From positions 1,426,001 to 1,490,000 of the forward strand of contig NZ_CP027669.1 of NCBI RefSeq assembly GCF_003008595.1: a DNA stretch of 64,000 bases, given 5' to 3'. Made by a program: the position numbers and the translations under genes. Each line of letters starts with the position of its first letter. The first letter of the stretch is position 1. Shown one piece after another: positions 1 through 64,000 of this stretch. A model generated the notes under the pieces. The model was not told where the DNA came from, ran no database searches, and saw nothing but the letters and a program-made list of their open reading frames with translations. The stretch comes from Simplicispira suum. GTDB taxonomy: Bacteria; Pseudomonadota; Gammaproteobacteria; Burkholderiales; Burkholderiaceae_C.

Positions 1-1062
1 GTTCTCGCTCTCCCACGGAAAATCCTTGGTGATGTTGTAGGTGGGAATCGGAAAGGTGAACACGCGGCCCTTGGCGTCGCCCGTGGTCATGACGTCGATG
101 TAGGCGCGGTTGATGAGGTCCATCTCGGCCTGCAGCTCGCCGTAGCAAAACGGCATTTCCTTGCCCGCAATCACCGGCACCTGCTCGCGCAGGTCGTCGG
201 GGCAGATCCAGTCGAAGGTGAGGTTGGTGAACGGCGTCTGCGTGCCCCAGCGCGACGGCACGTTGAGGTTGTAGACCAGCTCCTGAATGCACTGGCGCAC
301 GCTGGCGTAATCCATGGCATCCACCCGCACATAGGGCGCCATGTAGGTGTCGAACGATGAGAACGCCTGCGCACCGGCCCATTCATTTTGCAGCGTGCCC
401 AGAAAATTCACGATCTGCCCCACGGCGGAACTCATGTGCTTGGGTGGCCCCGCCTCGACCTTGCCGGGCACGCCGTTCAGGCCTTCGTTCAAAAGCGTGC
501 GCAGCGACCAGCCCGCGCAATAGCCGCTGAGCATGTCGAGGTCGTGGATGTGGATGTCGCCACTGCGGTGCGCCTCGCCAATCTCGGGCGTGTAGACATG
601 CGAGAGCCAGTAGTTGGCCGTGACCTTGCCCGCCACGTTCAGGATCAGGCCGCCGAGCGAGTAGCCCTGGTTGGCGTTGGCGTTCACGCGCCAGTCGGCG
701 CGGGTGAGGTACTCGTTGATGGAGCTTTCCACGTTCACCAGCGTCTGGTGGTCGGCACGCAGGGTGGCGTGGCGGTCTCGGTAGGCGATGTAGGCGCGCG
801 CCGTGGCCAGGTGGTTGGCGGCGATCAGGGTCTGCTCGACCACGTCCTGGATCTGCTCGATGCCTGGCGCCTCGCCATGGAAGCGGTGGATCAGCACCTT
901 GCCCACCTGTGCAGCCAACAGGGCGGCTTCGTCGACCGCAAATTCGCCGGTGGCGGCACCTGCGCGCTCGATGGCCGAGCGGATCTTGCGGGCGTCAAAA
1001 GGGGCGCGCTCTGCGCTGCGCTTGATGACCTCGCGGGGCAAGGTGGCGACTGTGGCTTCCAT
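1..1062 (-). CDS. nrdD: Anaerobic ribonucleoside-triphosphate reductase, N-terminal part (runs off left edge)
   Basis: Oxygen-sensitive class III reductase that makes deoxyribonucleotides from NTPs using a glycyl radical installed by NrdG. About 354 N-terminal codons are visible; family members are usually near 700 residues, so the C-terminal half with the glycyl-radical site lies outside the window. Residues about 8-95 look like an ATP-cone (VIKRSAERAPFDARKIRSAI), followed by typical NrdD text (NANANQGYS, GDIHIHDLDML, PFTNLTFDW). The ATG at 1060-1062 is preceded by a GGAG ribosome binding site. Two NrdR-like boxes lie 29-75 bp upstream, which supports control by the NrdR repressor. It is divergent from a hemerythrin-like gene. 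Confidence 0.93.
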   Translation of the reverse strand, partial: MEATVATLPREVIKRSAERAPFDARKIRSAIERAGAATGEFAVDEAALLAAQVGKVLIHRFHGEAPGIEQIQDVVEQTLIAANHLATARAYIAYRDRHATLRADHQTLVNVESSINEYLTRADWRVNANANQGYSLGGLILNVAGKVTANYWLSHVYTPEIGEAHRSGDIHIHDLDMLSGYCAGWSLRTLLNEGLNGVPGKVEAGPPKHMSSAVGQIVNFLGTLQNEWAGAQAFSSFDTYMAPYVRVDAMDYASVRQCIQELVYNLNVPSRWGTQTPFTNLTFDWICPDDLREQVPVIAGKEMPFCYGELQAEMDLINRAYIDVMTTGDAKGRVFTFPIPTYNITKDFPWESEN

Positions 1063-1090
1063 GGGTATCTCCGTTGCGATATCGTTCAAA

Positions 1091-1137
1091 ACACTACCTA
1101 TAGCTGTGTATTTGATTTCAAACACTATAGATAGTTA
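1091..1137. promoter_or_regulatory. Tandem NrdR boxes upstream of nrdD
   Basis: Two 16-bp sites resemble the NrdR consensus acaCwAtATaTwGtGt: acactatagatagtta at 1122-1137 (13 of 16 by eye) and acactacctatagctg at 1091-1106 (11 of 16). They start 31 bp apart, three helical turns, which is the usual spacing of paired NrdR boxes. Position and spacing support NrdR repression of nrdD. Confidence 0.75.
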
Positions 1138-1206
1138 TTGATTCAACACAAAATGGAACGGCGCAACACAGCATTCAGCTCTTGCCCCGAAGGAGTTGCG
1201 CAACTC

Positions 1207-1220
1207 CTGTTCCAGATCAA
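1207..1220. promoter_or_regulatory. FNR-like half-conserved site
   Basis: ctgttccagatcaa fits the FNR pattern TTGAT-N4-ATCAA in 8 of 10 fixed positions, with one perfect half. It lies between nrdD and the hemerythrin gene, both of which are plausible oxygen-responsive targets. A single match of this quality can arise by chance. Confidence 0.3.
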
Positions 1221-1343
1221 CCCGAGCGCTCGGTTCGTGTGTAGCTTGGCGACGAGAACGAATTTGCGTGCATTCAAGCGCACCGCATCGTTCCAAGGTG
1301 GCTTCGCCCTCCCGGTCTTTCCTTTATGCAAGGAAGCGCGCTC

Positions 1344-1754
1344 ATGAACATCGATAAATTCAAAGACCAGCATGTGCAAATCCTGCAAAAGCTGTCCATC
1401 CTGCGCGAGCTGACCCACGGGGGCGTCATTCAGAACGCCACGCAGATTGCGCGAAGCATCATGGACATGAGCAGCACCATCAAACTGCATCTCGCGGCCG
1501 AAGATATGGCGCTGTACCCGGCGCTGCAGCGCAGCGGCAATGCCGAATTAACGGCGATGTCCAACCAGTTGCAGAAAGACATGGGCGCCATCGCAGCGGC
1601 CTATGAGGCCTTTGCCAGGCAATGGAGCCAAGCAGAGCATTTGCGAAACGACGAGGCAGGGTTCCGCCGTGATGCCAACGAGGTATTGCGCACCTTGCAC
1701 CAACGCGTGCAAAGGGAAAACACAGATTTCTATCCCCGCATAGAAGCTCTGTGA
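1344..1754 (+). CDS. Hemerythrin HHE cation-binding domain protein
   Basis: 136-residue all-helical protein with the spaced His/Glu pattern of HHE domains: DQHV near residue 10, LHLAAEDMALYP in the middle and LHQRVQRENTDFYP near the C-terminus. Such domains bind a di-iron centre and are linked to oxygen or nitric-oxide sensing, storage or iron repair; the exact role here is unknown. The ATG at 1344 is chosen over one at 1326 because AAGGAAG lies a suitable distance before it. It is divergent from nrdD, so the pair may respond to oxygen together (inference). Confidence 0.8.
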   Translation: MNIDKFKDQHVQILQKLSILRELTHGGVIQNATQIARSIMDMSSTIKLHLAAEDMALYPALQRSGNAELTAMSNQLQKDMGAIAAAYEAFARQWSQAEHLRNDEAGFRRDANEVLRTLHQRVQRENTDFYPRIEAL

Positions 1755-2135
1755 TCGTCGGCTGCGGGCGCTGCGCAGCCAATCCCTGATGGCCAGTCCG
1801 CGTTTTGGCCATTCGCCGCACACAAGTGCTCTTGCCATCCTGCACTGGCGCGTCAGCGGCCCCCTCTCAGGGCGGACCCAGCCGCTGCACCAAGACCTGC
1901 TCCTGTGTACAGGCAAGCCAACAGCGCGCCTGGGGCACCAATTTTACTATTGATTTGATAGCTTTTAACGCATGCAATATAAGCGATGGATGCGTTCTGC
2001 ATCTAAACCACAACCCCCAACTTCCGCACGCCTACTGAGGAACTCCACAGTTGTTGCTTTGCCCTGTGGGGGGTAGCCTTGCGCTCCGCGCCCGGCAATG
2101 TCGTCTGGGCGACATATTCCTATAAAGAGACAAGC
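1755..2135. other. Intergenic stretch with one degenerate interspersed palindrome
   Basis: This 381-bp gap between the hemerythrin gene and the chemoreceptor has no convincing gene. At about 1957-1990 it holds a worn copy of the interspersed palindrome (gatagcttttaacgc followed by ataagcg). Nothing else is recognised apart from a purine-rich stretch (aaagaga) before the chemoreceptor start. Confidence 0.5.
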
Positions 2136-3758
2136 ATGCAAGTCATTTCTGTGCGCAGCCTGGCGGCGCGGCTCTCCCTGGGTTTTGGTGTCATTCTGGT
2201 ATTGCTGCTCGGCATGGCGGTGCTCTCCTTGCTGCGCATGCAGGCCTTGTCGGCCACGCTGGAGGAAATCACCGTGCACAACGCAGCGCGTTCGCAGACG
2301 CTCAACGTGATGGCGCGCAGCGTCTCGGGCTATGTGCAGGCGCTGGGCGACCTGGCCAGCACCGATCTCGAAGGCGGTCCGGCCGTGCTGGCACGGGTGC
2401 GCACCACGCTGGCGCAGTACGACGAGGCGCAGGCGCGGCTGGAAACCTTGCTTGCAGGCAACGCGCAGGCGTTGGCCTTGCTGGAGCCGGTCAAGACCTC
2501 TGGCAGCGCCGCGCGCGAGCTTCTGGCTCTGGGTGAGAAGCTGACTGCCGGACGGGGCGACGCCGCCATGGCTTTCCAGATGCGCAACGAATACGGCAAG
2601 GACACTGCGGCCTGGAGCGCACGCCAGCAAGCCTGGGGCCAGGCCGTGAATGCGCTGAGCGACTGGCAGGACGCTGCCAATGCCACCAGTTCGGCGCTGG
2701 CCACAGCCGACGCCCGCACGGCGCGCGTGCTGATCATCGTCGGCGCGCTGCTGGCCTTTGCCTTCGGCAGCGCCCTGGCCTGGTGGCTGGTGCGCGACAC
2801 CCGCGCCGCCGTGCGCGAGGCTGTCGAGGCCACTCGCCGCATGGCCCGCCACGACCTCTCGCAGCCCATCGACACGCACCGCCAGGACGAGATCGGAGGT
2901 CTGCTGGCGGCCCTGGAGACCATGCGCCAGAACCTGCTGGAACTGGCCACCGGAGTGCGCCAGGCGTCGGACGACATCAACAACGCCAGCGGTGAAATTG
3001 CCCAGGGCAGCCAGGACCTGAGCGACCGCACCGAAGAAGCCGCCAGCACGCTGGAAACCGCGCTGGCGTCGATTGCCCAGCTCACCACGTCGGTGCAGGA
3101 GACCACCGCCACAGCGCAGGAAACGCAAGCAATATCGACACAAACCAGCAGCGTGGCAGCACGCAGCGGCAGCGAAATGGGGCAGGTCGTCTCGACCATG
3201 CGCGAGATTGATGTGGCCTCGCACAAGATTTCCGACATCATTTCCATCATCGACGGCATCGCCTTCCAGACCAACATCCTGGCGCTCAACGCCGCCGTCG
3301 AAGCTGCCCGTGCGGGCGAACAAGGCCGGGGCTTTGCGGTGGTGGCGAGCGAGGTGCGCGCCCTGGCCGGCCGCAGCGCCGCCGCTGCCAAGGACATCAG
3401 CAGCCTCATCCACACTTCGCTGGCCAAGGTGGCCTCGGGCACGCAGCAGGTGGGCCGCGCCGGTCAGACCACTGCCGAGGTGACCTCCTCCGTCGAAACC
3501 GTCTCAGGCCGGATTTCTGCCATTGCCCAGGAGGTCAACCAGCAAATGGGGCGCATCGGCGAGGTGAATCAGTTTGTTGGCCAGCTCGACCAGATGGCGC
3601 ACCAAAACGCCGCCCTGGCCGAAGAATCGGCCGCCGCGGCCGCGTCGCTGCGCCAGCAGGCCAGCCAGTTGGGCTTGCTGGTGAGCAAGTTTGAACTGGG
3701 CCGGCCGCAAACGCCCCGTTCGGCCGCCCCGCGCAGGGCACTGCTGCCGAATGGCTGA
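2136..3758 (+). CDS. Methyl-accepting chemotaxis protein
   Basis: 540-residue transmembrane chemoreceptor. TM1 is about residues 14-36 and TM2 about 195-217, with a helical periplasmic sensor between them, then a HAMP segment ([16 protein letters not shown]) and the cytoplasmic signalling coiled coil. The hairpin tip is clearly visible ([20 protein letters not shown], then [15 protein letters not shown]). It should couple to CheA/CheW; the ligand cannot be read from sequence. No C-terminal CheR-docking pentapeptide is seen, the tail being Pro/Arg-rich. Start chosen at the ATG just before the TM1 signal, after aaagaga. Confidence 0.93.
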
Positions 3759-3799
3759 TGGGCTGATGGGCCCCCGCAGCGGTATTCGATGTGCTGCGC

Positions 3800-3856
3800 A
3801 ATTGATAGCTTTATGCGCTTGATAGAAAAGCGCTAGAGCCTATTTTTCATTCAAAC
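3800..3856 (+). repeat. Interspersed palindrome, copy after the chemoreceptor gene
   Basis: attgatagctttatgcgctt followed by aaaagcgctagagccta. It has the two arms (agctnnnngcgctt and aagcgctagagcc) of the family repeated across this window and lies between two + strand genes. Confidence 0.7.
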
Positions 3857-3949
3857 TTTTAGCCACACCAAGCTCGATGCACTGGTCCGCCACGACGCTT
3901 TAAGGATGTCCTTAACAATGCGGTTCATTGCACAGCAGGAGCACGGCAC

Positions 3950-5143
3950 ATGAAAACGACTCGCGACGAAGCCGCGATGCAAGCGGACTGGGTGCGCTGG
4001 CGCCATGACTTTCACCGCTTCCCGGAAATGGGGTTCCAGGAACAGCGCACCGCTGAGCGCGTGGCCCAGTTGCTTGCGGTGCTGGGGCTGGAGGTGCACC
4101 GGGGCATTGGGGGCACCGGCGTCGTCGCCAGCCTCAGCGTGGGCAACGGCCCTGGCGTGATCGGCCTGCGCTCCGACATGGATGCGCTGGCCCTGTCGGA
4201 AACCGCAGAAGACCGCCCCCACGCCTCGAACCATCCGGGCTGCATGCACGCCTGCGGCCACGATGGCCACATGGCGATGCTGCTGGGCGCGGCCCAGTTG
4301 CTCGCGGCGCGCCGGGATTTTGACGGCACGGTGCGCTTCATCTTCCAGCCCGCTGAAGAACACGGCCGGGGCGCCGCCGCCATGCTGGCGGACGGCCTGC
4401 TCGAGCGCTTCCCGATGGACGAGATCTACGGCGCACACAACATTCCCGGAATGCCCGCAGGCAACATCGCCACGCGCGTCGGCGGCCTGATGGCGAGCGA
4501 AGACAATTTTGTGATCCGCATCACCGGCCGGGGTGGTCACGCGGCGCGGCCCCATATGGCGATTGATCCACTGGTCATTGGCGCCGAAATCGTTCTGGCG
4601 CTGCAAACCATCGTCGCGCGCTCGGTCGATCCGGGCCACAGTGCCGTGCTCTCCTGCACCGAGTTCCTCACCGACGGCATTCGCAACGCGATTCCGACCG
4701 AAGTGGTCATCAAGGGCGACACGCGCAGCTATGCGCCCGAGGTTCAGGCGTTGCTGGAGGCCCGCATGCGCGCAGTCTGCGCAGGCATCTGCCAGGCCCA
4801 TGGCGCCCGCTGCGAGGTCGAATACACACACGAATTCGCCCCCACCGTGAACTGGCCAGAGTGCGTTCCAGTGGCCGTGCGTGCCGCGCAGGCCGTGGTC
4901 GGGTCGGAACGGGTCGATGCCGATACCCCGCCGATGATGATTTCAGAGGATTTCGGGCGCTTTCTGCAGGCGATTCCCGGAGCCTTCGTGTTCATTGGCA
5001 ATGGCGACCGCAGCGATCCTGGTGCCGTGCCTTTGCACAACGCCCGCTACGACTTCAACGACCAGATCCTTCCCGTGGGCGCACGCTATTTCGCTGAACT
5101 GGTGCGCACCCGGCTTCCCCGTCCCGCCGCCGTTGCTGCCTGA
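3950..5143 (+). CDS. M20 family amidohydrolase (hippurate hydrolase / aminoacylase type)
   Basis: 397-residue zinc-dependent amidohydrolase that probably removes an acyl or aminoacyl group from an amino-acid derivative. M20D hallmarks are present: GLRSDMDALAL, the metal-binding CGHDGHMAMLLGAA and the catalytic PAEEHGRGA, then a dimerisation-domain segment (RGGHAARPH) and the final metal-ligand region near PLHN. The next gene, diaminopropionate ammonia-lyase, starts one base after its stop, so the two are surely co-transcribed and the hydrolase may feed the lyase. This resembles the ygeX-ygeY pairing in enterics. No signal peptide is seen, so it is cytoplasmic. Confidence 0.9.
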   Translation: MKTTRDEAAMQADWVRWRHDFHRFPEMGFQEQRTAERVAQLLAVLGLEVHRGIGGTGVVASLSVGNGPGVIGLRSDMDALALSETAEDRPHASNHPGCMHACGHDGHMAMLLGAAQLLAARRDFDGTVRFIFQPAEEHGRGAAAMLADGLLERFPMDEIYGAHNIPGMPAGNIATRVGGLMASEDNFVIRITGRGGHAARPHMAIDPLVIGAEIVLALQTIVARSVDPGHSAVLSCTEFLTDGIRNAIPTEVVIKGDTRSYAPEVQALLEARMRAVCAGICQAHGARCEVEYTHEFAPTVNWPECVPVAVRAAQAVVGSERVDADTPPMMISEDFGRFLQAIPGAFVFIGNGDRSDPGAVPLHNARYDFNDQILPVGARYFAELVRTRLPRPAAVAA

Positions 5144-5144
5144 T

Positions 5145-6401
5145 ATGTTTTACGCCAACACCCATGCCACCCACCGGCCCTACAGCGCCGATCTGCGGCA
5201 GGTCCTCAGCCTGGCCGCCGGCCACGCCGCGCGGGAACGCCTGTCCACCTGGAGCCAGCTCTGCGCGCATTCCACGCCGGCCTGGTCCCTGCCTGGCTTG
5301 GCGGCTGCACTGGGCATCGCCAGTCTGAACGTGAAGGACGAGTCCAAGCGCTCCAGCCTGGGCAGCTTCAAGGCGCTCGGTGCACCGAATGCCCTGATCA
5401 ACCTGGTGCTTCGGCGTTGGCACAGCAAGGGCTGGAGCGCGCGCGATCTGTTTGCCGGACGGCATGCCGATGCCCTCAGAGATTTCACGGTGATCAGCGC
5501 GACCGACGGCAACCATGGGCGCGCACTGGCGGCAGCGGCGCAAAGCCTTGGCTGCCGCTGCGTGATCGTGCTGCATGCCAGGGTCAGTGCAGAGCGCGAG
5601 CAGTCGATAGCGGCCTTCGGCGCCGAGATTGTGCGCATCCCAGGCAACTACGACGCGTCGGTGGCCGAAGCTGCGCGCCTGGCGGCATCGAATGGCTGGC
5701 AAGTGGTTTCCGACACTTCCTACGCAGGCTACGAGGAAGTTCCGCGCGACGTGATGCAGGGCTATGGCGTTCTGGCCGAGGAGCTTCTGGAGCAGGCTGT
5801 GGAGCCTTTCGTCTGCCCCTGGACGCATGTCTTTCTGCAAGGTGGCGTGGGCGGTCTGGCCGCTGGCATCGTGAGCCACTTCTGGGAGCGCTTTGGCGCC
5901 CGGCGTCCGCGCTTTGTCGTGGTCGAGCCCGAGCAGGCCGATTGCCTGCTCCAGAGTGCGGTCCAAGGGCAGCCCGCGCTTGCCACGGGCAGTGTGGATT
6001 CGGTGATGGCCGGCCTGGCCTGCGGTGAGACCTCGCCCCTGGCCTGGCGCTTTCTTCAGCCTGCGGTGGATGTGTTCCTGACCGTGTCGGACGCGCAGGC
6101 GGTGGCGGCCATGCGGACTCTGGCCACGGGACAGCATGGCGACGCGCCGCTGGTCGCTGGCGAGTCGGGGGCGGCCGGATTGGCGGGCTTGCAGGCGTTG
6201 GTGGCGCAGTCTGAGTGGCGCGAGGCGGCCGGTGTGGATGCCTGTTCCCAGGTGCTGCTGATCAACACCGAAGGCGCGACGGCGCCGGGCGTGTACGAAG
6301 AACTTGTTGGCCAAGCGGCCGAAACGGTACGGGTTGCGCAAGAGCGGTGGGTGGCAGCTCACCGCATCGAATCCCCGGACAAATCAGGCCCTAGCGCTTA
6401 G
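5145..6401 (+). CDS. dpaL: Diaminopropionate ammonia-lyase
   Basis: 418-residue PLP enzyme of the fold-type II family that splits 2,3-diaminopropionate into pyruvate and two ammonia. The PLP lysine is K76 in GSFKALGA. ATDGNHGRA is the asparagine loop, QGGVGGLAAG the phosphate-binding loop, and GESGAAGLAGL a C-terminal signature. The ATG lies one base after the stop of the M20 gene, giving translational coupling. The last residues and the TAG stop are encoded by a copy of the interspersed palindrome, so the tail is probably acquired. A related threonine-type lyase is possible, but length and the M20 partner favour DpaL. Confidence 0.87.
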   Translation: MFYANTHATHRPYSADLRQVLSLAAGHAARERLSTWSQLCAHSTPAWSLPGLAAALGIASLNVKDESKRSSLGSFKALGAPNALINLVLRRWHSKGWSARDLFAGRHADALRDFTVISATDGNHGRALAAAAQSLGCRCVIVLHARVSAEREQSIAAFGAEIVRIPGNYDASVAEAARLAASNGWQVVSDTSYAGYEEVPRDVMQGYGVLAEELLEQAVEPFVCPWTHVFLQGGVGGLAAGIVSHFWERFGARRPRFVVVEPEQADCLLQSAVQGQPALATGSVDSVMAGLACGETSPLAWRFLQPAVDVFLTVSDAQAVAAMRTLATGQHGDAPLVAGESGAAGLAGLQALVAQSEWREAAGVDACSQVLLINTEGATAPGVYEELVGQAAETVRVAQERWVAAHRIESPDKSGPSA

Positions 6402-6430
6402 CCATTCGTCATTTTTCGCTATAGTTTTCG
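6381..6430 (-). repeat. Interspersed palindrome overlapping the dpaL stop codon
   Basis: ggccctagcgcttagcc followed by cgctatagttttcg is the reverse orientation of the family. The dpaL TAG (6399-6401) lies inside the first arm, so the element reshaped the end of that gene. It also forms most of the spacer before the threonine ammonia-lyase gene. Confidence 0.65.
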
Positions 6431-6486
6431 AGTAATTCGCAAGAATTTTGTTTCGTGTTGTGGCAGTCACCGCCACAATGTGGGGC

Positions 6487-7686
6487 ATGCTTACCCTTCA
6501 AGACATCCAGGACGCAGCCACCCGCCTGCAAGGCCAGGTGCTCGACACCCCCTGCGTCGAATCCCGCACGCTCTCCGAAATCGTCGGCGCGCAGATCTTT
6601 CTCAAATTCGAGAACCTGCAGTTCACCGCATCCTTCAAGGAGCGGGGCGCCTGCAACAAGCTCACACTGTTAACCCCCGAAGAACGCGGGCGTGGCGTGA
6701 TTGCCATGAGCGCCGGCAACCACGCGCAGGGCGTGGCCTATCACGCGCAGCGGCTGGGGATTCGTGCCGTCATCGTCATGCCCAGCTTCACTCCCGGTGT
6801 GAAAGTTGAGCGCACACGCGGCTTCGGTGCCGAAGTGGTGCTTCACGGCAGCACACTTGACGAAGCGCGCGAGCACGCCAACGTACTGGCGAAGGAACAA
6901 GCCCTGGTGTTCGTGCATCCCTACGACGACGTGGCCGTGGCCGCCGGCCAGGGCACGCTCGCGTTGGAGATGCTTGCCGCCGTGCCGGACCTCGACACGC
7001 TGGTCATTGCCGTCGGCGGTGGCGGCCTGATCGCTGGCGTGGCCACGGCGGCCAAGGCCCTGCGGCCCGACATCGAAATCATTGGCGTGCAGACCGAGCG
7101 CTTTCCTGCCATGGTCAACGCCGTCAAGGGCACGCACCACGTCCAGGGCAGCTCGACCATCGCCGAAGGCATTGCCGTGGGCACGCCCGGCACGGTCACG
7201 CTGGAAGTGGTGCGACGCCTGGTGGACGACCTGGTGCTGGTCGATGAAGGCGACATCGAGCAGGCCGTGCTGATGCTGCTGGAAATTGAAAAAACGCTCG
7301 TGGAAGGCGCGGGCGCCGCCGGCCTGGCAGCGCTGGTGCGCTATCCGGAGCGTTTCAAGGGCAAGCGCGTGGGCCTGGTGCTGTGCGGCGGCAACATCGA
7401 CCCGCTGCTGCTGGCCGCCATTATCGAGCGCGGCATGGTGCGCTCGGGGCGGCTGGCGCGCATCCAGGTGAGCGCGCGCGACGTGCCCGGCGTGCTGGCC
7501 GCCATCACCAAGACCGTCGCCGACGCCGGCGCCAACATCGAGGAAGTGCACCACCAGCGGGCCTTCACGCTGCTGGCGGCGCAGAACGTCGAGATCGAGC
7601 TGGTGCTGCAGGCGCGTGGCAAGGCCCACGTGCAAGAGGTGCTGGAAAAGCTGCGCGCCGCCGGCATGGAAGCGGTTTTGCGCTGA
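6487..7686 (+). CDS. Threonine ammonia-lyase, catabolic-length form with ACT-like domain
   Basis: 399-residue PLP enzyme converting threonine to 2-oxobutyrate and ammonia, possibly also serine to pyruvate. K51 in ASFKERGA is the PLP lysine; SAGNHAQGVA and VGGGGLIAG are the other cofactor loops. Residues about 325-399 form a single C-terminal ACT-like domain (ARDVPGVLAAITKTVADAG), unlike the longer two-domain biosynthetic IlvA. The start MLTLQDIQ is typical; an in-frame ATG three codons upstream and a TTG at 6448 are less likely. It lies 85 bp after dpaL, with a repeat between them. Confidence 0.9.
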   Translation: MLTLQDIQDAATRLQGQVLDTPCVESRTLSEIVGAQIFLKFENLQFTASFKERGACNKLTLLTPEERGRGVIAMSAGNHAQGVAYHAQRLGIRAVIVMPSFTPGVKVERTRGFGAEVVLHGSTLDEAREHANVLAKEQALVFVHPYDDVAVAAGQGTLALEMLAAVPDLDTLVIAVGGGGLIAGVATAAKALRPDIEIIGVQTERFPAMVNAVKGTHHVQGSSTIAEGIAVGTPGTVTLEVVRRLVDDLVLVDEGDIEQAVLMLLEIEKTLVEGAGAAGLAALVRYPERFKGKRVGLVLCGGNIDPLLLAAIIERGMVRSGRLARIQVSARDVPGVLAAITKTVADAGANIEEVHHQRAFTLLAAQNVEIELVLQARGKAHVQEVLEKLRAAGMEAVLR

Positions 7687-7735
7687 GCAGCCTAGAATCA
7701 TCCTTTTTCGCCGTCTCAGTTTCAGGAGTGCCGCC

Positions 7736-7888
7736 ATGACCGATCCACACAGCCCCGTGCACGCTGCGCCTGCCGCTCACCCGATCGATGCGGTCGAATC
7801 GGTGGTGCCATTCATTCCGTTTGTTATTCCAGCCGTTGGCGCCATCATGATCTTTCTGCTGGCCATGATTGCTGTCACCATGGCCTGA
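7736..7888 (+). CDS. Small single-pass membrane protein (50 residues), function unknown
   Basis: A 50-codon frame with CAGGAG eight bases before its ATG. The N-terminal half is polar and His/Pro/Ala-rich; residues about 25-49 form one strong hydrophobic segment ([20 protein letters not shown]). A TAGAAT -10-like hexamer lies at 7692-7697 and a strong terminator follows at 7912, so it could form its own small transcription unit. I do not recognise the family. Ribosome binding site, hydrophobicity pattern and flanking signals argue that it is real. Confidence 0.6.
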
Positions 7889-7911
7889 GGCGCTGTCGCC
7901 TCGTCTCCCAG

Positions 7912-7934
7912 GCCCCGCTTTGCGGGGCTTTTTT
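7912..7934 (+). terminator. Rho-independent terminator after the small membrane protein
   Basis: GCCCCGC-TTT-GCGGGGC stem-loop followed directly by six T. It ends the upstream transcript just before the queC ribosome binding site. Confidence 0.85.
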
Positions 7935-7952
7935 CTTGAGAAGGACCTCTCC

Positions 7953-8663
7953 ATGCGCAGCGGACATGCCCTGGTGCTGTTTTCAGGTGGTCAGGATTCC
8001 ACCACCTGCCTGGCTTGGGCGCTGGAGCATTTCGCCCACGTGGAAACCGTGGGGTTTGACTACGGCCAGCGCCACCATGTGGAGCTGCAGGCCCGCGTCG
8101 CCGTGCTGGCTCAAATGCGCGAACGCTTTGCGCACTGGAGCGAACGCCTGGGCCAAGACCACATGATCGACTTGGCGGTGCTCGGCCAGATCAGCGACTG
8201 CGCCCTGACACAGGACAAGGCCATTGCACTTGGCGAGGCCGGTTTGCCCAATACCTTCGTACCGGGACGCAATCTGATGTTTTTTCAGATCGCTGCGGCG
8301 CTGGGCTACCGCCGGGGTCTGCGCACGCTGGTGGGGGGCATGTGCGAGACCGATTATTCGGGCTACCCCGATTGCCGCGACGACACGCTCAAGGCCTTGC
8401 AGGCGGCGCTGTCGCTGGGCATGGGCCAGAGCTTCACCATCGAGACGCCGCTGATGTGGCTCGACAAGGCCCAGACCTGGGAGCTGGCCGATACGCTGGG
8501 CGGTCAGGCACTCATCGACATCGTGGTGGAACACACGCATACCTGTTACGAAGGCATCCGCAGCGAACGCCACGCCTGGGGTTATGGCTGCAGCACCTGC
8601 CCGGCCTGCGCGTTGCGGCGCAAGGGATTCGAGCGCTGGAGTGCCCGCGACGGGCAAACATAA
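7953..8663 (+). CDS. queC: 7-cyano-7-deazaguanine synthase
   Basis: 236-residue ATP-dependent enzyme that converts 7-carboxy-7-deazaguanine to preQ0 in queuosine biosynthesis. The PP-loop SGGQDS is at residues 11-16. The C-terminal zinc site is visible as C198, C213, C216 and C219 (CYEG ... GCSTCPAC). [14 protein letters not shown] is also typical. The chosen ATG follows AAGGAC and sits right behind the [13 protein letters not shown] start; longer upstream extension would run through the terminator. No other queuosine gene or preQ1 riboswitch is seen nearby. Confidence 0.95.
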
Positions 8664-8920
8664 CCTCATGCATGTTTTGCATGGATCTTGCTCCTGTCTG
8701 ACAGACAGGGCGCGCCGGTCTTCTTAGAATCGATCTCCCAGCCGACCCGCGGAGCCCGTGGATGCGCTTTCGCCCACCGGGGCAGCGCGCGCCCCGAGAG
8801 CCGACTGAGTTCAAGCCGTTTTTTCAAAGGCAGCGCTCAGCCCCCGCGCCAGCCGACCGTGACCGTGACCTCGTTCGTCCGCTTCCTTTGAAAAACCGAT
8901 TTCAACTTTAGGAAGCTTCC

Positions 8921-10789
8921 ATGAACGCACCCACCACGCCGGGCCTGAACCTCAGCGCGCCCGCCTATGTCAAAAACACCCGCCTTCTCGCCTGGGTGGC
9001 GGACATGGCGGCGCTGTGCAAACCCGAGAGCATCTTCTGGTGCGACGGCTCGAAAGAAGAGTACGACCGTCTGTGCCAACAGCTGGTCGACGCCGGCACT
9101 TTCACGCGCCTGAACCCTGCCAAGCGGCCCGACAGCTTTCTGGCGCTGTCTGACCCATCGGACGTGGCGCGCGTCGAAGACCGCACCTATATCTGCTCGG
9201 AAAAGAAGGAAGACGCGGGCCCGACCAACAACTGGATGGCCCCGGCCGAGATGCGCGCCACCCTGGCCCCGTTGTTTGACGGCTGCATGCGCGGTCGCAC
9301 CATGTACGTCGTGCCGTTTTCCATGGGGCCGCTGGGCAGCCCGATTGCCCACATCGGCGTCGAGTTGACCGACAGCGCTTACGTGGCCGTGAACCAGCGC
9401 CTGATGACGCGCATGGGCAAGGCGGTGTACGACGTTCTGGGTGCCGAAGGCGAGTTCGTGCCCTGCATGCACACCGTGGGCGCGCCGCTGGCCGCTGGCG
9501 AGAAGGACGAAACCAGCTGGCCTTGCAACCCCAGCGTGAAGTACATCGTGCACTACCCCGAGACGCGCGAAATCTGGAGCTACGGCTCGGGCTACGGCGG
9601 CAATGCCTTGCTGGGCAAGAAGTGCCTGGCGCTGCGCATCGCTTCCACCATGGGCCGCGACCAGGGCTGGCTCGCCGAACACATGTTGGTGCTGGGCGTG
9701 ACCAGCCCCGAGGGCAAGAAGGCGCACGTCGCTGCGGCTTTCCCGAGCGCTTGCGGCAAGACGAACTTTTCCATGCTGGTGCCCCCGGCCGGCTTTGAAG
9801 GCTGGACGGTCACCACGATTGGCGACGACATCGCCTGGATCAAGCCCGACGCTGCCGGCAAGCTGCGCGCCATCAACCCCGAAGCGGGTTACTTTGGCGT
9901 GGCCCCTGGCACCAACATGCACACCAACCCGAACTGCATGCGCTCATTGACCCGCGACGTGATTTTCACCAACGTCGCGCTCACCGACGACGGCGACGTC
10001 TGGTGGGAAGGCATGGAAAAAGACACCGGCAAGCTCCCCGACCACCTGATCGACTGGAAGGGCAACGACTGGACGCCGCAAATCGCCAAAGACACCGGTG
10101 CCAAGGCCGCGCACCCGAACTCGCGCTTCACCGTGGCCGCCACCAACAATCCGGCGCTTGACCCGGCCTGGGACGACCCAGCCGGCGTGCCGATTGACGC
10201 CTTCATCTTCGGTGGCCGCCGCTCGAGTACTGTGCCGCTGGTGACTGAGGCGCGCAACTGGCAGGACGGTGTCTACATGGCCGCCACCATGGGCAGCGAG
10301 ACCACCGCAGCCGCCTTTGGCAAGCAGGGCGTGGTGCGCCGGGACCCGTTTGCCATGCTGCCCTTCTGCGGCTACAACATGAGCGACTACTTCCAGCACT
10401 GGCTGGACCTGGGCGCCAAGCTCAAGGCCTCGGGTGCCACGCTACCGCTCATCTTCACCACCAACTGGTTCCGCAAGGACGAGGCCGGCAAGTTCGTCTG
10501 GCCCGGTTACGGCGAGAACATGCGCGTCCTCAAGTGGATGCTCGACCGCATCGAAGGCAAGGCCGAGGGCCAGGAGACGATGTTTGGCATTGCACCGCAG
10601 TACAGCGAAATCAACTGGACCGGCCTTGACTTCAGCCCTGCGCAGTTCGACACCGTGACCGCCATCGACAAGGCCGCCTGGAAGGAGGAGCTCAAGCTCC
10701 ACGACGAGCACTTCGCCAAGCTGGCCTACCACCTGCCCAAGGAATTGCTGGCAACGCGTGCAGCCATCGAGGCACGGCTGGACGCCTGA
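8921..10789 (+). CDS. pckG: Phosphoenolpyruvate carboxykinase (GTP)
   Basis: 622-residue cytosolic enzyme interconverting oxaloacetate + GTP and PEP + CO2 + GDP, the entry step of gluconeogenesis from organic acids. Length matches the GTP family. The kinase-1a loop with the reactive cysteine is at about residues 274-283 ([12 protein letters not shown]278). GDDIAWIK and [13 protein letters not shown] are further family motifs. AGGAAG precedes the ATG. A 257-bp leader without genes lies upstream and a strong terminator downstream, so it is monocistronic. It fits an organism living on organic acids imported by the TRAP systems found here. Confidence 0.97.
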
Positions 10790-10819
10790 AATCGCGCCTG
10801 CGCGAAACGCTTGTCAAAA

Positions 10820-10845
10820 AGCCGCGCTGGGTGCGCGGCTTTTTT
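10820..10845 (+). terminator. Rho-independent terminator after pckG
   Basis: AGCCGCGC-TGGGT-GCGCGGCT hairpin followed by five T, 31 bp after the pckG stop; preceding A residues let it work in both directions. Confidence 0.88.
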
Positions 10846-10877
10846 ATTGCCGGATAGCGGAAATATTGTGAAAACCG

Positions 10878-10925
10878 GCGCTAACGCTTGATGCGTCAGT
10901 GGTTCTAGCTATTACTGTAATAGCA
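10878..10925 (-). repeat. Interspersed palindrome between pckG and the VOC gene
   Basis: ggcgctaacgcttgatgcg followed by ctagctattactg. It matches the reverse orientation of the family and lies between converging genes. Confidence 0.6.
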
Positions 10926-10950
10926 ACTGTGTACGGTGCGACCCCAAGGC

Positions 10951-11406
10951 CTACGCGGCAGGTGCCTGCTCGGCGCCGTCCTGCTCATCGGAAGGCGGCC
11001 CGTTCTTGGTGGCCTCCGGGTCCATCCACATCAGCTCCCACAGGTGGCCATCGAGGTCTTCAAAACCATGCTGGTACATAAACCCGTGGTTCTTGGCCCC
11101 GTAGGGCGTGCTGGCGCCTGCGGCCACCGCCTTGGCCACCAGCGCATCGACGGCGGAGCGCGATTCGCACGACAGGCAAAGCAGCACTTCCGTGCTGCGC
11201 CTGGCGTCTGCAATGGGCTTGGGGGTGAAGGTGGCAAAAAACTTTTCCACCAGCAGCATGACGTAGATGTGGCCGTCGTCGACCACCATGCAGGTGGCGT
11301 CTTCGTTGGTGAACTGCGGGTTGAAGCGGTAGCCGAGCGCGGTGAATAACCCGACGGATCGCTCCAGATTTTTGACGGGCAGGTTGACGAAAATCTGCGT
11401 GCTCAC
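10951..11406 (-). CDS. VOC (glyoxalase/bleomycin-resistance-like) family protein
   Basis: 151-residue protein of the vicinal-oxygen-chelate fold (IFVNLPVKNLERSVGLFTALGY at the start, EDLDGHLWELMWMD near the end). Such proteins are often metal-dependent lyases, isomerases or dioxygenases; the subfamily resembles uncharacterised lactoylglutathione-lyase-like proteins, and the substrate is unknown. It starts with GTG at 11404-11406, which overlaps the TGA of the upstream DUF1428 gene (GTGA), so the two are translationally coupled. Confidence 0.8.
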   Translation of the reverse strand: MSTQIFVNLPVKNLERSVGLFTALGYRFNPQFTNEDATCMVVDDGHIYVMLLVEKFFATFTPKPIADARRSTEVLLCLSCESRSAVDALVAKAVAAGASTPYGAKNHGFMYQHGFEDLDGHLWELMWMDPEATKNGPPSDEQDGAEQAPAA

Positions 11407-11762
11407 GGCCGGCCCACTTCCAGAATCGGGGTGAAGCCGCCGTAAATCATCCGCTTGCCATCGAACGGCATGTCGCCCAGCTCCTGCATGCGCGGGTCCT
11501 CGCGCATCTTTTGCTCGCCTGCGTCGGCCGTGGCTTTGTCGGGCCAGACCATCCACGAGAAGACAACAGTTTCGTCGTCTTTGGCTTGAACTGCGCGCTT
11601 GAAGTCGGTCACCTTGCCATCGGGCACGTCGGTGCCCCAGGCTTCCACCATCTCCACCATTCCATATTCCTTGAACAGTTCGGCCGCCTTGGCGGCGTGG
11701 GCCCGGTAAATTTCCTTATTGGCCGTTGGTACGGCGAGGACGAATCCGCTGATGTAGCTCAT
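11403..11762 (-). CDS. DUF1428 family protein (YbaA-like)
   Basis: 119-residue small cytoplasmic protein beginning MSYISGFVLAVPTANKE, the typical start of DUF1428, with EAWGTDVPDGKVTDF and the FDGKRMIYGGF ending. It is a ferredoxin-like alpha/beta-barrel family of unknown function. CAGGAG precedes the ATG. It is the first gene of a two-gene unit, sharing a GTGA overlap with the VOC gene; both families often occur together, perhaps as small-molecule stress or detoxification proteins (inference). Confidence 0.82.
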   Translation of the reverse strand: MSYISGFVLAVPTANKEIYRAHAAKAAELFKEYGMVEMVEAWGTDVPDGKVTDFKRAVQAKDDETVVFSWMVWPDKATADAGEQKMREDPRMQELGDMPFDGKRMIYGGFTPILEVGRP

Positions 11763-11903
11763 GGGTTTGCTCCTGTGCGCGAAGGGTTTATGTGTACAGC
11801 ATCCACAATGAAGCCGCAGCATACCCGTGCAAGCCCTCCGATGGCAAGTCGAACGAAAAAAACTGTGTCAGCAAAAGGCCCGGCTGCGGCACGCGGACCA
11901 GGA

Positions 11904-13328
11904 CTAAAACACCGCTAACAGTCCGAGCGTGCGCACCCACAGCAGCACCGGAACGGCCGCTGCTGCCGCTACGAGAGTGGTGGCAATCGACGCGCGCCAA
12001 ACCGGCAGATTCGCGCGCCGCAACTGTCCCACGCACAGCGCCAGGCAGCCCAGCCAGGCGACGGCCAGCAGCGTCAGCCGCGCCTGCGGCAGCCAGTGAA
12101 ACACGATGCCCTCGGTGCGCAACTGGGTCAGTGTGAGCATGGAGAGCCCCAGAAACAGGTTGGCGGCGGCCATGGGGACCAAACTCAGCGCAAGCACCTT
12201 CCAGTCGGTGCGCACTGCGCGCGCGCCCAGCACCATGGCGAGATGGGCAAAACCTCCCACCAGCACAGCGGCACCCGTGAGCCAGGCGACGATGCCCGCA
12301 CCATCGAGCCAGCTGAATACGTCGGACACCTGCGGGTAATGCGTCATCACCCACCACGGTGCGTTGCTGGCCAGCGGCCAGAACACGTCGTGCTCCACCA
12401 GCCAGGTCGCCAGCCACTGCTTGGCCTGCACAAAGCCCGGCGCCATGGTCCATTGGAAGGCGCCCAGCGCAAAGCCCAGCATGCCGTAGAGCAGCAACAG
12501 CGCTTCGTAGCGACCGACGTCCCCCGGCTTGCTGGCGACTATCTCGCTGCCAGGCCGGCGCAAGGTCAATGCGACGGCATCCCTGTGCCCGCTGCAGCGC
12601 CCGCAGGAATGGCACTGCGAAGCGCTGACGAGCGCATGCACGTTAAGGAGCGGCGGGCAGTCCACCGCAGGAATGTGGGCCGGTTGCAAATCCCAGGCGG
12701 CGCGGTCCACCTTGAAGTGCACCGGTGCCAAGCGGGCGAGCAGGGCGAACACGCCGGTCACCGGGCACAGGTAGCGGCACCACACGCGCTTGCCTCGGCC
12801 GTAAACAATGCCGACTGCAATGGCCGCGATGGTGGAGCCGCCAAGAATCACCAGCACGGGCCCCGGGTACTCGTACACGCTGATGAGCTGACCGTAGAGC
12901 GTCGTACCCAGGAAGCCTACCAACGGCCAGCCGGGCCAACGCATCCAGCGCGGAATCGGCAAGCCTTTGCCAGGCCGTCCGGCGAATTCGGTCAGCGCGC
13001 CTTCCGGACACATTACGCCGCACCAGAAACGCCCAATCAGCAGCATGGAGGCAATGACAAACGGCCACCAGACGCCCCAGAACGCGAATTGGGCAAAGCG
13101 CGTCAGGCTGGTGAACATGCGCGCATCTTCCGGCGGCATGGGCAAGAACGCCGGCACTGCCACGAGCACAAAGTACAACACCACAATGGCCCACTGCAGC
13201 TGCGCGATGCGGCGGCGGTTGCGCGCCATCCAGTCGCCCAGCTTGGCGAGCCGGGTGCGCGGAGCACCCGCCATGACGCGCACCGTGCTGACGCCCTCGC
13301 GGGTGCGCGTGAAGCTTGTGGCTTGCAT
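11904..13328 (-). CDS. ftrD: FtrD-like polyferredoxin membrane protein of iron uptake
   Basis: 474-residue inner-membrane protein with several TM helices and cysteine-rich iron-sulfur motifs: CGVMCPEG, CRYLCPVTG and CHSCGRC. In the FtrABCD system this component is thought to pass electrons so that iron oxidised during uptake by the permease can be reduced again. It starts 2 bp after the ftrC stop and is last in the operon. N-terminal residues 1-30 are basic and cytoplasmic; the first TM is near IVVLYFVLVAVPAFL. The 4Fe-4S ligand spacings are partly degenerate compared with classical ferredoxins. Confidence 0.85.
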   Translation of the reverse strand: MQATSFTRTREGVSTVRVMAGAPRTRLAKLGDWMARNRRRIAQLQWAIVVLYFVLVAVPAFLPMPPEDARMFTSLTRFAQFAFWGVWWPFVIASMLLIGRFWCGVMCPEGALTEFAGRPGKGLPIPRWMRWPGWPLVGFLGTTLYGQLISVYEYPGPVLVILGGSTIAAIAVGIVYGRGKRVWCRYLCPVTGVFALLARLAPVHFKVDRAAWDLQPAHIPAVDCPPLLNVHALVSASQCHSCGRCSGHRDAVALTLRRPGSEIVASKPGDVGRYEALLLLYGMLGFALGAFQWTMAPGFVQAKQWLATWLVEHDVFWPLASNAPWWVMTHYPQVSDVFSWLDGAGIVAWLTGAAVLVGGFAHLAMVLGARAVRTDWKVLALSLVPMAAANLFLGLSMLTLTQLRTEGIVFHWLPQARLTLLAVAWLGCLALCVGQLRRANLPVWRASIATTLVAAAAAVPVLLWVRTLGLLAVF

Positions 13329-13330
13329 GC

Positions 13331-14146
13331 CTAAGCCTTCACCCGCTGCTGAGCACGCCCGGGCCACCAGCGCTGCGCCGCCATCAGCGCCCAGAAACCA
13401 AAGAACACCAGCACATCGGCCGCCGCCGGTCGCGCGCGGTAGCCAAACAAGTCGGCCAGCCATTTGCCGAGGCCCCTGCCGTCGTCCAGCAGCGCGCTGG
13501 TGTCCCACAGCGGGTCGATGCCGGGCGGTATCCATTCCATGCCGATGAGGCGGTCGGTTCCCAGCACCAGCATGCCGGCAGCAAACAGCAGCAGCAGGTT
13601 GGCGCTGACGCGCAGCACCTGGTGCTGGGGCAGCAAACGCAGACCGCGCGCGGCGGCCCAGGCCGTCAGCGCGGCGGCTCCGAAGCCAGCCAATGCCGAG
13701 GGCAGCAATGCGCCCCAGCCCGAGCCGGTGGCAATGCCCTGCAGAAAGATCACGGTTTCCGCGCCCTCGCGCGATACCGCAAGCGCGGCCACTGCGGCAA
13801 TGCCCCAGGCGCCGCGCAGTTCTGCGGCGCGGTCCAGTGCGCCTTCCATTTCGCGCCGCAGACCGCGGGCGTGGCGGCGCATCCAGAGCACCATGTGCGT
13901 CATCAACGCAGCGGCGAAGAGGATCAACAGTGCCTGAAAAATTTCCTGGCCACGGTCCGACAGGCTGCCCAGCGTTCCCTGCATCACGGCCGCAAGCGCG
14001 ACGGCCAGCGCTGCACCCGCAGCGACCCCGGACCACAAACCGGTGCGCACCCCTCCGCCACGCCCTGTCGCCCATGCGGCCAGAATGCCGATGACCAGCA
14101 TGGCTTCGAGGCTTTCGCGCCAGACGATGATGAAGGCATTGAGCAT
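13331..14146 (-). CDS. ftrC: FTR1-family iron permease
   Basis: 271-residue inner-membrane permease with about seven TM helices. It carries the two REXXE iron-binding motifs of the FTR1/EfeU family: RESLE at residues about 10-14 and REGAE at about 127-131, each inside a hydrophobic helix. It moves iron across the inner membrane, probably receiving it from FtrA/FtrB. It sits between ftrB and ftrD with gaps of 9 and 2 bp, so it is part of one operon under the Fur-like site upstream of ftrA. Confidence 0.9.
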   Translation of the reverse strand: MLNAFIIVWRESLEAMLVIGILAAWATGRGGGVRTGLWSGVAAGAALAVALAAVMQGTLGSLSDRGQEIFQALLILFAAALMTHMVLWMRRHARGLRREMEGALDRAAELRGAWGIAAVAALAVSREGAETVIFLQGIATGSGWGALLPSALAGFGAAALTAWAAARGLRLLPQHQVLRVSANLLLLFAAGMLVLGTDRLIGMEWIPPGIDPLWDTSALLDDGRGLGKWLADLFGYRARPAAADVLVFFGFWALMAAQRWWPGRAQQRVKA

Positions 14147-14155
14147 GGGGAGGTC

Positions 14156-14494
14156 CTAGCGAGCGACGATGTGGCCCTGGGCTGTGTCGGGGTGGAATTC
14201 ACCAAAAAAGCGATAGCGCCCCGGCTTGAGCGGCGCAAACACCTGGAAGCTGCTGGCGCCAGGAGCGAGCACTTTTTCCTTCTTCAACTCCAGGCTCTCG
14301 AACTCTTCAGCTTGCGTGCCGGTGTTGTGCAGCTCCAGCTTGAAGCGGGTGTTCGCGGGCACCACGATTTCGGTCGGGTTGAAGATGCCGTTGTTCATCT
14401 CCAGGCGGAAGGTGGGGAGCGCCTGCGCGTGGGCAGCGCCCGCAGCCAGCAAAAGCGCTGTCGCGGTGCTGAGCAACCGTGGTCGTATCTGCAT
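14156..14494 (-). CDS. ftrB: FtrB-like periplasmic cupredoxin
   Basis: 112-residue exported protein: signal peptide about residues 1-23 (ALLLAAGAAHAQA), then a cupredoxin-like beta domain (NNGIFNPTEIVVPANTRFKL, EEFESLELKKEKV, GRYRFFGEFH). This matches the cupredoxin partner of Ftr/Efe iron systems, thought to oxidise or chaperone Fe(II) before permeation. The ATG at 14494 lies just after the porin stop (TGA 14497-14499); a TTG two codons earlier is possible. Confidence 0.85.
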   Translation of the reverse strand: MQIRPRLLSTATALLLAAGAAHAQALPTFRLEMNNGIFNPTEIVVPANTRFKLELHNTGTQAEEFESLELKKEKVLAPGASSFQVFAPLKPGRYRFFGEFHPDTAQGHIVAR

Positions 14495-14496
14495 GG

Positions 14497-15906
14497 TCAA
14501 AACCCCACCCGCGCGCGCAGGCCGAGCACGGCAATGCGTTTCGCATCTGCGTTGGCGGCCGGCCGCGAAATGACTTGCAGGCTCGGCGTGATCTCCACAT
14601 GGTCGTTCAGGTGCAGGCGGTAAAACAGCTCACCGATGCGCTCGGAACCTCGCGCGGCATAGCCGTAGCCGGCAGGGTCGGCGGCCGAGGCCGATGCGTA
14701 GCGACCACTGGTGCGCAGCACGCCAAAGGCCACGCCAAGGCCGTCGGAGCCGCGTCGCCAGGCCGAGCCGTCAAGTTCGGCGCCCAGCGTGAGCGCGTTG
14801 TCGAACAGCACGCGCCCAGAGGTCTGGTGGCCGTAGCGGGCAAACAAGGTCAGGTCGTCGCTGACGCGCTGGTCCAGCGAAACGCCGATGCCGCCGTGGC
14901 GCGCTTCGCCCCCGTCGAAATCGGCACCGCGTGCGTTGCTCCACGCATAGGCGCGGTAAGTGCCCGGCAGCTGGTTGATGCGCGGCGACACCCAGGCCTG
15001 CGCGATGACAAATGGCCTGCCGCTGCTGCCACTGAAGTTGGCGCCGTTGCCTGAGCCAAACACGCCAAGCGACGCGCCCCAGGGCATGGCCTTGTCGCTG
15101 GTGTTTTCGTAGGCCGCTATGGCGCCCGGAGAAAAACCAAAACGGTCGGCGCCGATGTCGCCGCCCGAATCAAGCAGCGGGTTGTGGACGAACACGTTGT
15201 TGCTGAAATGGCGCGTCTCGTCGTCGGCGATGGCGTTCTGGTCGAAGAAACCGAACGGGTCGATCTTACCCAGCGTGAAGGTGGCCTTGTTCGCATCGCC
15301 CTCGCCCAGCGGCATGTCGAGCTGGTACCAGGCCTGTGCCAGCGTGAATTGCGTGTCGTCCGGGTCGGTGCCCGAGAAAGTCGTGCTGTTGGCGGTGCCG
15401 GTGTAGGTCGGGCGCAGCCCCAGACCTTCCCCCTGGCCAAAGCGGGCGTGCACGAAGACCGTGCCTTTGCTTACGCCGAAATCACCGCCGGGCAAGGTGA
15501 CGGCCAGGTCGCCCCGGTAGTTGGCGCGGCTGCGGCCCGACGTCGGGTCGGCCAGCGCATTGCGGCTGGCGTGCTGCACCATGCCCGTCAGGCTGCCTTC
15601 GACGCTGATGCCATCGAAGGCTTCGGCCAATTTCCCGGCGGGGCCTTTCATCGCCTGCTGCTGTGCTTCCACGGCCTTGAGGCGGGTGGCCAGTTCGGGC
15701 TCGGTGTCGCTGATGCGGTCGGATTCGAGTGCGGTGCGCAATTGGATGTTCTGGGCTTCCAGGCGCTCAACGCGCTCGGCCAGCGCCTTGACCTGCGCTA
15801 TCAAGGCATCCGTGTCTGTGGCGGCGACACTGGAGAGCGGCAGCGCGGCAGCACTCAGAGCCGCTGCCAGCGCCAGAGCGCTGCGGGCGCAGAGCTTGCG
15901 CGGCAT
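14497..15906 (-). CDS. Outer-membrane porin (OprB/OprO-like beta barrel) within the ftr operon
   Basis: 469-residue exported protein. Signal peptide about 1-28 (ALAAALSAAALPLSSVAAT), then a short coiled coil (LIAQVKALAERVERLEAQ) of the kind that anchors porins to peptidoglycan, then a long beta-rich barrel (GDLAVTLPGGDFG, AWYQLDMPLGEG, LFARYGHQTSGR) ending in the outer-membrane signature RARVGF with a terminal Phe. It resembles carbohydrate-selective OprB-type porins. Its place between ftrA and ftrB, with gaps of 1 and 2 bp, suggests passage of iron or an iron ligand through the outer membrane (inference). Classical ftrABCD operons lack it. Confidence 0.82.
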   Translation of the reverse strand: MPRKLCARSALALAAALSAAALPLSSVAATDTDALIAQVKALAERVERLEAQNIQLRTALESDRISDTEPELATRLKAVEAQQQAMKGPAGKLAEAFDGISVEGSLTGMVQHASRNALADPTSGRSRANYRGDLAVTLPGGDFGVSKGTVFVHARFGQGEGLGLRPTYTGTANSTTFSGTDPDDTQFTLAQAWYQLDMPLGEGDANKATFTLGKIDPFGFFDQNAIADDETRHFSNNVFVHNPLLDSGGDIGADRFGFSPGAIAAYENTSDKAMPWGASLGVFGSGNGANFSGSSGRPFVIAQAWVSPRINQLPGTYRAYAWSNARGADFDGGEARHGGIGVSLDQRVSDDLTLFARYGHQTSGRVLFDNALTLGAELDGSAWRRGSDGLGVAFGVLRTSGRYASASAADPAGYGYAARGSERIGELFYRLHLNDHVEITPSLQVISRPAANADAKRIAVLGLRARVGF

Positions 15907-15907
15907 G

Positions 15908-16453
15908 TCAATACCCACCCTTCTTGCCGACGCCGGCGTAGGTGAAGTCCCATTCCAGCTCGACGGTCTTGAACCACGGGCGAACGCCTGTAGCACGGTC
16001 TGTGTGGCGGCCATAGTGCATACCCATGGTGTTTTCCTTGGCGCTTGGCGGGTACACAGTGAACTTCACGTGGTACTTGCCAGGCCCGGCCAGCTTGACG
16101 TTGTCGCCATAGTGCGGGCCATCGCTGGCCACCATGGGCATCATGTCGCCCCGGATCACCTCGCCCGAGCCCTGCTTGGTCAATTCGTACTTCACCAGCA
16201 GGAAGGGAATCCACGCGCCTTCGGAGTACCCATTGACGTTGCTGGCCAGCGCGTGAATGTCGGCTTCCAAATGAATGTCGGAGTCCGCCACCTTTCGCAT
16301 GTGGCCCTCCGGCTCCATTTCTACCGGCTGCAGATACACCGCGCCCACCTCCATACCCGAGACATTGTGCGGAGCACCTATCGGATACTCCAACGCCCAA
16401 GCGGTCAGACTGAGGCCCAGCAGGCCGGAGAAGATGAGCGAACGAAGACGCAT
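15908..16453 (-). CDS. ftrA: FtrA/P19-family periplasmic iron-binding protein
   Basis: 181-residue exported protein of the P19/Tpd family, periplasmic Cu-dependent iron binders. Signal peptide about 1-20 (GLLGLSLTAWA). The family metal-site residues are visible: GMEVGAVYLQP, EADIHA, MPMVASDGPHYG and GMHYGRHTD, rich in Met, His and Glu. It is first in the operon and followed 1 bp later by the porin gene. A Fur-like box lies 67-83 bp upstream of its ATG, so expression should rise in low iron. Confidence 0.9.
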   Translation of the reverse strand: MRLRSLIFSGLLGLSLTAWALEYPIGAPHNVSGMEVGAVYLQPVEMEPEGHMRKVADSDIHLEADIHALASNVNGYSEGAWIPFLLVKYELTKQGSGEVIRGDMMPMVASDGPHYGDNVKLAGPGKYHVKFTVYPPSAKENTMGMHYGRHTDRATGVRPWFKTVELEWDFTYAGVGKKGGY

Positions 16454-16519
16454 GAAAAATCCTGGTTTTGCAGTTGTAAAAACTTCAGCGCACGCTAACG
16501 CAAGGAATAGCTACGCAAG

Positions 16520-16536
16520 TGAGAAGGATTCGCATT
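16520..16536. promoter_or_regulatory. Fur box upstream of the ftr operon
   Basis: tgagaaggattcgcatt matches the 7-1-7 Fur pattern TGATAATGATTATCATT in 13 of 17 positions by eye. It sits 67 bp before the ftrA start, as expected for iron-repressed control. Confidence 0.65.
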
Positions 16537-16689
16537 CTGCTTTAATTTGGGTACTTCGTCATTGCGCGCAGTCAAAGTTTTTCGCTCGCTCTATTTTTTC
16601 TGATGCTGCGTACCGGCTGACACTGCGTGCTGCCGAGTGCATCCGCAGCGGAGACGACCTGGAAATCGGCGCTCTGCGCTTTTCCAATC

Positions 16690-16730
16690 GCCCACAAAAA
16701 ACCGCGCTCGGGGCGCGGTTTTTTGTGGGC
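16690..16730. terminator. Long bidirectional terminator-like hairpin
   Basis: An 18-bp perfect stem (gcccacaaaaaaccgcgc and its complement) with a 5-base loop. The A6/T6 runs within the arms make it a terminator on either strand. It ends the DUF1127 gene on the minus strand and insulates it from the ftr promoter region. Confidence 0.8.
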
Positions 16731-16747
16731 GATCTGGCCAGGCGAAC

Positions 16748-16954
16748 TCAGTCCTGGCGGCTCCGGGCGCAGGCCAGCTCGGTCATCACGCGGGCATCAC
16801 TCTGGGCCAAGGCCCACAACTCGCGATCTTCGCGGGCCCGACGGCGCTCAGCACGCCAAGCCGACAACATGGCAGCCAGACCGGGGAGCGGTTTGGCCGA
16901 CACAGCAGGCACGGTCAACGAGCGAATGAAAGAGGAATGGGTGAGTGTGGTCAT
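16748..16954 (-). CDS. DUF1127-like small protein
   Basis: 68-residue basic protein with the DUF1127/YjiS pattern in its C-terminal half: a tryptophan-centred helix (MLSAWRAERRRAREDREL) followed by LALAQSDARVMTEL-like text. Proteins of this family are small, Arg-rich, often stress-induced and some bind RNA or link to phosphate and carbon metabolism; the role here is unknown. AGGAT precedes the ATG. It is divergent from a LysR regulator and ends in a strong hairpin, so it may be that regulator's target (inference). Confidence 0.7.
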   Translation of the reverse strand: MTTLTHSSFIRSLTVPAVSAKPLPGLAAMLSAWRAERRRAREDRELWALAQSDARVMTELACARSRQD

Positions 16955-17035
16955 GGCAAATCCTGAAAACGAGGGCACACTTTGGTGCGATGGGTGTATC
17001 TTAGGGTTTACCCGACTATTGTTCAACTTTATGTT

Positions 17036-17055
17036 TGTGATGACAGTCATTCACA
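17036..17055. promoter_or_regulatory. Imperfect palindrome in the DUF1127 / LysR intergenic region
   Basis: TGTGA-TGAC-A-GTCA-T-TCACA, an inverted repeat with one base of asymmetry, 36 bp before the LysR start. Its place between divergent genes fits a LysR operator. Confidence 0.4.
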
Positions 17056-17090
17056 ACACGAATAATTGAAGCCTGCTTCCTTCAACCACC

Positions 17091-18095
17091 ATGTCTGATG
17101 CTTTCCGTCGCCTGGACCTGAATCTTCTGCGTGTTTTCGACGCGGTGATGGCCGAACGCAACCTGACGCGTGCAGCCCACAAGCTGGCGCTGACGCAGCC
17201 TGCCGTGAGCAATGCCTTGCGCCGTCTGCGCGAGACCCTGGGCGACGAGTTGCTGCGCCGCAGCGGCACCGGCGTCGAGCCGACACCGCGCGCACAGGCG
17301 CTGTGGCCCGTGGTGCAGACGGCGCTGGCGCAGCTTGAGGGCGCGCTGGCACCCGAGCGCTTTGAGCCGGCGTTGGCCGACAACAGTTTCGTTCTGGCCA
17401 TGGCGGACGCCACCGCTGCGTCGCTGCTGCCTCACATGGTGCGCATCCTGGCCACCGAAGCGCCGAGCGTTTCGGTGCGCGTGCTGCCGCTGGCGACCCG
17501 CGACCCGCGCCGCCTGCTTGATGACGAGGCGGCAGACCTTGCCATTGGCTACTTTCCTGCCGTGCTGGCAGATCTGACCGCACGCAACCAGACCGGTGAT
17601 GCTGTGGACTACGCGCACCAGCGGGTGTACGACGGCGAATACGTCTGCCTCATGCGCAAGGACCACCCTCTGGCCGCCGGCCCCTTGACACTCGACCAGT
17701 ACTGCGCTGCGCGCCACCTGCTGGTGAGTTTTTCGGGCCGGCCTTATGGATTCACCGACGAAGCCCTGGCCGCGCTGGGCCGCGAGCGCCGCATCGTGCT
17801 GACCGTGAACCAGTTTTTCACAGCTGGGCGCGTGGTTGCAAATTCCGATCTGCTGACAGTACTGCCGCTTCACTTTTTTGGTGTCACGGGCCTGCAAGGC
17901 ACTTTGGTCTGGCGCGCGCTGCCGCTGCAATTGCCTACCGTGCACGTGGACGCGCTATGGCATGTGCGCCGCGCCAGTGGCGCAGCGCAGCGTTGGTTGC
18001 GCGACGTGGTGGCGCGCGCGGCAGCAGCGGAGCACCTGCCCCAGCAAGGCGCTGCGGGTTCCCAGCCATTGCTGGTTCAGCCCCGCAATTCGTAG
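17091..18095 (+). CDS. LysR-family transcriptional regulator
   Basis: 334-residue DNA-binding regulator. The N-terminal winged helix-turn-helix is residues about 7-66 (LDLNLLRVFDAVMAERNLTRAA, LTQPAVSNALRRLRE), followed by a periplasmic-binding-like effector domain to about residue 300. The LDLNLLRVFDA start is typical of the NodD/LinR-like LysR branch. Divergent from a DUF1127 gene across 136 bp that hold a palindrome. The effector is unknown. Confidence 0.92.
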   Translation: MSDAFRRLDLNLLRVFDAVMAERNLTRAAHKLALTQPAVSNALRRLRETLGDELLRRSGTGVEPTPRAQALWPVVQTALAQLEGALAPERFEPALADNSFVLAMADATAASLLPHMVRILATEAPSVSVRVLPLATRDPRRLLDDEAADLAIGYFPAVLADLTARNQTGDAVDYAHQRVYDGEYVCLMRKDHPLAAGPLTLDQYCAARHLLVSFSGRPYGFTDEALAALGRERRIVLTVNQFFTAGRVVANSDLLTVLPLHFFGVTGLQGTLVWRALPLQLPTVHVDALWHVRRASGAAQRWLRDVVARAAAAEHLPQQGAAGSQPLLVQPRNS

Positions 18096-18210
18096 GTTTT
18101 GCTGGCGTGGCTTCGCCAGTCCCCGGCTACCATCCGCCAAGCGCGATGGCGGCTCCAACTCCGAATGTGTGGAAGCCGCTCGCGACACATCATTCTTCTG
18201 GAACGCTTTC

Positions 18211-19209
18211 ATGCACAAACTTCTGGCGCTAGCCCTTGGCGCGACCAGCGCTCTTGCTCTCCTGCCAACCACCGCCTCCGCAGCCAGCCCAGAGACGGGC
18301 CAAATACACATGCTTTTGCTGGACGCCGAGCAGCAGCCCGTGGTGGGTGCGACGCTGCGCGGCGCCTGCCGATCCGACGACGGCGCCTTCTTCGGCGGCA
18401 AGAAGCTTGAAGCCCCTTGGACCTGCACCACCGACGCGCAGGGCATCTGTAGCGCCGAGCTGCGCTTGTTGCCAAGACCCGATTCGGACCGGGCAAATGC
18501 CTGCAAGGCTCTGGCACCCACCGAGATCACCGAGGCCGGTGCGGCGCCGGTCAAGAGCAGCTACTTCACCTTTTTTGCCGACGGCCAGACGCAAAGCTAC
18601 AACCTTCTACAAAAGGGCGCCAGCTGGAAGCATGGCGACTACTTTTTCCAGTCGCTGGAAAGCCGGACGGCCTTTGACGATTTGGTAGGCCGCAACACCG
18701 GGGAGTTCTACAAGCGCCGAGTGACCATCAAGGACGAGCCTGCGACCCCGGCGCTGACTCTGGACACCGCTGCGGCCCATGTTCCCCGGAGCCGCGACTA
18801 TCCGAACACCGAATTTCTGCGCGCACGTATCGACCGCAAGACGCGCGAAGCGTCGGTGGAAATTGTCGTGACCGACACGTACATCGACTACGCCATGCAT
18901 ATGTTGAGCGAGGCGCGTTATGGCGCGGGTGCCAAGGAGAGAACGGTGGCCCTCAAGGTAGGCAAGCAAGGCTCCACCTGCAACATGCGTGACTTGTTTG
19001 AGCGCAAGTGCACGCACCAGGAAACGGTCAGTTTTCCGGTGGACATGGAGGCCTTCCGCCAGGCAGCCGCCTACCGGCCGGGCCAGTCCACGCAGTGGCG
19101 GTTCCAGATACACGCCAAGTCCGGTCACGCGCGCATGCGCTCGCTCAGTCATGCCGAGTTCCACGCGCTGGCGCAGGCCATGGACGAGGTGCTGGCTGGT
19201 CGGCGTTAG
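18211..19209 (+). CDS. Secreted protein of unknown function
   Basis: 332-residue protein with a clear signal peptide (MHKLLALALGATSALALLPTTASA). After it comes a short region resembling a carboxypeptidase-regulatory or Big-type beta domain (IHMLLLDAEQQPVVGATLRGAC), then a segment rich in aromatic and charged residues that I cannot place. Paired cysteines suggest periplasmic disulfides. The start is the ATG directly before the signal peptide; there is no strong ribosome binding site. It lies 115 bp after the LysR gene and 54 bp before a phosphoesterase gene; no functional link is evident. Confidence 0.65.
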   Translation: MHKLLALALGATSALALLPTTASAASPETGQIHMLLLDAEQQPVVGATLRGACRSDDGAFFGGKKLEAPWTCTTDAQGICSAELRLLPRPDSDRANACKALAPTEITEAGAAPVKSSYFTFFADGQTQSYNLLQKGASWKHGDYFFQSLESRTAFDDLVGRNTGEFYKRRVTIKDEPATPALTLDTAAAHVPRSRDYPNTEFLRARIDRKTREASVEIVVTDTYIDYAMHMLSEARYGAGAKERTVALKVGKQGSTCNMRDLFERKCTHQETVSFPVDMEAFRQAAAYRPGQSTQWRFQIHAKSGHARMRSLSHAEFHALAQAMDEVLAGRR

Positions 19210-19263
19210 CCCGGCAAAGCCCCACCGCCGCCCACCACACCGGATGGGCGCGAAAATCGGCGC

Positions 19264-20109
19264 ATGAAGATCCAGCTGCTCTCGGACCTGCACCTGGAGG
19301 TGCACCCCCACTGGGTACCCGAGCCAGCCGCCGGCGCCCAGGTGCTGGTGCTGGCAGGTGACATTGGCTCCTACCAAACGGGTTCGCTGCTTCAGGGCGA
19401 GGACTTCGGCCTGGAGCGCTTCTCACCACTGCCCCAGTACGCCGGCTGGCCCGTGCCGGTGATTTTCGTTCCTGGCAACCACGAATACGACGCGCAGGAT
19501 TTTCACGCGGCACAAGCGCGTCTGCGCGCCAGCTGCGACCGCCTGGGCCTCATCTGGTTGGAGCGCGAGGTGGCCGAGCTGGATGGCGTACGTTTTGTGG
19601 GAACCACGCTGTGGAGCGACTTTGACGCGCTCGCCGACGACGCGGGCGTGGACGATGAGCAGCGCTTGACAATGCGCGAGAAAGCCTTTCGCGCTGCCAA
19701 CTATTACCTGCGAACCACGGGCGCCACGGTCGGTGGGGCGCCGCTACTGGCGCCCGAAGTGCGCGAGGAAGCGCTGAAATGCCGGGCCTGGCTGGCGCAG
19801 GCCCTGGCGCAGCCGTTTGAAGGCCCCACCGTCGCCATCACGCACTTCGCTCCCAGCTTGCGCAGCGCCGATCCACGCTACGGTCTGACGCCAGGCACTG
19901 CCGGTTTTTGCAATGCGCTCGACGCGTTGCTACCCTATGCAGCGCTGTGGCTGCATGGCCATCTGCACACGCCTATCGACTACACAGCGCAAGGTTTGCG
20001 CGCCGATGGCAGCGCCTGGTCTTGCCGGGTTCGGGCCAACCCGCTGGGCTATGCGCGCAAGGACGAGCAGGCATTTTTCGATCCCTTGTGCTGCGTTGAG
20101 GCACGGTGA
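19264..20109 (+). CDS. Calcineurin-like metallophosphoesterase
   Basis: 281-residue cytoplasmic phosphoesterase. The five metal-binding blocks can be followed: DLHLEVH near residue 8, LAGDIGS near 36, PGNHEYD near 72, a histidine in ITHFAP and the C-terminal LHGHLHTP. The substrate is unknown; the family includes nucleotide phosphodiesterases and protein phosphatases. The ATG is very close to the preceding gene's stop, so partial co-transcription is possible. A repeat copy follows its stop by about 20 bp. Confidence 0.88.
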   Translation: MKIQLLSDLHLEVHPHWVPEPAAGAQVLVLAGDIGSYQTGSLLQGEDFGLERFSPLPQYAGWPVPVIFVPGNHEYDAQDFHAAQARLRASCDRLGLIWLEREVAELDGVRFVGTTLWSDFDALADDAGVDDEQRLTMREKAFRAANYYLRTTGATVGGAPLLAPEVREEALKCRAWLAQALAQPFEGPTVAITHFAPSLRSADPRYGLTPGTAGFCNALDALLPYAALWLHGHLHTPIDYTAQGLRADGSAWSCRVRANPLGYARKDEQAFFDPLCCVEAR

Positions 20110-20130
20110 AGGCGGGCACGGCATTCTGTA

Positions 20131-20192
20131 TTTACTATAATTTTCATAGCTGTCGACGCTTTATACATAAGCGCTAGAGGCTATTTTCTCTT
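20131..20192 (+). repeat. Interspersed palindrome, copy after the phosphoesterase gene
   Basis: tttcatagctgtcgacgctt followed by cataagcgctagaggctat. One of the best-preserved forward copies of the family. Confidence 0.75.
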
Positions 20193-20331
20193 ATTTTTTA
20201 TCGACTTGGAGAGTGAAACGTCTCTGCTGCGCCTGCCCGTATGATGGCGCGAGCGCAGGGGCTCTGACGCTTGCGCAAGCGAAGGCGACCACGGGTGCGC
20301 CGATTCCTGTCACCGTTCCTGGAGAAACGCG

Positions 20332-20754
20332 ATGAACATTCTTCTTGCTGTCGACGGCAGCGCCTATACGAAAAAAATGCTGGCCTACCTTGCGGCCCAC
20401 GACGAACTGCTGGGCAACAAGCACGAGTACAGCGTGATCACGGTGCAGGCCGAGCTGCCGGCCAGGGCGCGCGCGGCGCTGGGCAAGGAAGTCGTCGACA
20501 AGTACTACGCAGACCAGGCAGAAAAGGTGCTGGCTCCGGTTTCAAAGTTTCTTGAACGCAAGGGACTGGCGATCAAGCGCATCGTCAAGATCGGTCCGGC
20601 GGGTGCAAACATTGGCAAGGTCGCCGATGCCGGCAAATACGACCTGCTGGTCATGGGCTCGCACGGTCACGGCGCTCTCGCCACGCTGGTGATGGGTTCG
20701 GTCACCACGCAGGTACTTGCCAATAGCCGCGTGCCGGTGCTGATCGTGCGCTAG
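20332..20754 (+). CDS. Universal stress protein UspA family
   Basis: 140-residue single Usp domain: MNILLAVDGSAYTKKML at the start and the ATP-binding pattern GSHGHGALATLVMGSVTTQVL near the end (G-2x-G-9x-G-S/T). Proteins of this type bind ATP and help survival in stress or stationary phase. GGAGAAAC precedes the ATG. The TAG stop lies inside the left CTAG boundary of a 208-bp repeat element, so the gene is intact although an element sits exactly at its end. Confidence 0.93.
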   Translation: MNILLAVDGSAYTKKMLAYLAAHDELLGNKHEYSVITVQAELPARARAALGKEVVDKYYADQAEKVLAPVSKFLERKGLAIKRIVKIGPAGANIGKVADAGKYDLLVMGSHGHGALATLVMGSVTTQVLANSRVPVLIVR

Positions 20755-20958
20755 GAGGCTGTCGGACTTGGAGCGTCGAAAGCGAAAACCGAAGGTTTCG
20801 CCAAAATCGGCCCCAGCGAGGACAGTTTTTGCCGGATTTGCAGCCTCATAGCCCCGCTATGGGGCAAAAAGACGGCGTTCACGAAGAGCGGCGAAGCCAA
20901 AAATAGACCGCTGCGGTCGATTTGCAGCCGACGATTTCCAAGTCCGACAGCCTCCTAG
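20751..20958 (+). mobile_element. 208-bp MITE-like element, copy 1
   Basis: Non-coding element with 22-bp perfect terminal inverted repeats (ctaggaggctgtcggactt ... reading inward from both ends) and CTAG at both outer edges. It contains an inner hairpin (gcccc-gctat-ggggc). It differs from copy 2 at only four positions. No transposase frame is present, so it would need one in trans. The left CTAG contains the TAG stop of the universal stress gene. The 4-bp CTAG boundary fits the YTAR target preference of IS5-like elements (inference). Confidence 0.8.
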
Positions 20959-20982
20959 TGCTCGCCCGCTGCGCCGACTCGC

Positions 20983-21597
20983 TCAGCGGGCGCGCAGGCC
21001 GTCGAAACAGGTGCGCAGCACCAGATCGACGATTTCTTCGTCCTGGTAGAGGGCGCTGTCTTTCAGAAAACTCACCACCGGATCGCAGGCACGGGCATAC
21101 AGCGTGTAGAGCACCCCGATCGGCGGCAAATCGGGGTCGATCACGCCTTCGGCCTGCGCTTCGGTAATCCATTCGCCAATGATGTCGCTGACCTGGATGA
21201 CGCCGTCGGCGTAGCACTTGTTGGCCATCAGCACGCTGCGCAGCGTGGAGTTGCGGCTCGGCAGCAAAGGCATTTCCTGCGCCAGAAGGCGCTGCAGCGA
21301 CCAGCGCACCACGGCGCGCAGCTTGTCCACTGCGGGCAGGGATGGCTCCAAAGACGTCAAATACGTTTGTGCGGCGGACAGCACTTCCACCATGGCGGCG
21401 CTGCACAGCTCCTCCTTGCTGCCAAAGTGCTTGTACAGGCTGGCTTTGGCGATCCCCACCTTGCCGGCGACGTCGTCCATGGTCATGGCGTCGAACGACT
21501 TTTCGCCCAGCAAATCACAGGCCGATCGCAAGATGGCGTGTTCGCGGGCCTGGAGCATCTGCTCCTTGAAAGAAACTTTGGCAGGCGCTGGTTGCAT
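20983..21597 (-). CDS. TetR/AcrR-family regulator
   Basis: 204-residue repressor. The helix-turn-helix occupies residues about 18-65 (ILRSACDLLGEKSFDAMTMDDVA, GIAKASLYKHFGSKEEL); the rest is an all-helical ligand-binding domain. The target is unknown. A perfect 7-bp inverted repeat overlaps its start codon, which suggests autoregulation. It lies downstream of argP in the same direction with a weak hairpin between them. The 3' end lies 25 bp from a MITE-like element. Confidence 0.9.
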   Translation of the reverse strand: MQPAPAKVSFKEQMLQAREHAILRSACDLLGEKSFDAMTMDDVAGKVGIAKASLYKHFGSKEELCSAAMVEVLSAAQTYLTSLEPSLPAVDKLRAVVRWSLQRLLAQEMPLLPSRNSTLRSVLMANKCYADGVIQVSDIIGEWITEAQAEGVIDPDLPPIGVLYTLYARACDPVVSFLKDSALYQDEEIVDLVLRTCFDGLRAR

Positions 21598-21614
21598 AAC
21601 GCCTATCTTATGCA
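21593..21614. promoter_or_regulatory. Inverted repeat over the tetR start codon
   Basis: TGCATAA-N8-TTATGCA, a perfect 7-bp inverted repeat spanning the ATG (21595-21597) of the TetR gene. It is a good candidate autoregulatory operator. Confidence 0.5.
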
Positions 21615-21698
21615 GTCCGGTCGAAAATTAAATGCCTCAGTCACATAAAAACCTTGGGGTTTTCACTTGGCCTGTACGCTTCCTGCGTGCGTTCTGCG

Positions 21699-22607
21699 TC
21701 AGGTCAACGCCGCTGCCGCTCCGCTGATCAGGGCCTGCGTCAAGGTTTCCAGCACTGCAGACTCCAGGTTCCAGCAGTGCCAGTAGAGCGCGATGGACAG
21801 CGTCTGGCCGGGCGCCAGATCCACCAGCTGCCCTTCGGCCAGCGCGTCGCGCACCAATATTTCGGGCAGGATGGCCACCGCCCAGCCTGCCTGCACAGCA
21901 CGCAGTTGGCCCTCGGTGCTGGGCACGAACAACTGGTGCAGCGAGACCCGCTTGAGCCCGAAGGCGCGCGCGACAAACTCCACCGCCATGTCGTCCTTGC
22001 GATTGAAGGAGACGAAAGAGACTTCGCGAAAACTGTGCTGCGTGAGCCCGCGCGGCAGGCAGCGTGCGGCAAACTCGGCCTCGGCCACGGCCACGTAGCG
22101 CATGGAGCCCAGCGGCACCATGCGGCAGCCGCGCAAGGCTTGTTTGAGGGTGGTGACGCAGCCCAGCACCTGGCCCGAACGCAGCCACTCCTGCGTGAAA
22201 TCCTGGTCGTCGGCAATGATTTCCAGCGGCAGGCGTTGGCGTGCCAAGGGCCCCAGCGCGTCCAGCGCCCAGGTGGCGATGCTGTCGGCGTTAACGGCGA
22301 TGGCAATGCGCTCTTCCTCACGCCCTCCGCCCTGGGCGCTGGGCGCCAGCTCTTGCAGGTCGCGCTCGAGGTCGGCGCGCAGCAGCCGCATTTGCTTGGT
22401 GTGCTTGAGCAGCAACTGCCCCGAACTGGTGGGCCGCAACGGGCGACTGCGCACGATCAGCACCGATCCCACTTGGGCTTCCAGCGCCCGAAGGCGCTGC
22501 GAGACGGCCGATTGTGTGACGTTGAGGCGCTGCGCCGCACGTTCAAAACCGCCCTCTTCGACGATGGCCGCCAGGCATTCAAGTGCAATCGGATCGAAAG
22601 TGCTCAT
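21699..22607 (-). CDS. argP: ArgP/LysG-type LysR regulator
   Basis: 302-residue LysR regulator of the ArgP (IciA) subfamily, which senses lysine/arginine and controls a basic amino-acid exporter. N-terminal wHTH at residues about 4-62 (LECLAAIVEEGGFERAAQRL, VTQSAVSQRLRALE) and the ArgP-like SRPLRPTSSGQLLLKH follow. The usual divergent lysE/argO exporter is not adjacent; instead a LivJ-like binding protein lies upstream in the same direction. A candidate operator is found 27 bp before its start. Confidence 0.88.
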   Translation of the reverse strand: MSTFDPIALECLAAIVEEGGFERAAQRLNVTQSAVSQRLRALEAQVGSVLIVRSRPLRPTSSGQLLLKHTKQMRLLRADLERDLQELAPSAQGGGREEERIAIAVNADSIATWALDALGPLARQRLPLEIIADDQDFTQEWLRSGQVLGCVTTLKQALRGCRMVPLGSMRYVAVAEAEFAARCLPRGLTQHSFREVSFVSFNRKDDMAVEFVARAFGLKRVSLHQLFVPSTEGQLRAVQAGWAVAILPEILVRDALAEGQLVDLAPGQTLSIALYWHCWNLESAVLETLTQALISGAAAALT

Positions 22608-22633
22608 GGGAATCCCGCCATCAGAAAAATGAG

Positions 22634-22654
22634 GTTATCCGATGATTAGATAAC
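22634..22654. promoter_or_regulatory. LysR-type operator candidate upstream of argP
   Basis: GTTATC-N9-GATAAC is a perfect inverted repeat that contains a T-N11-A core, the usual LysR motif. It sits 27 bp before the argP start and probably mediates autoregulation. Confidence 0.55.
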
Positions 22655-22735
22655 AACGCTCATCTTTCGATTTTGAATTCCCCTGCCTCCACCCGGTCAC
22701 TGCCCCTTGGCCGGTCACCGGCCAGGAGCTACGAC

Positions 22736-23947
22736 CTACTTCTTGCGCTGGACGATGAGGTTGCGCCGGGCGTCTTCGGGGTAGGCGAAGGTGATGCCGC
22801 CGCCCTGGACCTTGCCCATGACCAGCATGTTCGCCGTCAGCGCATCTTTGTCGTCTTTGCTGAAGGGGCGTTCATAGGTCGCAACCACGCCGTAATAGAC
22901 CCTCGGAATGTTCTCTAATGCTGTCTTCATGGCCGGGCCGCCCAGCTTGCCATCGCGAATTCCGAGCAGCGCATAGGTGAACAGGTACACCGCGTCGTAG
23001 CCCTGCGCTGCAGCCATGGGAACCACCATGCGCCCGCCCCATTTGCGTGCATAGGCGCTCAGGAACGCAGCGCGGCGCTCGTTGCTGGGCTCGGCGATGA
23101 ATGTCTGCGCCATCAGCGCCCCATCGGCCGCCTCGCGCGCTCCGTCAATAAAGAACGGAAACGAGAGTGGCCAAGCCCCGACTTGCGGCACCTTCCAGCC
23201 CAGATCGCGCCGCCCATTGGCAATGGCTGCATTCTCCGGCCCCACGGTGTAGCTGAAGACGACATTGGCACCCGCATCGCGTGCCACCTTGAGTTGCTCG
23301 CGCAGATCCGTCACGCCCAAAGGAAACCGGGTCACATTCACCGGCCGCAATTGGTGTGCGCTCAAGGCTGCCTCCACATCCTTCAGGCCGGCCTCACCAT
23401 AGCCGGTGGTGTCGGCAAAGATGGCTACCTTGGTCCAGCCCCGCTTGACCAGATCGTTCACGACAAAGGGGGCCTGAATGCTGTCGCGCGCCGAGGTCCG
23501 AAAAATATAGCTCTCGGCCGCAGGGTATTTGCTGGTCAGCGGCGTGCCGGTGGCGCAGGGAATGATCAAAGGACTTTTGGCGTTCTGGAATACTTCCAGC
23601 GATTTTTGAGCAACGCCCGTGTTACAGAAGCCGATGGTGCCAACCACCCCCGCGTCCAGCAATTCATGCGCCGCCTTCAGACCGACATCGGGCGTGCCCT
23701 GGTCGTCCCGCACGACCAGTTCCAGGGGCCGTCCGAGGTAGCCCCCCACCGCATTGATTTCATCGACGGCCAGCTGGATGCCTTGCAGCAGGGGTTTGCC
23801 AAAATCCGACGAGGCGCCAGTGAACGGGCCGATCACACCGAGTTTGACAGCGGCAGGAGCCTGGGCAAAGCCGATCAGGGGCAGCGCCGCGCAGACGGTC
23901 ACCAGACTGGCGCGCAGACTGCTCATGAGCTTGGAAACAAAATTCAT
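22736..23947 (-). CDS. LivJ-like periplasmic substrate-binding protein (orphan)
   Basis: 403-residue exported binding protein of the branched-chain amino-acid ABC type (type I periplasmic-binding fold). Signal peptide about 1-30, cleavage near GFAQA. LGVIGPFTGASSDFGKPLLQG is the classical N-terminal pattern; the IFADTTGYGEAGLKD and VVFSYTVGPENAAI stretches belong to the second lobe. No permease or ATPase gene is adjacent, so it must work with components encoded elsewhere or be a sensor. The ligand is not predictable; family members bind amino acids, amides or aromatic acids. Confidence 0.9.
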   Translation of the reverse strand: MNFVSKLMSSLRASLVTVCAALPLIGFAQAPAAVKLGVIGPFTGASSDFGKPLLQGIQLAVDEINAVGGYLGRPLELVVRDDQGTPDVGLKAAHELLDAGVVGTIGFCNTGVAQKSLEVFQNAKSPLIIPCATGTPLTSKYPAAESYIFRTSARDSIQAPFVVNDLVKRGWTKVAIFADTTGYGEAGLKDVEAALSAHQLRPVNVTRFPLGVTDLREQLKVARDAGANVVFSYTVGPENAAIANGRRDLGWKVPQVGAWPLSFPFFIDGAREAADGALMAQTFIAEPSNERRAAFLSAYARKWGGRMVVPMAAAQGYDAVYLFTYALLGIRDGKLGGPAMKTALENIPRVYYGVVATYERPFSKDDKDALTANMLVMGKVQGGGITFAYPEDARRNLIVQRKK

Positions 23948-24067
23948 GGTCTCTCCCTCAATGCGGCAAACCGCTGTTTAGAGGAAGAGGATGAAACAGA
24001 ACACCAGGCCGCGTTTTCGGCGTTTACCCTGTGCTGGCAACGACCTGTCAGCAATCCGAAAGACTGA

Positions 24068-25006
24068 TCAGGAGGCCGGATCCGCCTTGCTACGCTCCTT
24101 GCCTCGCGCCTCGCGCACGTCGCTCGGCAGGCGCACATCCATCCAGCGCAGCAGATCGGCCCACATGTCGCGCTGCTCGGCCTCTTTGGGCATGCGCAAG
24201 GCATTCGGTAACTCGATAGTCACCACCGGCAGACCTTTTTGCAAACCGCCGAAGTGGCCCAGAGAGCCAGGAAACACGCCGACTTGCTCCAGCCGCAGCG
24301 CGCCCAACTGGCGCGGCGGTGTGACGGGGCCGTCAAAATCAAGCACCCCATACGGCGCGTGAATACTGACCACCAGTTGGGGTTCAAAGCGCTCGACCTG
24401 ATCGTTCAGAAAACGCGTTTCGGGCTCGGACAGCGCTTGCGTCCCGGGCCAGCGCCGAGGGTCTTTTCGGGCGCGCGTTTTCCAATGCAAGGGGGCATCG
24501 TGGTCCCAGCCCGGCGTGCGGAAATTGCGATTCAGATCCACCCCCTTCGCATTGGTCCGCTGGGGTCTTCGCGCGAGCAAGCCATCTGGATTCGCCACGG
24601 GAACAAAGCGCCAGTGCACGTCGCGTGGGGCTCGGCCGGCCAGTGCAATCCAGCGCATTGCAAGCGCGCCCGCCGTCAGCTCGTCACCATGAATCGCTCC
24701 GATCACCAACACCCGCAAGGGCTCCGCAGACGCCTTTCCTTCAGGGGCCTTGCTGACCACGTCGCGCCAGTACAAAGGCACGCCCTTGCGCGAGTACGCG
24801 CCGCTCTCTTCCAGTTGCGCCGCCTCGCAGTTGGCGCGCGAAACGCCGGGCAGGCGCGGCGCCAACAACGTACAGGCCACCGACGCAGGCGGCAAAGGCA
24901 ACCGTGGCTCGGCAGCCGCCAGAGCACCGATCATCGCCAACGACAAGGCGCCCAGGCTTCGCAGCGCCCGATGCAGCGCAGCGCAGGCCCAACCCCGCCG
25001 AGTCAA
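24068..25006 (-). CDS. M14-family zinc carboxypeptidase / murein peptide amidase-like
   Basis: 312-residue metallopeptidase if the TTG at 25006 is the start, which gives a signal peptide (RSLGALSLAMIGALAAAEP). The M14 zinc motif is GAIHGDEL (HxxE), the third ligand is the His in VVSIHAPYG, VDLNRNF holds the substrate-binding Asn-Arg, and the catalytic Glu is in VVTIELPN. This resembles MpaA-type murein tripeptide amidases, but with export. The frame stays open upstream to an ATG at 25180, so the start is uncertain. The TTG overlaps the stop of a 50-codon frame (TTGA). Confidence 0.82.
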   Translation of the reverse strand: MTRRGWACAALHRALRSLGALSLAMIGALAAAEPRLPLPPASVACTLLAPRLPGVSRANCEAAQLEESGAYSRKGVPLYWRDVVSKAPEGKASAEPLRVLVIGAIHGDELTAGALAMRWIALAGRAPRDVHWRFVPVANPDGLLARRPQRTNAKGVDLNRNFRTPGWDHDAPLHWKTRARKDPRRWPGTQALSEPETRFLNDQVERFEPQLVVSIHAPYGVLDFDGPVTPPRQLGALRLEQVGVFPGSLGHFGGLQKGLPVVTIELPNALRMPKEAEQRDMWADLLRWMDVRLPSDVREARGKERSKADPAS

Positions 25007-25155
25007 TGCAGCACCCAAGGCGGAGCCAGCGGACGCAGAGCGCTGGCAAGAGTTTCTACTTGCGGAGAAAAACAAAGGTGGCCGCCATCGGCATCCTGCA
25101 ACATGAGCAGGGTGGGGCCGCAGTCCAGGGCGGTGAACATGGGGATCAAAGACAT
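25003..25155 (-). CDS. Possible small protein (50 residues) coupled to the carboxypeptidase gene
   Basis: An open frame starting MSLIPMFTALDCG and ending RPLAPPWVLH. Its TGA overlaps the likely TTG start of the carboxypeptidase, which would couple their translation. No strong ribosome binding site is seen and I do not recognise the sequence. It may be a leader peptide or a chance frame. Confidence 0.3.
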   Translation of the reverse strand: MSLIPMFTALDCGPTLLMLQDADGGHLCFSPQVETLASALRPLAPPWVLH

Positions 25156-25242
25156 CAATGGGGAGCCGGCGCCGCAGCACCGTGCGCAGCGCGATTTCAA
25201 GCGGGGCACCATAATATCCCGCTCTGCCCGTTTTCGTCCCCA

Positions 25243-25752
25243 GTGCCGCTTCTTCTCAAGCCCCGCCCTCCCAGTTTCTCCACACGCGAGTTCCGCTCCG
25301 CGCTCGGCATGTTTGCCACCGGAGTCACCATCGTCACCGCAAGGGCGGCCGACGGGCATCTGGTGGGCCTGACAGCCAATTCCTTCAACTCGGTGTCGCT
25401 GAATCCTCCGCTGGTTTTGTGGAGTCTGGCGCGCATTGCCGCTTCCATGGCCGCACTCTCGGCCGGCTCGCACTATGCGATCAACGTGCTCGCGGCCGAC
25501 CAGCAGGCCTTGGCAGAGCAATTTGCCGCGCGCGGGGTGGATCGCTGGGCTGGCGTGAGCCACGTGCCCGGCGTTGCGGGCGCGCCCTTGCTGGTAGGGG
25601 CAGTGGCGAGCTTTGAATGCTTCAATCGCAGCCGCTACGAAGAAGGCGACCACGTGATATTTGTCGGCCAGGTGGAGCGCTGTACCCATCGCGCCGGCGC
25701 CGCGCCGCTGCTCTACCACGGCGGGCGGTTCTTTACCGAACACCCGTTGTAG
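25243..25752 (+). CDS. Flavin reductase domain protein
   Basis: 169-residue FMN-binding split-barrel protein: FRSALGMFATGVTIVTARAADGHLVGLTANSF at the N-terminal half, SLNPPLVLWSL, then INVLAADQQALAEQFA and the closing LLYHGGRF. It reduces FMN/FAD with NAD(P)H, typically supplying a monooxygenase or acting alone. The GTG at 25243 gives the shortest frame that keeps the domain complete; no ATG is suitably placed. No oxygenase partner is next to it. Confidence 0.88.
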   Translation: MPLLLKPRPPSFSTREFRSALGMFATGVTIVTARAADGHLVGLTANSFNSVSLNPPLVLWSLARIAASMAALSAGSHYAINVLAADQQALAEQFAARGVDRWAGVSHVPGVAGAPLLVGAVASFECFNRSRYEEGDHVIFVGQVERCTHRAGAAPLLYHGGRFFTEHPL

Positions 25753-25835
25753 GTGGGGCGCCTCCCGGAGGCATCTTCGGCGCTGTCCCCACCTTCTCTC
25801 ACTGCGGGCACCGGGAACGCCGCAAGGCAACTGAC

Positions 25836-25866
25836 GAAAAAAGCGGGACCGCAGCCCCGCTTTTTC
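25836..25866. terminator. Bidirectional terminator between flavin reductase and dctM
   Basis: gaaaaaagcggg ... cccgctttttc forms a GC stem flanked by A and T runs. It lies between converging genes and can end both transcripts. Confidence 0.8.
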
Positions 25867-25883
25867 TTTCCCGACAGTGAGGC

Positions 25884-27167
25884 TCAATTTCCCATGAGCA
25901 AGTTCGGCAAGAACAGGCTGATCTGCGGGATGTAGGTGACCATCACCAAGAATATCAACAGTACCGAGAGCCAAGGGAGCGCCGCCCTGGTCACTTGCAC
26001 CAGGTTCATGCCAGTGACCCCCGCCGTAACAAACAGGTTCAGTCCCACAGGCGGTGTCACCATGCCGATCTCCATGTTCACCACCATGATAATGCCCAGG
26101 TGAATCGGGTCGATGCCGAGTTGCGTGGCGATGGGGAAGAAGATCGGCGCCAGAATCAGGATGATGCCCGTGGGCTCCATGAAGTTGCCCGCGATCAAGA
26201 GGATCACGTTCACCACCACAAGAAACATCCACGGCGCCATGCCCATGCCGACGATCTGTTCGGCAATGGTCTGCGGAATGCGCTCGGTGGTCAGCACGTG
26301 GGCAAACAGCAAGGCGTTGGCCACGATGAACATCAGCATCACGGTGGTGCGTCCGGCTTCCAGGAAGACATGCGGAAGGTCCTTGAAACCCAGGTCGCGG
26401 TAAATGAACACAGCGACGAACAAGGCGTACACAGCGGATACGGCTGCCGCTTCGGTGGGCGTGAAGATCCCGCCGTAGATACCGCCCATGATGATGACCA
26501 GAAGCGCCAGGCCCCACATGGACTCGCGCAGCGCGCGCAGCACCTCGCCCATGCTGGCCTTAGGCGGCGGCGTGGTCTTGAGTTTGCCCGCACGCCACCA
26601 GACGGCGGTCATCAACATCAGTCCCAGTACCAATCCTGGAACCACACCGGCGAGAAATATGCGGCCCACCGAAACTTCGGTGATGGCGGCATAGACCACC
26701 ATCACGATGGACGGTGGAATCAAAATACCCAGGGTTCCGGCGTTGCAGATGACGCCCGCGCCAAACTCCATCGGGTAACCGTTTTTCACCATGCCTGCGA
26801 TCACGATGGAGCCGATGGCCACCACCGTGGCGGGGCTGGAGCCCGACACCGCCGCAAACAGCATGCAAGCGAGCACCGAGGCGATGGCGAGGCCGCCTCG
26901 CAGATGCCCGACAGCGGCGATGGCAAAGTTCACCATGCGCTTGGCGACGCCACCGGTAGACATCAACACGCCCGCCAGAACGAAAAACGGGATTGCCAGC
27001 AGCGTGTAGTGCTCGCTGGTCTCGAACATCTTGATCGTCATGCTCGCCAGGGAGTCCGGCGAGAAGAAAACGATGGTAACGATGCTCGAGAGCCCAAGGC
27101 TGATCGCAATCGGCATACCGATCGCCATACAGAAAAACAGCAGCGCAAACAGTACCAGCGTGTTCAT
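25884..27167 (-). CDS. dctM: TRAP transporter large permease (DctM type)
   Basis: 427-residue inner-membrane protein with about 12 TM helices, the channel-forming subunit of a TRAP transporter driven by a sodium or proton gradient. SGSSPATVVAIGSI, GVICNAGTLGILIPPSI and the C-terminal VTPPVGLNLFVTAG are family signatures. Its start overlaps the dctQ stop by four bases (ATGA), so translation is coupled. The C4-dicarboxylate assignment rests on resemblance of the set and the DctSR-like regulators, not on tested specificity. Confidence 0.95.
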   Translation of the reverse strand: MNTLVLFALLFFCMAIGMPIAISLGLSSIVTIVFFSPDSLASMTIKMFETSEHYTLLAIPFFVLAGVLMSTGGVAKRMVNFAIAAVGHLRGGLAIASVLACMLFAAVSGSSPATVVAIGSIVIAGMVKNGYPMEFGAGVICNAGTLGILIPPSIVMVVYAAITEVSVGRIFLAGVVPGLVLGLMLMTAVWWRAGKLKTTPPPKASMGEVLRALRESMWGLALLVIIMGGIYGGIFTPTEAAAVSAVYALFVAVFIYRDLGFKDLPHVFLEAGRTTVMLMFIVANALLFAHVLTTERIPQTIAEQIVGMGMAPWMFLVVVNVILLIAGNFMEPTGIILILAPIFFPIATQLGIDPIHLGIIMVVNMEIGMVTPPVGLNLFVTAGVTGMNLVQVTRAALPWLSVLLIFLVMVTYIPQISLFLPNLLMGN

Positions 27168-27691
27168 ACGTCATCCTCCTTGGCCTTCAGGCTCATCGCC
27201 TCGGCAGCTTCATCGGCAAGGCGCAAACCTTCGCTGCGGCCAGTCACCAGGTCGTAGAGGATCTGAAGAAACCGAAAGGCAGTCAGCGCCATCCCCACCG
27301 GCATGACCGCCAGCACAACCCAGCGCTCGATGGGCATGTCTTCCAGTTCGATGCCAACCTGCTTCATCTTGAGCACATACTCCATCGAGCCGGTAAAGAC
27401 AAAGCCGACATACAACAAGCACAGCAAGGTGGCGAGGATGCCCACCACGCGCACCTGGCGCGAAGGCAGCAATTTAACGAGTGCGTCCACACCGATATGC
27501 GAACTCACGCGCACGCCATAGGGCACCCCGATGAAGATCATGACGGCAAAGAACACTGTGGTCAGTTCCAGCGCCCAGGAAAGGCCGCTGTTGAACACGT
27601 AGCGCAGAACCACTTGGTAGAAGGTCAGGCCGGTCATGGCCAGCAGCATGAGCGAAATGATCCACTCTTCAAGACGGTCAAAAAATTTCAT
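27164..27691 (-). CDS. dctQ: TRAP transporter small permease (DctQ type)
   Basis: 175-residue, four-TM inner-membrane protein (LMLLAMTGLTFYQVVLRYVF, ELTTVFFAVMIFIGVPYGVR with HIGVDAL). It partners DctM and receives the binding protein. It follows dctP after a 64-bp gap that holds a terminator-like hairpin, and overlaps dctM. The hairpin should lower dctQM expression relative to dctP. Confidence 0.93.
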   Translation of the reverse strand: MKFFDRLEEWIISLMLLAMTGLTFYQVVLRYVFNSGLSWALELTTVFFAVMIFIGVPYGVRVSSHIGVDALVKLLPSRQVRVVGILATLLCLLYVGFVFTGSMEYVLKMKQVGIELEDMPIERWVVLAVMPVGMALTAFRFLQILYDLVTGRSEGLRLADEAAEAMSLKAKEDDV

Positions 27692-27704
27692 GGGGTAGCT
27701 CCAA

Positions 27705-27731
27705 AAAAAGCCCCGGTTTTGCCGGGGCTTG
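27705..27731 (-). terminator. Attenuator-like hairpin between dctP and dctQ
   Basis: On the minus strand: AAGCCCCGGC-AAAA-CCGGGGCTT followed by T residues. It lies between the binding-protein gene and the permease genes, as expected for a partial terminator that raises the dctP:dctQM ratio. Confidence 0.8.
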
Positions 27732-27755
27732 CAGCTGTGATGGTGCCGTAGCGTT

Positions 27756-29887
<2,132 letters not shown>

Positions 29888-29926
29888 GCCGCTATGCTAC
29901 GGCGAGGCGAGAGCCCCAACACTCCC

Positions 29927-31966
29927 ATGCAACCCTTGCCACGCACGCCGCCGCTTGACTTCGCCCTGCTGCAGCAGACCCCGTCCGGACAGGCGCCGCG
30001 CGGGCGTCGCACGCTGTGGTGGCTGCTGGGGCTGCTGCTTCTGGTGGTGGCCTCGGTGGTGGCGCTGGTGCTGTATCTCAACGCTTTCGAGCACGAAGAA
30101 GAAGAGCGCCGCCGTGTCTCGGACGGCCAGTGGCTGGAGCAAAGCGTGCGCTTTCACTTTGTGCGGTTGGAGGAAGATCTGCGGGTGCTGGCCCGGCAGG
30201 CGCTGCAACGCCCCGATGTCAGCCCCCGCGCCGCGCCCAGCGTACAAGGAGGGCTGCTGTGGAACCAGCCCGGCGCCATTCTCTGGCACGGCTGGCAGGC
30301 TTACGACCCGGATCAGCCTGGAGCCAACCAACCCGAGGACCTGCGCCAGGCGCGTGCCGCCAACCCCTGGAACGACGAAGCGCTGTCGAGCATGCTCGAC
30401 ATTGCCGTCGGCCTGCGCCGCTCCAGCTATGCCGGCCCGCTGCGCGACGCACAAGGCAATGCCACCGACGTCGTGTGGCTGGCCGTACCTTATTTCGAAC
30501 GCGGCGAGTTTTTGGGCAACTACCTGGCGGCGCTGTCGATGAAGGCCTGCGTGGACGGGCTGGTGCCCGCCTGGTTTCATCAAACGCACCGGGTGCGTCT
30601 GGCCGATGACCCGGCGCTGGCACCCGTATCGCAGCAAAGTTCTGCCTATGCGCCTTACCTCGCAGCGATGAATCTTCCCGGCACCGACATGTTCATCGAG
30701 ATTGCGCCGCTGCGCGCGCAGCCGGCCATGGTGCCGCGCCTGTTTCTCACGGTGGCGCTGCTGTTTCTGGCTGGCATGCTGGTCAGCTTGCTGGCCTTGC
30801 GGCGCGACATCGGCAAGCGCCAACGCGTGCAGGCGCTGCTGCAGGCCCAGATGGTGCTGCGCACGGCCATGGAGGATTCGGTCACCATCGGCATGCGCGC
30901 CTGGGCCCCCGACGGACAGATTTTGTACGTGAACGAAGCCTTTTGCCGCATGGTGGGCTACAGCACCGCCGAACTGGTAGGCCGCCGCGCACCCATGCCG
31001 TACTGGCCGGCCAACCGTGCCGACGAAATCAACGTGATGCACCAGGACGTGATTGCGCAGGGAACGCGCAGCGAAGGCCTGGAGGTGCAGTTCCAGCACC
31101 GCGACGGTCACCTGGTAGACGTGTTGATCCACGAAGCGCCGCTGGCCACCGCCAGCGGCGAACCGGTGGGCTGGATGAGTTCTGTTCTGGACATTAGCGA
31201 GAAGAAGCGCGCCGAGCGACTGGCTGCACAGCAGCAAGAACGCCTGGAGGCGTCTGGGCGCCTGGTGGCGGTGGGCGAAGCCGCATCCACGCTGGCACAC
31301 GAACTCAACCAACCGCTGGGCGCGCTGAGCAGCTTTGCCCATGGCTTGCTCAACCGATTGAAAAGCCGCAGCGTCACGGCCGACGAGATTGAACGCGTAG
31401 TGCAACGCATGGCGCGCCTGTCGGACAAGGCGGGGGGCATCATCCAGCGTGTCAACGCCTTTGCGCGGCGGCGCGAACTGGTCCTGGCGCCGGTAGACCT
31501 GGCCCGTTTCGTGCAGCGCTGCATCGCCAGCCATCCGCGCGCCGATGCGGTGCGCGTGGAATGGTCGGCCACACCGGGTGGCGTTTGGGTGCAAGCCGAC
31601 GAGCTGCTGCTCGAACATGTGCTGAACAACCTGCTTGCCAACGCCTGCGCCTGGTCTGTGCACAGCGGCAAGCCGGCGCGGGTGCGCGTCTCGCTGGCCT
31701 GCGCGCACGCAGAGCGCATGGCGAGCGTCTCGGTAGCCGACAACGGGCCCGGCGTGGCCGAGGCAGACCGCGAACAAATTTTCAACGCCTTCTTCAGCAC
31801 ACAGGAAGGCGGAATGGGCATGGGCCTGGCCATTTGCCGCTCCATCGTCGAAGCACACCACGGGCGCATCGAAGTGGGACGCGACCCCGAACTGGGCGGC
31901 GCCCGGTTCACGGTCTGGCTGCCGCTGGTGCCGAGCGCAGCCGCTGGAACCAAAGAAACGACATGA
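29927..31966 (+). CDS. PAS sensor histidine kinase (DctS/DctB-like)
   Basis: 679-residue membrane kinase. TM1 about residues 26-48 (WWLLGLLLLVVASVVALVLYL), a periplasmic sensor of roughly 210 residues, TM2 about 270-290, a PAS domain (VTIGMRAWAPDGQILYVNEAF), a dimerisation/phosphoacceptor helix with H458 in LAHELNQPLG, then the ATPase domain with N (LLANACAW), G1 (VADNGPGV) and G2 (GMGMGLAI) boxes. The stop overlaps the regulator start (ATGA). The start at 29927 leaves room for a promoter between it and the divergent binding-protein gene; an ATG at 29894 does not. Confidence 0.92.
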   Translation: MQPLPRTPPLDFALLQQTPSGQAPRGRRTLWWLLGLLLLVVASVVALVLYLNAFEHEEEERRRVSDGQWLEQSVRFHFVRLEEDLRVLARQALQRPDVSPRAAPSVQGGLLWNQPGAILWHGWQAYDPDQPGANQPEDLRQARAANPWNDEALSSMLDIAVGLRRSSYAGPLRDAQGNATDVVWLAVPYFERGEFLGNYLAALSMKACVDGLVPAWFHQTHRVRLADDPALAPVSQQSSAYAPYLAAMNLPGTDMFIEIAPLRAQPAMVPRLFLTVALLFLAGMLVSLLALRRDIGKRQRVQALLQAQMVLRTAMEDSVTIGMRAWAPDGQILYVNEAFCRMVGYSTAELVGRRAPMPYWPANRADEINVMHQDVIAQGTRSEGLEVQFQHRDGHLVDVLIHEAPLATASGEPVGWMSSVLDISEKKRAERLAAQQQERLEASGRLVAVGEAASTLAHELNQPLGALSSFAHGLLNRLKSRSVTADEIERVVQRMARLSDKAGGIIQRVNAFARRRELVLAPVDLARFVQRCIASHPRADAVRVEWSATPGGVWVQADELLLEHVLNNLLANACAWSVHSGKPARVRVSLACAHAERMASVSVADNGPGVAEADREQIFNAFFSTQEGGMGMGLAICRSIVEAHHGRIEVGRDPELGGARFTVWLPLVPSAAAGTKETT

Positions 31967-32610
31967 ACCGCATCGCCATCCATATCGTTGACGACGACGC
32001 CGACGTGCGCGACGGCCTGGCCTGGCTGTTCGATTCGCGTGGCTACCACGCGGCCACCTGGTCGGGCGGTGACGCTTTCCTGCACGGCATCGGCAAGCTG
32101 GCACCCGACTGGGACCACGCCGTGGTGCTGATGGACATCCGCATGGAGCCGCTCTCGGGCCTGGCCACGTTCGAGCGCCTGCAGCAAATGGGCTGTCCAT
32201 GGCCAGTGCTGTTTCTCACCGGGCACGGCGACGTGGGCATGGCCGTGGCAGCCGTCAAGAACGGGGCCTGGGATTTTCTGGAAAAACCCTTTCAGGACAA
32301 CCTGCTGGTGGACCGCATCGAGCAGGCCCTGGCCGCCGCCAGCGCGCAGCGCGCCACCGACCTGCAGACCCAGCGCCTGCGCGCCGCACTGGCCAGCCTG
32401 AGTCAGCGCGAGCGCGAGGTGCTGGCCGAGCTGATCCGCGGCCACTACAACAAGACCATTGCCGACCATCTGGGCATCACCCAGCGCACAGTGGAGTTTC
32501 ACCGAGCCAATATTTTCAACAAGCTGGGCGTGCAATCGGCGATCGAACTGGCGCACCAACTGGGCCGGCTTGGTGCCTTGCCGGGAACGTCCGGCGAAAG
32601 CACGGAATGA
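31963..32610 (+). CDS. LuxR/FixJ-type response regulator (DctR-like)
   Basis: 215-residue response regulator: receiver domain residues 1-125 with phosphorylatable D58 (VLMDIRMEPLSG), acidic pocket DDD near residue 10 and Lys in LEKPF; C-terminal LuxR-type HTH from about 145 (LSQREREVLAELIRGHYNKTIADHLGITQRTVEFHRANIF). Coupled to the kinase gene by an ATGA overlap. In Rhodobacter a similar DctS/DctR pair controls dctPQM, which lies just across the divergent region here, so dctPQM is the likely target. Confidence 0.92.
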   Translation: MNRIAIHIVDDDADVRDGLAWLFDSRGYHAATWSGGDAFLHGIGKLAPDWDHAVVLMDIRMEPLSGLATFERLQQMGCPWPVLFLTGHGDVGMAVAAVKNGAWDFLEKPFQDNLLVDRIEQALAAASAQRATDLQTQRLRAALASLSQREREVLAELIRGHYNKTIADHLGITQRTVEFHRANIFNKLGVQSAIELAHQLGRLGALPGTSGESTE

Positions 32611-32743
32611 CGCCCGAAGCGAGGCAAAACAAGTCCCTGCGCTGTACTGCGGCAAACCCGCCCGTTTTTGACAAGCTGGCTCAGGATGAAAAAATGGGCG
32701 CGATTGCCTTTGCGCGAACTGCCCCCTCTTGACCTGGAGCCCC

Positions 32744-33199
32744 ATGATCCGATTGAAATCGCTGCCTTCCCTCTTCACCGCTCTGGCCCTGCTGGCCTGC
32801 AGCGCCGCCGTAAGCGCCCGCGACATGGTGGCGGTCAACCGTCCCGAGATCAACATGCGCTCGGGCGCAGGCACCCAGCACGAAGCGCTGTGGGTCCTCA
32901 GCCGCGGTTATCCACTGGAAGTTCTTGGGCGCAAGGGCAAATGGCTCAAGGTGCGCGATTTTGAAAATGACCGGGGCTGGGTCTACCGGCCGCTGACCAG
33001 CACGCGCACGCCACACCACGTTGTCAAGGTCCATGTGCTGAACATTCGCAGCGCCCCCAGCCTCAAGAGCCGCGTGCTGGCCAAGGCCGCACGCGGCGAG
33101 ATTCTCAAAACCCTGGAGCGCAAGCGCGACTGGGTCAAGATCAAACAGGAAGGCGGCCCCACCGGCTGGGTGTCGAGGCGACTCGTGTGGGGCTGGTAG
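32744..33199 (+). CDS. Secreted SH3-domain protein
   Basis: 151-residue exported protein. Signal peptide about 1-25 (LFTALALLACSAAVSA), followed by two bacterial SH3-like repeats: residues about 30-85 (VNRPEINMRSGAGTQHEALWVL) and 92-150 (VHVLNIRSAPSLKSRVLAKAA ... GWVSRRLVWGW). Such domains bind cell-wall peptides. The cysteine in LLACSAA could be read as a weak lipobox. CTGGAG precedes the ATG. Its 3' end overlaps the MOSC gene by 13 bp. Confidence 0.87.
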   Translation: MIRLKSLPSLFTALALLACSAAVSARDMVAVNRPEINMRSGAGTQHEALWVLSRGYPLEVLGRKGKWLKVRDFENDRGWVYRPLTSTRTPHHVVKVHVLNIRSAPSLKSRVLAKAARGEILKTLERKRDWVKIKQEGGPTGWVSRRLVWGW

Positions 33200-33822
33200 C
33201 GCCGCAGCCCGCGCAAGCGCCACACGCTGCGCACCCAGCGCCGCGCCTGCGCGTGCTCAGCCTCAACATCGGCCGCTGCCAGCGCCTGCACATTGGCGAG
33301 CGCAGTGTGCTCTCTGGCATAGGCAAGCGCCCGGTGAGCGGGCCCATGGCCGTGGCGCGTCTGGGCCTGGAAGGGGACGAGCAAGCCGACCTCAGCGCGC
33401 ACGGCGGCCTGGACAAGGCGGTCTACGCCTACCCGGCGCAGCACTACGCGTTCTGGCACGACGCGCGCCGACAGCGCGGCTTGGGTCTGCCGGACGAAAC
33501 ACTGCCGCCAGGGTTCATGGGCGAGAACCTCACGGTGGAGGGTTTGCTGGAGAGCGAGGTGTATGTGGGTGACCGCCTGCATTTCCCCCACTGCGTGCTG
33601 CGCGTCACCGCGCCGCGCGAGCCCTGCTACAAGTTCGATGCCGTCATGGGTTTCGCACTGGCCGGGCGCACCATGGCGCGGGCGGGAAACTGCGGCTACT
33701 ACCTGGCTGTGGACCAGCCAGGGAGCATTGCGGCAGGACAAGAGGCCTGGCTGCAGCCTGGCCAGCGGGCGCTGAGCATTGCGCAGGCGATCGCTGGCAA
33801 GTGGGCCAAACACGCACGCTAG
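33187..33822 (+). CDS. MOSC-domain protein (YiiM-like)
   Basis: 211-residue protein with the MOSC fold linked to molybdenum-cofactor or sulfur-carrier chemistry: LGLEGDEQADLSAHGGLDKAVYAYP, the FMGENLTVEG motif, the conserved cysteine in REPCYKF, and a C-terminal three-helix extension as in YiiM, a hydroxylaminopurine-reducing type. It starts with GTG within the end of the SH3 gene. Its TAG stop forms part of the left CTAG boundary of MITE-like copy 2. Confidence 0.88.
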   Translation: MGLVAPQPAQAPHAAHPAPRLRVLSLNIGRCQRLHIGERSVLSGIGKRPVSGPMAVARLGLEGDEQADLSAHGGLDKAVYAYPAQHYAFWHDARRQRGLGLPDETLPPGFMGENLTVEGLLESEVYVGDRLHFPHCVLRVTAPREPCYKFDAVMGFALAGRTMARAGNCGYYLAVDQPGSIAAGQEAWLQPGQRALSIAQAIAGKWAKHAR

Positions 33823-34026
33823 GAGGCTGTCGGACTTGGAGCGTCGAAAGCGAAAACCGAAGGTTTCACCAAAATCGGCCCCAGCGAGGACAGTTTTTGC
33901 CGGATTTGCAGCCTCATAGCCCCGCTATGGGGCAAAAAGACGGTGTTCTCGAAGAGCGGCGAAGCCAAAAATGGACCGCTGCGGTCGATTTGCAGCCGAC
34001 GATTTCCAAGTCCGACAGCCTCCTAG
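33819..34026 (+). mobile_element. 208-bp MITE-like element, copy 2
   Basis: Same length and orientation as copy 1 at 20751, differing at four positions (about 98% identity). The 22-bp terminal inverted repeats are perfect, and CTAG lies at both edges. The left CTAG contains the stop codon of the MOSC gene. Short reading frames across it are artefacts. Confidence 0.8.
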
Positions 34027-34049
34027 GGCCCCATTCGCTGGATCAGTTT

Positions 34050-34101
34050 GTTTTTGATAGCTGCTAACGCTTGCCTGGTATGCGCTAGAGCCCAATTTGA
34101 C
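34050..34101 (+). repeat. Interspersed palindrome at the minE 3' end
   Basis: tttgatagctgctaacgctt followed by tatgcgctagagcccaattt. It ends about 8 bp from the minE stop and directly follows the MITE-like element. Confidence 0.75.
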
Positions 34102-34108
34102 TAAAAAA

Positions 34109-34375
34109 TCAGCGCGCTGTTTCCGGCAGTTCTATCTTCACCTCCAACACCTCCAGGTTGTCCTGGCGCTCCAGGCTGACCTTGAGATCGTCCGGGTTGA
34201 TCTTCACGTACTTGCTGATCACCGCCACCAGCTCGCGCTGCAGCGCCGGCAGGTAGTCGGGCTCGGCGGCGCTGCGGCCGCTGCGTTCGTGCGCCAGGAT
34301 GATTTGCAGGCGTTCCTTGGCGACGCTGGCGGTTTTCTTCTTTTCGCCCAGCAGGAAGGAGAGGAATGACGCCAT
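34109..34375 (-). CDS. minE: Cell division topological specificity factor MinE
   Basis: 88-residue protein of normal length. The N-terminal membrane/MinD-binding segment is [23 protein letters not shown] followed by LQIILAHER; the C-terminal half is the dimerisation domain ([18 protein letters not shown]). It stimulates MinD ATPase at the division site and drives pole-to-pole oscillation. It is last in minCDE, starting 3 bp after minD. Confidence 0.97.
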
Positions 34376-34378
34376 GGC

Positions 34379-35194
34379 TTACTTGCTCCCGAACAGGCGT
34401 TTGAAGAAGCCGGGTTTCTCGGCGTCGATGAAGCGCAGCGGCTTGTCTTCGCCCAGAAAGCGGTCGATCACGTCCTTGTAGGCTTCCGAGACGTCGGTAC
34501 CCTGCAGGTGGATGGCGGGCAGCCCCTGGTTGGACGCCTGCAGCACCACCTCGGATTCCGGAATGACGCCAATGAGCTTGATGCGCAGAATGTCCTGGAT
34601 GTCTTCCAGGCTCAGCATCTGCCCCTCCTGCACGCGGCCGGGGTTGTAGCGGGTGATGAGCAGATGCTCCTTGATGGCTTCGCCCCCTTCGATGGCGCGC
34701 TTGGTCTTGCTGCCCAGCATGCCCAGGATGCGGTCCGAGTCGCGCACCGAGGACACTTCGGGATTCGTCACCAGCAGCGCCTCGTCGGCAAAGTGCATGG
34801 CCATGAGGGCGCCGCTCTCGATGCCGGCGGGCGAGTCGCAGACGATGTATTCAAAGTCCATTGCCGCCAGGTCTTCGAGGATCTTGCCGACACCCTCGAC
34901 CGTGAGCGCGTCCTTGTCGCGCGTCTGGCTGGCGGCAAGCACGAACAGGTTCTCGCTGTTCTTGTCCTTGATGAGCGCCTGGTTCAGGTTGGCCTCACCC
35001 TGGATCACGTTGATCAGGTCGTACACCACGCGGCGCTCGCACCCCATGATCAGATCGAGGTTGCGCAGGCCGACGTCAAAGTCGATCACGGCGGTCTTGT
35101 GGCCGCGCAAGGCAAGGCCGGAAGCAAAGGCGGCACTGGTGGTGGTCTTGCCCACGCCACCTTTACCGGAAGTCACGACGACGATTTTGGCCAT
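34379..35194 (-). CDS. minD: Septum-site determining ATPase MinD
   Basis: 271-residue P-loop ATPase with the deviant Walker A GKGGVGKTTTSAAFA at residues about 9-23, IDFDVGLRNLDLIMG and the switch region CDSPAGIESGA. The C-terminal amphipathic membrane-targeting helix is visible (PGFFKRLFGSK). It recruits MinC to the membrane and is released by MinE. The frame starts MAKIVVVTSGKGG, the normal family start. Confidence 0.98.
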   Translation of the reverse strand: MAKIVVVTSGKGGVGKTTTSAAFASGLALRGHKTAVIDFDVGLRNLDLIMGCERRVVYDLINVIQGEANLNQALIKDKNSENLFVLAASQTRDKDALTVEGVGKILEDLAAMDFEYIVCDSPAGIESGALMAMHFADEALLVTNPEVSSVRDSDRILGMLGSKTKRAIEGGEAIKEHLLITRYNPGRVQEGQMLSLEDIQDILRIKLIGVIPESEVVLQASNQGLPAIHLQGTDVSEAYKDVIDRFLGEDKPLRFIDAEKPGFFKRLFGSK

Positions 35195-35238
35195 GTGTAG
35201 TACGTATTGAAAAGAGAAAATTCAGAGAAAAATGGGGC

Positions 35239-35976
35239 TTACAACGGCTCGATCAGCAGTTTTTCGCCGTCGAGCCGCACCTGGGCAGGTTTGCCCAGCA
35301 CCTCGGGTGGAATCGCCACCTCGGTGGTGCGGTAAATGCCTGCAATGGATACCAGCTGCGGCTCCATGCAGGTGGTGAAAATGCGCGCCTCGGTGTTGCC
35401 ACGGGCGCCGGCAATGGCGCGCCCGCGCAGTGGGGCGTAGACATGAATGTTGCCATCGGCAATCACTTCGGCGCCAAAGCTGACCACAGCCAGAACGACC
35501 AGGTCCGCGCCACGCGCGTACACCTGCTGGCCCGAGCGCAGCGGCTTGTCGATCACGACCGTCGCGGGTCCGGGCACCGGTACTTCGCGCACCACCTCGA
35601 TTTCATGCACCACCTCGCGCGGTGCGCTTGCGGTGCGCGCGGGTGCAGCGTCCGGGGCGGCGGCCAGCCCAGCGGCCACGGCTGCGCTCATTTGCTCCGG
35701 ACTGCCTCCACGCACGGCGACGGGCAAGGTGGCGTGGGTGCGCAGCACGGCGCACAGAGCCGGAAAATCGATGGGTTCCTGCCATTCGCGCAGCGAGGCC
35801 AGATCAATCAGCACCGCGTCGTTGTCAAAGAAACCGGGATCGTCCTGCAGGCGCTCGGCCAGTTCGCTGGCGAGCAGCTCCGGGTCGGGAGATCGCAGCA
35901 GCACCGCCACCACGGGCAGCGAAGCGCTCTTGAGCTCAAAACGGGTGCGGGCCGGGCCCGCCGTGTCTGCGGCCAT
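35239..35976 (-). CDS. minC: Septum-site determining protein MinC
   Basis: 245-residue FtsZ inhibitor. N-terminal FtsZ-binding domain about residues 1-110 (FELKSASLPVVAVLLRSPDPELL); a Pro/Ala/Val-rich linker; C-terminal beta-helix domain from about 140 (LRSGQQVYARGADLVVLAVVSFGAEVIADGNIHVYAPLRGRAIAGA), which binds MinD. First gene of minCDE, 44 bp before minD, so the three form one operon. Confidence 0.97.
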   Translation of the reverse strand: MAADTAGPARTRFELKSASLPVVAVLLRSPDPELLASELAERLQDDPGFFDNDAVLIDLASLREWQEPIDFPALCAVLRTHATLPVAVRGGSPEQMSAAVAAGLAAAPDAAPARTASAPREVVHEIEVVREVPVPGPATVVIDKPLRSGQQVYARGADLVVLAVVSFGAEVIADGNIHVYAPLRGRAIAGARGNTEARIFTTCMEPQLVSIAGIYRTTEVAIPPEVLGKPAQVRLDGEKLLIEPL

Positions 35977-36101
35977 GAAGTCTCAGCGTGGCGCCCGGCT
36001 GTGCCAGGCGCGCGAAAAGGCCCGAGTGTACTTGGGCGTGCCGGTGCTCCTGCGGGCGTGCGCTTGCCAGCCCAAGCTCCCTCCGGCGCGCCCTGGCGGC
36101 C

Positions 36102-36971
36102 TCAAGCAGGCGTGTCGTGCTGCCAGGCAGGCAGCTGCGCGCCACAGTGAAAGCAGTACACCGCCTCGGGCAGGTGCCCTTCGGTCAGGCATTCGTGGCA
36201 GGTCCGGGTGGTGGGGGTGCGCATCGGCGCCAGCCGCTGCGAGGCCATTTCGGCGGTGACAATGCCGGTGGGCACGGCCAGTGTGCCCCAGCCGAGCAGC
36301 ATCATCACCGACGAGATGAAGCGCCCCAGTTCGGTGCGCGGCGTGATGTCGCCAAAACCCACTGTCGTCATCGTCGTAATGGCCCAGTACACAGCGGTGG
36401 GAATGCTGGTAAAGCCGTTCTCCGGCCCTTCCACCACGTACATCAATGTCCCCATCACTAGCACGATCATCAGCACCCCGGTGATGAACACCGTGATCTT
36501 GCGCCGGCTGGTGCGAAGCGCATGGCCCAGGCTGCGGTACTCGACCACGTACGCCGAGAGCTTGAAAATACGAAACACGCGCAGCAGACGCAGCACGCGC
36601 ACGTCGATCAGGGCATGGACTTCGGGCAGCAGCAGCGCCAGATAGGTAGGCAGCAGTGCCAGCAGGTCGATAACGCCGAAAAAGCTCGTGGCGTAGCGCA
36701 GAGGATGGCGCACCGTGGCCAGACGGGCCAGGTATTCGATAGTGAACGCCGCCGTAAACAACCATTCAGCCACTTGGAACGGTTGGTGCAGGCGCGCGTT
36801 GATGGCGGGAACGCTGTCGGCCGTGACCACCGCGACGCTGAGCAAGATCAGCGCAATCAGCGCATGGTCAAACCAGCGCCCGGCGCGCGTGTCCGCCTCG
36901 AAGATGACGGTGTAGACCCGCAGGCGCCATCCGTGCAGCGCGGCGGCGGGTTCGTCAGGCAGTGCGCTCAT
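36102..36971 (-). CDS. Voltage-gated-type potassium channel with C-terminal zinc-ribbon-like tail
   Basis: 289-residue inner-membrane protein with six predicted TM helices. The fourth carries regularly spaced arginines (VRVLRLLRVFRIFKLSAYV), as in a voltage sensor. The pore loop has the potassium filter TVGFGD. After the last helix a cytoplasmic tail contains CHEC ... CFHC, two CxxC pairs that could bind zinc. The start MSALPDEP is chosen over an upstream ATG at 37079. It could equally be described as an ion transporter of the Kv type; selectivity is inferred from the filter. Confidence 0.9.
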   Translation of the reverse strand: MSALPDEPAAALHGWRLRVYTVIFEADTRAGRWFDHALIALILLSVAVVTADSVPAINARLHQPFQVAEWLFTAAFTIEYLARLATVRHPLRYATSFFGVIDLLALLPTYLALLLPEVHALIDVRVLRLLRVFRIFKLSAYVVEYRSLGHALRTSRRKITVFITGVLMIVLVMGTLMYVVEGPENGFTSIPTAVYWAITTMTTVGFGDITPRTELGRFISSVMMLLGWGTLAVPTGIVTAEMASQRLAPMRTPTTRTCHECLTEGHLPEAVYCFHCGAQLPAWQHDTPA

Positions 36972-37097
36972 GCCGGCACTGTAAGGCAACGCGTCTGCTT
37001 GCCCTCGCTTACCGCGTTGAAAATCGATACGCCGCAGCAGCTCAAGAACTCGCTTCGTCTCATCGCGTCGTCGACGCATGGTGCAAACCCTAGGACG

Positions 37098-37116
37098 CAG
37101 AAATTACACATTTCTG
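37098..37116. promoter_or_regulatory. Inverted repeat between the channel and the GGDEF-EAL gene
   Basis: CAGAAAT-TACAC-ATTTCTG, a perfect 7-bp inverted repeat with a 5-base spacer, in the divergent promoter region. Possible operator; the protein binding it is unknown. Confidence 0.35.
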
Positions 37117-37199
37117 TCACGATGGTGGACACCCTATCCTGGCCCTTGTTCACGCGCTTGTGCTCTTTCTGAAGCCGCCCGAACATCCGGGAGAGCCCT

Positions 37200-39704
37200 T
37201 TGAACCAGCAACTCCCTTTTTTCAGCCCCCTGGCGCTGCAGGACGCTCTCAAGCTGTCCCGGGAGATGTTGGAGCATCTCCCGGTGGGCATTGCCCTGTT
37301 CGACCCCGAACTGCGTCTCTTGTCCGTCAACCGCCTGGCCATCGAGATGCTGGAGTTTCCGAAGGAAATGTTCTCCGGCGAGATGCCCACGCTGGAAGAT
37401 TTGCTGTACTTCAATGCCTGCCGTGGCGAGTATGGCCCCGGCGACCCGCACGAACAGACCCGCAAGCGCATGGAGCTGGCATTGAGGCTCGAACCGCACC
37501 GCTTTGTCCGCAAGCGCCCCGACGGCATGGTGCTCGACGTCATTGGCGCACCCCTGCCCGGCGGCGGCTTCGTCAGCATCTACACCGACATCACAGAGCA
37601 CGAGCGCAATGCCACGGCCATGCGCGACCAGGCGCTGTACCTGCGCAGCGTACTGGCACACCTGCCACAGGGCATCTCGGTATTTGACGAACAATTGCGT
37701 CTCAAATGCTGGAACGACAAATTTCTCGAGGTGCTCGACCTGCCGCCAGAAGGGGTCTATGCCGATGTGCCGTTCGAAGACCTGATCCGCTACCCAGCCA
37801 GACGCGGTGAGTTCGGCCCAGGAGACCCCGAAGCCTACGTGCAACAGCGGCGCGAATGGGCCCTGCGTTTTGAGCCCCACCGGCTCGAACGCACCCGGCC
37901 CACGGGCCGCACGCACCTGATCGAGGGATGCCCGATGCAGGCCGACGGGCGTACGGTGGGCTTCGTCAGCAGCTACATCGACATCACCGAAAACAAGGCG
38001 CGCGAGGCCGCCCTGACCGAGAAGAACGAACTGCTTCAAACCCTGGCCGACAACCTGCCTTGCGGCGTGAGCATCTTCGACAGGAATCTGCACCTGGTGC
38101 TGATGAACGACGAGGCCATCCGCCTGCTCGGCTTTAGCCGCGAGCTGGTCAACCAGTGTCCCCATTTTTCCGAACTGGCGCGCTTCAATGCCGAGCGCGG
38201 GGAATACGGCGCTGTGGATGTGGAGGCGTTCGTGGCCGATCTCACGGCCAAAGCGCTGCACCCCACGCACCATCGCTTGGAGCGTGTGCGACCCAACGGG
38301 GTCGTCATTGATCTGGTGGGGGCACCCATACCGCACGGTGGTTTTGTCACCCTCTACTCCGACGTTACCGAGCAGCGAAACGCCGCCCGCGCCATCGAAC
38401 GCCTGGCGCACCATGACACCCTGACCGGCCTGGCCAACCGCTACGCGCTGGAGGCACGCCTGGACCAGCTCGTGGCCGACGCGCGGCGCCACAACCGCCG
38501 ACTGGCCGTGCTGTTCCTGGACATGGACAACTTCAAGGGCATCAACGACAGCATGGGCCACGGCGTGGGGGACGAGTTTCTGCGCGTGACGGCACAGCGC
38601 CTGCGCAGCGCCGTGCGCGAGAACGACATCGTGGCCCGGCTCGGCGGCGACGAGTTCGTGGTGGTGCTTTCAGACATGGGTGAGCCCCAGCATGCCCTGT
38701 CTGCAGCCACCAAGTTGCTTGAGCAGTTGTCCCAACCCGTCACCCTGGCCGGGCAGGAGCTGAGCCCATCGACCTCCATCGGCATCTGTTTTTTCCCGCA
38801 GGACGGACGCGACCGCGGCAGCCTGATGCAAAGCGCCGACATTGCCATGTACCAGGCGAAACAGATGGGCAAAGGCACTTACCGGTGCTTCGACCCGGCC
38901 ATGATGGAAGTGGCCACCCAGCGCGCGGCCATGGAACGGGCGCTGAAGGAAGCGGTTGCATGCAAGCGCTTCGAGGTGCACTACCAGCCACTGGTGGACT
39001 GCCGCTCCCGCGCCGTGTTGGGCTGCGAGGCCCTGATTCGTTGGCAACACCCCGACGGCCATTGGATCGCGCCGCTGGATTTCATTCCCCTGGCAGAGGA
39101 GCTGGGCCTGATCAACCAGGTGGGCGAGCAGGTCCTGCAGCTTGCCTGCAGCGCCCTGGCGCAATGGCACCGCGAGGGACACGCGCATCTGGGCATGTCG
39201 GTCAATCTCAGCGCGGTGCAGTTGCGCAATCCGCTCCTGCCCGAACAGATCGCCGACATACTGCACATGAATGGCTTGCCTGGCACCGCCTTGACGCTGG
39301 AGATCACGGAATCCGTTGCCATGCAGGACCCCCAGACCAGCATCCATCGGCTGGAGCAAATTCGCGCCCTGGGCGTGCGCCTGGCCATGGACGACTTCGG
39401 CACCGGCTACTCCTCGCTCGCCTATCTCCAGCGGCTTCCACTGAATATTCTCAAGCTCGACCGCAGCTTTGTGCAGGAGATGGAAACCAATCCCAACGAC
39501 GCCGCCATCTGCACTGCCTCCATCGGCCTGGCACACCATCTCGGTCTGATTGTGGTGGCCGAAGGCGTGGAGACTGAGGCGCAACATGCCTTCCTCGACA
39601 GCCTGGGCTGTGACGTGTGCCAGGGCTACCTGTTCAGCCGCCCACTGCCCGGCGACGCGCTGCGGCAATGGCTGGGCGGCCTGCCGGGTGGCAGCACGGC
39701 GTGA
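37200..39704 (+). CDS. PAS-GGDEF-EAL cyclic di-GMP signalling protein
   Basis: 834-residue soluble protein with three related PAS-like modules (residues about 15-130, 140-270 and 275-400; each begins like LEHLPVGIALFDPELRL and ends in YxDIT), then a diguanylate cyclase domain with intact GGDEF at about residues 482-486, then an EAL phosphodiesterase domain with E610 in EALIRW and DDFGTGYSSLAYL. Both catalytic motifs are intact, so it may be bifunctional. No TM helix: it senses a cytoplasmic signal. It starts at TTG after GGGAGAG. Confidence 0.93.
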   Translation: MNQQLPFFSPLALQDALKLSREMLEHLPVGIALFDPELRLLSVNRLAIEMLEFPKEMFSGEMPTLEDLLYFNACRGEYGPGDPHEQTRKRMELALRLEPHRFVRKRPDGMVLDVIGAPLPGGGFVSIYTDITEHERNATAMRDQALYLRSVLAHLPQGISVFDEQLRLKCWNDKFLEVLDLPPEGVYADVPFEDLIRYPARRGEFGPGDPEAYVQQRREWALRFEPHRLERTRPTGRTHLIEGCPMQADGRTVGFVSSYIDITENKAREAALTEKNELLQTLADNLPCGVSIFDRNLHLVLMNDEAIRLLGFSRELVNQCPHFSELARFNAERGEYGAVDVEAFVADLTAKALHPTHHRLERVRPNGVVIDLVGAPIPHGGFVTLYSDVTEQRNAARAIERLAHHDTLTGLANRYALEARLDQLVADARRHNRRLAVLFLDMDNFKGINDSMGHGVGDEFLRVTAQRLRSAVRENDIVARLGGDEFVVVLSDMGEPQHALSAATKLLEQLSQPVTLAGQELSPSTSIGICFFPQDGRDRGSLMQSADIAMYQAKQMGKGTYRCFDPAMMEVATQRAAMERALKEAVACKRFEVHYQPLVDCRSRAVLGCEALIRWQHPDGHWIAPLDFIPLAEELGLINQVGEQVLQLACSALAQWHREGHAHLGMSVNLSAVQLRNPLLPEQIADILHMNGLPGTALTLEITESVAMQDPQTSIHRLEQIRALGVRLAMDDFGTGYSSLAYLQRLPLNILKLDRSFVQEMETNPNDAAICTASIGLAHHLGLIVVAEGVETEAQHAFLDSLGCDVCQGYLFSRPLPGDALRQWLGGLPGGSTA

Positions 39705-39857
39705 GCAAGGGCCTGCCTTGCCCTGACCCGCCCTGCAGACACAGTAGTACAAATAGAAACGCCGTTTTCTATAGGCAGTGTTCCAATCGCCCGGCACAGC
39801 GCGGTGGCCCCCAACGGTTCGCCGGCGCATCATTCGTTTTCAAGAAGGATTTTTGAG

Positions 39858-41377
39858 ATGCCCCCCACCCCCGGTTTGATTCCTGCGCACTCGCGCGCCA
39901 CAAGCCCTTTGCGAACCGCTGTGGCCCTGGGCTGCGTCCTGGTGGCCCTGGCGGGCTGTGGCGGCGGCTCTGGCGACACGGCGCAGCCACCCGCAACCAA
40001 CCTCGCGGCACCCACGAACTTCACGGTGAGCAACCTCGGAACCTTCGGATGGAGCGCCACACCTGGCGCCACCCGCTATGAACTGTTTGTGGACCCGGAC
40101 GGCACGGGCCCGCTGGAAGAGGCCAAGGCAGACGACTACAACCAAGCCACCGGCACCGGTTTTACCTACTCTCAAGCGGGAATTCAACAGATTGCAGGAT
40201 CCCTCCATGCAACCGCCTCTGCGTCCAGCCTGGCAGCAAGCCTCAACGCCTACTACCGCCTGCGCGCGTGCGACGCCAGCAGTTGCGGCGCTTTTACGGC
40301 GGCGAAGACCTATGACATAGTCAATGCCATCAGCCATGAATTCCCCTCGGGACGTGCCCCCAGCAAATTTACCTACGGTTTGGACGGCTATCCACGACTG
40401 TCCAAGGACGGCCTGACATTGGCCATCGGCCAGTCGAGCCCCGCCGCCGACTCTGCTGTGTACGTTTTCATGCGCCCCAGCAGCGCGCAACCATGGCAGC
40501 CACAAACGGTTCTGCGCTCCGGCAAGAGCTATTTCGGGGAGAAGGTCGCGCTCTCCTCGGACGGCAGCACCCTGGCCATACAAGGAATGGAACCAACCAA
40601 CGGCAATGTCAATGCGCTCACTAGTGTGGTGTACCTCTACCAACGCAACGGCAGTACCTGGGATCAGCAAGCCTATCTGGAAGCACCCACCGCACCCTCG
40701 GCATGCCCACAACCATGCCGCGCTGGGAGCATTGGCCATTTGGCGCTGTCTGCCAATGGCAACCTGCTTGCGACATCGCTGAGCTTCAACACACCCGCAG
40801 GCGTCGGTTCCACATCCATTGGCGCCGTAGTGACCTACGTTCGCAATGGAACATCGTGGTCTCAACAAGCCTTGCTGGAAACGGGCGGCAAATCTGTGGA
40901 TCTATTGGCTCTGGCAGCAGACGGCAAAACCTTGGCAGTGAATCAAGGCGCTTTTTATCTTGGCGCCCTTTCACCACAGACGACCACCCTTTCGCGCTGG
41001 TCTTTACCCAGCAAAATGGCACGTGGAGCCAGCAAGCCCGCATTCCCGTTGGCATTGTGTACCTGGTGACTGTTGGGGCTAGCTCGCTCAGCACCATGGA
41101 GCTGTCTGGCGATGGCAACACCCTCGCCATCCTTGCCAGCAATGATCCTGGGCGTCAGCCCCCAGAACTCGACATCAAGCCAGCGGATCTCTCGTGCGGC
41201 CCGATGGTGGGCAGCTTGTATATGGCACTGTATGCACGCAATAGCAGCACATGGCAACGGCAAGCCGCGATCTCGCGCGAGAATGCAGACTCCTGGGCAC
41301 TGGCCAGCGACGGCAACGCCGTGTTCTACGGCAACGCACTGTTCACGCGCAGCAACGGCACCTGGGCTTGCCCTTGA
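39858..41377 (+). pseudogene. Beta-propeller-like lipoprotein gene with an internal frameshift
   Basis: The ATG at 39858 starts a lipoprotein (signal with LVALAGC lipobox) followed by a repeated pattern YxRNGSTWxQQA in alternation with LSxDGxTLAI, as in FG-GAP or WD-type propellers. The first frame runs to a stop at 41069, but its repeat pattern ends near 40950; from there the same pattern continues in the frame one base back (TQQNGTWSQQA, YARNSSTWQRQA) to 41377. The switch lies at a T5 run (40952-40956), which suggests loss of one T. It may be a real mutation, a sequencing error or slippage; the intact product would be about 500 residues. Confidence 0.75.
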
Positions 41378-41473
41378 TCGGCTGCTGCGCGAGGGGCCTG
41401 CCGAGCTTTGAGGCCAGACAAAGCGCGGCTCGATCTCCCCGGTGACATCGGGCCCTGCATTAGCATCGGCCCC

Positions 41474-42406
41474 ATGTCCGACACGCGCAAGTCCCATCTC
41501 GACGCCCTCTCCATTTCCATCCTCCTGGCCTGCTGCCTGTTCTGGGGCTTTCAACAGGTACTGGTCAAAGCCACCGTAACCGAAGTGGCGCCCGTGTTCC
41601 AGGCCTTTGTGCGCTTTGCCATAGCGAGCGCCGCCGTGCTGCTGTGGTGTCTGTGGCGCGGCGTACCTGTGAGCCCCCGGCACGAGAGCCGCGCAGCGCT
41701 TTGGGGCGGCCTGCTGGCCGGGGCGCTGTTTGCCGGCGAGTTTGCATGCATCTATATCGGTTTGCAGTACACGCAGGCTTCGCGCCTGACCGTGTTTTTG
41801 TACTGCGCGCCCTTCTGGGTGGCACTGATCCTGCCGCGCTTCGTCGCCGGCGAAGGACTGCGCGGCTGGCAATGGGTCGGCCTGGCTGTGGCCTTCGTCG
41901 GCGCGGCGCTGGCGCTGGGAGACGGTCTGTGGCATCCCGCTGTGCAAACCCAGCCGCTGGCTTGGCTGGGCGACCTGCTGGGCCTGGCTGCAGGCCTGAT
42001 GTGGGCGCTGACCACCGTGGTGATCCGCAGCACGCCCGTTGGCCGCATCGCCCCCGCCAAACAATTGCTCTACCAGGTGGGAATGAGCACCGCCGTGCTT
42101 CCCTTTCTGTCGCTGGCGCTGGGCGAGACCTGGTCTTTGCAACTGAGCGGCTTTGCCTGGACCTCGCTGCTGCTGCAGTCGCTGGTGGGGGCGTTTGCCA
42201 GCTACCTGGCGTGGATGTGGATGCTGGCGCACTACAACGCCACCAAGATGTCGTCCTTTGTCTTTTTGACGCCGGTGTTTGCCTTGCTCTTTGGCGCGTT
42301 CTGGCTCGGCGAGACCATTACCCCCGGCCTGCTGGCGGCACTGACGCTGGTGGCGGTGGGCATCATCGTCGTCAACCGCCGGCCGCGCATGGCGGCGGGC
42401 GCCTAG
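41474..42406 (+). CDS. EamA-family (drug/metabolite) transporter
   Basis: 310-residue inner-membrane protein with about ten TM helices in two EamA repeats: residues about 15-150 (LLACCLFWGFQQVLVKATV) and 165-300 (GLAAGLMWALTTVVIRST, LVGAFASYLAWMWMLA, with GETITPGLLAALTLVAVGI). These proteins usually export amino acids, nucleosides or other metabolites; substrate unknown. It follows the frameshifted lipoprotein gene by about 96 bp and converges with pssA across a repeat. Confidence 0.9.
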   Translation: MSDTRKSHLDALSISILLACCLFWGFQQVLVKATVTEVAPVFQAFVRFAIASAAVLLWCLWRGVPVSPRHESRAALWGGLLAGALFAGEFACIYIGLQYTQASRLTVFLYCAPFWVALILPRFVAGEGLRGWQWVGLAVAFVGAALALGDGLWHPAVQTQPLAWLGDLLGLAAGLMWALTTVVIRSTPVGRIAPAKQLLYQVGMSTAVLPFLSLALGETWSLQLSGFAWTSLLLQSLVGAFASYLAWMWMLAHYNATKMSSFVFLTPVFALLFGAFWLGETITPGLLAALTLVAVGIIVVNRRPRMAAGA

Positions 42407-42489
42407 GTACGCCACCGACGCGCGGGCCCGCACCGAACTGCAAAGACCCTTCGGTTCAACTCAGGGGTGGCCTGCATGGCGCAGAACGC

Positions 42490-42547
42490 TATTTAATAGA
42501 TAGCTATCAACGCTTACCCAATAAGCGCCAGAGGCCTAAAAACCCTA
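42490..42547 (+). repeat. Interspersed palindrome between EamA gene and pssA
   Basis: tagatagctatcaacgctta followed by ataagcgccagaggcctaa, lying between converging genes. Its outer edge reaches the pssA stop at 42545-42547, where a 15-base palindrome (ccctaaattttaggg) also occurs. Confidence 0.75.
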
Positions 42548-43177
42548 AATTTTAGGGATGCGAATGCGGCTGATCATCAAGGAGCCCGACAGCGCGAACA
42601 CCAGCACCAGCGGGTGCAGGCCCCAGCCCGCCACATGCCACTGGCCAAACCACAGCGTTTCGCGCACTGCGCCCATCGCTGCAGCAACGGCCAGCAGGGC
42701 CACCAGCGCGATCGAGGTGGGAATGGGGGTGCCTTCGAAATACTTCACCTTGCCGTCGTCCCCCGAAAGCGTTTCGGCGGTGACGTTGTAGCGCGCCAGG
42801 CGCGAGACGCCACAGGCTACGAAATACGCCAGCACGATGCGGTCCCACCCGCCCTGCATGCCGCAGGCATAGGCCAGTACAGCGGGGGCCACGCCAAACG
42901 AGATCACATCGGCCAGCGAATCGAGCTCGCGCCCCATGGCCGAGCTTTTTTGCCGCCAGCGCGCCACGCGGCCATCGAGCACGTCGAAAATCAGCGCAGC
43001 CAGCACCAGCGCCGCCGCAAAGTACACATGGCGCAGGTCGCCGTTTTCCAGGTAAGTCATGGCGGAAAACAATGCGCCCACACCGCAGACGGCATTGCCC
43101 AGCGTGAACCAGTCGGCGAGGTGGAACTCGCGAATCATGGAGAAACGTTTGGGGCGGTCAGCAATCGGGTCGGTCAT
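42545..43177 (-). CDS. pssA: CDP-diacylglycerol-serine O-phosphatidyltransferase
   Basis: 210-residue inner-membrane enzyme making phosphatidylserine from CDP-diacylglycerol and serine. The CDP-alcohol phosphotransferase signature D-x2-D-G-x2-A-R-x8-G-x3-D-x3-D is complete (DVLDGRVARWRQKSSAMGREL then DSLAD). About six TM helices follow. Length and the FSMIREFHLADWFTLGNAVCG start match the PssA type II family. It lies downstream of acetoacetyl-CoA synthetase with an 80-bp gap; no functional link is evident. Confidence 0.93.
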   Translation of the reverse strand: MTDPIADRPKRFSMIREFHLADWFTLGNAVCGVGALFSAMTYLENGDLRHVYFAAALVLAALIFDVLDGRVARWRQKSSAMGRELDSLADVISFGVAPAVLAYACGMQGGWDRIVLAYFVACGVSRLARYNVTAETLSGDDGKVKYFEGTPIPTSIALVALLAVAAAMGAVRETLWFGQWHVAGWGLHPLVLVFALSGSLMISRIRIPKI

Positions 43178-43257
43178 GGGCTGCTTTGCGGCGGGTAGGA
43201 GTAGGCCATTATGAAAGCGCTCCATTGGCGCCCGGTGTAGTCCGGCGCCGCAGCGCC

Positions 43258-45414
43258 TCAGCCCTGCGCTGCGCGCTCTGCCGCAAACGCCACGTACCAG
43301 TCCAGGCACCCGGGGTTCGCCATGGCGTCCTTGTTGACCACTTTGTCGAGCGGCTGGCCCAGCAGCATCTTCTTGATCGGCAGCTCCTGCTTTTTGCCGC
43401 TGAGCGTGCGCGGCACCTCGGGCACGGCGAAGATGTCGTCGGGCACGAAGCGCGGGCTCAGTGCGGTGCGCACGGCGTTGTTGATGCGCGCGCGCAGCGC
43501 GTCGGTAAGCGTGTGGCCCGCTCGCAGCACCACAAAGAGCGGCATGTAGCTCTCGCGCCCCAGGTATTCCAGATCCACCACCAGGCTGTCGAGCACCTCC
43601 GGCAGGGCTTCCACGGCGCTGTAGATTTCGCTCGTGCCCATGCGCAGGCCATGGCGGTTGATGGTGGCGTCCGAGCGGCCGTAAATCACGCAGCCAGGGT
43701 GCTCGGCACTGCCGATCTCGATCCAGTCGCCGTGGCGCCAGACGGCGCCCATCTCGGGCGGCCCGTCGCCGCCACCGGGCAGGCGCCCGTGGCCCGCAGG
43801 AAAGCTGTCGAAGTAGCTCGACAGGTAGCGTTCGCCAAAGGGATGGCCCCCACGCTCCCCCACTGCGTGTGGGTCGCTGCCCCCCGAGGGGGCCTTCGCA
43901 GCTTGGGGCGGCCCGGCGCTGCTCACGTCCCCCCACAGGTACAGCGGCATCGACGGGATGGGCTGCGTGCAGACCAGTTCACCGACAGCGTCCAGTACCG
44001 GCTGGCCGTTGCTGTCCCAGGCCTCGACAGCGGCGCCCAGCATGCGGCACTGCATGCGGCCGGGGATTTGCGGCAGCTCGCAGTTGCCGCCAATGAAGGC
44101 GCCGGCAAAGTCGGTGCCCCCCGAGATGTTGGCCCACCAGATGCCATCTTCCCGGTTGCCATCGACCCCCGCCGCCGCCATGAAGCGCGTGCCCCATTGC
44201 TGCACTTCGGCCGACAGTGGCGAGCCGGTGGAGCCCAGCGCGCGGATGCGGGTCAGATCGCCGCACTGGGCAGGCGAGATTCCGGCCTTCATGCAGTTGG
44301 CGTAGAAGGCCGCGCCCGCGCCAAAGAAGCTCACCCCGGTGTCAGAAGCAAAACGCCACAGCTGCGTCCAGTCGGGCGCGTCTTTGGATCCGCCGGGGTT
44401 GCCGTCAAAAATGGCGCAGGTGGTTCCCAGCAGCAGGCCCGCCATCTGCGCATTCCACATCACCCAGCCGGTCGAGCTGTACCAGTGGTAGCGCTCGCCC
44501 CAGCTGTTGGGCGCGTAGCTGCAGCCAATGTCGTTGTGCAGGGCGCCCAGCTCCATCAGCACCAGCAGCATGCCGCCATGGCCATGGACGATGGGCTTGG
44601 GCAGGCCGGTGGTACCGCTGGAATAGACGATCCACAGCGGGTGGTCAAAGGGCAACCACATCGGCTCAAAACCCTCAACCTCAGCATCATTTTGGCCGCT
44701 AGCGCTTGTCCAGCTTGTGCATCCAGCTACAGAAACAGAAGCATCCAGGTTGCCCACCACGACGCAGTGGCGCAGGCTGGGCAACTGCGCCCGCAGCTCG
44801 GCGAGCACCGGCAGGCGGTCGTGCTCGCGCCCGCCGTGGATCACACCATCGACGCCAATCAGCACCGTGGGTTCGATCTGCCGGAAGCGGTCCAGCACCG
44901 CCTGCGTTCCCATGTCGGGGGCGCAAATGCTCCAGACGCCGCCAATGGCCGCCGTGGCCAGCAGCGCGACGGCAGCTTCAGGAATGTTGGGCAGGTAGGC
45001 CGCCACGCGATCGCCCGGCTGCACGCCTGCGGCCTGCAGGTGCAGCGCGAGCGAGGCCACCTGGCGGCGCAGCTCGGGCCAGGAGAGTTCGCGCTGCGCG
45101 CCGCGCTCGTTGCTGGCCACGATGGCTGGCATGCCGGCGGCGTGCGCGCCATCGACATGGCGCAGCACCTGGCGCGCATAGTTCAGCTGCGCGCCGGGAA
45201 ACCACACCGCGCCTGGCATGGCGTTTTTGGCCAACACGCCCAAATGCGGCGTCGGCGACTGGATGTCGAAGAACTCCCAGATGCTTTGCCAGAACACGTC
45301 GAGATCGGTCGTGGACCAGCGCCAGAGCGCGTCGTAGTCGCCAAAGTGCAGGCCACGCTCGGCGCGCAGCCAGTCCTGGTAGAGGCGAATCTGGGGAATG
45401 TGGGGCGCTTGCAT
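43258..45414 (-). CDS. Acetoacetyl-CoA synthetase, with in-frame extra segments
   Basis: 718-residue acyl-adenylate-forming ligase joining acetoacetate to CoA with ATP. The adenylation P-loop is YSSGTTGLPKPI; YHWYSSTGWVMWN and the catalytic Lys in LSGKKQELPIKK are family features. Homologues are usually about 650 residues; the excess maps to three insertions that are missing from what I expect of the family: near 44688-44745, 43845-43926 and 43743-43800, two of which look like repeat elements. It is divergent from the TetR gene and would use the acetoacetate made by the fumarylacetoacetase at 51139. Confidence 0.9.
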   Translation of the reverse strand: MQAPHIPQIRLYQDWLRAERGLHFGDYDALWRWSTTDLDVFWQSIWEFFDIQSPTPHLGVLAKNAMPGAVWFPGAQLNYARQVLRHVDGAHAAGMPAIVASNERGAQRELSWPELRRQVASLALHLQAAGVQPGDRVAAYLPNIPEAAVALLATAAIGGVWSICAPDMGTQAVLDRFRQIEPTVLIGVDGVIHGGREHDRLPVLAELRAQLPSLRHCVVVGNLDASVSVAGCTSWTSASGQNDAEVEGFEPMWLPFDHPLWIVYSSGTTGLPKPIVHGHGGMLLVLMELGALHNDIGCSYAPNSWGERYHWYSSTGWVMWNAQMAGLLLGTTCAIFDGNPGGSKDAPDWTQLWRFASDTGVSFFGAGAAFYANCMKAGISPAQCGDLTRIRALGSTGSPLSAEVQQWGTRFMAAAGVDGNREDGIWWANISGGTDFAGAFIGGNCELPQIPGRMQCRMLGAAVEAWDSNGQPVLDAVGELVCTQPIPSMPLYLWGDVSSAGPPQAAKAPSGGSDPHAVGERGGHPFGERYLSSYFDSFPAGHGRLPGGGDGPPEMGAVWRHGDWIEIGSAEHPGCVIYGRSDATINRHGLRMGTSEIYSAVEALPEVLDSLVVDLEYLGRESYMPLFVVLRAGHTLTDALRARINNAVRTALSPRFVPDDIFAVPEVPRTLSGKKQELPIKKMLLGQPLDKVVNKDAMANPGCLDWYVAFAAERAAQG
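43845..43926. repeat. GC-rich repeat inserted in frame in the acetoacetyl-CoA synthetase gene
   Basis: ggcccccacgctcccccact ... cccccgagggggccttcgc ... ggggcggcccggcgctgctc. I recall this G/C-rich motif as a common interspersed repeat in Comamonadaceae. It adds about 27 residues (SSAGPPQAAKAP, GGSDPHAVGER) between the WGD and GERY parts of the enzyme without breaking the frame. Confidence 0.6.
44688..44745 (-). repeat. Interspersed palindrome inserted in frame in the acetoacetyl-CoA synthetase gene
   Basis: ttttggccgctagcgcttgt followed by gtgcatccagctacag is a diverged reverse copy of the family found elsewhere between genes. It encodes about 19 extra residues (AGCTSWTSASGQNDAE) ahead of the adenylation P-loop. 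Confidence 0.6.
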
Positions 45415-45459
45415 AGGCTCTTGAGGGTAGCGCCACAGACGCGGCGATGCGACTAGGGT

Positions 45460-45496
45460 TTGTACGGTTGTACAAGGGTTTTGTACGAGCGTTCAA
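45460..45496. promoter_or_regulatory. Two tandem TetR operators in the divergent promoter region
   Basis: Site 1, 45460-45475, is TTGTAC-GGTT-GTACAA (perfect arms). Site 2, 45481-45496, is TTGTAC-GAGC-GTTCAA (one mismatch). They start exactly 21 bp apart, two helical turns, and the second ends 9 bp before the TetR start. They probably bind the TetR product and control both the synthetase gene and the tetR/TRAP operon. Confidence 0.7.
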
Positions 45497-45505
45497 TATC
45501 TGGAC

Positions 45506-46207
45506 ATGCCGACGCTCACACGCCCGCGCACACGCCGCGCAAAACCCGCCACTGGCGAGCGACCTGATCGCCGCGCGGCCATTCTGCTGGCTGCAGAAAT
45601 GCTGTTTGCCGAGCATGGCTACCACGCCGTATCCATCCGGCAGATTGCCCAGAAGGCCGACGTGCCACTGGCGCTGGTGGGCTATTACTTTGGCCAGAAG
45701 CACGAGCTGTTTCACGCCATCTTTGCGCATTGGCGCAGCACCATCTCCGAGCGCCTGGCGCTGTTGGCGCAGGCCGAGACGAGTCCACGCGATGGCCACT
45801 ACCTGGGTCGCATCGTGCACGCCTTTGTGCAGCCGGTGTTGCAGCTGCGTGCCAGCAGCGAAGGCGAGTACTACGCCCTGCTGGTGGCGCGCGAGTTGCT
45901 GTACCGCACCCCTGGCACCGAACAGGTGCTGGCCGACTTCTTTGACCCCATGGCCCACGCCTTCATTGCGGCGCTGCAGGCGGCCTGCCCCGGCAGCACG
46001 CGCGCCCAGACCGCCTGGGCCTACCAGTTCACCATGGGCGCGCTGCTGCACCACCTGATCGATCACCGCGTCGAGCGCTTGTCGCTGGGCGCCAATACCC
46101 CCCACGACGCGCAGGCCGCGCCGCTGCTCACCGCCTTCATCACCGCTGGAATTGGCGCGCTGCTGCTGCCGGCGCCGCCGCTCACGCATCCTGTCGCAAC
46201 CGCTTGA
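45506..46207 (+). CDS. TetR-family regulator of the catabolic island
   Basis: 233-residue repressor. HTH residues about 22-70 (RRAAILLAAEMLFAEHGYHAVSIRQIAQKADVPLALVGYYFGQKHELF), then a helical ligand-binding domain. A basic N-terminal arm (RPRTRRAKPATGERPDRR) precedes the HTH. Divergent from acetoacetyl-CoA synthetase, and followed after 22 bp by TRAP and hydrolase genes in the same direction. Two operator-like palindromes lie just upstream. Its ligand may be the transported compound or a CoA ester (inference). Confidence 0.92.
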   Translation: MPTLTRPRTRRAKPATGERPDRRAAILLAAEMLFAEHGYHAVSIRQIAQKADVPLALVGYYFGQKHELFHAIFAHWRSTISERLALLAQAETSPRDGHYLGRIVHAFVQPVLQLRASSEGEYYALLVARELLYRTPGTEQVLADFFDPMAHAFIAALQAACPGSTRAQTAWAYQFTMGALLHHLIDHRVERLSLGANTPHDAQAAPLLTAFITAGIGALLLPAPPLTHPVATA

Positions 46208-46229
46208 TCCACCCACAAGGAGACTTCCT

Positions 46230-47303
46230 ATGCACCGCCGTACCCTGCACCGCCTGACCCTGGCCGCCACGCTGGCCCTGGTTGCCACCGGCGCCGCACA
46301 TGCCCAGCAAACCATTCGCCTCACCGCAGCGGGCGGCCACCCGCCGGTGTTTCTGTGGGTCAAGCTGATTGACGAGTTCTTTATCCCCGAGGTGGACAAG
46401 CGCCTGGCAGCCGCTGGCGGCAAGACCAAGATCGACTGGACGCGCGCCTGGGGTGGCACCCTGATCAAGATCGGCAGCGAATCCAAGGGCATTGCCGACG
46501 GCGTGGCCGACATCGGCTTTGTTGGCACCATTTTTGAAGCGCCGCGCTTTCCGCTGCAAAACGTGAGCTACTTTGCCCCCTTTGGCTCCGACGACATCGG
46601 CACCGTCACCAAGGTGGTCAACCAGTTGCAGCACGACGTCCCCGCCATGGGCGGCACCTGGACCAAGAACGGCCTGGTGTACCTGGGCGGCGCCGCGCTC
46701 GACTCCTACCACCTGTGGACCAACTTTCCGGTGAACTCGGTGGACGATCTCAAGAGCAAGAAGATCACGGCGCCCGGACCCTCGGCCAACTGGATTCGCG
46801 ACACCGGCGCGGTGGCGGTGGCGGGCAACCTGAATACCTACTACGAGGACATCAAGTCCGGCGTGTCCAACGGCGTCATCACCTTTGCCACCGGCGCCTG
46901 GGGTGCCAAGGTGCACGAAGTGGCGCCCTACATCACCAAAGTCAATTTCGGCTCCCAGTTCGCTGGCGGCATCGCCATGAACAAGGGGCGCTTCGACAAG
47001 CTGCCGCCCGAGGTGCAGAAGATCTTCCGCGACGTTGGCGACGAATACAGCACCCGCTTTGCTGCCGCGCAAGCGGCCGCTGCCGCCGGCCTGCTCAAGA
47101 AGATGGAAGAAGCCGGTGCAAAAATCAGCGAACTGCCGGCCGCCGAGCGCAAGCGCTGGGCCGACACCTTGCCGCCGATCGCCAAGACCTGGGCGGCCGA
47201 CCTGCAAGCCAAGGGGCTGCCCGCCGACGAGGTACTCAAGGGCTATGTGGAAGGGCTCAAGAAAAACGGCGCCGATCTGCCGCGCGACTGGTCGGCAAAG
47301 TAA
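46230..47303 (+). CDS. TRAP transporter substrate-binding protein
   Basis: 357-residue exported binding protein (signal about 1-26, VATGAAHAQQ), of a DctP-like group that differs from the C4-dicarboxylate one at 27756: it has IRLTAAGGHPPVFLWVKLID, GTLIKIGSESKGIADGVADIG and PGPSANWIRDTGAVAVAG. AAGGAGA precedes the ATG. It heads a binding-protein/DctQ/DctM set; the substrate is probably an aromatic or cyclic acid degraded by the next genes (inference). Confidence 0.9.
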   Translation: MHRRTLHRLTLAATLALVATGAAHAQQTIRLTAAGGHPPVFLWVKLIDEFFIPEVDKRLAAAGGKTKIDWTRAWGGTLIKIGSESKGIADGVADIGFVGTIFEAPRFPLQNVSYFAPFGSDDIGTVTKVVNQLQHDVPAMGGTWTKNGLVYLGGAALDSYHLWTNFPVNSVDDLKSKKITAPGPSANWIRDTGAVAVAGNLNTYYEDIKSGVSNGVITFATGAWGAKVHEVAPYITKVNFGSQFAGGIAMNKGRFDKLPPEVQKIFRDVGDEYSTRFAAAQAAAAAGLLKKMEEAGAKISELPAAERKRWADTLPPIAKTWAADLQAKGLPADEVLKGYVEGLKKNGADLPRDWSAK

Positions 47304-47326
47304 GGCCGTGCGAAGCGCCTGAACCC

Positions 47327-47926
47327 ATGGAGCCCACCAACACCACAGCGCTCGCGCAAGAACCGGACGCCGTACCCAAGGACGCCTACGGCCAGCCGCT
47401 GCCGGCGGGCTTTCAGCGCGTGGTCCAGGCGCTCAACGCGCTGGGCACGCTGTGGATTGTGGCGCTCATGGTTCTCATCAACACCGACGTGCTGGGACGC
47501 AACCTGTTCCATGCGCCGGTGCGCGGCGTCACGGAACTGGTGTCGCTGTCCATCGTCGGCATCGTGTTCCTGCAGTTGGCGGACACCTTGCACAGCGGCC
47601 GCATCACGCGTGCCGACGTGCTGCTGCAAGGTCTGCAGAAGAAGCGCCCGGTGCTGGCGGCGCTGCTGCACGCGTTCTTTCACCTGGTAGGCGCGCTGCT
47701 GATGGGCACCATTCTGTGGGCTGCCTGGCCAACGCTGTGGGAGTCGATCCGCATGCGCGAATACGTGGGCGCCATCGGCGACTTCACCGCGCCCGTGTGG
47801 CCGGTTCGCGTAGTGATGCTGGTGGGTCTCTGTGCCACGCTCATTACCTTTGTGTTGCTGGCGCTGGCCGATGTGCGCCGCGCTGCGCGTGTGCGCCAGA
47901 TGCGCGCTACGGGGCACGGCGCATGA
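47327..47926 (+). CDS. TRAP transporter small permease (DctQ type)
   Basis: 199-residue, four-TM protein with a hydrophilic N-terminal extension of about 40 residues; TM1 near LGTLWIVALMVLINTDVLGRNLF and the ELVSLSIVGIVFLQLADTL motif. It links the binding protein to the large permease. The stop overlaps the next start by ATGA, so translation is coupled. Confidence 0.92.
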   Translation: MEPTNTTALAQEPDAVPKDAYGQPLPAGFQRVVQALNALGTLWIVALMVLINTDVLGRNLFHAPVRGVTELVSLSIVGIVFLQLADTLHSGRITRADVLLQGLQKKRPVLAALLHAFFHLVGALLMGTILWAAWPTLWESIRMREYVGAIGDFTAPVWPVRVVMLVGLCATLITFVLLALADVRRAARVRQMRATGHGA

Positions 47927-49242
47927 GCCCGACACTGATTGCCTGCGCCTCGCTGGTGCTGATGCTGGCGCTGATCTGGGCCGGCATGCACGTGGCCGTG
48001 GTGCTGGCCGTGGTGTCCTTTGTCGGCGTCTGGCTCATCAAGGGCGACCCCGGCATTGCGGCCAACCTGCTGGCACAGGCCAGCAGCGACGCCATTGCCA
48101 GTCACATCTTTGGTGTGGTGCCGCTGTTTGTGCTTACCGGTTTTCTGGTGGCCATGGCCGACATCGGCAAGGACGCGTTCGAGGTGGCCAACCAGTTGCT
48201 GCGCCGCCTGCGCGGGGGCCTGGGCATCGCCACCGTAGCGTCCAACGCCGTGTTCGCCGCCATCACCGGCATATCGATCGCCTCGGCTGCGGTGTTCACC
48301 CGCGTGGCGGTGCCCGAGATGCGTCGCTATGGCTACAACCCCCAATTTGCCGTGGGCGTGGTCGCGGGCTCTTCGGTGCTGGGCATGTTGATTCCGCCCA
48401 GCCTGCTGATGATTCTGTATGGGTTCTTGTCCAACCAGTCGGTGGGCGACTTGTTCACTGCCGGCATCGTGCCGGGCCTGCTGCTGGCGCTGGCCTACGC
48501 CGTGGGCATCGTGGTCATGTCCTTTGTCTGGCCGCGCTCGGTGTTTGCAAGCGGCGCGCCGCTGCCAAGCAACGATGCCGATCTGATGCCGCTCGGCACC
48601 CTGGTGCGCAAGATCATCCCCAGCGTGCTGATGATCGTGGCCGTGCTCGGCGGCCTGTACGCCGGCTACTTCACCGCCACGGAGGCCGGCGCCGTGGGTG
48701 CGCTGCTCGCGCTCATCATCGCGCTGCTGCGGCGCAAGCTCAACGCGCGCACGCTTTGGAGCGTGCTGACCGAGACCGGCCATGTCACGGTGTCGGTCAG
48801 CTTTTTGATCATCTGCGCCACCATTTACACGCGCATGCTGGCGATGTCGGGCATGCCGCAGTTTCTGGTGGAAACCATGGCGCAGGCGGGGCTGGGTGCG
48901 ACGGCGTTTCTGATGCTCTATGTGCTCATCGTGATTGCGCTGGGCATGGTGGTGGATTCCTCGTCCATCCTGCTCATCGTGCTGCCGCTGATGCTGCCGC
49001 TGGCCGAGGGCTTTGGCATGAACCTGATCTGGTTCGGCGTGGTCACCGTGGTGGCAGTGGAGATCGGCCTGCTGACGCCGCCGTTCGGCCTGTCGGTCTA
49101 CGTCATCAAAAGCACGCTGCAGGACGAAAGCGTGTCGCTCGGCGACATCTTTCGCGGCACCGCGCCGTTCACGCTGATGATGCTGACTGTCTTGCTGCTG
49201 CTCATCTTCTTTCCTGCCATCAGCCTGGTGCTGCTGAAATAG
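47923..49242 (+). CDS. TRAP transporter large permease (DctM type)
   Basis: 439-residue, about 12-TM channel subunit. FGVVPLFVLTGFLVAMADIG, GISIASAAVFTRVAVPEM, GSSVLGMLIPPSLLMILYG and the C-terminal GLLTPPFGLSVYVIKST are TRAP DctM features. Translationally coupled to the DctQ gene, and followed after 11 bp by a lactonase-like gene, so the transporter and enzymes are one operon. Confidence 0.95.
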   Translation: MSPTLIACASLVLMLALIWAGMHVAVVLAVVSFVGVWLIKGDPGIAANLLAQASSDAIASHIFGVVPLFVLTGFLVAMADIGKDAFEVANQLLRRLRGGLGIATVASNAVFAAITGISIASAAVFTRVAVPEMRRYGYNPQFAVGVVAGSSVLGMLIPPSLLMILYGFLSNQSVGDLFTAGIVPGLLLALAYAVGIVVMSFVWPRSVFASGAPLPSNDADLMPLGTLVRKIIPSVLMIVAVLGGLYAGYFTATEAGAVGALLALIIALLRRKLNARTLWSVLTETGHVTVSVSFLIICATIYTRMLAMSGMPQFLVETMAQAGLGATAFLMLYVLIVIALGMVVDSSSILLIVLPLMLPLAEGFGMNLIWFGVVTVVAVEIGLLTPPFGLSVYVIKSTLQDESVSLGDIFRGTAPFTLMMLTVLLLLIFFPAISLVLLK

Positions 49243-49253
49243 AGGAGCCAGCC

Positions 49254-50288
49254 ATGCCCAATCCAATCGACGGCTTCACCGTGGACCGCGCCGCCATCGC
49301 TTATGTCGGCCACGACCTGCAGCGCCCCGAGTGCATCCTGGCCGAGCCCGACGGCACGCTGTGGTCCGCCGATGCGCGCGGCGGCGTGATGCGCATCGCG
49401 CCGGACGGCACGCAGCGTTTTATCGGCCAGCAGGCCGACGCGCGATTTGGCGCAGCAACCGCCCGAGATGCGCAGGCGGTGGAACAAAAGTTCACCACTG
49501 GCACCCTGCCCAACGGCCTGGCCTTTGCTGCCAATGGCGACATCCTGATTTCCAACTTCGGTACCGACGTGCTCGAGGTGATGACGCGCGAAGGCCACAC
49601 GCGGCTGCTCGCCGACACCATTGACGGCCAGCCGATTGGCAAAGTGAATTTCGTGCTGCGCGATGCCAAGGGCCGCATCTGGATCACCGTCTCCACCCGC
49701 ATGAATCCGTGGACCCAAGCGGCCGGCACGCGCGTGCGCGATGGTTACGTGGCGGTGCTCGACGACACCGGACTCTACGTGGTGGCCGATGGTTTTCACT
49801 TCACCAACGAAATCCGGCTGGACGCGGCGGGCGAGTGGCTCTACATCGTGGAAACCACCGGCCCGCACATCACCCGCATGCGAGTGGACGGCAGCGGTCC
49901 ACGCGTGCGCCTGACCGACCGCGAAATTTTTGGGCCCAGCCACCTGGGTGGTTTCCCCGACGGCATTGCTTTCGACGCGCACGGCAACCTGTGGTGCACG
50001 CTGGTGATGGTGGACCAATTGATTGCACTCACGCCCCAGGGCGACAAGCGCATCTTGCTCGACGACGGCAACCCCGAGGCCTCGCGGCGCCTGCTGGAGA
50101 GCATGGCCGCAGGGTACGTCAGCCCCGAGGCCATGCTGGCCGCGCGCGGCAGCATCGCGCCCTGGATGGCGAGCATCACCTTTGGCGGGCCAGACCTGCG
50201 CACCGTCTACCTCGGCAGCCTGATGGGCACGCGCATTCCGTTTTTTCGCTCGCCGGTGGCTGGCCTGCCCCTCGCGCACTGGAATTGA
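49254..50288 (+). CDS. SMP-30/gluconolactonase-like hydrolase
   Basis: 344-residue cytoplasmic six-bladed beta-propeller of the SMP-30/gluconolactonase/LRE type, usually calcium- or zinc-dependent lactone hydrolases. Repeats such as LQRPECILAEPDGTLWSADA, GTLPNGLAFAANGDILISNFG and GGFPDGIAFDAHGNLWCTLV give metal-site Glu, Asn and Asp residues. GAGGAG precedes the ATG. Sitting in an operon with a cyclase-family hydrolase and fumarylacetoacetase, it may open a lactone intermediate (inference). Confidence 0.87.
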   Translation: MPNPIDGFTVDRAAIAYVGHDLQRPECILAEPDGTLWSADARGGVMRIAPDGTQRFIGQQADARFGAATARDAQAVEQKFTTGTLPNGLAFAANGDILISNFGTDVLEVMTREGHTRLLADTIDGQPIGKVNFVLRDAKGRIWITVSTRMNPWTQAAGTRVRDGYVAVLDDTGLYVVADGFHFTNEIRLDAAGEWLYIVETTGPHITRMRVDGSGPRVRLTDREIFGPSHLGGFPDGIAFDAHGNLWCTLVMVDQLIALTPQGDKRILLDDGNPEASRRLLESMAAGYVSPEAMLAARGSIAPWMASITFGGPDLRTVYLGSLMGTRIPFFRSPVAGLPLAHWN

Positions 50289-50309
50289 TTTACCTCTTTG
50301 GAGAACCCC

Positions 50310-51128
50310 ATGGCACGTACCTTCATTGACCTCTCGATTTACCTGGAAAACGACGTCATTTCCGACCCACCGGCGTTCGCGCCAAAGATTCAGTATTTCT
50401 CGCACGAGAACACCTTCGAGCAGATTTCTCCGTTTTTCCCTGGCCTCAAAAAGGAAGACCTGCCCGACGGCGAAGGCTGGGCAGTGGAGCTGGTGAATCT
50501 GTCAACCCACAACGGCACGCACCTGGACGCGCCCTACCACTTCCACTCCACCATGGACAAGGCGCTGGGTGAGAAAAAGCCCGCCATCACCATCGACCAG
50601 GTGCCGCTCGAATGGTGCTTTCAGCCCGGCGTGAAGCTCGACTTCCGCCACTTTGCCGACGGCTACGTAGTCACCGCGCAAGACGTGGAAGCCGAGCTGG
50701 CGCGCATCGGCCACACACTCAGCCCGCTCGAAATCGTGGTCGTCAATACCCGTGCCGGTTCGCGCTACGGCCACGGCGATTTCGTCAGCGCCGGCTGCGG
50801 CATGGGCTACGAGGCCACCATGTATCTGCTGGAGCGCGGTGTGCGCCTGACCGGCACCGACGCCTGGAGCTGGGACGCGCCCTTTGTGCACACCGCGCAG
50901 AAGTACGGCCAGACGCACGACGCCAGCTTGATCTGGGAAGGCCACAAGGCCGGCCGCGACATCGGCTACTGCCATATGGAAAAGATGCACAAGCTCGAAG
51001 CCCTGCCGGCGACGGGCTTCACCATCAGCTGCTTTCCCCACAAGATTCGCGGCGCCTCGGCCGGCTGGACCCGCGCCGTCGCCATCTTCGACGACGCCCT
51101 ATTGCCTGAGAAACCCGCCAAAGTTTGA
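50310..51128 (+). CDS. Cyclase-family (kynurenine-formamidase-like) metal hydrolase
   Basis: 272-residue metal-dependent hydrolase. The signature HNGTHLDAPYHF (HxGTHxDxPxH) is at about residues 73-84, with further metal ligand candidates in a C-terminal GTDAWSWDAP region. The family includes kynurenine formamidase, isatin hydrolase and poorly known cyclases. TTTGGAG precedes the ATG. Downstream fumarylacetoacetase starts 10 bp after its stop, so they are co-transcribed. The substrate is unknown. Confidence 0.88.
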   Translation: MARTFIDLSIYLENDVISDPPAFAPKIQYFSHENTFEQISPFFPGLKKEDLPDGEGWAVELVNLSTHNGTHLDAPYHFHSTMDKALGEKKPAITIDQVPLEWCFQPGVKLDFRHFADGYVVTAQDVEAELARIGHTLSPLEIVVVNTRAGSRYGHGDFVSAGCGMGYEATMYLLERGVRLTGTDAWSWDAPFVHTAQKYGQTHDASLIWEGHKAGRDIGYCHMEKMHKLEALPATGFTISCFPHKIRGASAGWTRAVAIFDDALLPEKPAKV

Positions 51129-51138
51129 GGACGCTGCC

Positions 51139-52467
51139 ATGAGCCCCATCGACCACACCCATGACGCGACCGCCCGCAGTTGGGTGACCTCGGCCAACGC
51201 ACCGGACGGCGACTTCCCGATCCAGAACCTGCCCTTTGCCGTGTTCCGCCACCACGGCGGCGACGAAGCGTTTCGGGGCGGCGTGGCGATTGGCGACCAG
51301 GTCATCGACCTGGCGCGGGTGGCCGAGCTCGGCTGCCTGGAAGGCCTCGCCCACGAGGCTGCGCTTGCGGGTGCGCGCCCGTACTTGAACGATCTGATGG
51401 CCATGGGCCCGCAGGCCGCACGCGCGCTGCGCCACGGCCTGTTTGCGCTGTTGAAAGAGGGCGCCGATGGCCCGGCGGTGGACGTCCTGCGCGGCTGCCT
51501 CACGCCGCAGGTGGCGGTGCAATACACCGTGCCGGTGCAGGTGCACAACTACACCGATTTCTACACCTCCATCCACCACGCGCGGAGCGTCGGCCGCCTG
51601 ATTCGGCCCGACCAACCGCTGTCGCCCAACTTCCAGTGGCTGCCGATTGCGTACCACGGCCGCGCGTCCAGCGTGGTGGTCAGCGGCACCGACTTCCACC
51701 GCCCCATGGGCCAGGCCTTGCCGCAGGGCGCATCTGCCCCGGTATACGGCGCCTGCGCGCGGCTCGATTTCGAGCTGGAAATGGCCATCTACGTGGGCCA
51801 AGGCAACGCCCTTGGCGAGCAAGTGCCACTGGCAGAAGCCGAGGAACATCTCTTTGGCATGGGCCTGCTCAACGACTGGTCGGCGCGCGACCACCAGTTC
51901 TGGGAGATGGCGCCGCTGGGCCCTTTCCTGGGCAAGAACTTTTGCACCAGCGTCTCGCCCTGGGTGGTGACCATGGACGCGCTGGCGCCTTATCGGGTGG
52001 CCGCCGTGCACCGCCCGGCGGGCGACCCGCAGCCCTTGGCCTATCTGGCCGATGCGGCCAACCAGCGCGCCGGCGGCATCGACGTGCGCCTGACCGTGGG
52101 GCTGGAGACCGCCCTACACCGCGCGCGCGGTCTGCCCCCGGCCGAAATCACCCGCACCAGCTTTCGCCACCAGTACTGGACGGTGGCGCAGATGCTCACC
52201 CAGCACACGGTCGGCGGCTGCAACCTGCAAAGCGGCGACCTGCTCGGCACCGGCACCATCTCCGGCCCGGCGCCCGAGGAAGCCGGCGCCATCGTGGAAC
52301 TGAGCGTGGGCGGCAGCCAGCCGCTGACGCTGGCCGGCACTGGCGAGCAGCGCGCGTTTCTGGAAGACGGCGACGCCGTGGTGCTGCGCGGCTGGTGCGA
52401 GGCGCCAGGTGCTGCGCGCATCGGCTTTGGTGAATGCCGGGGCATGGTGCTGCCCGCCAAAAGCTGA
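51139..52467 (+). CDS. fahA: Fumarylacetoacetase
   Basis: 442-residue hydrolase splitting fumarylacetoacetate to fumarate and acetoacetate. The N-terminal FAH_N part (FPIQNLPFAVFR, residues about 24-35) and the catalytic C-terminal domain are present: VHNYTDFYTSIHHA with the metal Asp, YHGRASSVVVSG, LDFELEMAIYVG, LLNDWSARD and GNFxxGDLLGTGTISGP near the end. Length is normal. No homogentisate dioxygenase or maleylacetoacetate isomerase gene is near, so it may act on a related acylpyruvate. Its acetoacetate product would feed the synthetase at 43258. Confidence 0.92.
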   Translation: MSPIDHTHDATARSWVTSANAPDGDFPIQNLPFAVFRHHGGDEAFRGGVAIGDQVIDLARVAELGCLEGLAHEAALAGARPYLNDLMAMGPQAARALRHGLFALLKEGADGPAVDVLRGCLTPQVAVQYTVPVQVHNYTDFYTSIHHARSVGRLIRPDQPLSPNFQWLPIAYHGRASSVVVSGTDFHRPMGQALPQGASAPVYGACARLDFELEMAIYVGQGNALGEQVPLAEAEEHLFGMGLLNDWSARDHQFWEMAPLGPFLGKNFCTSVSPWVVTMDALAPYRVAAVHRPAGDPQPLAYLADAANQRAGGIDVRLTVGLETALHRARGLPPAEITRTSFRHQYWTVAQMLTQHTVGGCNLQSGDLLGTGTISGPAPEEAGAIVELSVGGSQPLTLAGTGEQRAFLEDGDAVVLRGWCEAPGAARIGFGECRGMVLPAKS

Positions 52468-52474
52468 ATATTGG

Positions 52475-52532
52475 TCAAATTGGCCTCTAGCGCTTATCCA
52501 ATAAGCGTTGAAAGCTATTGTTTTGATAGTAT
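52475..52532 (-). repeat. Interspersed palindrome after fumarylacetoacetase
   Basis: tggcctctagcgcttatcc followed by ataagcgttgaaagctattg, one of the most complete reverse copies. Its edge begins about 14 bp after the stop of the upstream gene. Confidence 0.78.
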
Positions 52533-52624
52533 TTCAAGAGATGTGGATGTCGCCCGGCGCAACAATTTCGCCCGCGTTCGCGTAGCATCTCGGCCACCAA
52601 ATCAATCCGGGGGGGAAACCAGGC

Positions 52625-53953
52625 ATGTCCATGTTCAATTGGCAGGAGAAAAGCGCCGCCGTGCTCGCCAGCGGCGGCGTTATAGGCCCACACGAACGCC
52701 TGCCCTGGCCGCAAACCGGCGCCATGGGCGTGCAGCACGTGATTGCCATGTTTGGCTCGACGGTGCTGGCGCCCATCCTGATGGGGTTCGACCCCAACCT
52801 GGCCATTCTGATGAGCGGCATCGGCACGCTCATCTTCTTCATCATCACCGGCGGCAAGGTGCCGAGCTACCTGGGTTCGAGCTTCGCCTTCATCGGCGTG
52901 GTGATTGCCGCCACCGCCTACGCCGGCAAAGGGCCGAACGCCAACATCGGCCTGGCGCTGGGCGGCATCATTGCCTGCGGGGCGGTGTACACGCTGGTGG
53001 GCTTTATCGTCCAAGCCATAGGCACAGGCTGGATCGAGCGCTTCATGCCGCCCGTGGTCACGGGCGCCGTGGTGGCGGTGATCGGCCTGAACCTCGCCGG
53101 TATTCCCATCAAGAACATGGCCGCCAGCAATTTCGACAGCTGGATGCAGGCGCTGACCTTTGTCAGCGTGGGCCTGGTGGCGGTGTTCACGCGCGGCATG
53201 GTGCAGCGCCTATTGATTTTGGTGGGCCTGGTGCTGGCCAGCGTGATTTACGCTGTGCTCACCAACGGCCTGGGCCTGGGCAAGCCGCTGGACCTGTCGG
53301 GCGTGATGAACGCCGCCTGGGTCGGCATGCCGCAGTTCGCCAAGCCCATTTTCGACGCCAACGCCATGCTTCTGATCGTGCCGGTGGTCATCATCCTGGT
53401 GGCGGAAAACCTGGGCCACATCAAGGCCGTGACCGCCATGACCGGCAAGAACATTGACCAGTACATGGGCCGCGCCTTTATTGGCGACGGCATTGCCACC
53501 ATGGTCAGCGGTGCCGCCGGTGGCACCGGCGTGACGACGTATGCCGAGAACATCGGCGTGATGGCGGCCACCAAAATTTATTCCACCGCCGTGTTCTTCG
53601 TCGCCGCGCTGATCGCCGTGCTGCTGGGTTTCTCGCCCAAGTTTGGCGCCGTCATCCAGGCCATTCCGCTGCCGGTCATGGGCGGGGTTTCCATCGTCGT
53701 CTTCGGCCTGATTGCCGTCGCCGGCGCGAAAATCTGGGTCGACAACAAGGTGGATTTCTCGCAGAACAAGAACCTGATCGTCGCCGCCATCACGCTCATT
53801 CTGGGCACGGGTGATTTCACGCTCAAGTTTGGCCAGTTTGCGCTCGGCGGCATCGGCACCGCCACCTTTGGCGCCATCGTGCTGTATGCGCTGCTCAACC
53901 GTGGCGAGCCCAGCGCCCGCCGCAACCCTTCCACCCCCGCGCACCCCGGCTGA
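52625..53953 (+). CDS. NCS2-family uracil/xanthine permease
   Basis: 442-residue inner-membrane nucleobase symporter with about 14 TM segments: GVQHVIAMFGSTVLAPILMG, FAFIGVVIAA, VVTGAVVAVIGLNLAG, LVAENLGHIKAVTAMTG and the substrate-contact block AGGTGVTTYAENIGVMAATK. The glutamates in VAENLGH and TYAENIG agree with UraA/RutG-like uracil carriers. Start ATG at 52625 gives MSMFNWQEK. A repeat copy lies in its leader. It is separated from the catabolic operon, so it is probably independent. Confidence 0.92.
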   Translation: MSMFNWQEKSAAVLASGGVIGPHERLPWPQTGAMGVQHVIAMFGSTVLAPILMGFDPNLAILMSGIGTLIFFIITGGKVPSYLGSSFAFIGVVIAATAYAGKGPNANIGLALGGIIACGAVYTLVGFIVQAIGTGWIERFMPPVVTGAVVAVIGLNLAGIPIKNMAASNFDSWMQALTFVSVGLVAVFTRGMVQRLLILVGLVLASVIYAVLTNGLGLGKPLDLSGVMNAAWVGMPQFAKPIFDANAMLLIVPVVIILVAENLGHIKAVTAMTGKNIDQYMGRAFIGDGIATMVSGAAGGTGVTTYAENIGVMAATKIYSTAVFFVAALIAVLLGFSPKFGAVIQAIPLPVMGGVSIVVFGLIAVAGAKIWVDNKVDFSQNKNLIVAAITLILGTGDFTLKFGQFALGGIGTATFGAIVLYALLNRGEPSARRNPSTPAHPG

Positions 53954-53984
53954 ACGCCCGCCGCGCATTGCCGCAGAGACCGCC

Positions 53985-54407
53985 ATGCCTATCTGGAAAA
54001 AGCCCATCACGCTCGAAGCCTGCAAGCAAACGAGTGAGAACACCGCCGTGACCCATTTGGGTATCGAGTTCATCGAAGTCGGCGACGACTACCTGGTGGG
54101 GCGCGTGCCCGTGGACGAGCGCACGCGCCAGCCGTTTGGCCTGCTGCACGGCGGCGTCAGCGTGGTGCTGGCCGAAACATTGGGGTCGATTGGCGCCTTC
54201 TACGCCAGCCCCGAAGGCCACCGCGGCGTCGGCCTGGACATCAACGCCAACCACCTGCGCGCCGCCACCAGTGGCTGGGTCACCGGCACGGCGCGCCCGG
54301 TGCACATCGGCCGCACCACGCAGGTGTGGGCGATTGAAATGGTGAACGAGGCGGGTGAGCTGACCTGCGTGTCGCGGATCACGATGGCGATGCTGGCGCC
54401 GCGTTGA
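53985..54407 (+). CDS. Hotdog-fold acyl-CoA thioesterase (PaaI/YdiI-like)
   Basis: 140-residue single hotdog domain. The active-site segment GLLHGGVSVVLAETLGSIGAF carries His in LLHGG and the catalytic Glu in AETLG; this resembles 1,4-dihydroxy-2-naphthoyl-CoA thioesterase/YdiI and PaaI-like enzymes. GRTTQVWAIEMVNEAGELTCVSR is the last strand pair. It lies 31 bp after the permease gene in the same direction, possibly co-transcribed. The acyl group is unknown. Confidence 0.9.
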   Translation: MPIWKKPITLEACKQTSENTAVTHLGIEFIEVGDDYLVGRVPVDERTRQPFGLLHGGVSVVLAETLGSIGAFYASPEGHRGVGLDINANHLRAATSGWVTGTARPVHIGRTTQVWAIEMVNEAGELTCVSRITMAMLAPR

Positions 54408-54583
54408 GTAGCGTTTCAAACCCATTCGCCGTTTCGCGGATCGAATAGAAATTCGGGGTGCAATCAAGCTGACCACGGGATCTATTGAATGGACCGTCCA
54501 TGCCAAGCGAACCCATGCGCAACGTCGCTTCCATCGTGACCCTTTTTGGTCCTTCGCCGCAATGCAATCCAAGCGGCGGGGCG

Positions 54584-55102
54584 ATGTTCGCGCCAGTTGT
54601 TCGCGCCCTGATGCGAGTGCCAACACTTCTGTTGCTCGCCTCGACCCATGCATTCGGTGCAGGGACGCATTGCCTGCCCCATGAATCCGTCGCATTTTCC
54701 TGCTCGCTCGCAGTATCGAAAGTCGTATCTGTCTGCTTCGCGAAGGCATCCAACGCAAAGCCTGCCACGCTCTTCTACCGATTTGGCCGCCTGGGGGCAC
54801 CAGAGCTTGTCTTTCCGGAATCCCCCGCAGGCTCCTTGCAGCGGTTTCGCTACGCGCACTACTTCCGCTACCAGGTCGACCGCACGGAACTGAACTTCTC
54901 CAACGCCGGTGTCGAATACTCGGTTTTTGATGACTATGACGGCGAAGAACGACCAAAGTACGCACGCGGAGTGCGCGTGACGGCGAATGGAAAGGAACAC
55001 GAGCTGCTGTGCAAGCGCGATGTCGCCTCGCATCTCAAGGAACTCGCTGCCTTGGTGCCGTGCGATGCCGAGAGCGGTTTGACTTTGGACGGTTGCAAGT
55101 AG
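54584..55102 (+). CDS. Secreted protein of unknown function
   Basis: 172-residue frame. The ATG at 54584 gives a signal peptide (MRVPTLLLLASTHAFGAG within residues about 10-27) and has GCGGGG before it; an ATG at 54611 would also give one. The mature part has paired cysteines and an ordered beta-like pattern (ATLFYRFGRLGAPELVFPE, FRYAHYFRYQVDRTELNF, YSVFDDYDGEE). I do not recognise the family. It may be a small periplasmic protein. Confidence 0.6.
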   Translation: MFAPVVRALMRVPTLLLLASTHAFGAGTHCLPHESVAFSCSLAVSKVVSVCFAKASNAKPATLFYRFGRLGAPELVFPESPAGSLQRFRYAHYFRYQVDRTELNFSNAGVEYSVFDDYDGEERPKYARGVRVTANGKEHELLCKRDVASHLKELAALVPCDAESGLTLDGCK

Positions 55103-55127
55103 GCGCGGTGCGAAAGCGCGTCAATTT

Positions 55128-55192
55128 ATCGCTTTATCAGGCTCCAGCGCTTATCTAACAAGCGTTAATAGCTATTGATTGAATAGCACGTC
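55128..55192 (-). repeat. Interspersed palindrome between converging genes
   Basis: caggctccagcgcttatct followed by acaagcgttaatagctatt, reverse copy. It ends a few bases from the adenosyltransferase stop. Confidence 0.75.
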
Positions 55193-55195
55193 AAA

Positions 55196-55771
55196 TCAAG
55201 CGACGTCGTCTGCCTCGCTGCGTGCCAGGCGTTCGCTCTTCCAGTACACGTCGTCCCCACCGTCCATACGGTTGAGAACCCGCGAGAGCACGAACATCAA
55301 ATCCGACAGCCGGTTCAAGTAGTGGCGCGGCGCCTCGCGCACCGCTTCCTGGCTGCCCAGCGCCACCACGGCGCGCTCGGCGCGGCGGGCGACGGTGCGG
55401 CAGATGTGGGCCTGTGCAGCGGCGCGGGTGCCGGCGGGCAGGATGAATTCCTGCAGGCGCGGCAGCGCGGCATTGTGGGTGGCGAGCGCCTGGTCCAGCT
55501 GCAGCACGGCGGCTTCTTTGAGCAGTTCAAAACCAGGAATTGACAGCTCTCCGCCCAGATTGAAGAGCTGGTGCTGCACGTCGATCAGCAGTTCGCGCAC
55601 CTCGGTCGGCACTGGCTCGCACAGCAGCAGGCCAATGTGCGAGTTGAGTTCGTCCACGTCGCCCAGGGCCTGCACGCGCAGGTGGTTCTTGGGCACGCGG
55701 GTGTTGTCACCCAGGCCGGTGGTGCCGTCGTCCCCTGTGCGCGTGGCGATTTGTGTGAGTCGTTTTCCCAT
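55196..55771 (-). CDS. Cob(I)alamin adenosyltransferase, PduO type
   Basis: 191-residue enzyme making adenosylcobalamin from cob(I)alamin and ATP. The ATP-binding N-terminus TRTGDDGTTGLGDNTRVPK (residues about 9-27) and the later helices FILPAGTRAAAQAHICRTVARRAER and YLNRLSDLMFVLSRVLN are PduO hallmarks. The start is the ATG before GKRLTQIAT, because the longer frame upstream lacks domain similarity. No cobalamin riboswitch is recognised in its leader. Confidence 0.95.
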   Translation of the reverse strand: MGKRLTQIATRTGDDGTTGLGDNTRVPKNHLRVQALGDVDELNSHIGLLLCEPVPTEVRELLIDVQHQLFNLGGELSIPGFELLKEAAVLQLDQALATHNAALPRLQEFILPAGTRAAAQAHICRTVARRAERAVVALGSQEAVREAPRHYLNRLSDLMFVLSRVLNRMDGGDDVYWKSERLARSEADDVA

Positions 55772-55911
55772 AAGGCATTCTCCGTGAGTCCGCGACAAGG
55801 TTACATCAGGCTCCCAAATGTGTGGCCAGGCAACCGAAGGCAAAAGTGCTGGCCGGGCGCGATGCAAATTGCTTGAATGCAAGCTTGTTCATTCCGTGCA
55901 AAGGAAACCTC

Positions 55912-56364
55912 ATGCGCACCAGCGCCCGCACCCACAACTATTTTGATACCCGCAGCGTGCTGCTGTTTGCTGCGCTCAGTCTGGGCGCAAGCGCCGCCTT
56001 GAACGCACGCGCAGCCGAAGCCAACCCGAGCCCACCCGCTGCCACCAACCCCGCCAACAAGGCGCCGGCCATGGCCAACAAGAACACGTCGCCGCCCATG
56101 ACCACGTCGCCCGCTTTTGGCCCCGCCGCCAAGGCCGGCTCCACGGTAGCGGCCAGCAACCCCAGTGTGCACCCGGAGATCGACGCCACCATGCCCACAT
56201 CGGCACGCACTGCGTTTGACCGGGCCGACACCAACAAGGATGGACAGCTGAGCGCCAAGGAAGCGCAGAAGCTGCCCGCCATGAGCGCGCGTTTCCAGCA
56301 GCTCGACACCAACCACGACGGCATGCTCTCGCGCGACGAGTTCGACGCCGGCGCCCGCCCCTGA
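55912..56364 (+). CDS. Exported EF-hand calcium-binding protein
   Basis: 150-residue secreted protein: signal about residues 14-34 (VLLFAALSLGASAALNARA), a Pro/Ala/Asn-rich low-complexity linker, then an EF-hand pair near the C-terminus: DTNKDGQLSAKE and DTNHDGMLSRDE, both with complete D-x-N-x-D-G loops. AAAGGAAA precedes the ATG. It probably binds Ca2+ in the periplasm; the partner is unknown. Confidence 0.85.
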   Translation: MRTSARTHNYFDTRSVLLFAALSLGASAALNARAAEANPSPPAATNPANKAPAMANKNTSPPMTTSPAFGPAAKAGSTVAASNPSVHPEIDATMPTSARTAFDRADTNKDGQLSAKEAQKLPAMSARFQQLDTNHDGMLSRDEFDAGARP

Positions 56365-56416
56365 CACCTCGGGCGGGTGGCGGTACCATGGTCTCCAGTG
56401 CCATCGGAGACCTGCC

Positions 56417-57841
56417 ATGAACGCCCCCACCGCCACCGCCCACCTCTTGCCTGAAATTGCGCTGCGCCCGGTGCCGCAGGCGCTACTGGACGCGCTGGCG
56501 ACGCGCTTTGGCGCGCAGTGCAGCACCGCGCAGGCGGTGCGCGAGCAGCACGGGCGCGACGAAGGTTCGCTGCAGGCGCCGCCGCCCTCGGCGGTGGTGT
56601 TTGCGCAAAGCACGCGGGACGTGCAAGACGCCGTGCGCCTGGCCAGCGAGCACTCTGTGCCCGTCATCGCCTACGGCGCAGGCTCGTCGCTCGAAGGCCA
56701 TTTGCTGGCGGTACAGGGCGGCATCAGCATCGACGTGAGCCGCATGAACCAGGTACTGTCCATCGACGCCGACGATCTGACGGTGACGGTGCAGCCCGGC
56801 ATCACCCGCAAGCAGCTCAACGAGGCGGTAAAGGACACCGGCCTGTTTTTCCCCATCGACCCCGGCGCCGACGCCAGCATTGGCGGCATGGCGGCCACCC
56901 GCGCGAGCGGCACCAACGCGGTGCGCTACGGCACCATGCGCGAAAACGTGCTGGCGCTTGAAGTGGTGCTGGCCAGTGGAGAGGCCATCCGCACCGGCAC
57001 GCGGGCCAAGAAAAGTGCCGCCGGCTACGACCTGACGCGGCTGATGGTGGGCAGCGAGGGCACGCTGGGCATCCTCACCGAAGTGACGGTGCGCCTGTAC
57101 CCACTGCCCGAGGCCGTCAGCGCGGCGATCTGCTCGTTCCCCAGCATCGAGGCCGCAGTGCGCACCACCATCCAGACCATCCAGCTCGGTGTGCCGATTG
57201 CGCGCTGCGAGCTGATCGACGCCAACAGCGTGCGCATGGTGAATGCGCACAGCAAGCTCGGTCTGCGGGAGGAGCCTCTGCTGCTGATGGAATTTCACGG
57301 CTCGCCCGCCAGCGTGCGCGAGCAGGCAGAGACCGTGCAGGAAATCGCCAGCGAATTTGGTGGCAACGCCTTTGAGTGGGCCAGCACACCCGAAGAGCGC
57401 ACGCGCCTGTGGGCCGCACGGCACAACGCCTACTTTGCCGCCGTGCAGAGCCGACCTGGCTGCATGGCGATTTCTACCGACACCTGCGTGCCGATTTCCC
57501 GTCTGGCCGACTGCCTGCTCGACTCGGTGCACGAGGCGGATGCCAGCGGCATCCCCTACTTCCTCGTCGGCCATGTGGGCGACGGCAACTTCCACTTCGG
57601 CTACCTGATTGACCCCGCGAGCCCCGCCGAGCGCAGCCAGGCCGAGCAGCTCAACCACCAGCTCGTCGCCCGCGCGCTGCAGCTCGGCGGCACCTGCACC
57701 GGCGAGCACGGCGTCGGTATCCACAAGATGGGTTTTTTACTGGATGAGGCGGGCGCCGGTGCGGTGGGCGTCATGCGGGCGATCAAGCAGGCGCTGGATC
57801 CAAAGAATATTCTGAATCCGGGGAAGATTTTCTCGCTGTAG
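56417..57841 (+). CDS. FAD-linked oxidase / D-lactate dehydrogenase (cytochrome) family
   Basis: 474-residue flavoprotein of the GlcD/DLD family oxidising D-2-hydroxy acids such as D-lactate to 2-oxo acids. The PCMH FAD-binding domain covers about residues 45-225 (PVIAYGAGSSLEGHL, IDPGADASIGGMAATRASGTNAVRYG, GYDLTRLMVGSEGTLGI); the C-terminal FAD-oxidase domain ends with HVGDGNFHFG and GTCTGEHGVGIHKMGFL, including the conserved histidines. Length and motifs favour a D-lactate dehydrogenase; glycolate oxidase GlcD is the main alternative. Confidence 0.9.
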   Translation: MNAPTATAHLLPEIALRPVPQALLDALATRFGAQCSTAQAVREQHGRDEGSLQAPPPSAVVFAQSTRDVQDAVRLASEHSVPVIAYGAGSSLEGHLLAVQGGISIDVSRMNQVLSIDADDLTVTVQPGITRKQLNEAVKDTGLFFPIDPGADASIGGMAATRASGTNAVRYGTMRENVLALEVVLASGEAIRTGTRAKKSAAGYDLTRLMVGSEGTLGILTEVTVRLYPLPEAVSAAICSFPSIEAAVRTTIQTIQLGVPIARCELIDANSVRMVNAHSKLGLREEPLLLMEFHGSPASVREQAETVQEIASEFGGNAFEWASTPEERTRLWAARHNAYFAAVQSRPGCMAISTDTCVPISRLADCLLDSVHEADASGIPYFLVGHVGDGNFHFGYLIDPASPAERSQAEQLNHQLVARALQLGGTCTGEHGVGIHKMGFLLDEAGAGAVGVMRAIKQALDPKNILNPGKIFSL

Positions 57842-57871
57842 GCCGCCTGACTTGCTTCTCGGTGTCCGCGC

Positions 57872-58603
57872 TTAGTCGTCTTGCGCCAACTGTGCCAGCG
57901 CCGCCAGCGCAGCGGTTTCCGCGCGCAGTACGCGGCGTCCCAAGGTCACGGGCGAAAACCCATTGGCCAGCGCGGCTTCTTCTTCTGCGGTGCTGAGTCC
58001 GCCTTCGGGCCCGGAGAGAAAAACTGCCGGAGAAAGCGATCCGGCAAAGCGGCCTACGGGCGCGCTGCCTGCCCGCAGCGACAGCAGCAGGCGCTCCATC
58101 GGAGGCGCTTGGGCACCCGCCTCCAGCCATCCCGCCAGATCCACGGCCTCAGCCACCACAGGCACGCGGTTGCGCCCGCACTGCTCGCAGGCGGCGATGG
58201 CGATGGCCTGCCAGTGCGCGCGTTTTTTGTCGGCGCGCTCCCCCTTGAGCTTGAGCACGCTGCGCTCGGCCAAGAGCGGGGTGATGCTGGCGGCGCCCAG
58301 TTCGGTGGCTTTTTCCACCAGCCAGTCCATGCGCTCGTTGGCGGTGATGCCGGCAAGCAGATGCACCTCGCGCAGCGCTTCGCGTTCGATGGCGTTGTGA
58401 GTGCCCACTTGCAGGCGAACGCTGCTGCGGCCCATGTGGGTCACTCGGGCCTCGAACTCGCCCGTGCCTGCCAAGCCGCCTTGGAACAAGGTGATGGCGT
58501 CGCCCGGCTGCAAACGCAGCACCTGTACATGCCGGGCAGCGCCGGCAGGCAGTTCCAGCTCCAGGCCGGTGGCGAGATCTACAGGGCAGTAAAAACGGGG
58601 CAT
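57872..58603 (-). CDS. rsmE: 16S rRNA (uracil1498-N3)-methyltransferase
   Basis: 243-residue SPOUT-family methyltransferase. An N-terminal PUA-like domain (residues about 1-70: HVQVLRLQPGDAITLFQG) is followed by the SPOUT knot with KATELGAASITPLLAERS, ACEQCGRNRVPVV and the SAM-binding FLSGPEGGLSTAEEEAA, LGRRVLRAETAALAAL. The frame begins MPRFYCPVDLATG. Downstream of amgK in the same direction with a 67-bp gap holding a repeat. Confidence 0.95.
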   Translation of the reverse strand: MPRFYCPVDLATGLELELPAGAARHVQVLRLQPGDAITLFQGGLAGTGEFEARVTHMGRSSVRLQVGTHNAIEREALREVHLLAGITANERMDWLVEKATELGAASITPLLAERSVLKLKGERADKKRAHWQAIAIAACEQCGRNRVPVVAEAVDLAGWLEAGAQAPPMERLLLSLRAGSAPVGRFAGSLSPAVFLSGPEGGLSTAEEEAALANGFSPVTLGRRVLRAETAALAALAQLAQDD

Positions 58604-58623
58604 TTGCTTCCAAAACAGGAGCT

Positions 58624-58665
58624 GCTTGTGCTTATGCAGTAAGCGCTAGGAGCCAATTTCGCTTG
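58624..58665 (+). repeat. Interspersed palindrome, partial, between rsmE and amgK
   Basis: gcttgtgcttatgcagtaag followed by cgctaggagccaattt, a 5'-truncated forward copy whose edge is about 16 bp from the amgK stop. Confidence 0.6.
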
Positions 58666-58670
58666 AAATT

Positions 58671-59771
58671 TCACATTCGTCCGTAAGCGAAACCGACCGG
58701 CGCCGCGTCGCCCTCGATCTGGTCCACCAGCCGGGCCAGAGGCCCCAGCTCACGGTAGCGCCGCGCCGTGGCGCGGATGTAGGCGATGAAGCGCGGCGCA
58801 TCCTGCAGGTACTTGGGCTTGCCGTCGCGCAGCGTCAGGCGGGCAAAGATGCCGGCCACTTTGAGGTGCCGCTGCAGGCCCATCCATTCGACACTGCGAT
58901 AAAAGGCGCCAAAGTCGTCGCCCCAGCCGCTGGCACTCGCGCTGCCCAGCAGCCCCGCCTTGCGCGCCTGCTCCCAGTAGCGCACGGTGATGTCGAGCAC
59001 GAACTCTTCGTCCCAGCTGATGAAGGCGTCGCGCAGCAGGCTGGCAATGTCGTAGGTGATGGGGCCGAACACCGCATCCTGAAAATCGAGCACGCCCAGC
59101 GGTCCGCCTTCGCTCAAGGGAATCATCAAGTTCCGCATCATGAAGTCGCGGTGCACGAACACGCTGGGCGCCGAGAGGTTCTCCGCCACGATGCGGTCAA
59201 AGGCCTGGGCCAGCACTTGCTGCTGCGCCGCGCTCAGCACCACCTGGCGGTGCTGAGCCACATACCAATCGGGGAACAGCGCCAGTTCGCGGCGCAGCAG
59301 AGCATCGCTGTAGGTCGGCAGCACACCGGCGCGCGAGGCCAATTGCCACTGCAGCAGCGTGTCGGTGGCCTGGCGGTACCAGGCGGCTGCCGCTTGGGGA
59401 TCGGCGGGATCGAGCCGCTCGATGACGGTGTGCTGGCCGAGGTCCGAGAGCAGCAGGAAGCCGTGCGCGCGGTCCCAGTCAAACACCTGCGGCACATTCA
59501 GGCCGGCCTGCTGCATCAGGCCCTGCACTTGCACGAACGGGGCGCAGTCCTCCTTGTCGGGTGGCGCGTCCATCACGATGTAACTGGCCTGGGTGCCGTC
59601 GATGCGCAGGTAGCGGCGAAAGCTGGCGTCGGCCGACGCCAGGCGCAGGGTCTCGGACCGCAGGCCGAAGGTCGGCGCCAGGGACGCGAGCCATTGGGTG
59701 CATAGGGCCTGGCGCTGTTTGTCAGCCCAGGTAACGGCGCTGGCGCCGGCAGGGTCGGAGGGGTGGCTCAT
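58671..59771 (-). CDS. amgK: Cell-wall amino sugar kinase (AmgK-like)
   Basis: 366-residue kinase of the aminoglycoside-phosphotransferase fold. The catalytic loop FVHRDFMMRNLM (HxDxxxxN) and metal-binding LDFQDAV are intact, with RLASADASFRRYLRI as the N-lobe. Its place divergent from lptD is typical of AmgK, which phosphorylates N-acetylmuramic acid and N-acetylglucosamine for peptidoglycan recycling. The partner MurU is not next to it; rsmE follows instead. Start chosen at the ATG just before SHPSDPAGA. Confidence 0.88.
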   Translation of the reverse strand: MSHPSDPAGASAVTWADKQRQALCTQWLASLAPTFGLRSETLRLASADASFRRYLRIDGTQASYIVMDAPPDKEDCAPFVQVQGLMQQAGLNVPQVFDWDRAHGFLLLSDLGQHTVIERLDPADPQAAAAWYRQATDTLLQWQLASRAGVLPTYSDALLRRELALFPDWYVAQHRQVVLSAAQQQVLAQAFDRIVAENLSAPSVFVHRDFMMRNLMIPLSEGGPLGVLDFQDAVFGPITYDIASLLRDAFISWDEEFVLDITVRYWEQARKAGLLGSASASGWGDDFGAFYRSVEWMGLQRHLKVAGIFARLTLRDGKPKYLQDAPRFIAYIRATARRYRELGPLARLVDQIEGDAAPVGFAYGRM

Positions 59772-59864
59772 GGATAATCCGATTCTACAAACCCGGCCTC
59801 TGTGGCGCGGGTGGCTGGCGGCGCTTGCCTGCGCTGACCCGCCGCGCTCTCTGGAACAGACCAC

Positions 59865-62282
59865 TTGCAGCACCAGCCGCCGTTTTTTCGCACCGTCACC
59901 ACGCCCCGCGTACCGCTCTGCCCCACTGCCGCGTGGGCGCGTCTGGTCGCTTTGGCCTTGTGCGGTCTGCCGTTGGCAGGGATGGCGCAGGGTGAACCGC
60001 AAGCAGGCGCTCTCGCCCCGCTGCTGCGCAGCAGCCCCCAGCTGAACGAAAAGATTCCCGAGGCGACGCGTTCGCAGCTGCCGGTGTTTGTTTCGGGGGA
60101 GCGCATGTGGGGCCAGACCGACGAGCGCACGGTCGTCGAGGGCGATGCCCAGCTGCGCCGGGGCGACACGGTGATCCATGCCGACCGCATGGAATACACG
60201 GTGCCTGACGACCTGGCGAGCGCCACCGGCAAGGTGCGCATCAACCGCGCGGGCAATGTCTACGAGGGCAGCGAGCTGCAGTTGCACGTGGACGCATTCG
60301 AAGGTTTTTTCAACGACGCGCGCTACCAGTTGCTGGCCAACGGGGCGCATGGCGTAGCCACGCGCGTGGATTTTGTGGATCGGGACCGCGCGGTGGTGCA
60401 CGACGCGACCTACACCACCTGCACGCGCGAGGATTTCGCCGCCTGGCAGCCCGACTGGATCATTCGTGCCGAGCGCCTGGAGCTCGACCAGGTGGAAGAT
60501 GTGGGCATTGCGCACGGCGCCGTGCTGGAATTCAAAGGTGTGCCGATTCTCCCGGTGCCCTACATCAGTTTTCCGCTGTCGGACAAGCGCAAGTCGGGCC
60601 TGCTGCCACCCACCCTGGGCATCGACAGCGTCAACGGTTTTGAGTATTCCCAGCCCTACTACTGGAACATTGCACCCAACCGCGACGCCACGCTGGAAGC
60701 TGCCCTGATCAGCAAACGCGGCGTGCGTGTCGGGGGCGAATTCCGTTACCTCGAACCCACCTACCGCGGCCGCCTGCTGGGCGACATGCTGCCGTCAGAC
60801 CGCTTGCGCGATCGCAACCGCTGGAGCTACGCGCTGGAGCACAGTGCCAGCGTGGGCACGCACGTGGGCGGCATTGGCGTGAACCTCAATATCCGCCGCG
60901 TCAGCGACGACAACTACTGGCGCGACCTGGGGCGCGGCACGCAGGGCGACACGCAGCGCCTGCTGCCGGCCGATGCGCTTTTCACCTGGGGTGGCAGTGA
61001 CCAGCAGCTGATGCTGCGCACGCTCAGGTGGCAGACGCTGCAGGATCCGCTCGCGCCCATCGTGCCGCCCTACGACCGGCTACCCCAATTGCAGTGGCGC
61101 TATAGCCCGAGTCACCTGGGCATGGGGCTGGACGCCAGTGTCGAACTCGACACCACGCATTTTCACAGCGAGCGGCGCCTGACTCTGCAGCCCAATGCCC
61201 AGCGCAGCTACGCCCTGGCGCAACTCAGCCGGCCCTTTGTTTGGCCCGCCGGTTTCGTTACCCCGCGTTTGCAGCTGCACGCCACCAGCTACCAGTTCGA
61301 CACCCCCATCGCCAACGGCGCACGCTCGGCCAATCGGGCGCTGCCTACTTTCAGCCTCGACAGCGGACTGGTGTTTGAGCGCGACGCGCACTTCTTCAAC
61401 CGCAACTTCGTGCAGACGCTGGAGCCGCGCGCGTTCTACACCTACACGCCCTATCGCGACCAGCACCTGCTGCCGGTGTACGACACGGCCGCCAACGATT
61501 TCAACTTCGCCACCATCTACACCGAGAACGCCTACGGTGGCCAGGATCGCATCGCCGACAACAACCTGCTGACCTTGGGCCTGACCACGCGGCTGCTCGA
61601 TCCCGATACCGGCGCAGAGGCCGCGCGTTTTGGCGTGGCGCAGCGGCTGCGTTTTTCCGACCAGAACGTGACGCTGCCCGGCGAGCCGGTTGTCCAGGAT
61701 CGTCTGTCGGACGTGATGGTCGGCGCGGCTGTGAACTGGACGCCGCAGTGGGGGATCAACTCCACGGTGCAGTTCAATCCGAAGACGCGCCGCTCGGTGC
61801 GCTCAACCATTGGCGCGCGCTACCAGCCGGCGCCGTTTCACGTGGTGAGCGCAGCCTACCGCTATCAGCGCAACACCAGCGAGCAGATCGACGTCGGCTG
61901 GCAGTGGCCCCTGTCGGACCTGTGGAGCGGCGGCTCCAGCCCTCTGCCCGAGCACGCCAGCGCCGTCCCGAATGCACCGCGCGCGGGGCGCTGGTATGGT
62001 GTTGGCCGGCTCAACTACAGTCTGCGCGACCGCAAACTCGTGGACACCGTGGTGGGCTTGGAGTACGACAGCTGCTGCTGGATCGGTCGCGTGGTGCTTG
62101 AGCGCCTGCAAAACAGCCTCGTTACCTCGAACACACGTTTGCTGTTCCAGATCGAGTTCGTCGGCTTCTCACGGCTGAGCCTGGGCTCCAATCCGCTGTC
62201 GAGCCTGCGCCAGAATATTCCCGGTTACCGCACTCTGGGCGACCCCCAGCCGGTTCCCAGCCGCTTCAGCAATTACGACTAA
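59865..62282 (+). CDS. lptD: LPS-assembly outer-membrane protein LptD
   Basis: 805-residue beta-barrel that inserts LPS into the outer leaflet together with LptE. Signal region about 1-45, an OstA/LptA-like N-domain about 60-200 (VVEGDAQLRRGDTVIHADRMEY), then the barrel. Expected disulfide partners are visible: a Cys near residue 186 (YTTCTRED) and the C737-C738 pair (DSCCWIGR). It starts at TTG after TGGAACAG; no ATG lies near the family start. It heads lptD-surA-rsmA, a conserved order, and is divergent from amgK. Confidence 0.96.
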   Translation: MQHQPPFFRTVTTPRVPLCPTAAWARLVALALCGLPLAGMAQGEPQAGALAPLLRSSPQLNEKIPEATRSQLPVFVSGERMWGQTDERTVVEGDAQLRRGDTVIHADRMEYTVPDDLASATGKVRINRAGNVYEGSELQLHVDAFEGFFNDARYQLLANGAHGVATRVDFVDRDRAVVHDATYTTCTREDFAAWQPDWIIRAERLELDQVEDVGIAHGAVLEFKGVPILPVPYISFPLSDKRKSGLLPPTLGIDSVNGFEYSQPYYWNIAPNRDATLEAALISKRGVRVGGEFRYLEPTYRGRLLGDMLPSDRLRDRNRWSYALEHSASVGTHVGGIGVNLNIRRVSDDNYWRDLGRGTQGDTQRLLPADALFTWGGSDQQLMLRTLRWQTLQDPLAPIVPPYDRLPQLQWRYSPSHLGMGLDASVELDTTHFHSERRLTLQPNAQRSYALAQLSRPFVWPAGFVTPRLQLHATSYQFDTPIANGARSANRALPTFSLDSGLVFERDAHFFNRNFVQTLEPRAFYTYTPYRDQHLLPVYDTAANDFNFATIYTENAYGGQDRIADNNLLTLGLTTRLLDPDTGAEAARFGVAQRLRFSDQNVTLPGEPVVQDRLSDVMVGAAVNWTPQWGINSTVQFNPKTRRSVRSTIGARYQPAPFHVVSAAYRYQRNTSEQIDVGWQWPLSDLWSGGSSPLPEHASAVPNAPRAGRWYGVGRLNYSLRDRKLVDTVVGLEYDSCCWIGRVVLERLQNSLVTSNTRLLFQIEFVGFSRLSLGSNPLSSLRQNIPGYRTLGDPQPVPSRFSNYD

Positions 62283-62292
62283 GGCCTTGTCC

Positions 62293-63666
62293 ATGCATCC
62301 ACGTGTTTTCGCCATCGGCCTGGCCTGCCTCGCAGGCGCGCTGGCTGCGCCCGCCACCGCGCAAGGGGTTCGGGTTCCCGGTGCCCGGCCAGCGCCTGCG
62401 CTGCAACCGCCAGCAGCCCGCAGCGCTTCCGCCGAGCCACAAGCGGCCGACTTCATCGTCGCGGTTGTCAATTCCGAACCCATCACACGCAACGAGCTGG
62501 CTGCGCGCGTCCAACGTGTGCGCAAGCAGTTGGCCAGCCAGAACGGTGCCATGCCGCCCGAAGACGCGCTGGCGCGCGAAGTGCTTGAACGCCTGATTTT
62601 TGAGAAAGTGCAATTGCAGGCGGCGCAGCAAGCGGGAATCGGTGTGACCGATCTGGCGATCGACCAGGCCGAGGCCAGCGTGGCGCAGCAAAACGACGTG
62701 TCCAGGGAAACGATGTACCGCCAGCTCAAGGCGGACGGCATCACGCCCGAGCAGTTTCGCAAAGAACTGCGCACCCAGCTGGTGCTGCAGCGCCTGCGCG
62801 AGCGCGAGGCCAGCACCCATGCCAAGGTGAACGAATTCGAGATCGACCAGTACCTGCGCGATCAGCAGCCCCAGAACGGCGCGGCGGGGCTGGAACTCAA
62901 CCTCGGCCACATCCTCATCGCGGTGCCTGAAGGCGCCAGCGATGCGGTGCTTGCCGAACGCGAGCAACGGGCCCGCAGCGTGGCGGAGCGGGCGCGCAAG
63001 GGGGCCGATTTCTCGGCGCTGGCCAAGGAATTTTCGGACGCGCCGGAAGCCACGCAAGGCGGCCAGATGGGGCTGCGCCCCGCAGACCGCTACCCCGAGC
63101 TGTTCGTGAACGCCTCTGGCGCACTGGCGGTGGGCGGCGTTGCCGGACCGCTGCGCTCGGGAGCGGGTTTTCACGTGCTCAAGGTGCTGGAGAAGCGCCG
63201 CAGCGACACAGCCGCCGCCACTGTGGTGCAGAGCCACGCACGCCACATTTTGCTGCGCACCGGGGCGCAGCTGAGCGAAGCGGCGGCAGCAGCGCAACTG
63301 GCCGAGTACCGCCAGCGCATTCTGGCAGGACGCGCCACTTTTGAAGACCTGGCGCGCGAGCATTCTCAGGACGGAAGCGCCGCACAAGGCGGCAATCTGG
63401 GCTGGTCCACGCCTGGGCGCTATGTGCCGGAGTTCGAAGCGGTGCTGGAAGCGCTGAAACCCGGCGAGATCAGCCAGCCGGTGGTGTCGCGCTTTGGCGT
63501 ACACCTGATCGAGTTGCTGGAGCGCCGCCAGGTCAAGCTCACGCCGCGCGAACAGCGCGACGTGGCGCGGGAAGCCCTGCGCCAGAAAAAGGCGGAGGAA
63601 GCCTACGCCACCTGGGCGCGCGAACTGCGTGGACGCGCTTACGTCGAGTATCGCGACCCGGCGTGA
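62293..63666 (+). CDS. surA: Periplasmic chaperone / peptidyl-prolyl isomerase SurA
   Basis: 457-residue exported chaperone for outer-membrane proteins. Signal about 1-24 ([16 protein letters not shown]), SurA_N domain about 55-215 ([20 protein letters not shown]), then two parvulin domains: about 215-310 ([15 protein letters not shown]) and 320-420 ([31 protein letters not shown]). It follows lptD by 11 bp, which is sensible as LptD is a known SurA client. A TTG two codons before the ATG is less likely. Confidence 0.96.
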
Positions 63667-64000
63667 AGCACGTTGCACGCAAACGCTTTGGCCAGCATTT
63701 CCTGGCCGATGGCGCCATCATCGAAGCCATCGTGGCGGCCATTGCGCCGCAGCCGGGCGACCCGATGGTGGAAATCGGTCCGGGTCTGGCCGCGCTGACA
63801 CAGCCGCTGGTCGAACGCCTCGGGCAGCTCACCGTCATCGAGCTGGACCGGGACCTGGCCGCCAGGCTGCGCCAGCACGAACACCTCAAGGTGATCGAGT
63901 CCGATGTACTGAAAGTCGATTTTGCGCAGATTGCGCAAGACATTGGCGCTACAAAATTAAGAGTAGTTGGCAACCTGCCCTACAACATCTCCACGCCCAT
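63663..64000 (+). CDS. rsmA: 16S rRNA dimethyladenosine transferase, N-terminal part (cut by right edge)
   Basis: First 112 codons of the enzyme that dimethylates A1518/A1519 of 16S rRNA. Visible: [11 protein letters not shown] start, SAM-binding motif [23 protein letters not shown] and the NLPYNIS motif of the catalytic loop. The GTG start overlaps the surA stop (GTGA), so translation is coupled. Bases about 63943-63963 (ggcgctacaaaattaagag) resemble a worn piece of the interspersed palindrome lying in frame. Confidence 0.93.

What the first reader, a model, noticed from the sequence alone, without database searches (positions are those of the whole stretch)
20751..34026. Twin 208-bp MITE-like elements that reuse the stop codon of the gene they insert behind
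Copies at 20751-20958 and 33819-34026 have equal length, differ at four positions and have perfect 22-bp terminal inverted repeats. Each is flanked by CTAG. In both cases the left CTAG contains the TAG stop of the upstream gene (universal stress protein and MOSC protein), and both host genes end in CGC TAG. CTAG is rare in bacterial coding DNA except at amber stops, so an element targeting CTAG would land at gene ends without damage. That is a neat insertion strategy, and the inverted repeats may also end transcripts.
Basis: partly seen in the sequence, partly recalled or inferred. Interest (0 to 1): 0.75.

Follow-up and report, generated by a model that had tools for sequence, protein, structure and literature searches.

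The report
Structured mobile element behind stop codons
The two repeats are copies of a small mobile DNA element, found in bacteria assigned to several phyla, that probably borrows the enzyme of a known transposon family, inserts at CTAG (often the end of a gene) and carries a fold that evolution preserves on one strand, for a purpose still unknown.

Summary
In detail: two 208-bp copies, four differences, perfect 22-bp inverted ends that include CTAG, each behind a CGC-TAG stop (Usp and MOSC genes). The genome has six copies. A relative without the element has CGC TAG at the MOSC stop, so that stop most likely came first. Of 139 classified copies 44 lie on a stop codon, against 22 of 360 other CTAG sites in the same loci. 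Target choice plus selection can explain this: 16 complete IS1182 copies with the same ends gave 1. The duplicated target is more likely TA inside CTAG than CTAG itself.

The larger finding is inside the element. The 208-bp form is an expanded version of a roughly 169-bp family found in assemblies of several phyla. Its core has a conserved fold with strong compensatory change in two separate alignments, better on one strand, and the Rfam searches run gave no match. The same core occurs behind three classes of ends; two match, and the third resembles, ends of different IS1182-family transposons, which lack the core. So it looks like a structured non-autonomous element that changes ends to use different IS1182 transposases. 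Movement, and what the fold does, are not shown.

The parts
20751..20958 (+). Element copy 1 (208-bp form, CTAG at both ends included); + is the strand with the conserved fold
   Evidence: (R1 110.8 bits on +, 50.5 on -)
33819..34026 (+). Element copy 2 (208-bp form)
   Evidence: (R1 112.3 bits on +, 51.0 on -)
20751..20772 (+). Left terminal inverted repeat of copy 1, CTAG included; the TAG is the Usp stop
20937..20958 (-). Right terminal inverted repeat of copy 1
33819..33840 (+). Left terminal inverted repeat of copy 2; the TAG is the MOSC stop
34005..34026 (-). Right terminal inverted repeat of copy 2
20785..20802 (+). First extra segment (18 nt) of the 208-bp form against the 169-nt form; contains a C-GAA-G mini-hairpin
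   Evidence: alignment and sequence; boundaries ambiguous by a few bases
20878..20898 (+). Second extra segment (21 nt) of the 208-bp form; contains a GGC-GAA-GCC mini-hairpin
   Evidence: alignment and sequence
33853..33870 (+). First extra segment in copy 2
   Evidence: sequence, by analogy with copy 1
33946..33966 (+). Second extra segment in copy 2
   Evidence: sequence, by analogy with copy 1
20332..20754 (+). Usp gene, stop shared with the left CTAG of copy 1
33187..33822 (+). MOSC gene, stop shared with the left CTAG of copy 2

Best explanation
The two repeats are copies of a non-autonomous, structured mobile element (a MITE) moved in trans by transposases of the IS1182 family. It inserts at TA within CTAG. 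CTAG is about tenfold rarer than expected in the window, and only half of the CTAG sites in the loci studied lie inside genes although genes cover about 80% of positions. An insertion in a CTAG that holds a stop leaves the reading frame intact, so surviving copies gather at gene ends. The typical element is about 169 bp: terminal repeats that match a partner IS1182 clade, around a core of about 127 nt. The core folds into one long imperfect hairpin whose mostly unpaired stretches are conserved and whose stems are kept by compensatory change, with a preference for one strand. Shown by sequence: copies, ends, empty sites, stop-codon excess, covariation, strand asymmetry, core shared across three end classes. 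Inferred: mobilisation by IS1182, the TA duplication, and selection on the fold as RNA or single-stranded DNA. What the fold does is unknown; since copies at stops show no orientation bias to host genes, I think it serves the element (recognition, or persistence in the cell) rather than the host.
For: IS1182 link: the transposase on contig C3 of the same genome matches NF033551 (361 bits, cut-off 270) and keeps one end with these repeats. Of 31 transposase loci from two searches, 19 have both class-1 ends, 18 of those 19 with CTA outside both; 3 have one end and 9 none. A pattern scan blind to transposases also reached IS1182 genes in 3 of 119 stretches. Core and ends: a model of the core alone, built from 37 class-1 elements, finds all 11 class-2/3 elements of A3. 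An IS1182 copy in G395 has class-2 ends and six of 12 IS1182 loci examined de novo have ends that resemble class 3. The core is absent from 38 IS1182 loci, some partial (E up to 1). Fold: covariation 0.402 against 0.149 +/- 0.007 shuffled in 40 sequences, 0.545 against 0.199 +/- 0.008 in 46 others. Strand: G-U 112 against A-C 35 cells, and 149 against 49; lower RNA energy on the plus strand in 36 of 40 and 46 of 46. Stop excess. Empty sites. Spread: 49 of 299 genomes of the phylum, 9 of 12 genomes chosen because they held an end pattern, 7 of 148 of the Nitrospirales carrier's phylum.
Against: Most carriers lack a matching IS: of 20 element-bearing genomes, 9 had any IS1182 match at E 1e-30 and only G395 had one with matching ends; in 60 genomes, the window's own included, only that one had a close class-1 transposase, besides a 41% one in G012. 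The class-3 likeness was judged by eye, and one of the two class-3 elements departs at 3 of 11 positions. Movement was not observed. In both alignments the structure was derived from the rows it was tested on, and rows share ancestry, so shuffle results are not probabilities. Orientation of A3 rows was chosen by model score, which leans to the plus strand. The strand gap also appears with DNA parameters (37 of 40, 46 of 46), so RNA and single-stranded DNA are not told apart. Two of 40 rows of A1 (L226) were probably reversed. No promoter-like site was found in or beside the window copies. Stop calls rest on my own simple gene caller; one of three sites checked that it called inside a gene looks intergenic. 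Several carriers outside Pseudomonadota are metagenome assemblies.
Confidence: 0.72

Rival explanations
1. Ordinary MITE: an internal-deletion product of a resident IS1182 copy, with the fold a mere by-product of long inverted repeats.
For: Same ends and target as IS1182; MITEs are commonly held to derive from IS (passages of PMC10969869).
Against: The core model has no match in 38 IS1182 loci; in 27 IS1182 loci the full model finds two adjacent elements and otherwise only weak matches of at most 15.9 bits. The core is shared across three end classes and several phyla, and covariation and strand asymmetry reach into the core.
Confidence: 0.12
2. The element is kept because its RNA helps the host: a 3' UTR stabiliser, processing site or terminator behind genes.
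For: Both window copies lie sense behind genes; 44 of 139 copies sit at a stop codon, more than intergenic CTAG sites would give; tandem neighbours are sense in 36 and antisense in 23, a weak lean.
Against: No orientation bias at stops (23 sense, 18 antisense, p 0.53); intergenic copies are nearest a gene's 5' end in 43 of 75; no terminator-like site on the sense strand of the window copies.
Confidence: 0.13
3. The covariation is mutational: template switching between the arms repeatedly copies one arm onto the other (quasi-palindrome correction), with no selection on a fold.
For: The element is a long imperfect palindrome.
Against: Stretches that the consensus folds leave mostly unpaired are among the most conserved, G-U cells exceed A-C cells about threefold, and in the core-only search 41 of 47 sources match but only 4 of 46 matches are on the weaker strand.
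Confidence: 0.08
4. Another family that duplicates TA in CTAG, such as IS630, moves the element, and the likeness to IS1182 ends is secondary.
For: TA in CTAG is, from memory, the site of IS630; 11 of 20 carriers had no IS1182 match at all.
Against: Two end classes match and a third resembles ends of IS1182 clades; a scan blind to transposases led to IS1182. IS630 genes were not searched for.
Confidence: 0.09
5. Stem-loop replacement as described for IS1272 of the IS1182 family: the element replaces a palindrome and leaves no duplication.
For: IS1272 targets inverted repeats without duplication (abstract and passages of PMC5678879); one IS1182 copy, L364, sits in the middle of a palindrome.
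Against: Flanks of the elements are not palindromic beyond CTAG: 0 of 139 sites with 6 or more of 8 complementary, against 6 of 360 background sites; the two closest empty sites align with no gap at the junction (L380 and L381).
Confidence: 0.05

Closest known systems
ERIC elements (enterobacterial repetitive intergenic consensus)
   Same: Short palindromic mobile repeat, TA duplication, stable RNA fold, sometimes at gene 3' ends (passages of PMC10969869, PMC2229807 and PMC2759123)
   Different: ERIC is 127 bp and described there from Enterobacteriaceae and Vibrionaceae; here about 169 bp, CTAG choice, IS1182 ends, several phyla, exchangeable ends
Correia/NEMIS and RUP elements
   Same: MITEs with TA at the termini; RUP matched to a partner IS by its ends (passages of PMC2229807)
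   Different: One genus or species each; partner IS630-Spn1 for RUP; other lengths. Sequences were not compared
YPAL / RU-2 of Yersinia
   Same: 168 bp, palindromic, intergenic (passages)
   Different: No TA at the termini, inverted repeats internal, duplications of 3 to 26 bp; sequence relation judged by eye only
IS1182 family, including IS1272
   Same: Terminal repeats and CTAG choice of some of its clades
   Different: IS1182 copies carry a transposase and lack the structured core; IS1272 replaces stem-loops

Membership tests
MITE (miniature inverted-repeat transposable element) | Short, with terminal inverted repeats | tested here: met
   22-bp repeats, 208 bp; 167-169 bp in 109 of 151 hits carried
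MITE (miniature inverted-repeat transposable element) | No coding capacity | tested here: inconclusive
   Longest frame wholly inside copy 1 is 49 aa, on the - strand; conservation of frames not tested
MITE (miniature inverted-repeat transposable element) | Many dispersed copies and empty sites in relatives | tested here: met
MITE (miniature inverted-repeat transposable element) | Ends match an autonomous element | tested here: met
   IS1182-family elements; but only 1 of 20 other carriers tested holds one with matching ends
MITE (miniature inverted-repeat transposable element) | Derived from the partner IS by internal deletion (not always required) | tested here: not met
   no core match in 38 IS1182 loci
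MITE (miniature inverted-repeat transposable element) | Mobilised in trans | not testable with these tools
   needs a transposition assay
IS1182 family (partner transposase) | Transposase matches the curated model above cut-off | tested here: met
   361 bits, cut-off 270, for the copy in the window's genome
IS1182 family (partner transposase) | CTAG at both ends of full copies with these repeats | tested here: met
   15 of 16; CTA outside both ends in 18 of 19
Known structured RNA family (Rfam 15) | Match to a curated model | tested here: not met
   No hit over either window copy at E up to 10; none at gathering score in 10 loci; in 8 loci at E up to 1 one sub-threshold miRNA hit, outside the element
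ERIC | Sequence homology to the ERIC consensus | not tested
   No ERIC sequence was compared

The most novel reading that the evidence does not exclude
A structured single-stranded module, RNA or single-stranded DNA, is itself the persistent genetic unit. It has spread across phyla by exchanging its ends to fit different IS1182 transposases, and its fold acts in its own mobility or survival rather than for the host: a modular, structure-based parasite of DNA transposons.
Probability: 0.4. Interest if true: 0.88.

Novelty: new variant of a known kind. Interest (0 to 1): 0.7.

Why it matters
The bacterial MITE families in the review passages I read are each reported from one species up to, at most, members of one class, and MITEs are thought to be leftovers of their IS. 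Here a non-autonomous element keeps a base-paired, strand-preferring fold in assemblies of several phyla, with exchangeable ends. If the fold works in transposition, it would show a DNA transposase system that depends on structure and a new way for a parasite to outlive its helper. If it works as RNA, a large RNA family that the Rfam searches did not recognise sits on mobile DNA in many environmental bacteria. The stop-codon excess gives a clean case of target choice plus selection producing harmless insertions.

Tried and rejected
Rejected: a bias to one replication strand (flank GC skew in element orientation positive in 60 of 130, p 0.43). Rejected: palindromic targets beyond CTAG. No clear extended target motif. 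No match in the plasmid and phage collections. Internal promoter or sense-strand terminator in the window copies: none by consensus scan. Literature: ten searches, two of them empty; I saw titles and abstract starts, and passages of six papers (abstract of one), and recognised none as describing this element. One search for the end sequences gave 11 papers, none about a repeat element by title and abstract start. The search for IS1182 with CTAG gave 2 papers, seen only as a listing. Subscription journals and preprints were not held.

Dropped rows: 82 elements were extracted, 65 usable by length and letters, 41 kept at under 93% identity, 40 used in A1, L243 left out because its inside did not align. 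The core alignment A4 uses 37 of those 40, without L186 and the two L226 copies. From I carried 151 hits; hits cut by a contig end and the shortest and weakest ones were left out. 6 of 151 were dropped as having flanks identical to another copy, one of them the window genome's own copy at 3349056, and 6 of the remaining 145 lay too near a locus end; 6 of 47 sources gave no core match (L243 and five weak roughly 190-bp hits from the Nitrospirales carrier's phylum). The IS1182 context count uses 16 of the 19 two-ended copies.
Full report
Observation. Both copies are present as described: 208 bp each, four differences, perfect 22-bp terminal inverted repeats that include the CTAG. The upstream genes end in the left CTAG and are Usp and MOSC by Pfam. 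Both copies lie between convergent genes by my gene calls.

Copies. The window's genome, unnamed, has six copies, 208, 208, 208, 191, 166 and 167 bp long in the DNA match. The genus is probably Simplicispira, since a contig of same-genus G007 has the length of a Simplicispira hankyongi contig; this is inference. Of 60 genomes, the window's own included, 17 have matches. The G000 copy at 3349056 and a copy in G018 share flanks but are 208 and 187 bp, so length changes in place.

Partner transposon. A transposase on contig C3 of the same genome scores 361 bits with the IS1182 model, cut-off 270, and one end with these repeats remains. Among 31 transposase loci, 19 have both class-1 ends, 3 one and 9 none; 18 of the 19 have CTA outside both. 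In L108 and L109 an element sits directly beside an IS1182 copy, sharing its CTAG. A scan for the 21-base end alone also reached IS1182 genes in assemblies named Actinomycetes, Gammaproteobacteria and Desulfuromonadaceae, 3 of 119 stretches. Against this, 20 other carriers tested gave 9 with any IS1182 match and one, G395, with matching ends.

Target. At the MOSC site G007 has CGC TAG with no element, and G017 has a TAG stop after CGA. At the Usp site four relatives have TGA or TAA at that place. At the G004 site in L281 the empty relatives read CTAC and the filled ends CTAG and TTAC; at L282 empty CCAG and filled TTAG and CTAG. Over 145 copies the outer base of the four departs from C or G 20 times and the inner base 4 times (my count; p 0.0015 if copies are independent). 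I therefore favour a TA duplication with choice of CTAG, but clean CTAG sites cannot tell the two apart.

Stop codons. With a simple codon-based gene caller (coding fraction 0.80), 139 of 145 copies were classified: 44 at a stop codon, 20 inside a gene call, 75 intergenic. Background CTAG sites in the same loci: 22, 179 and 159 of 360. Fisher p is 1.3e-12 for stops against the rest and 7.6e-7 against intergenic only; with CTAG at both ends, 32 of 77 are at stops. Merging copies with like flanks leaves 42, 19 and 73 of 134, p 3.8e-12 and 1.2e-6. Sense and antisense are 23 and 18 (p 0.53), with 3 both. Sixteen IS1182 copies gave 1 stop, 5 inside and 10 intergenic (Fisher p 0.04 against elements). 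I read this as insertion at CTAG followed by selection; why stops also exceed intergenic sites is not fully explained.

Fold. Forty diverse elements gave a 54-pair consensus, 36 pairs with changes on both sides. Covariation was 0.402 against 0.149 +/- 0.007 for shuffles and at most 0.115 for slid partners; 94.4% of cells paired against 80.0%. A second set of 46, found by the model but aligned without it, gave 40 of 52 pairs with double changes and 0.545 against 0.199 +/- 0.008 and at most 0.162. In both, the structure came from the alignment it was tested on. In pairs that are mostly Watson-Crick, G-U exceeded A-C 112 to 35 and 149 to 49; the plus strand folded better in 36 of 40 and 46 of 46. 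DNA parameters agree, so this does not separate RNA from single-stranded DNA. Rfam gave no family.

Exchange of ends. Of the 46, 35 have class-1 ends, 9 class 2 and 2 class 3. Class-2 ends match an IS1182 copy in G395, which also holds a class-2 element, L278. Class-3 ends resemble those of six IS1182 loci in other genomes; this likeness was judged by eye. A model of the core without ends, trained on class 1 only, found all 11 others at 53 to 87 bits and found nothing in 38 IS1182 loci.

Spread. Matches occur in 49 of 299 genomes drawn from the phylum. In 12 genomes chosen because they held an end pattern, 9 match: strongly in assemblies named Nitrospirales (two), Nitrospinaceae, Geobacteraceae, Mariprofundaceae and Saccharospirillum, more weakly in Verrucomicrobiia, Nitrospirae and Spirochaetes (best E 1.5e-15, 4.1e-12 and 9.2e-10); those of Desulfuromonadaceae, Actinomycetes and Planctomycetota do not. 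The matches counted there, up to 127 in one genome, include both strands of one element. In the Nitrospirales carrier's phylum 7 of 148 match, the carrier included, four of them weakly.

Judgement. It is a MITE by anatomy, with IS1182 as the most likely helper. What sets it apart is the shared core, the strand-preferring fold, the exchange of ends and the reach across phyla. The function of the fold is the open question. Confidence was lowered from 0.75 to 0.72 on checking, because the class-3 match is only a resemblance.

Noticed in passing
L364 (G395), flanks of the IS1182 copy at 1358-3074: This IS1182 copy lies in the middle of a perfect palindrome of its flanks, unlike the other 16 copies compared.
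   Followed up: partly
Ends of copies in all groups: Decayed ends change mostly at T and A of CTAG (CCAG, CTGG), which is what very-short-patch repair of CTAGG might give (recalled, not tested).
   Followed up: no
window 20785-20802, 20878-20898 and the same in copy 2: The extra segments of the long forms are small hairpins with GAA loops closed by C-G; a different insert in L152 and L231 has the same motif.
   Followed up: no
L085, 4464-4482: In G016 an open frame that looks like a shikimate kinase (by eye) runs into a lone end and stops at its CTAG, so the end supplies the last codons.
   Followed up: no
G000 C1:1530340-1530469, C1:1664719-1664848, C3:60412-60541: A repeated stretch abuts the end of the element in L006 and lies within a few bases of the end of a truncated IS1182 copy, as if another mobile element prefers these ends.
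   Followed up: no
G738, G771, G773, G785: Four genomes of the Nitrospirales carrier's phylum have weak matches of about 190 bp (49 to 55 bits) that the core model missed, perhaps a distant subfamily.
   Followed up: partly
L243, 5408-5576: A Spirochaetes assembly has the same ends and length around an inside that does not align, perhaps an independent element.
   Followed up: no
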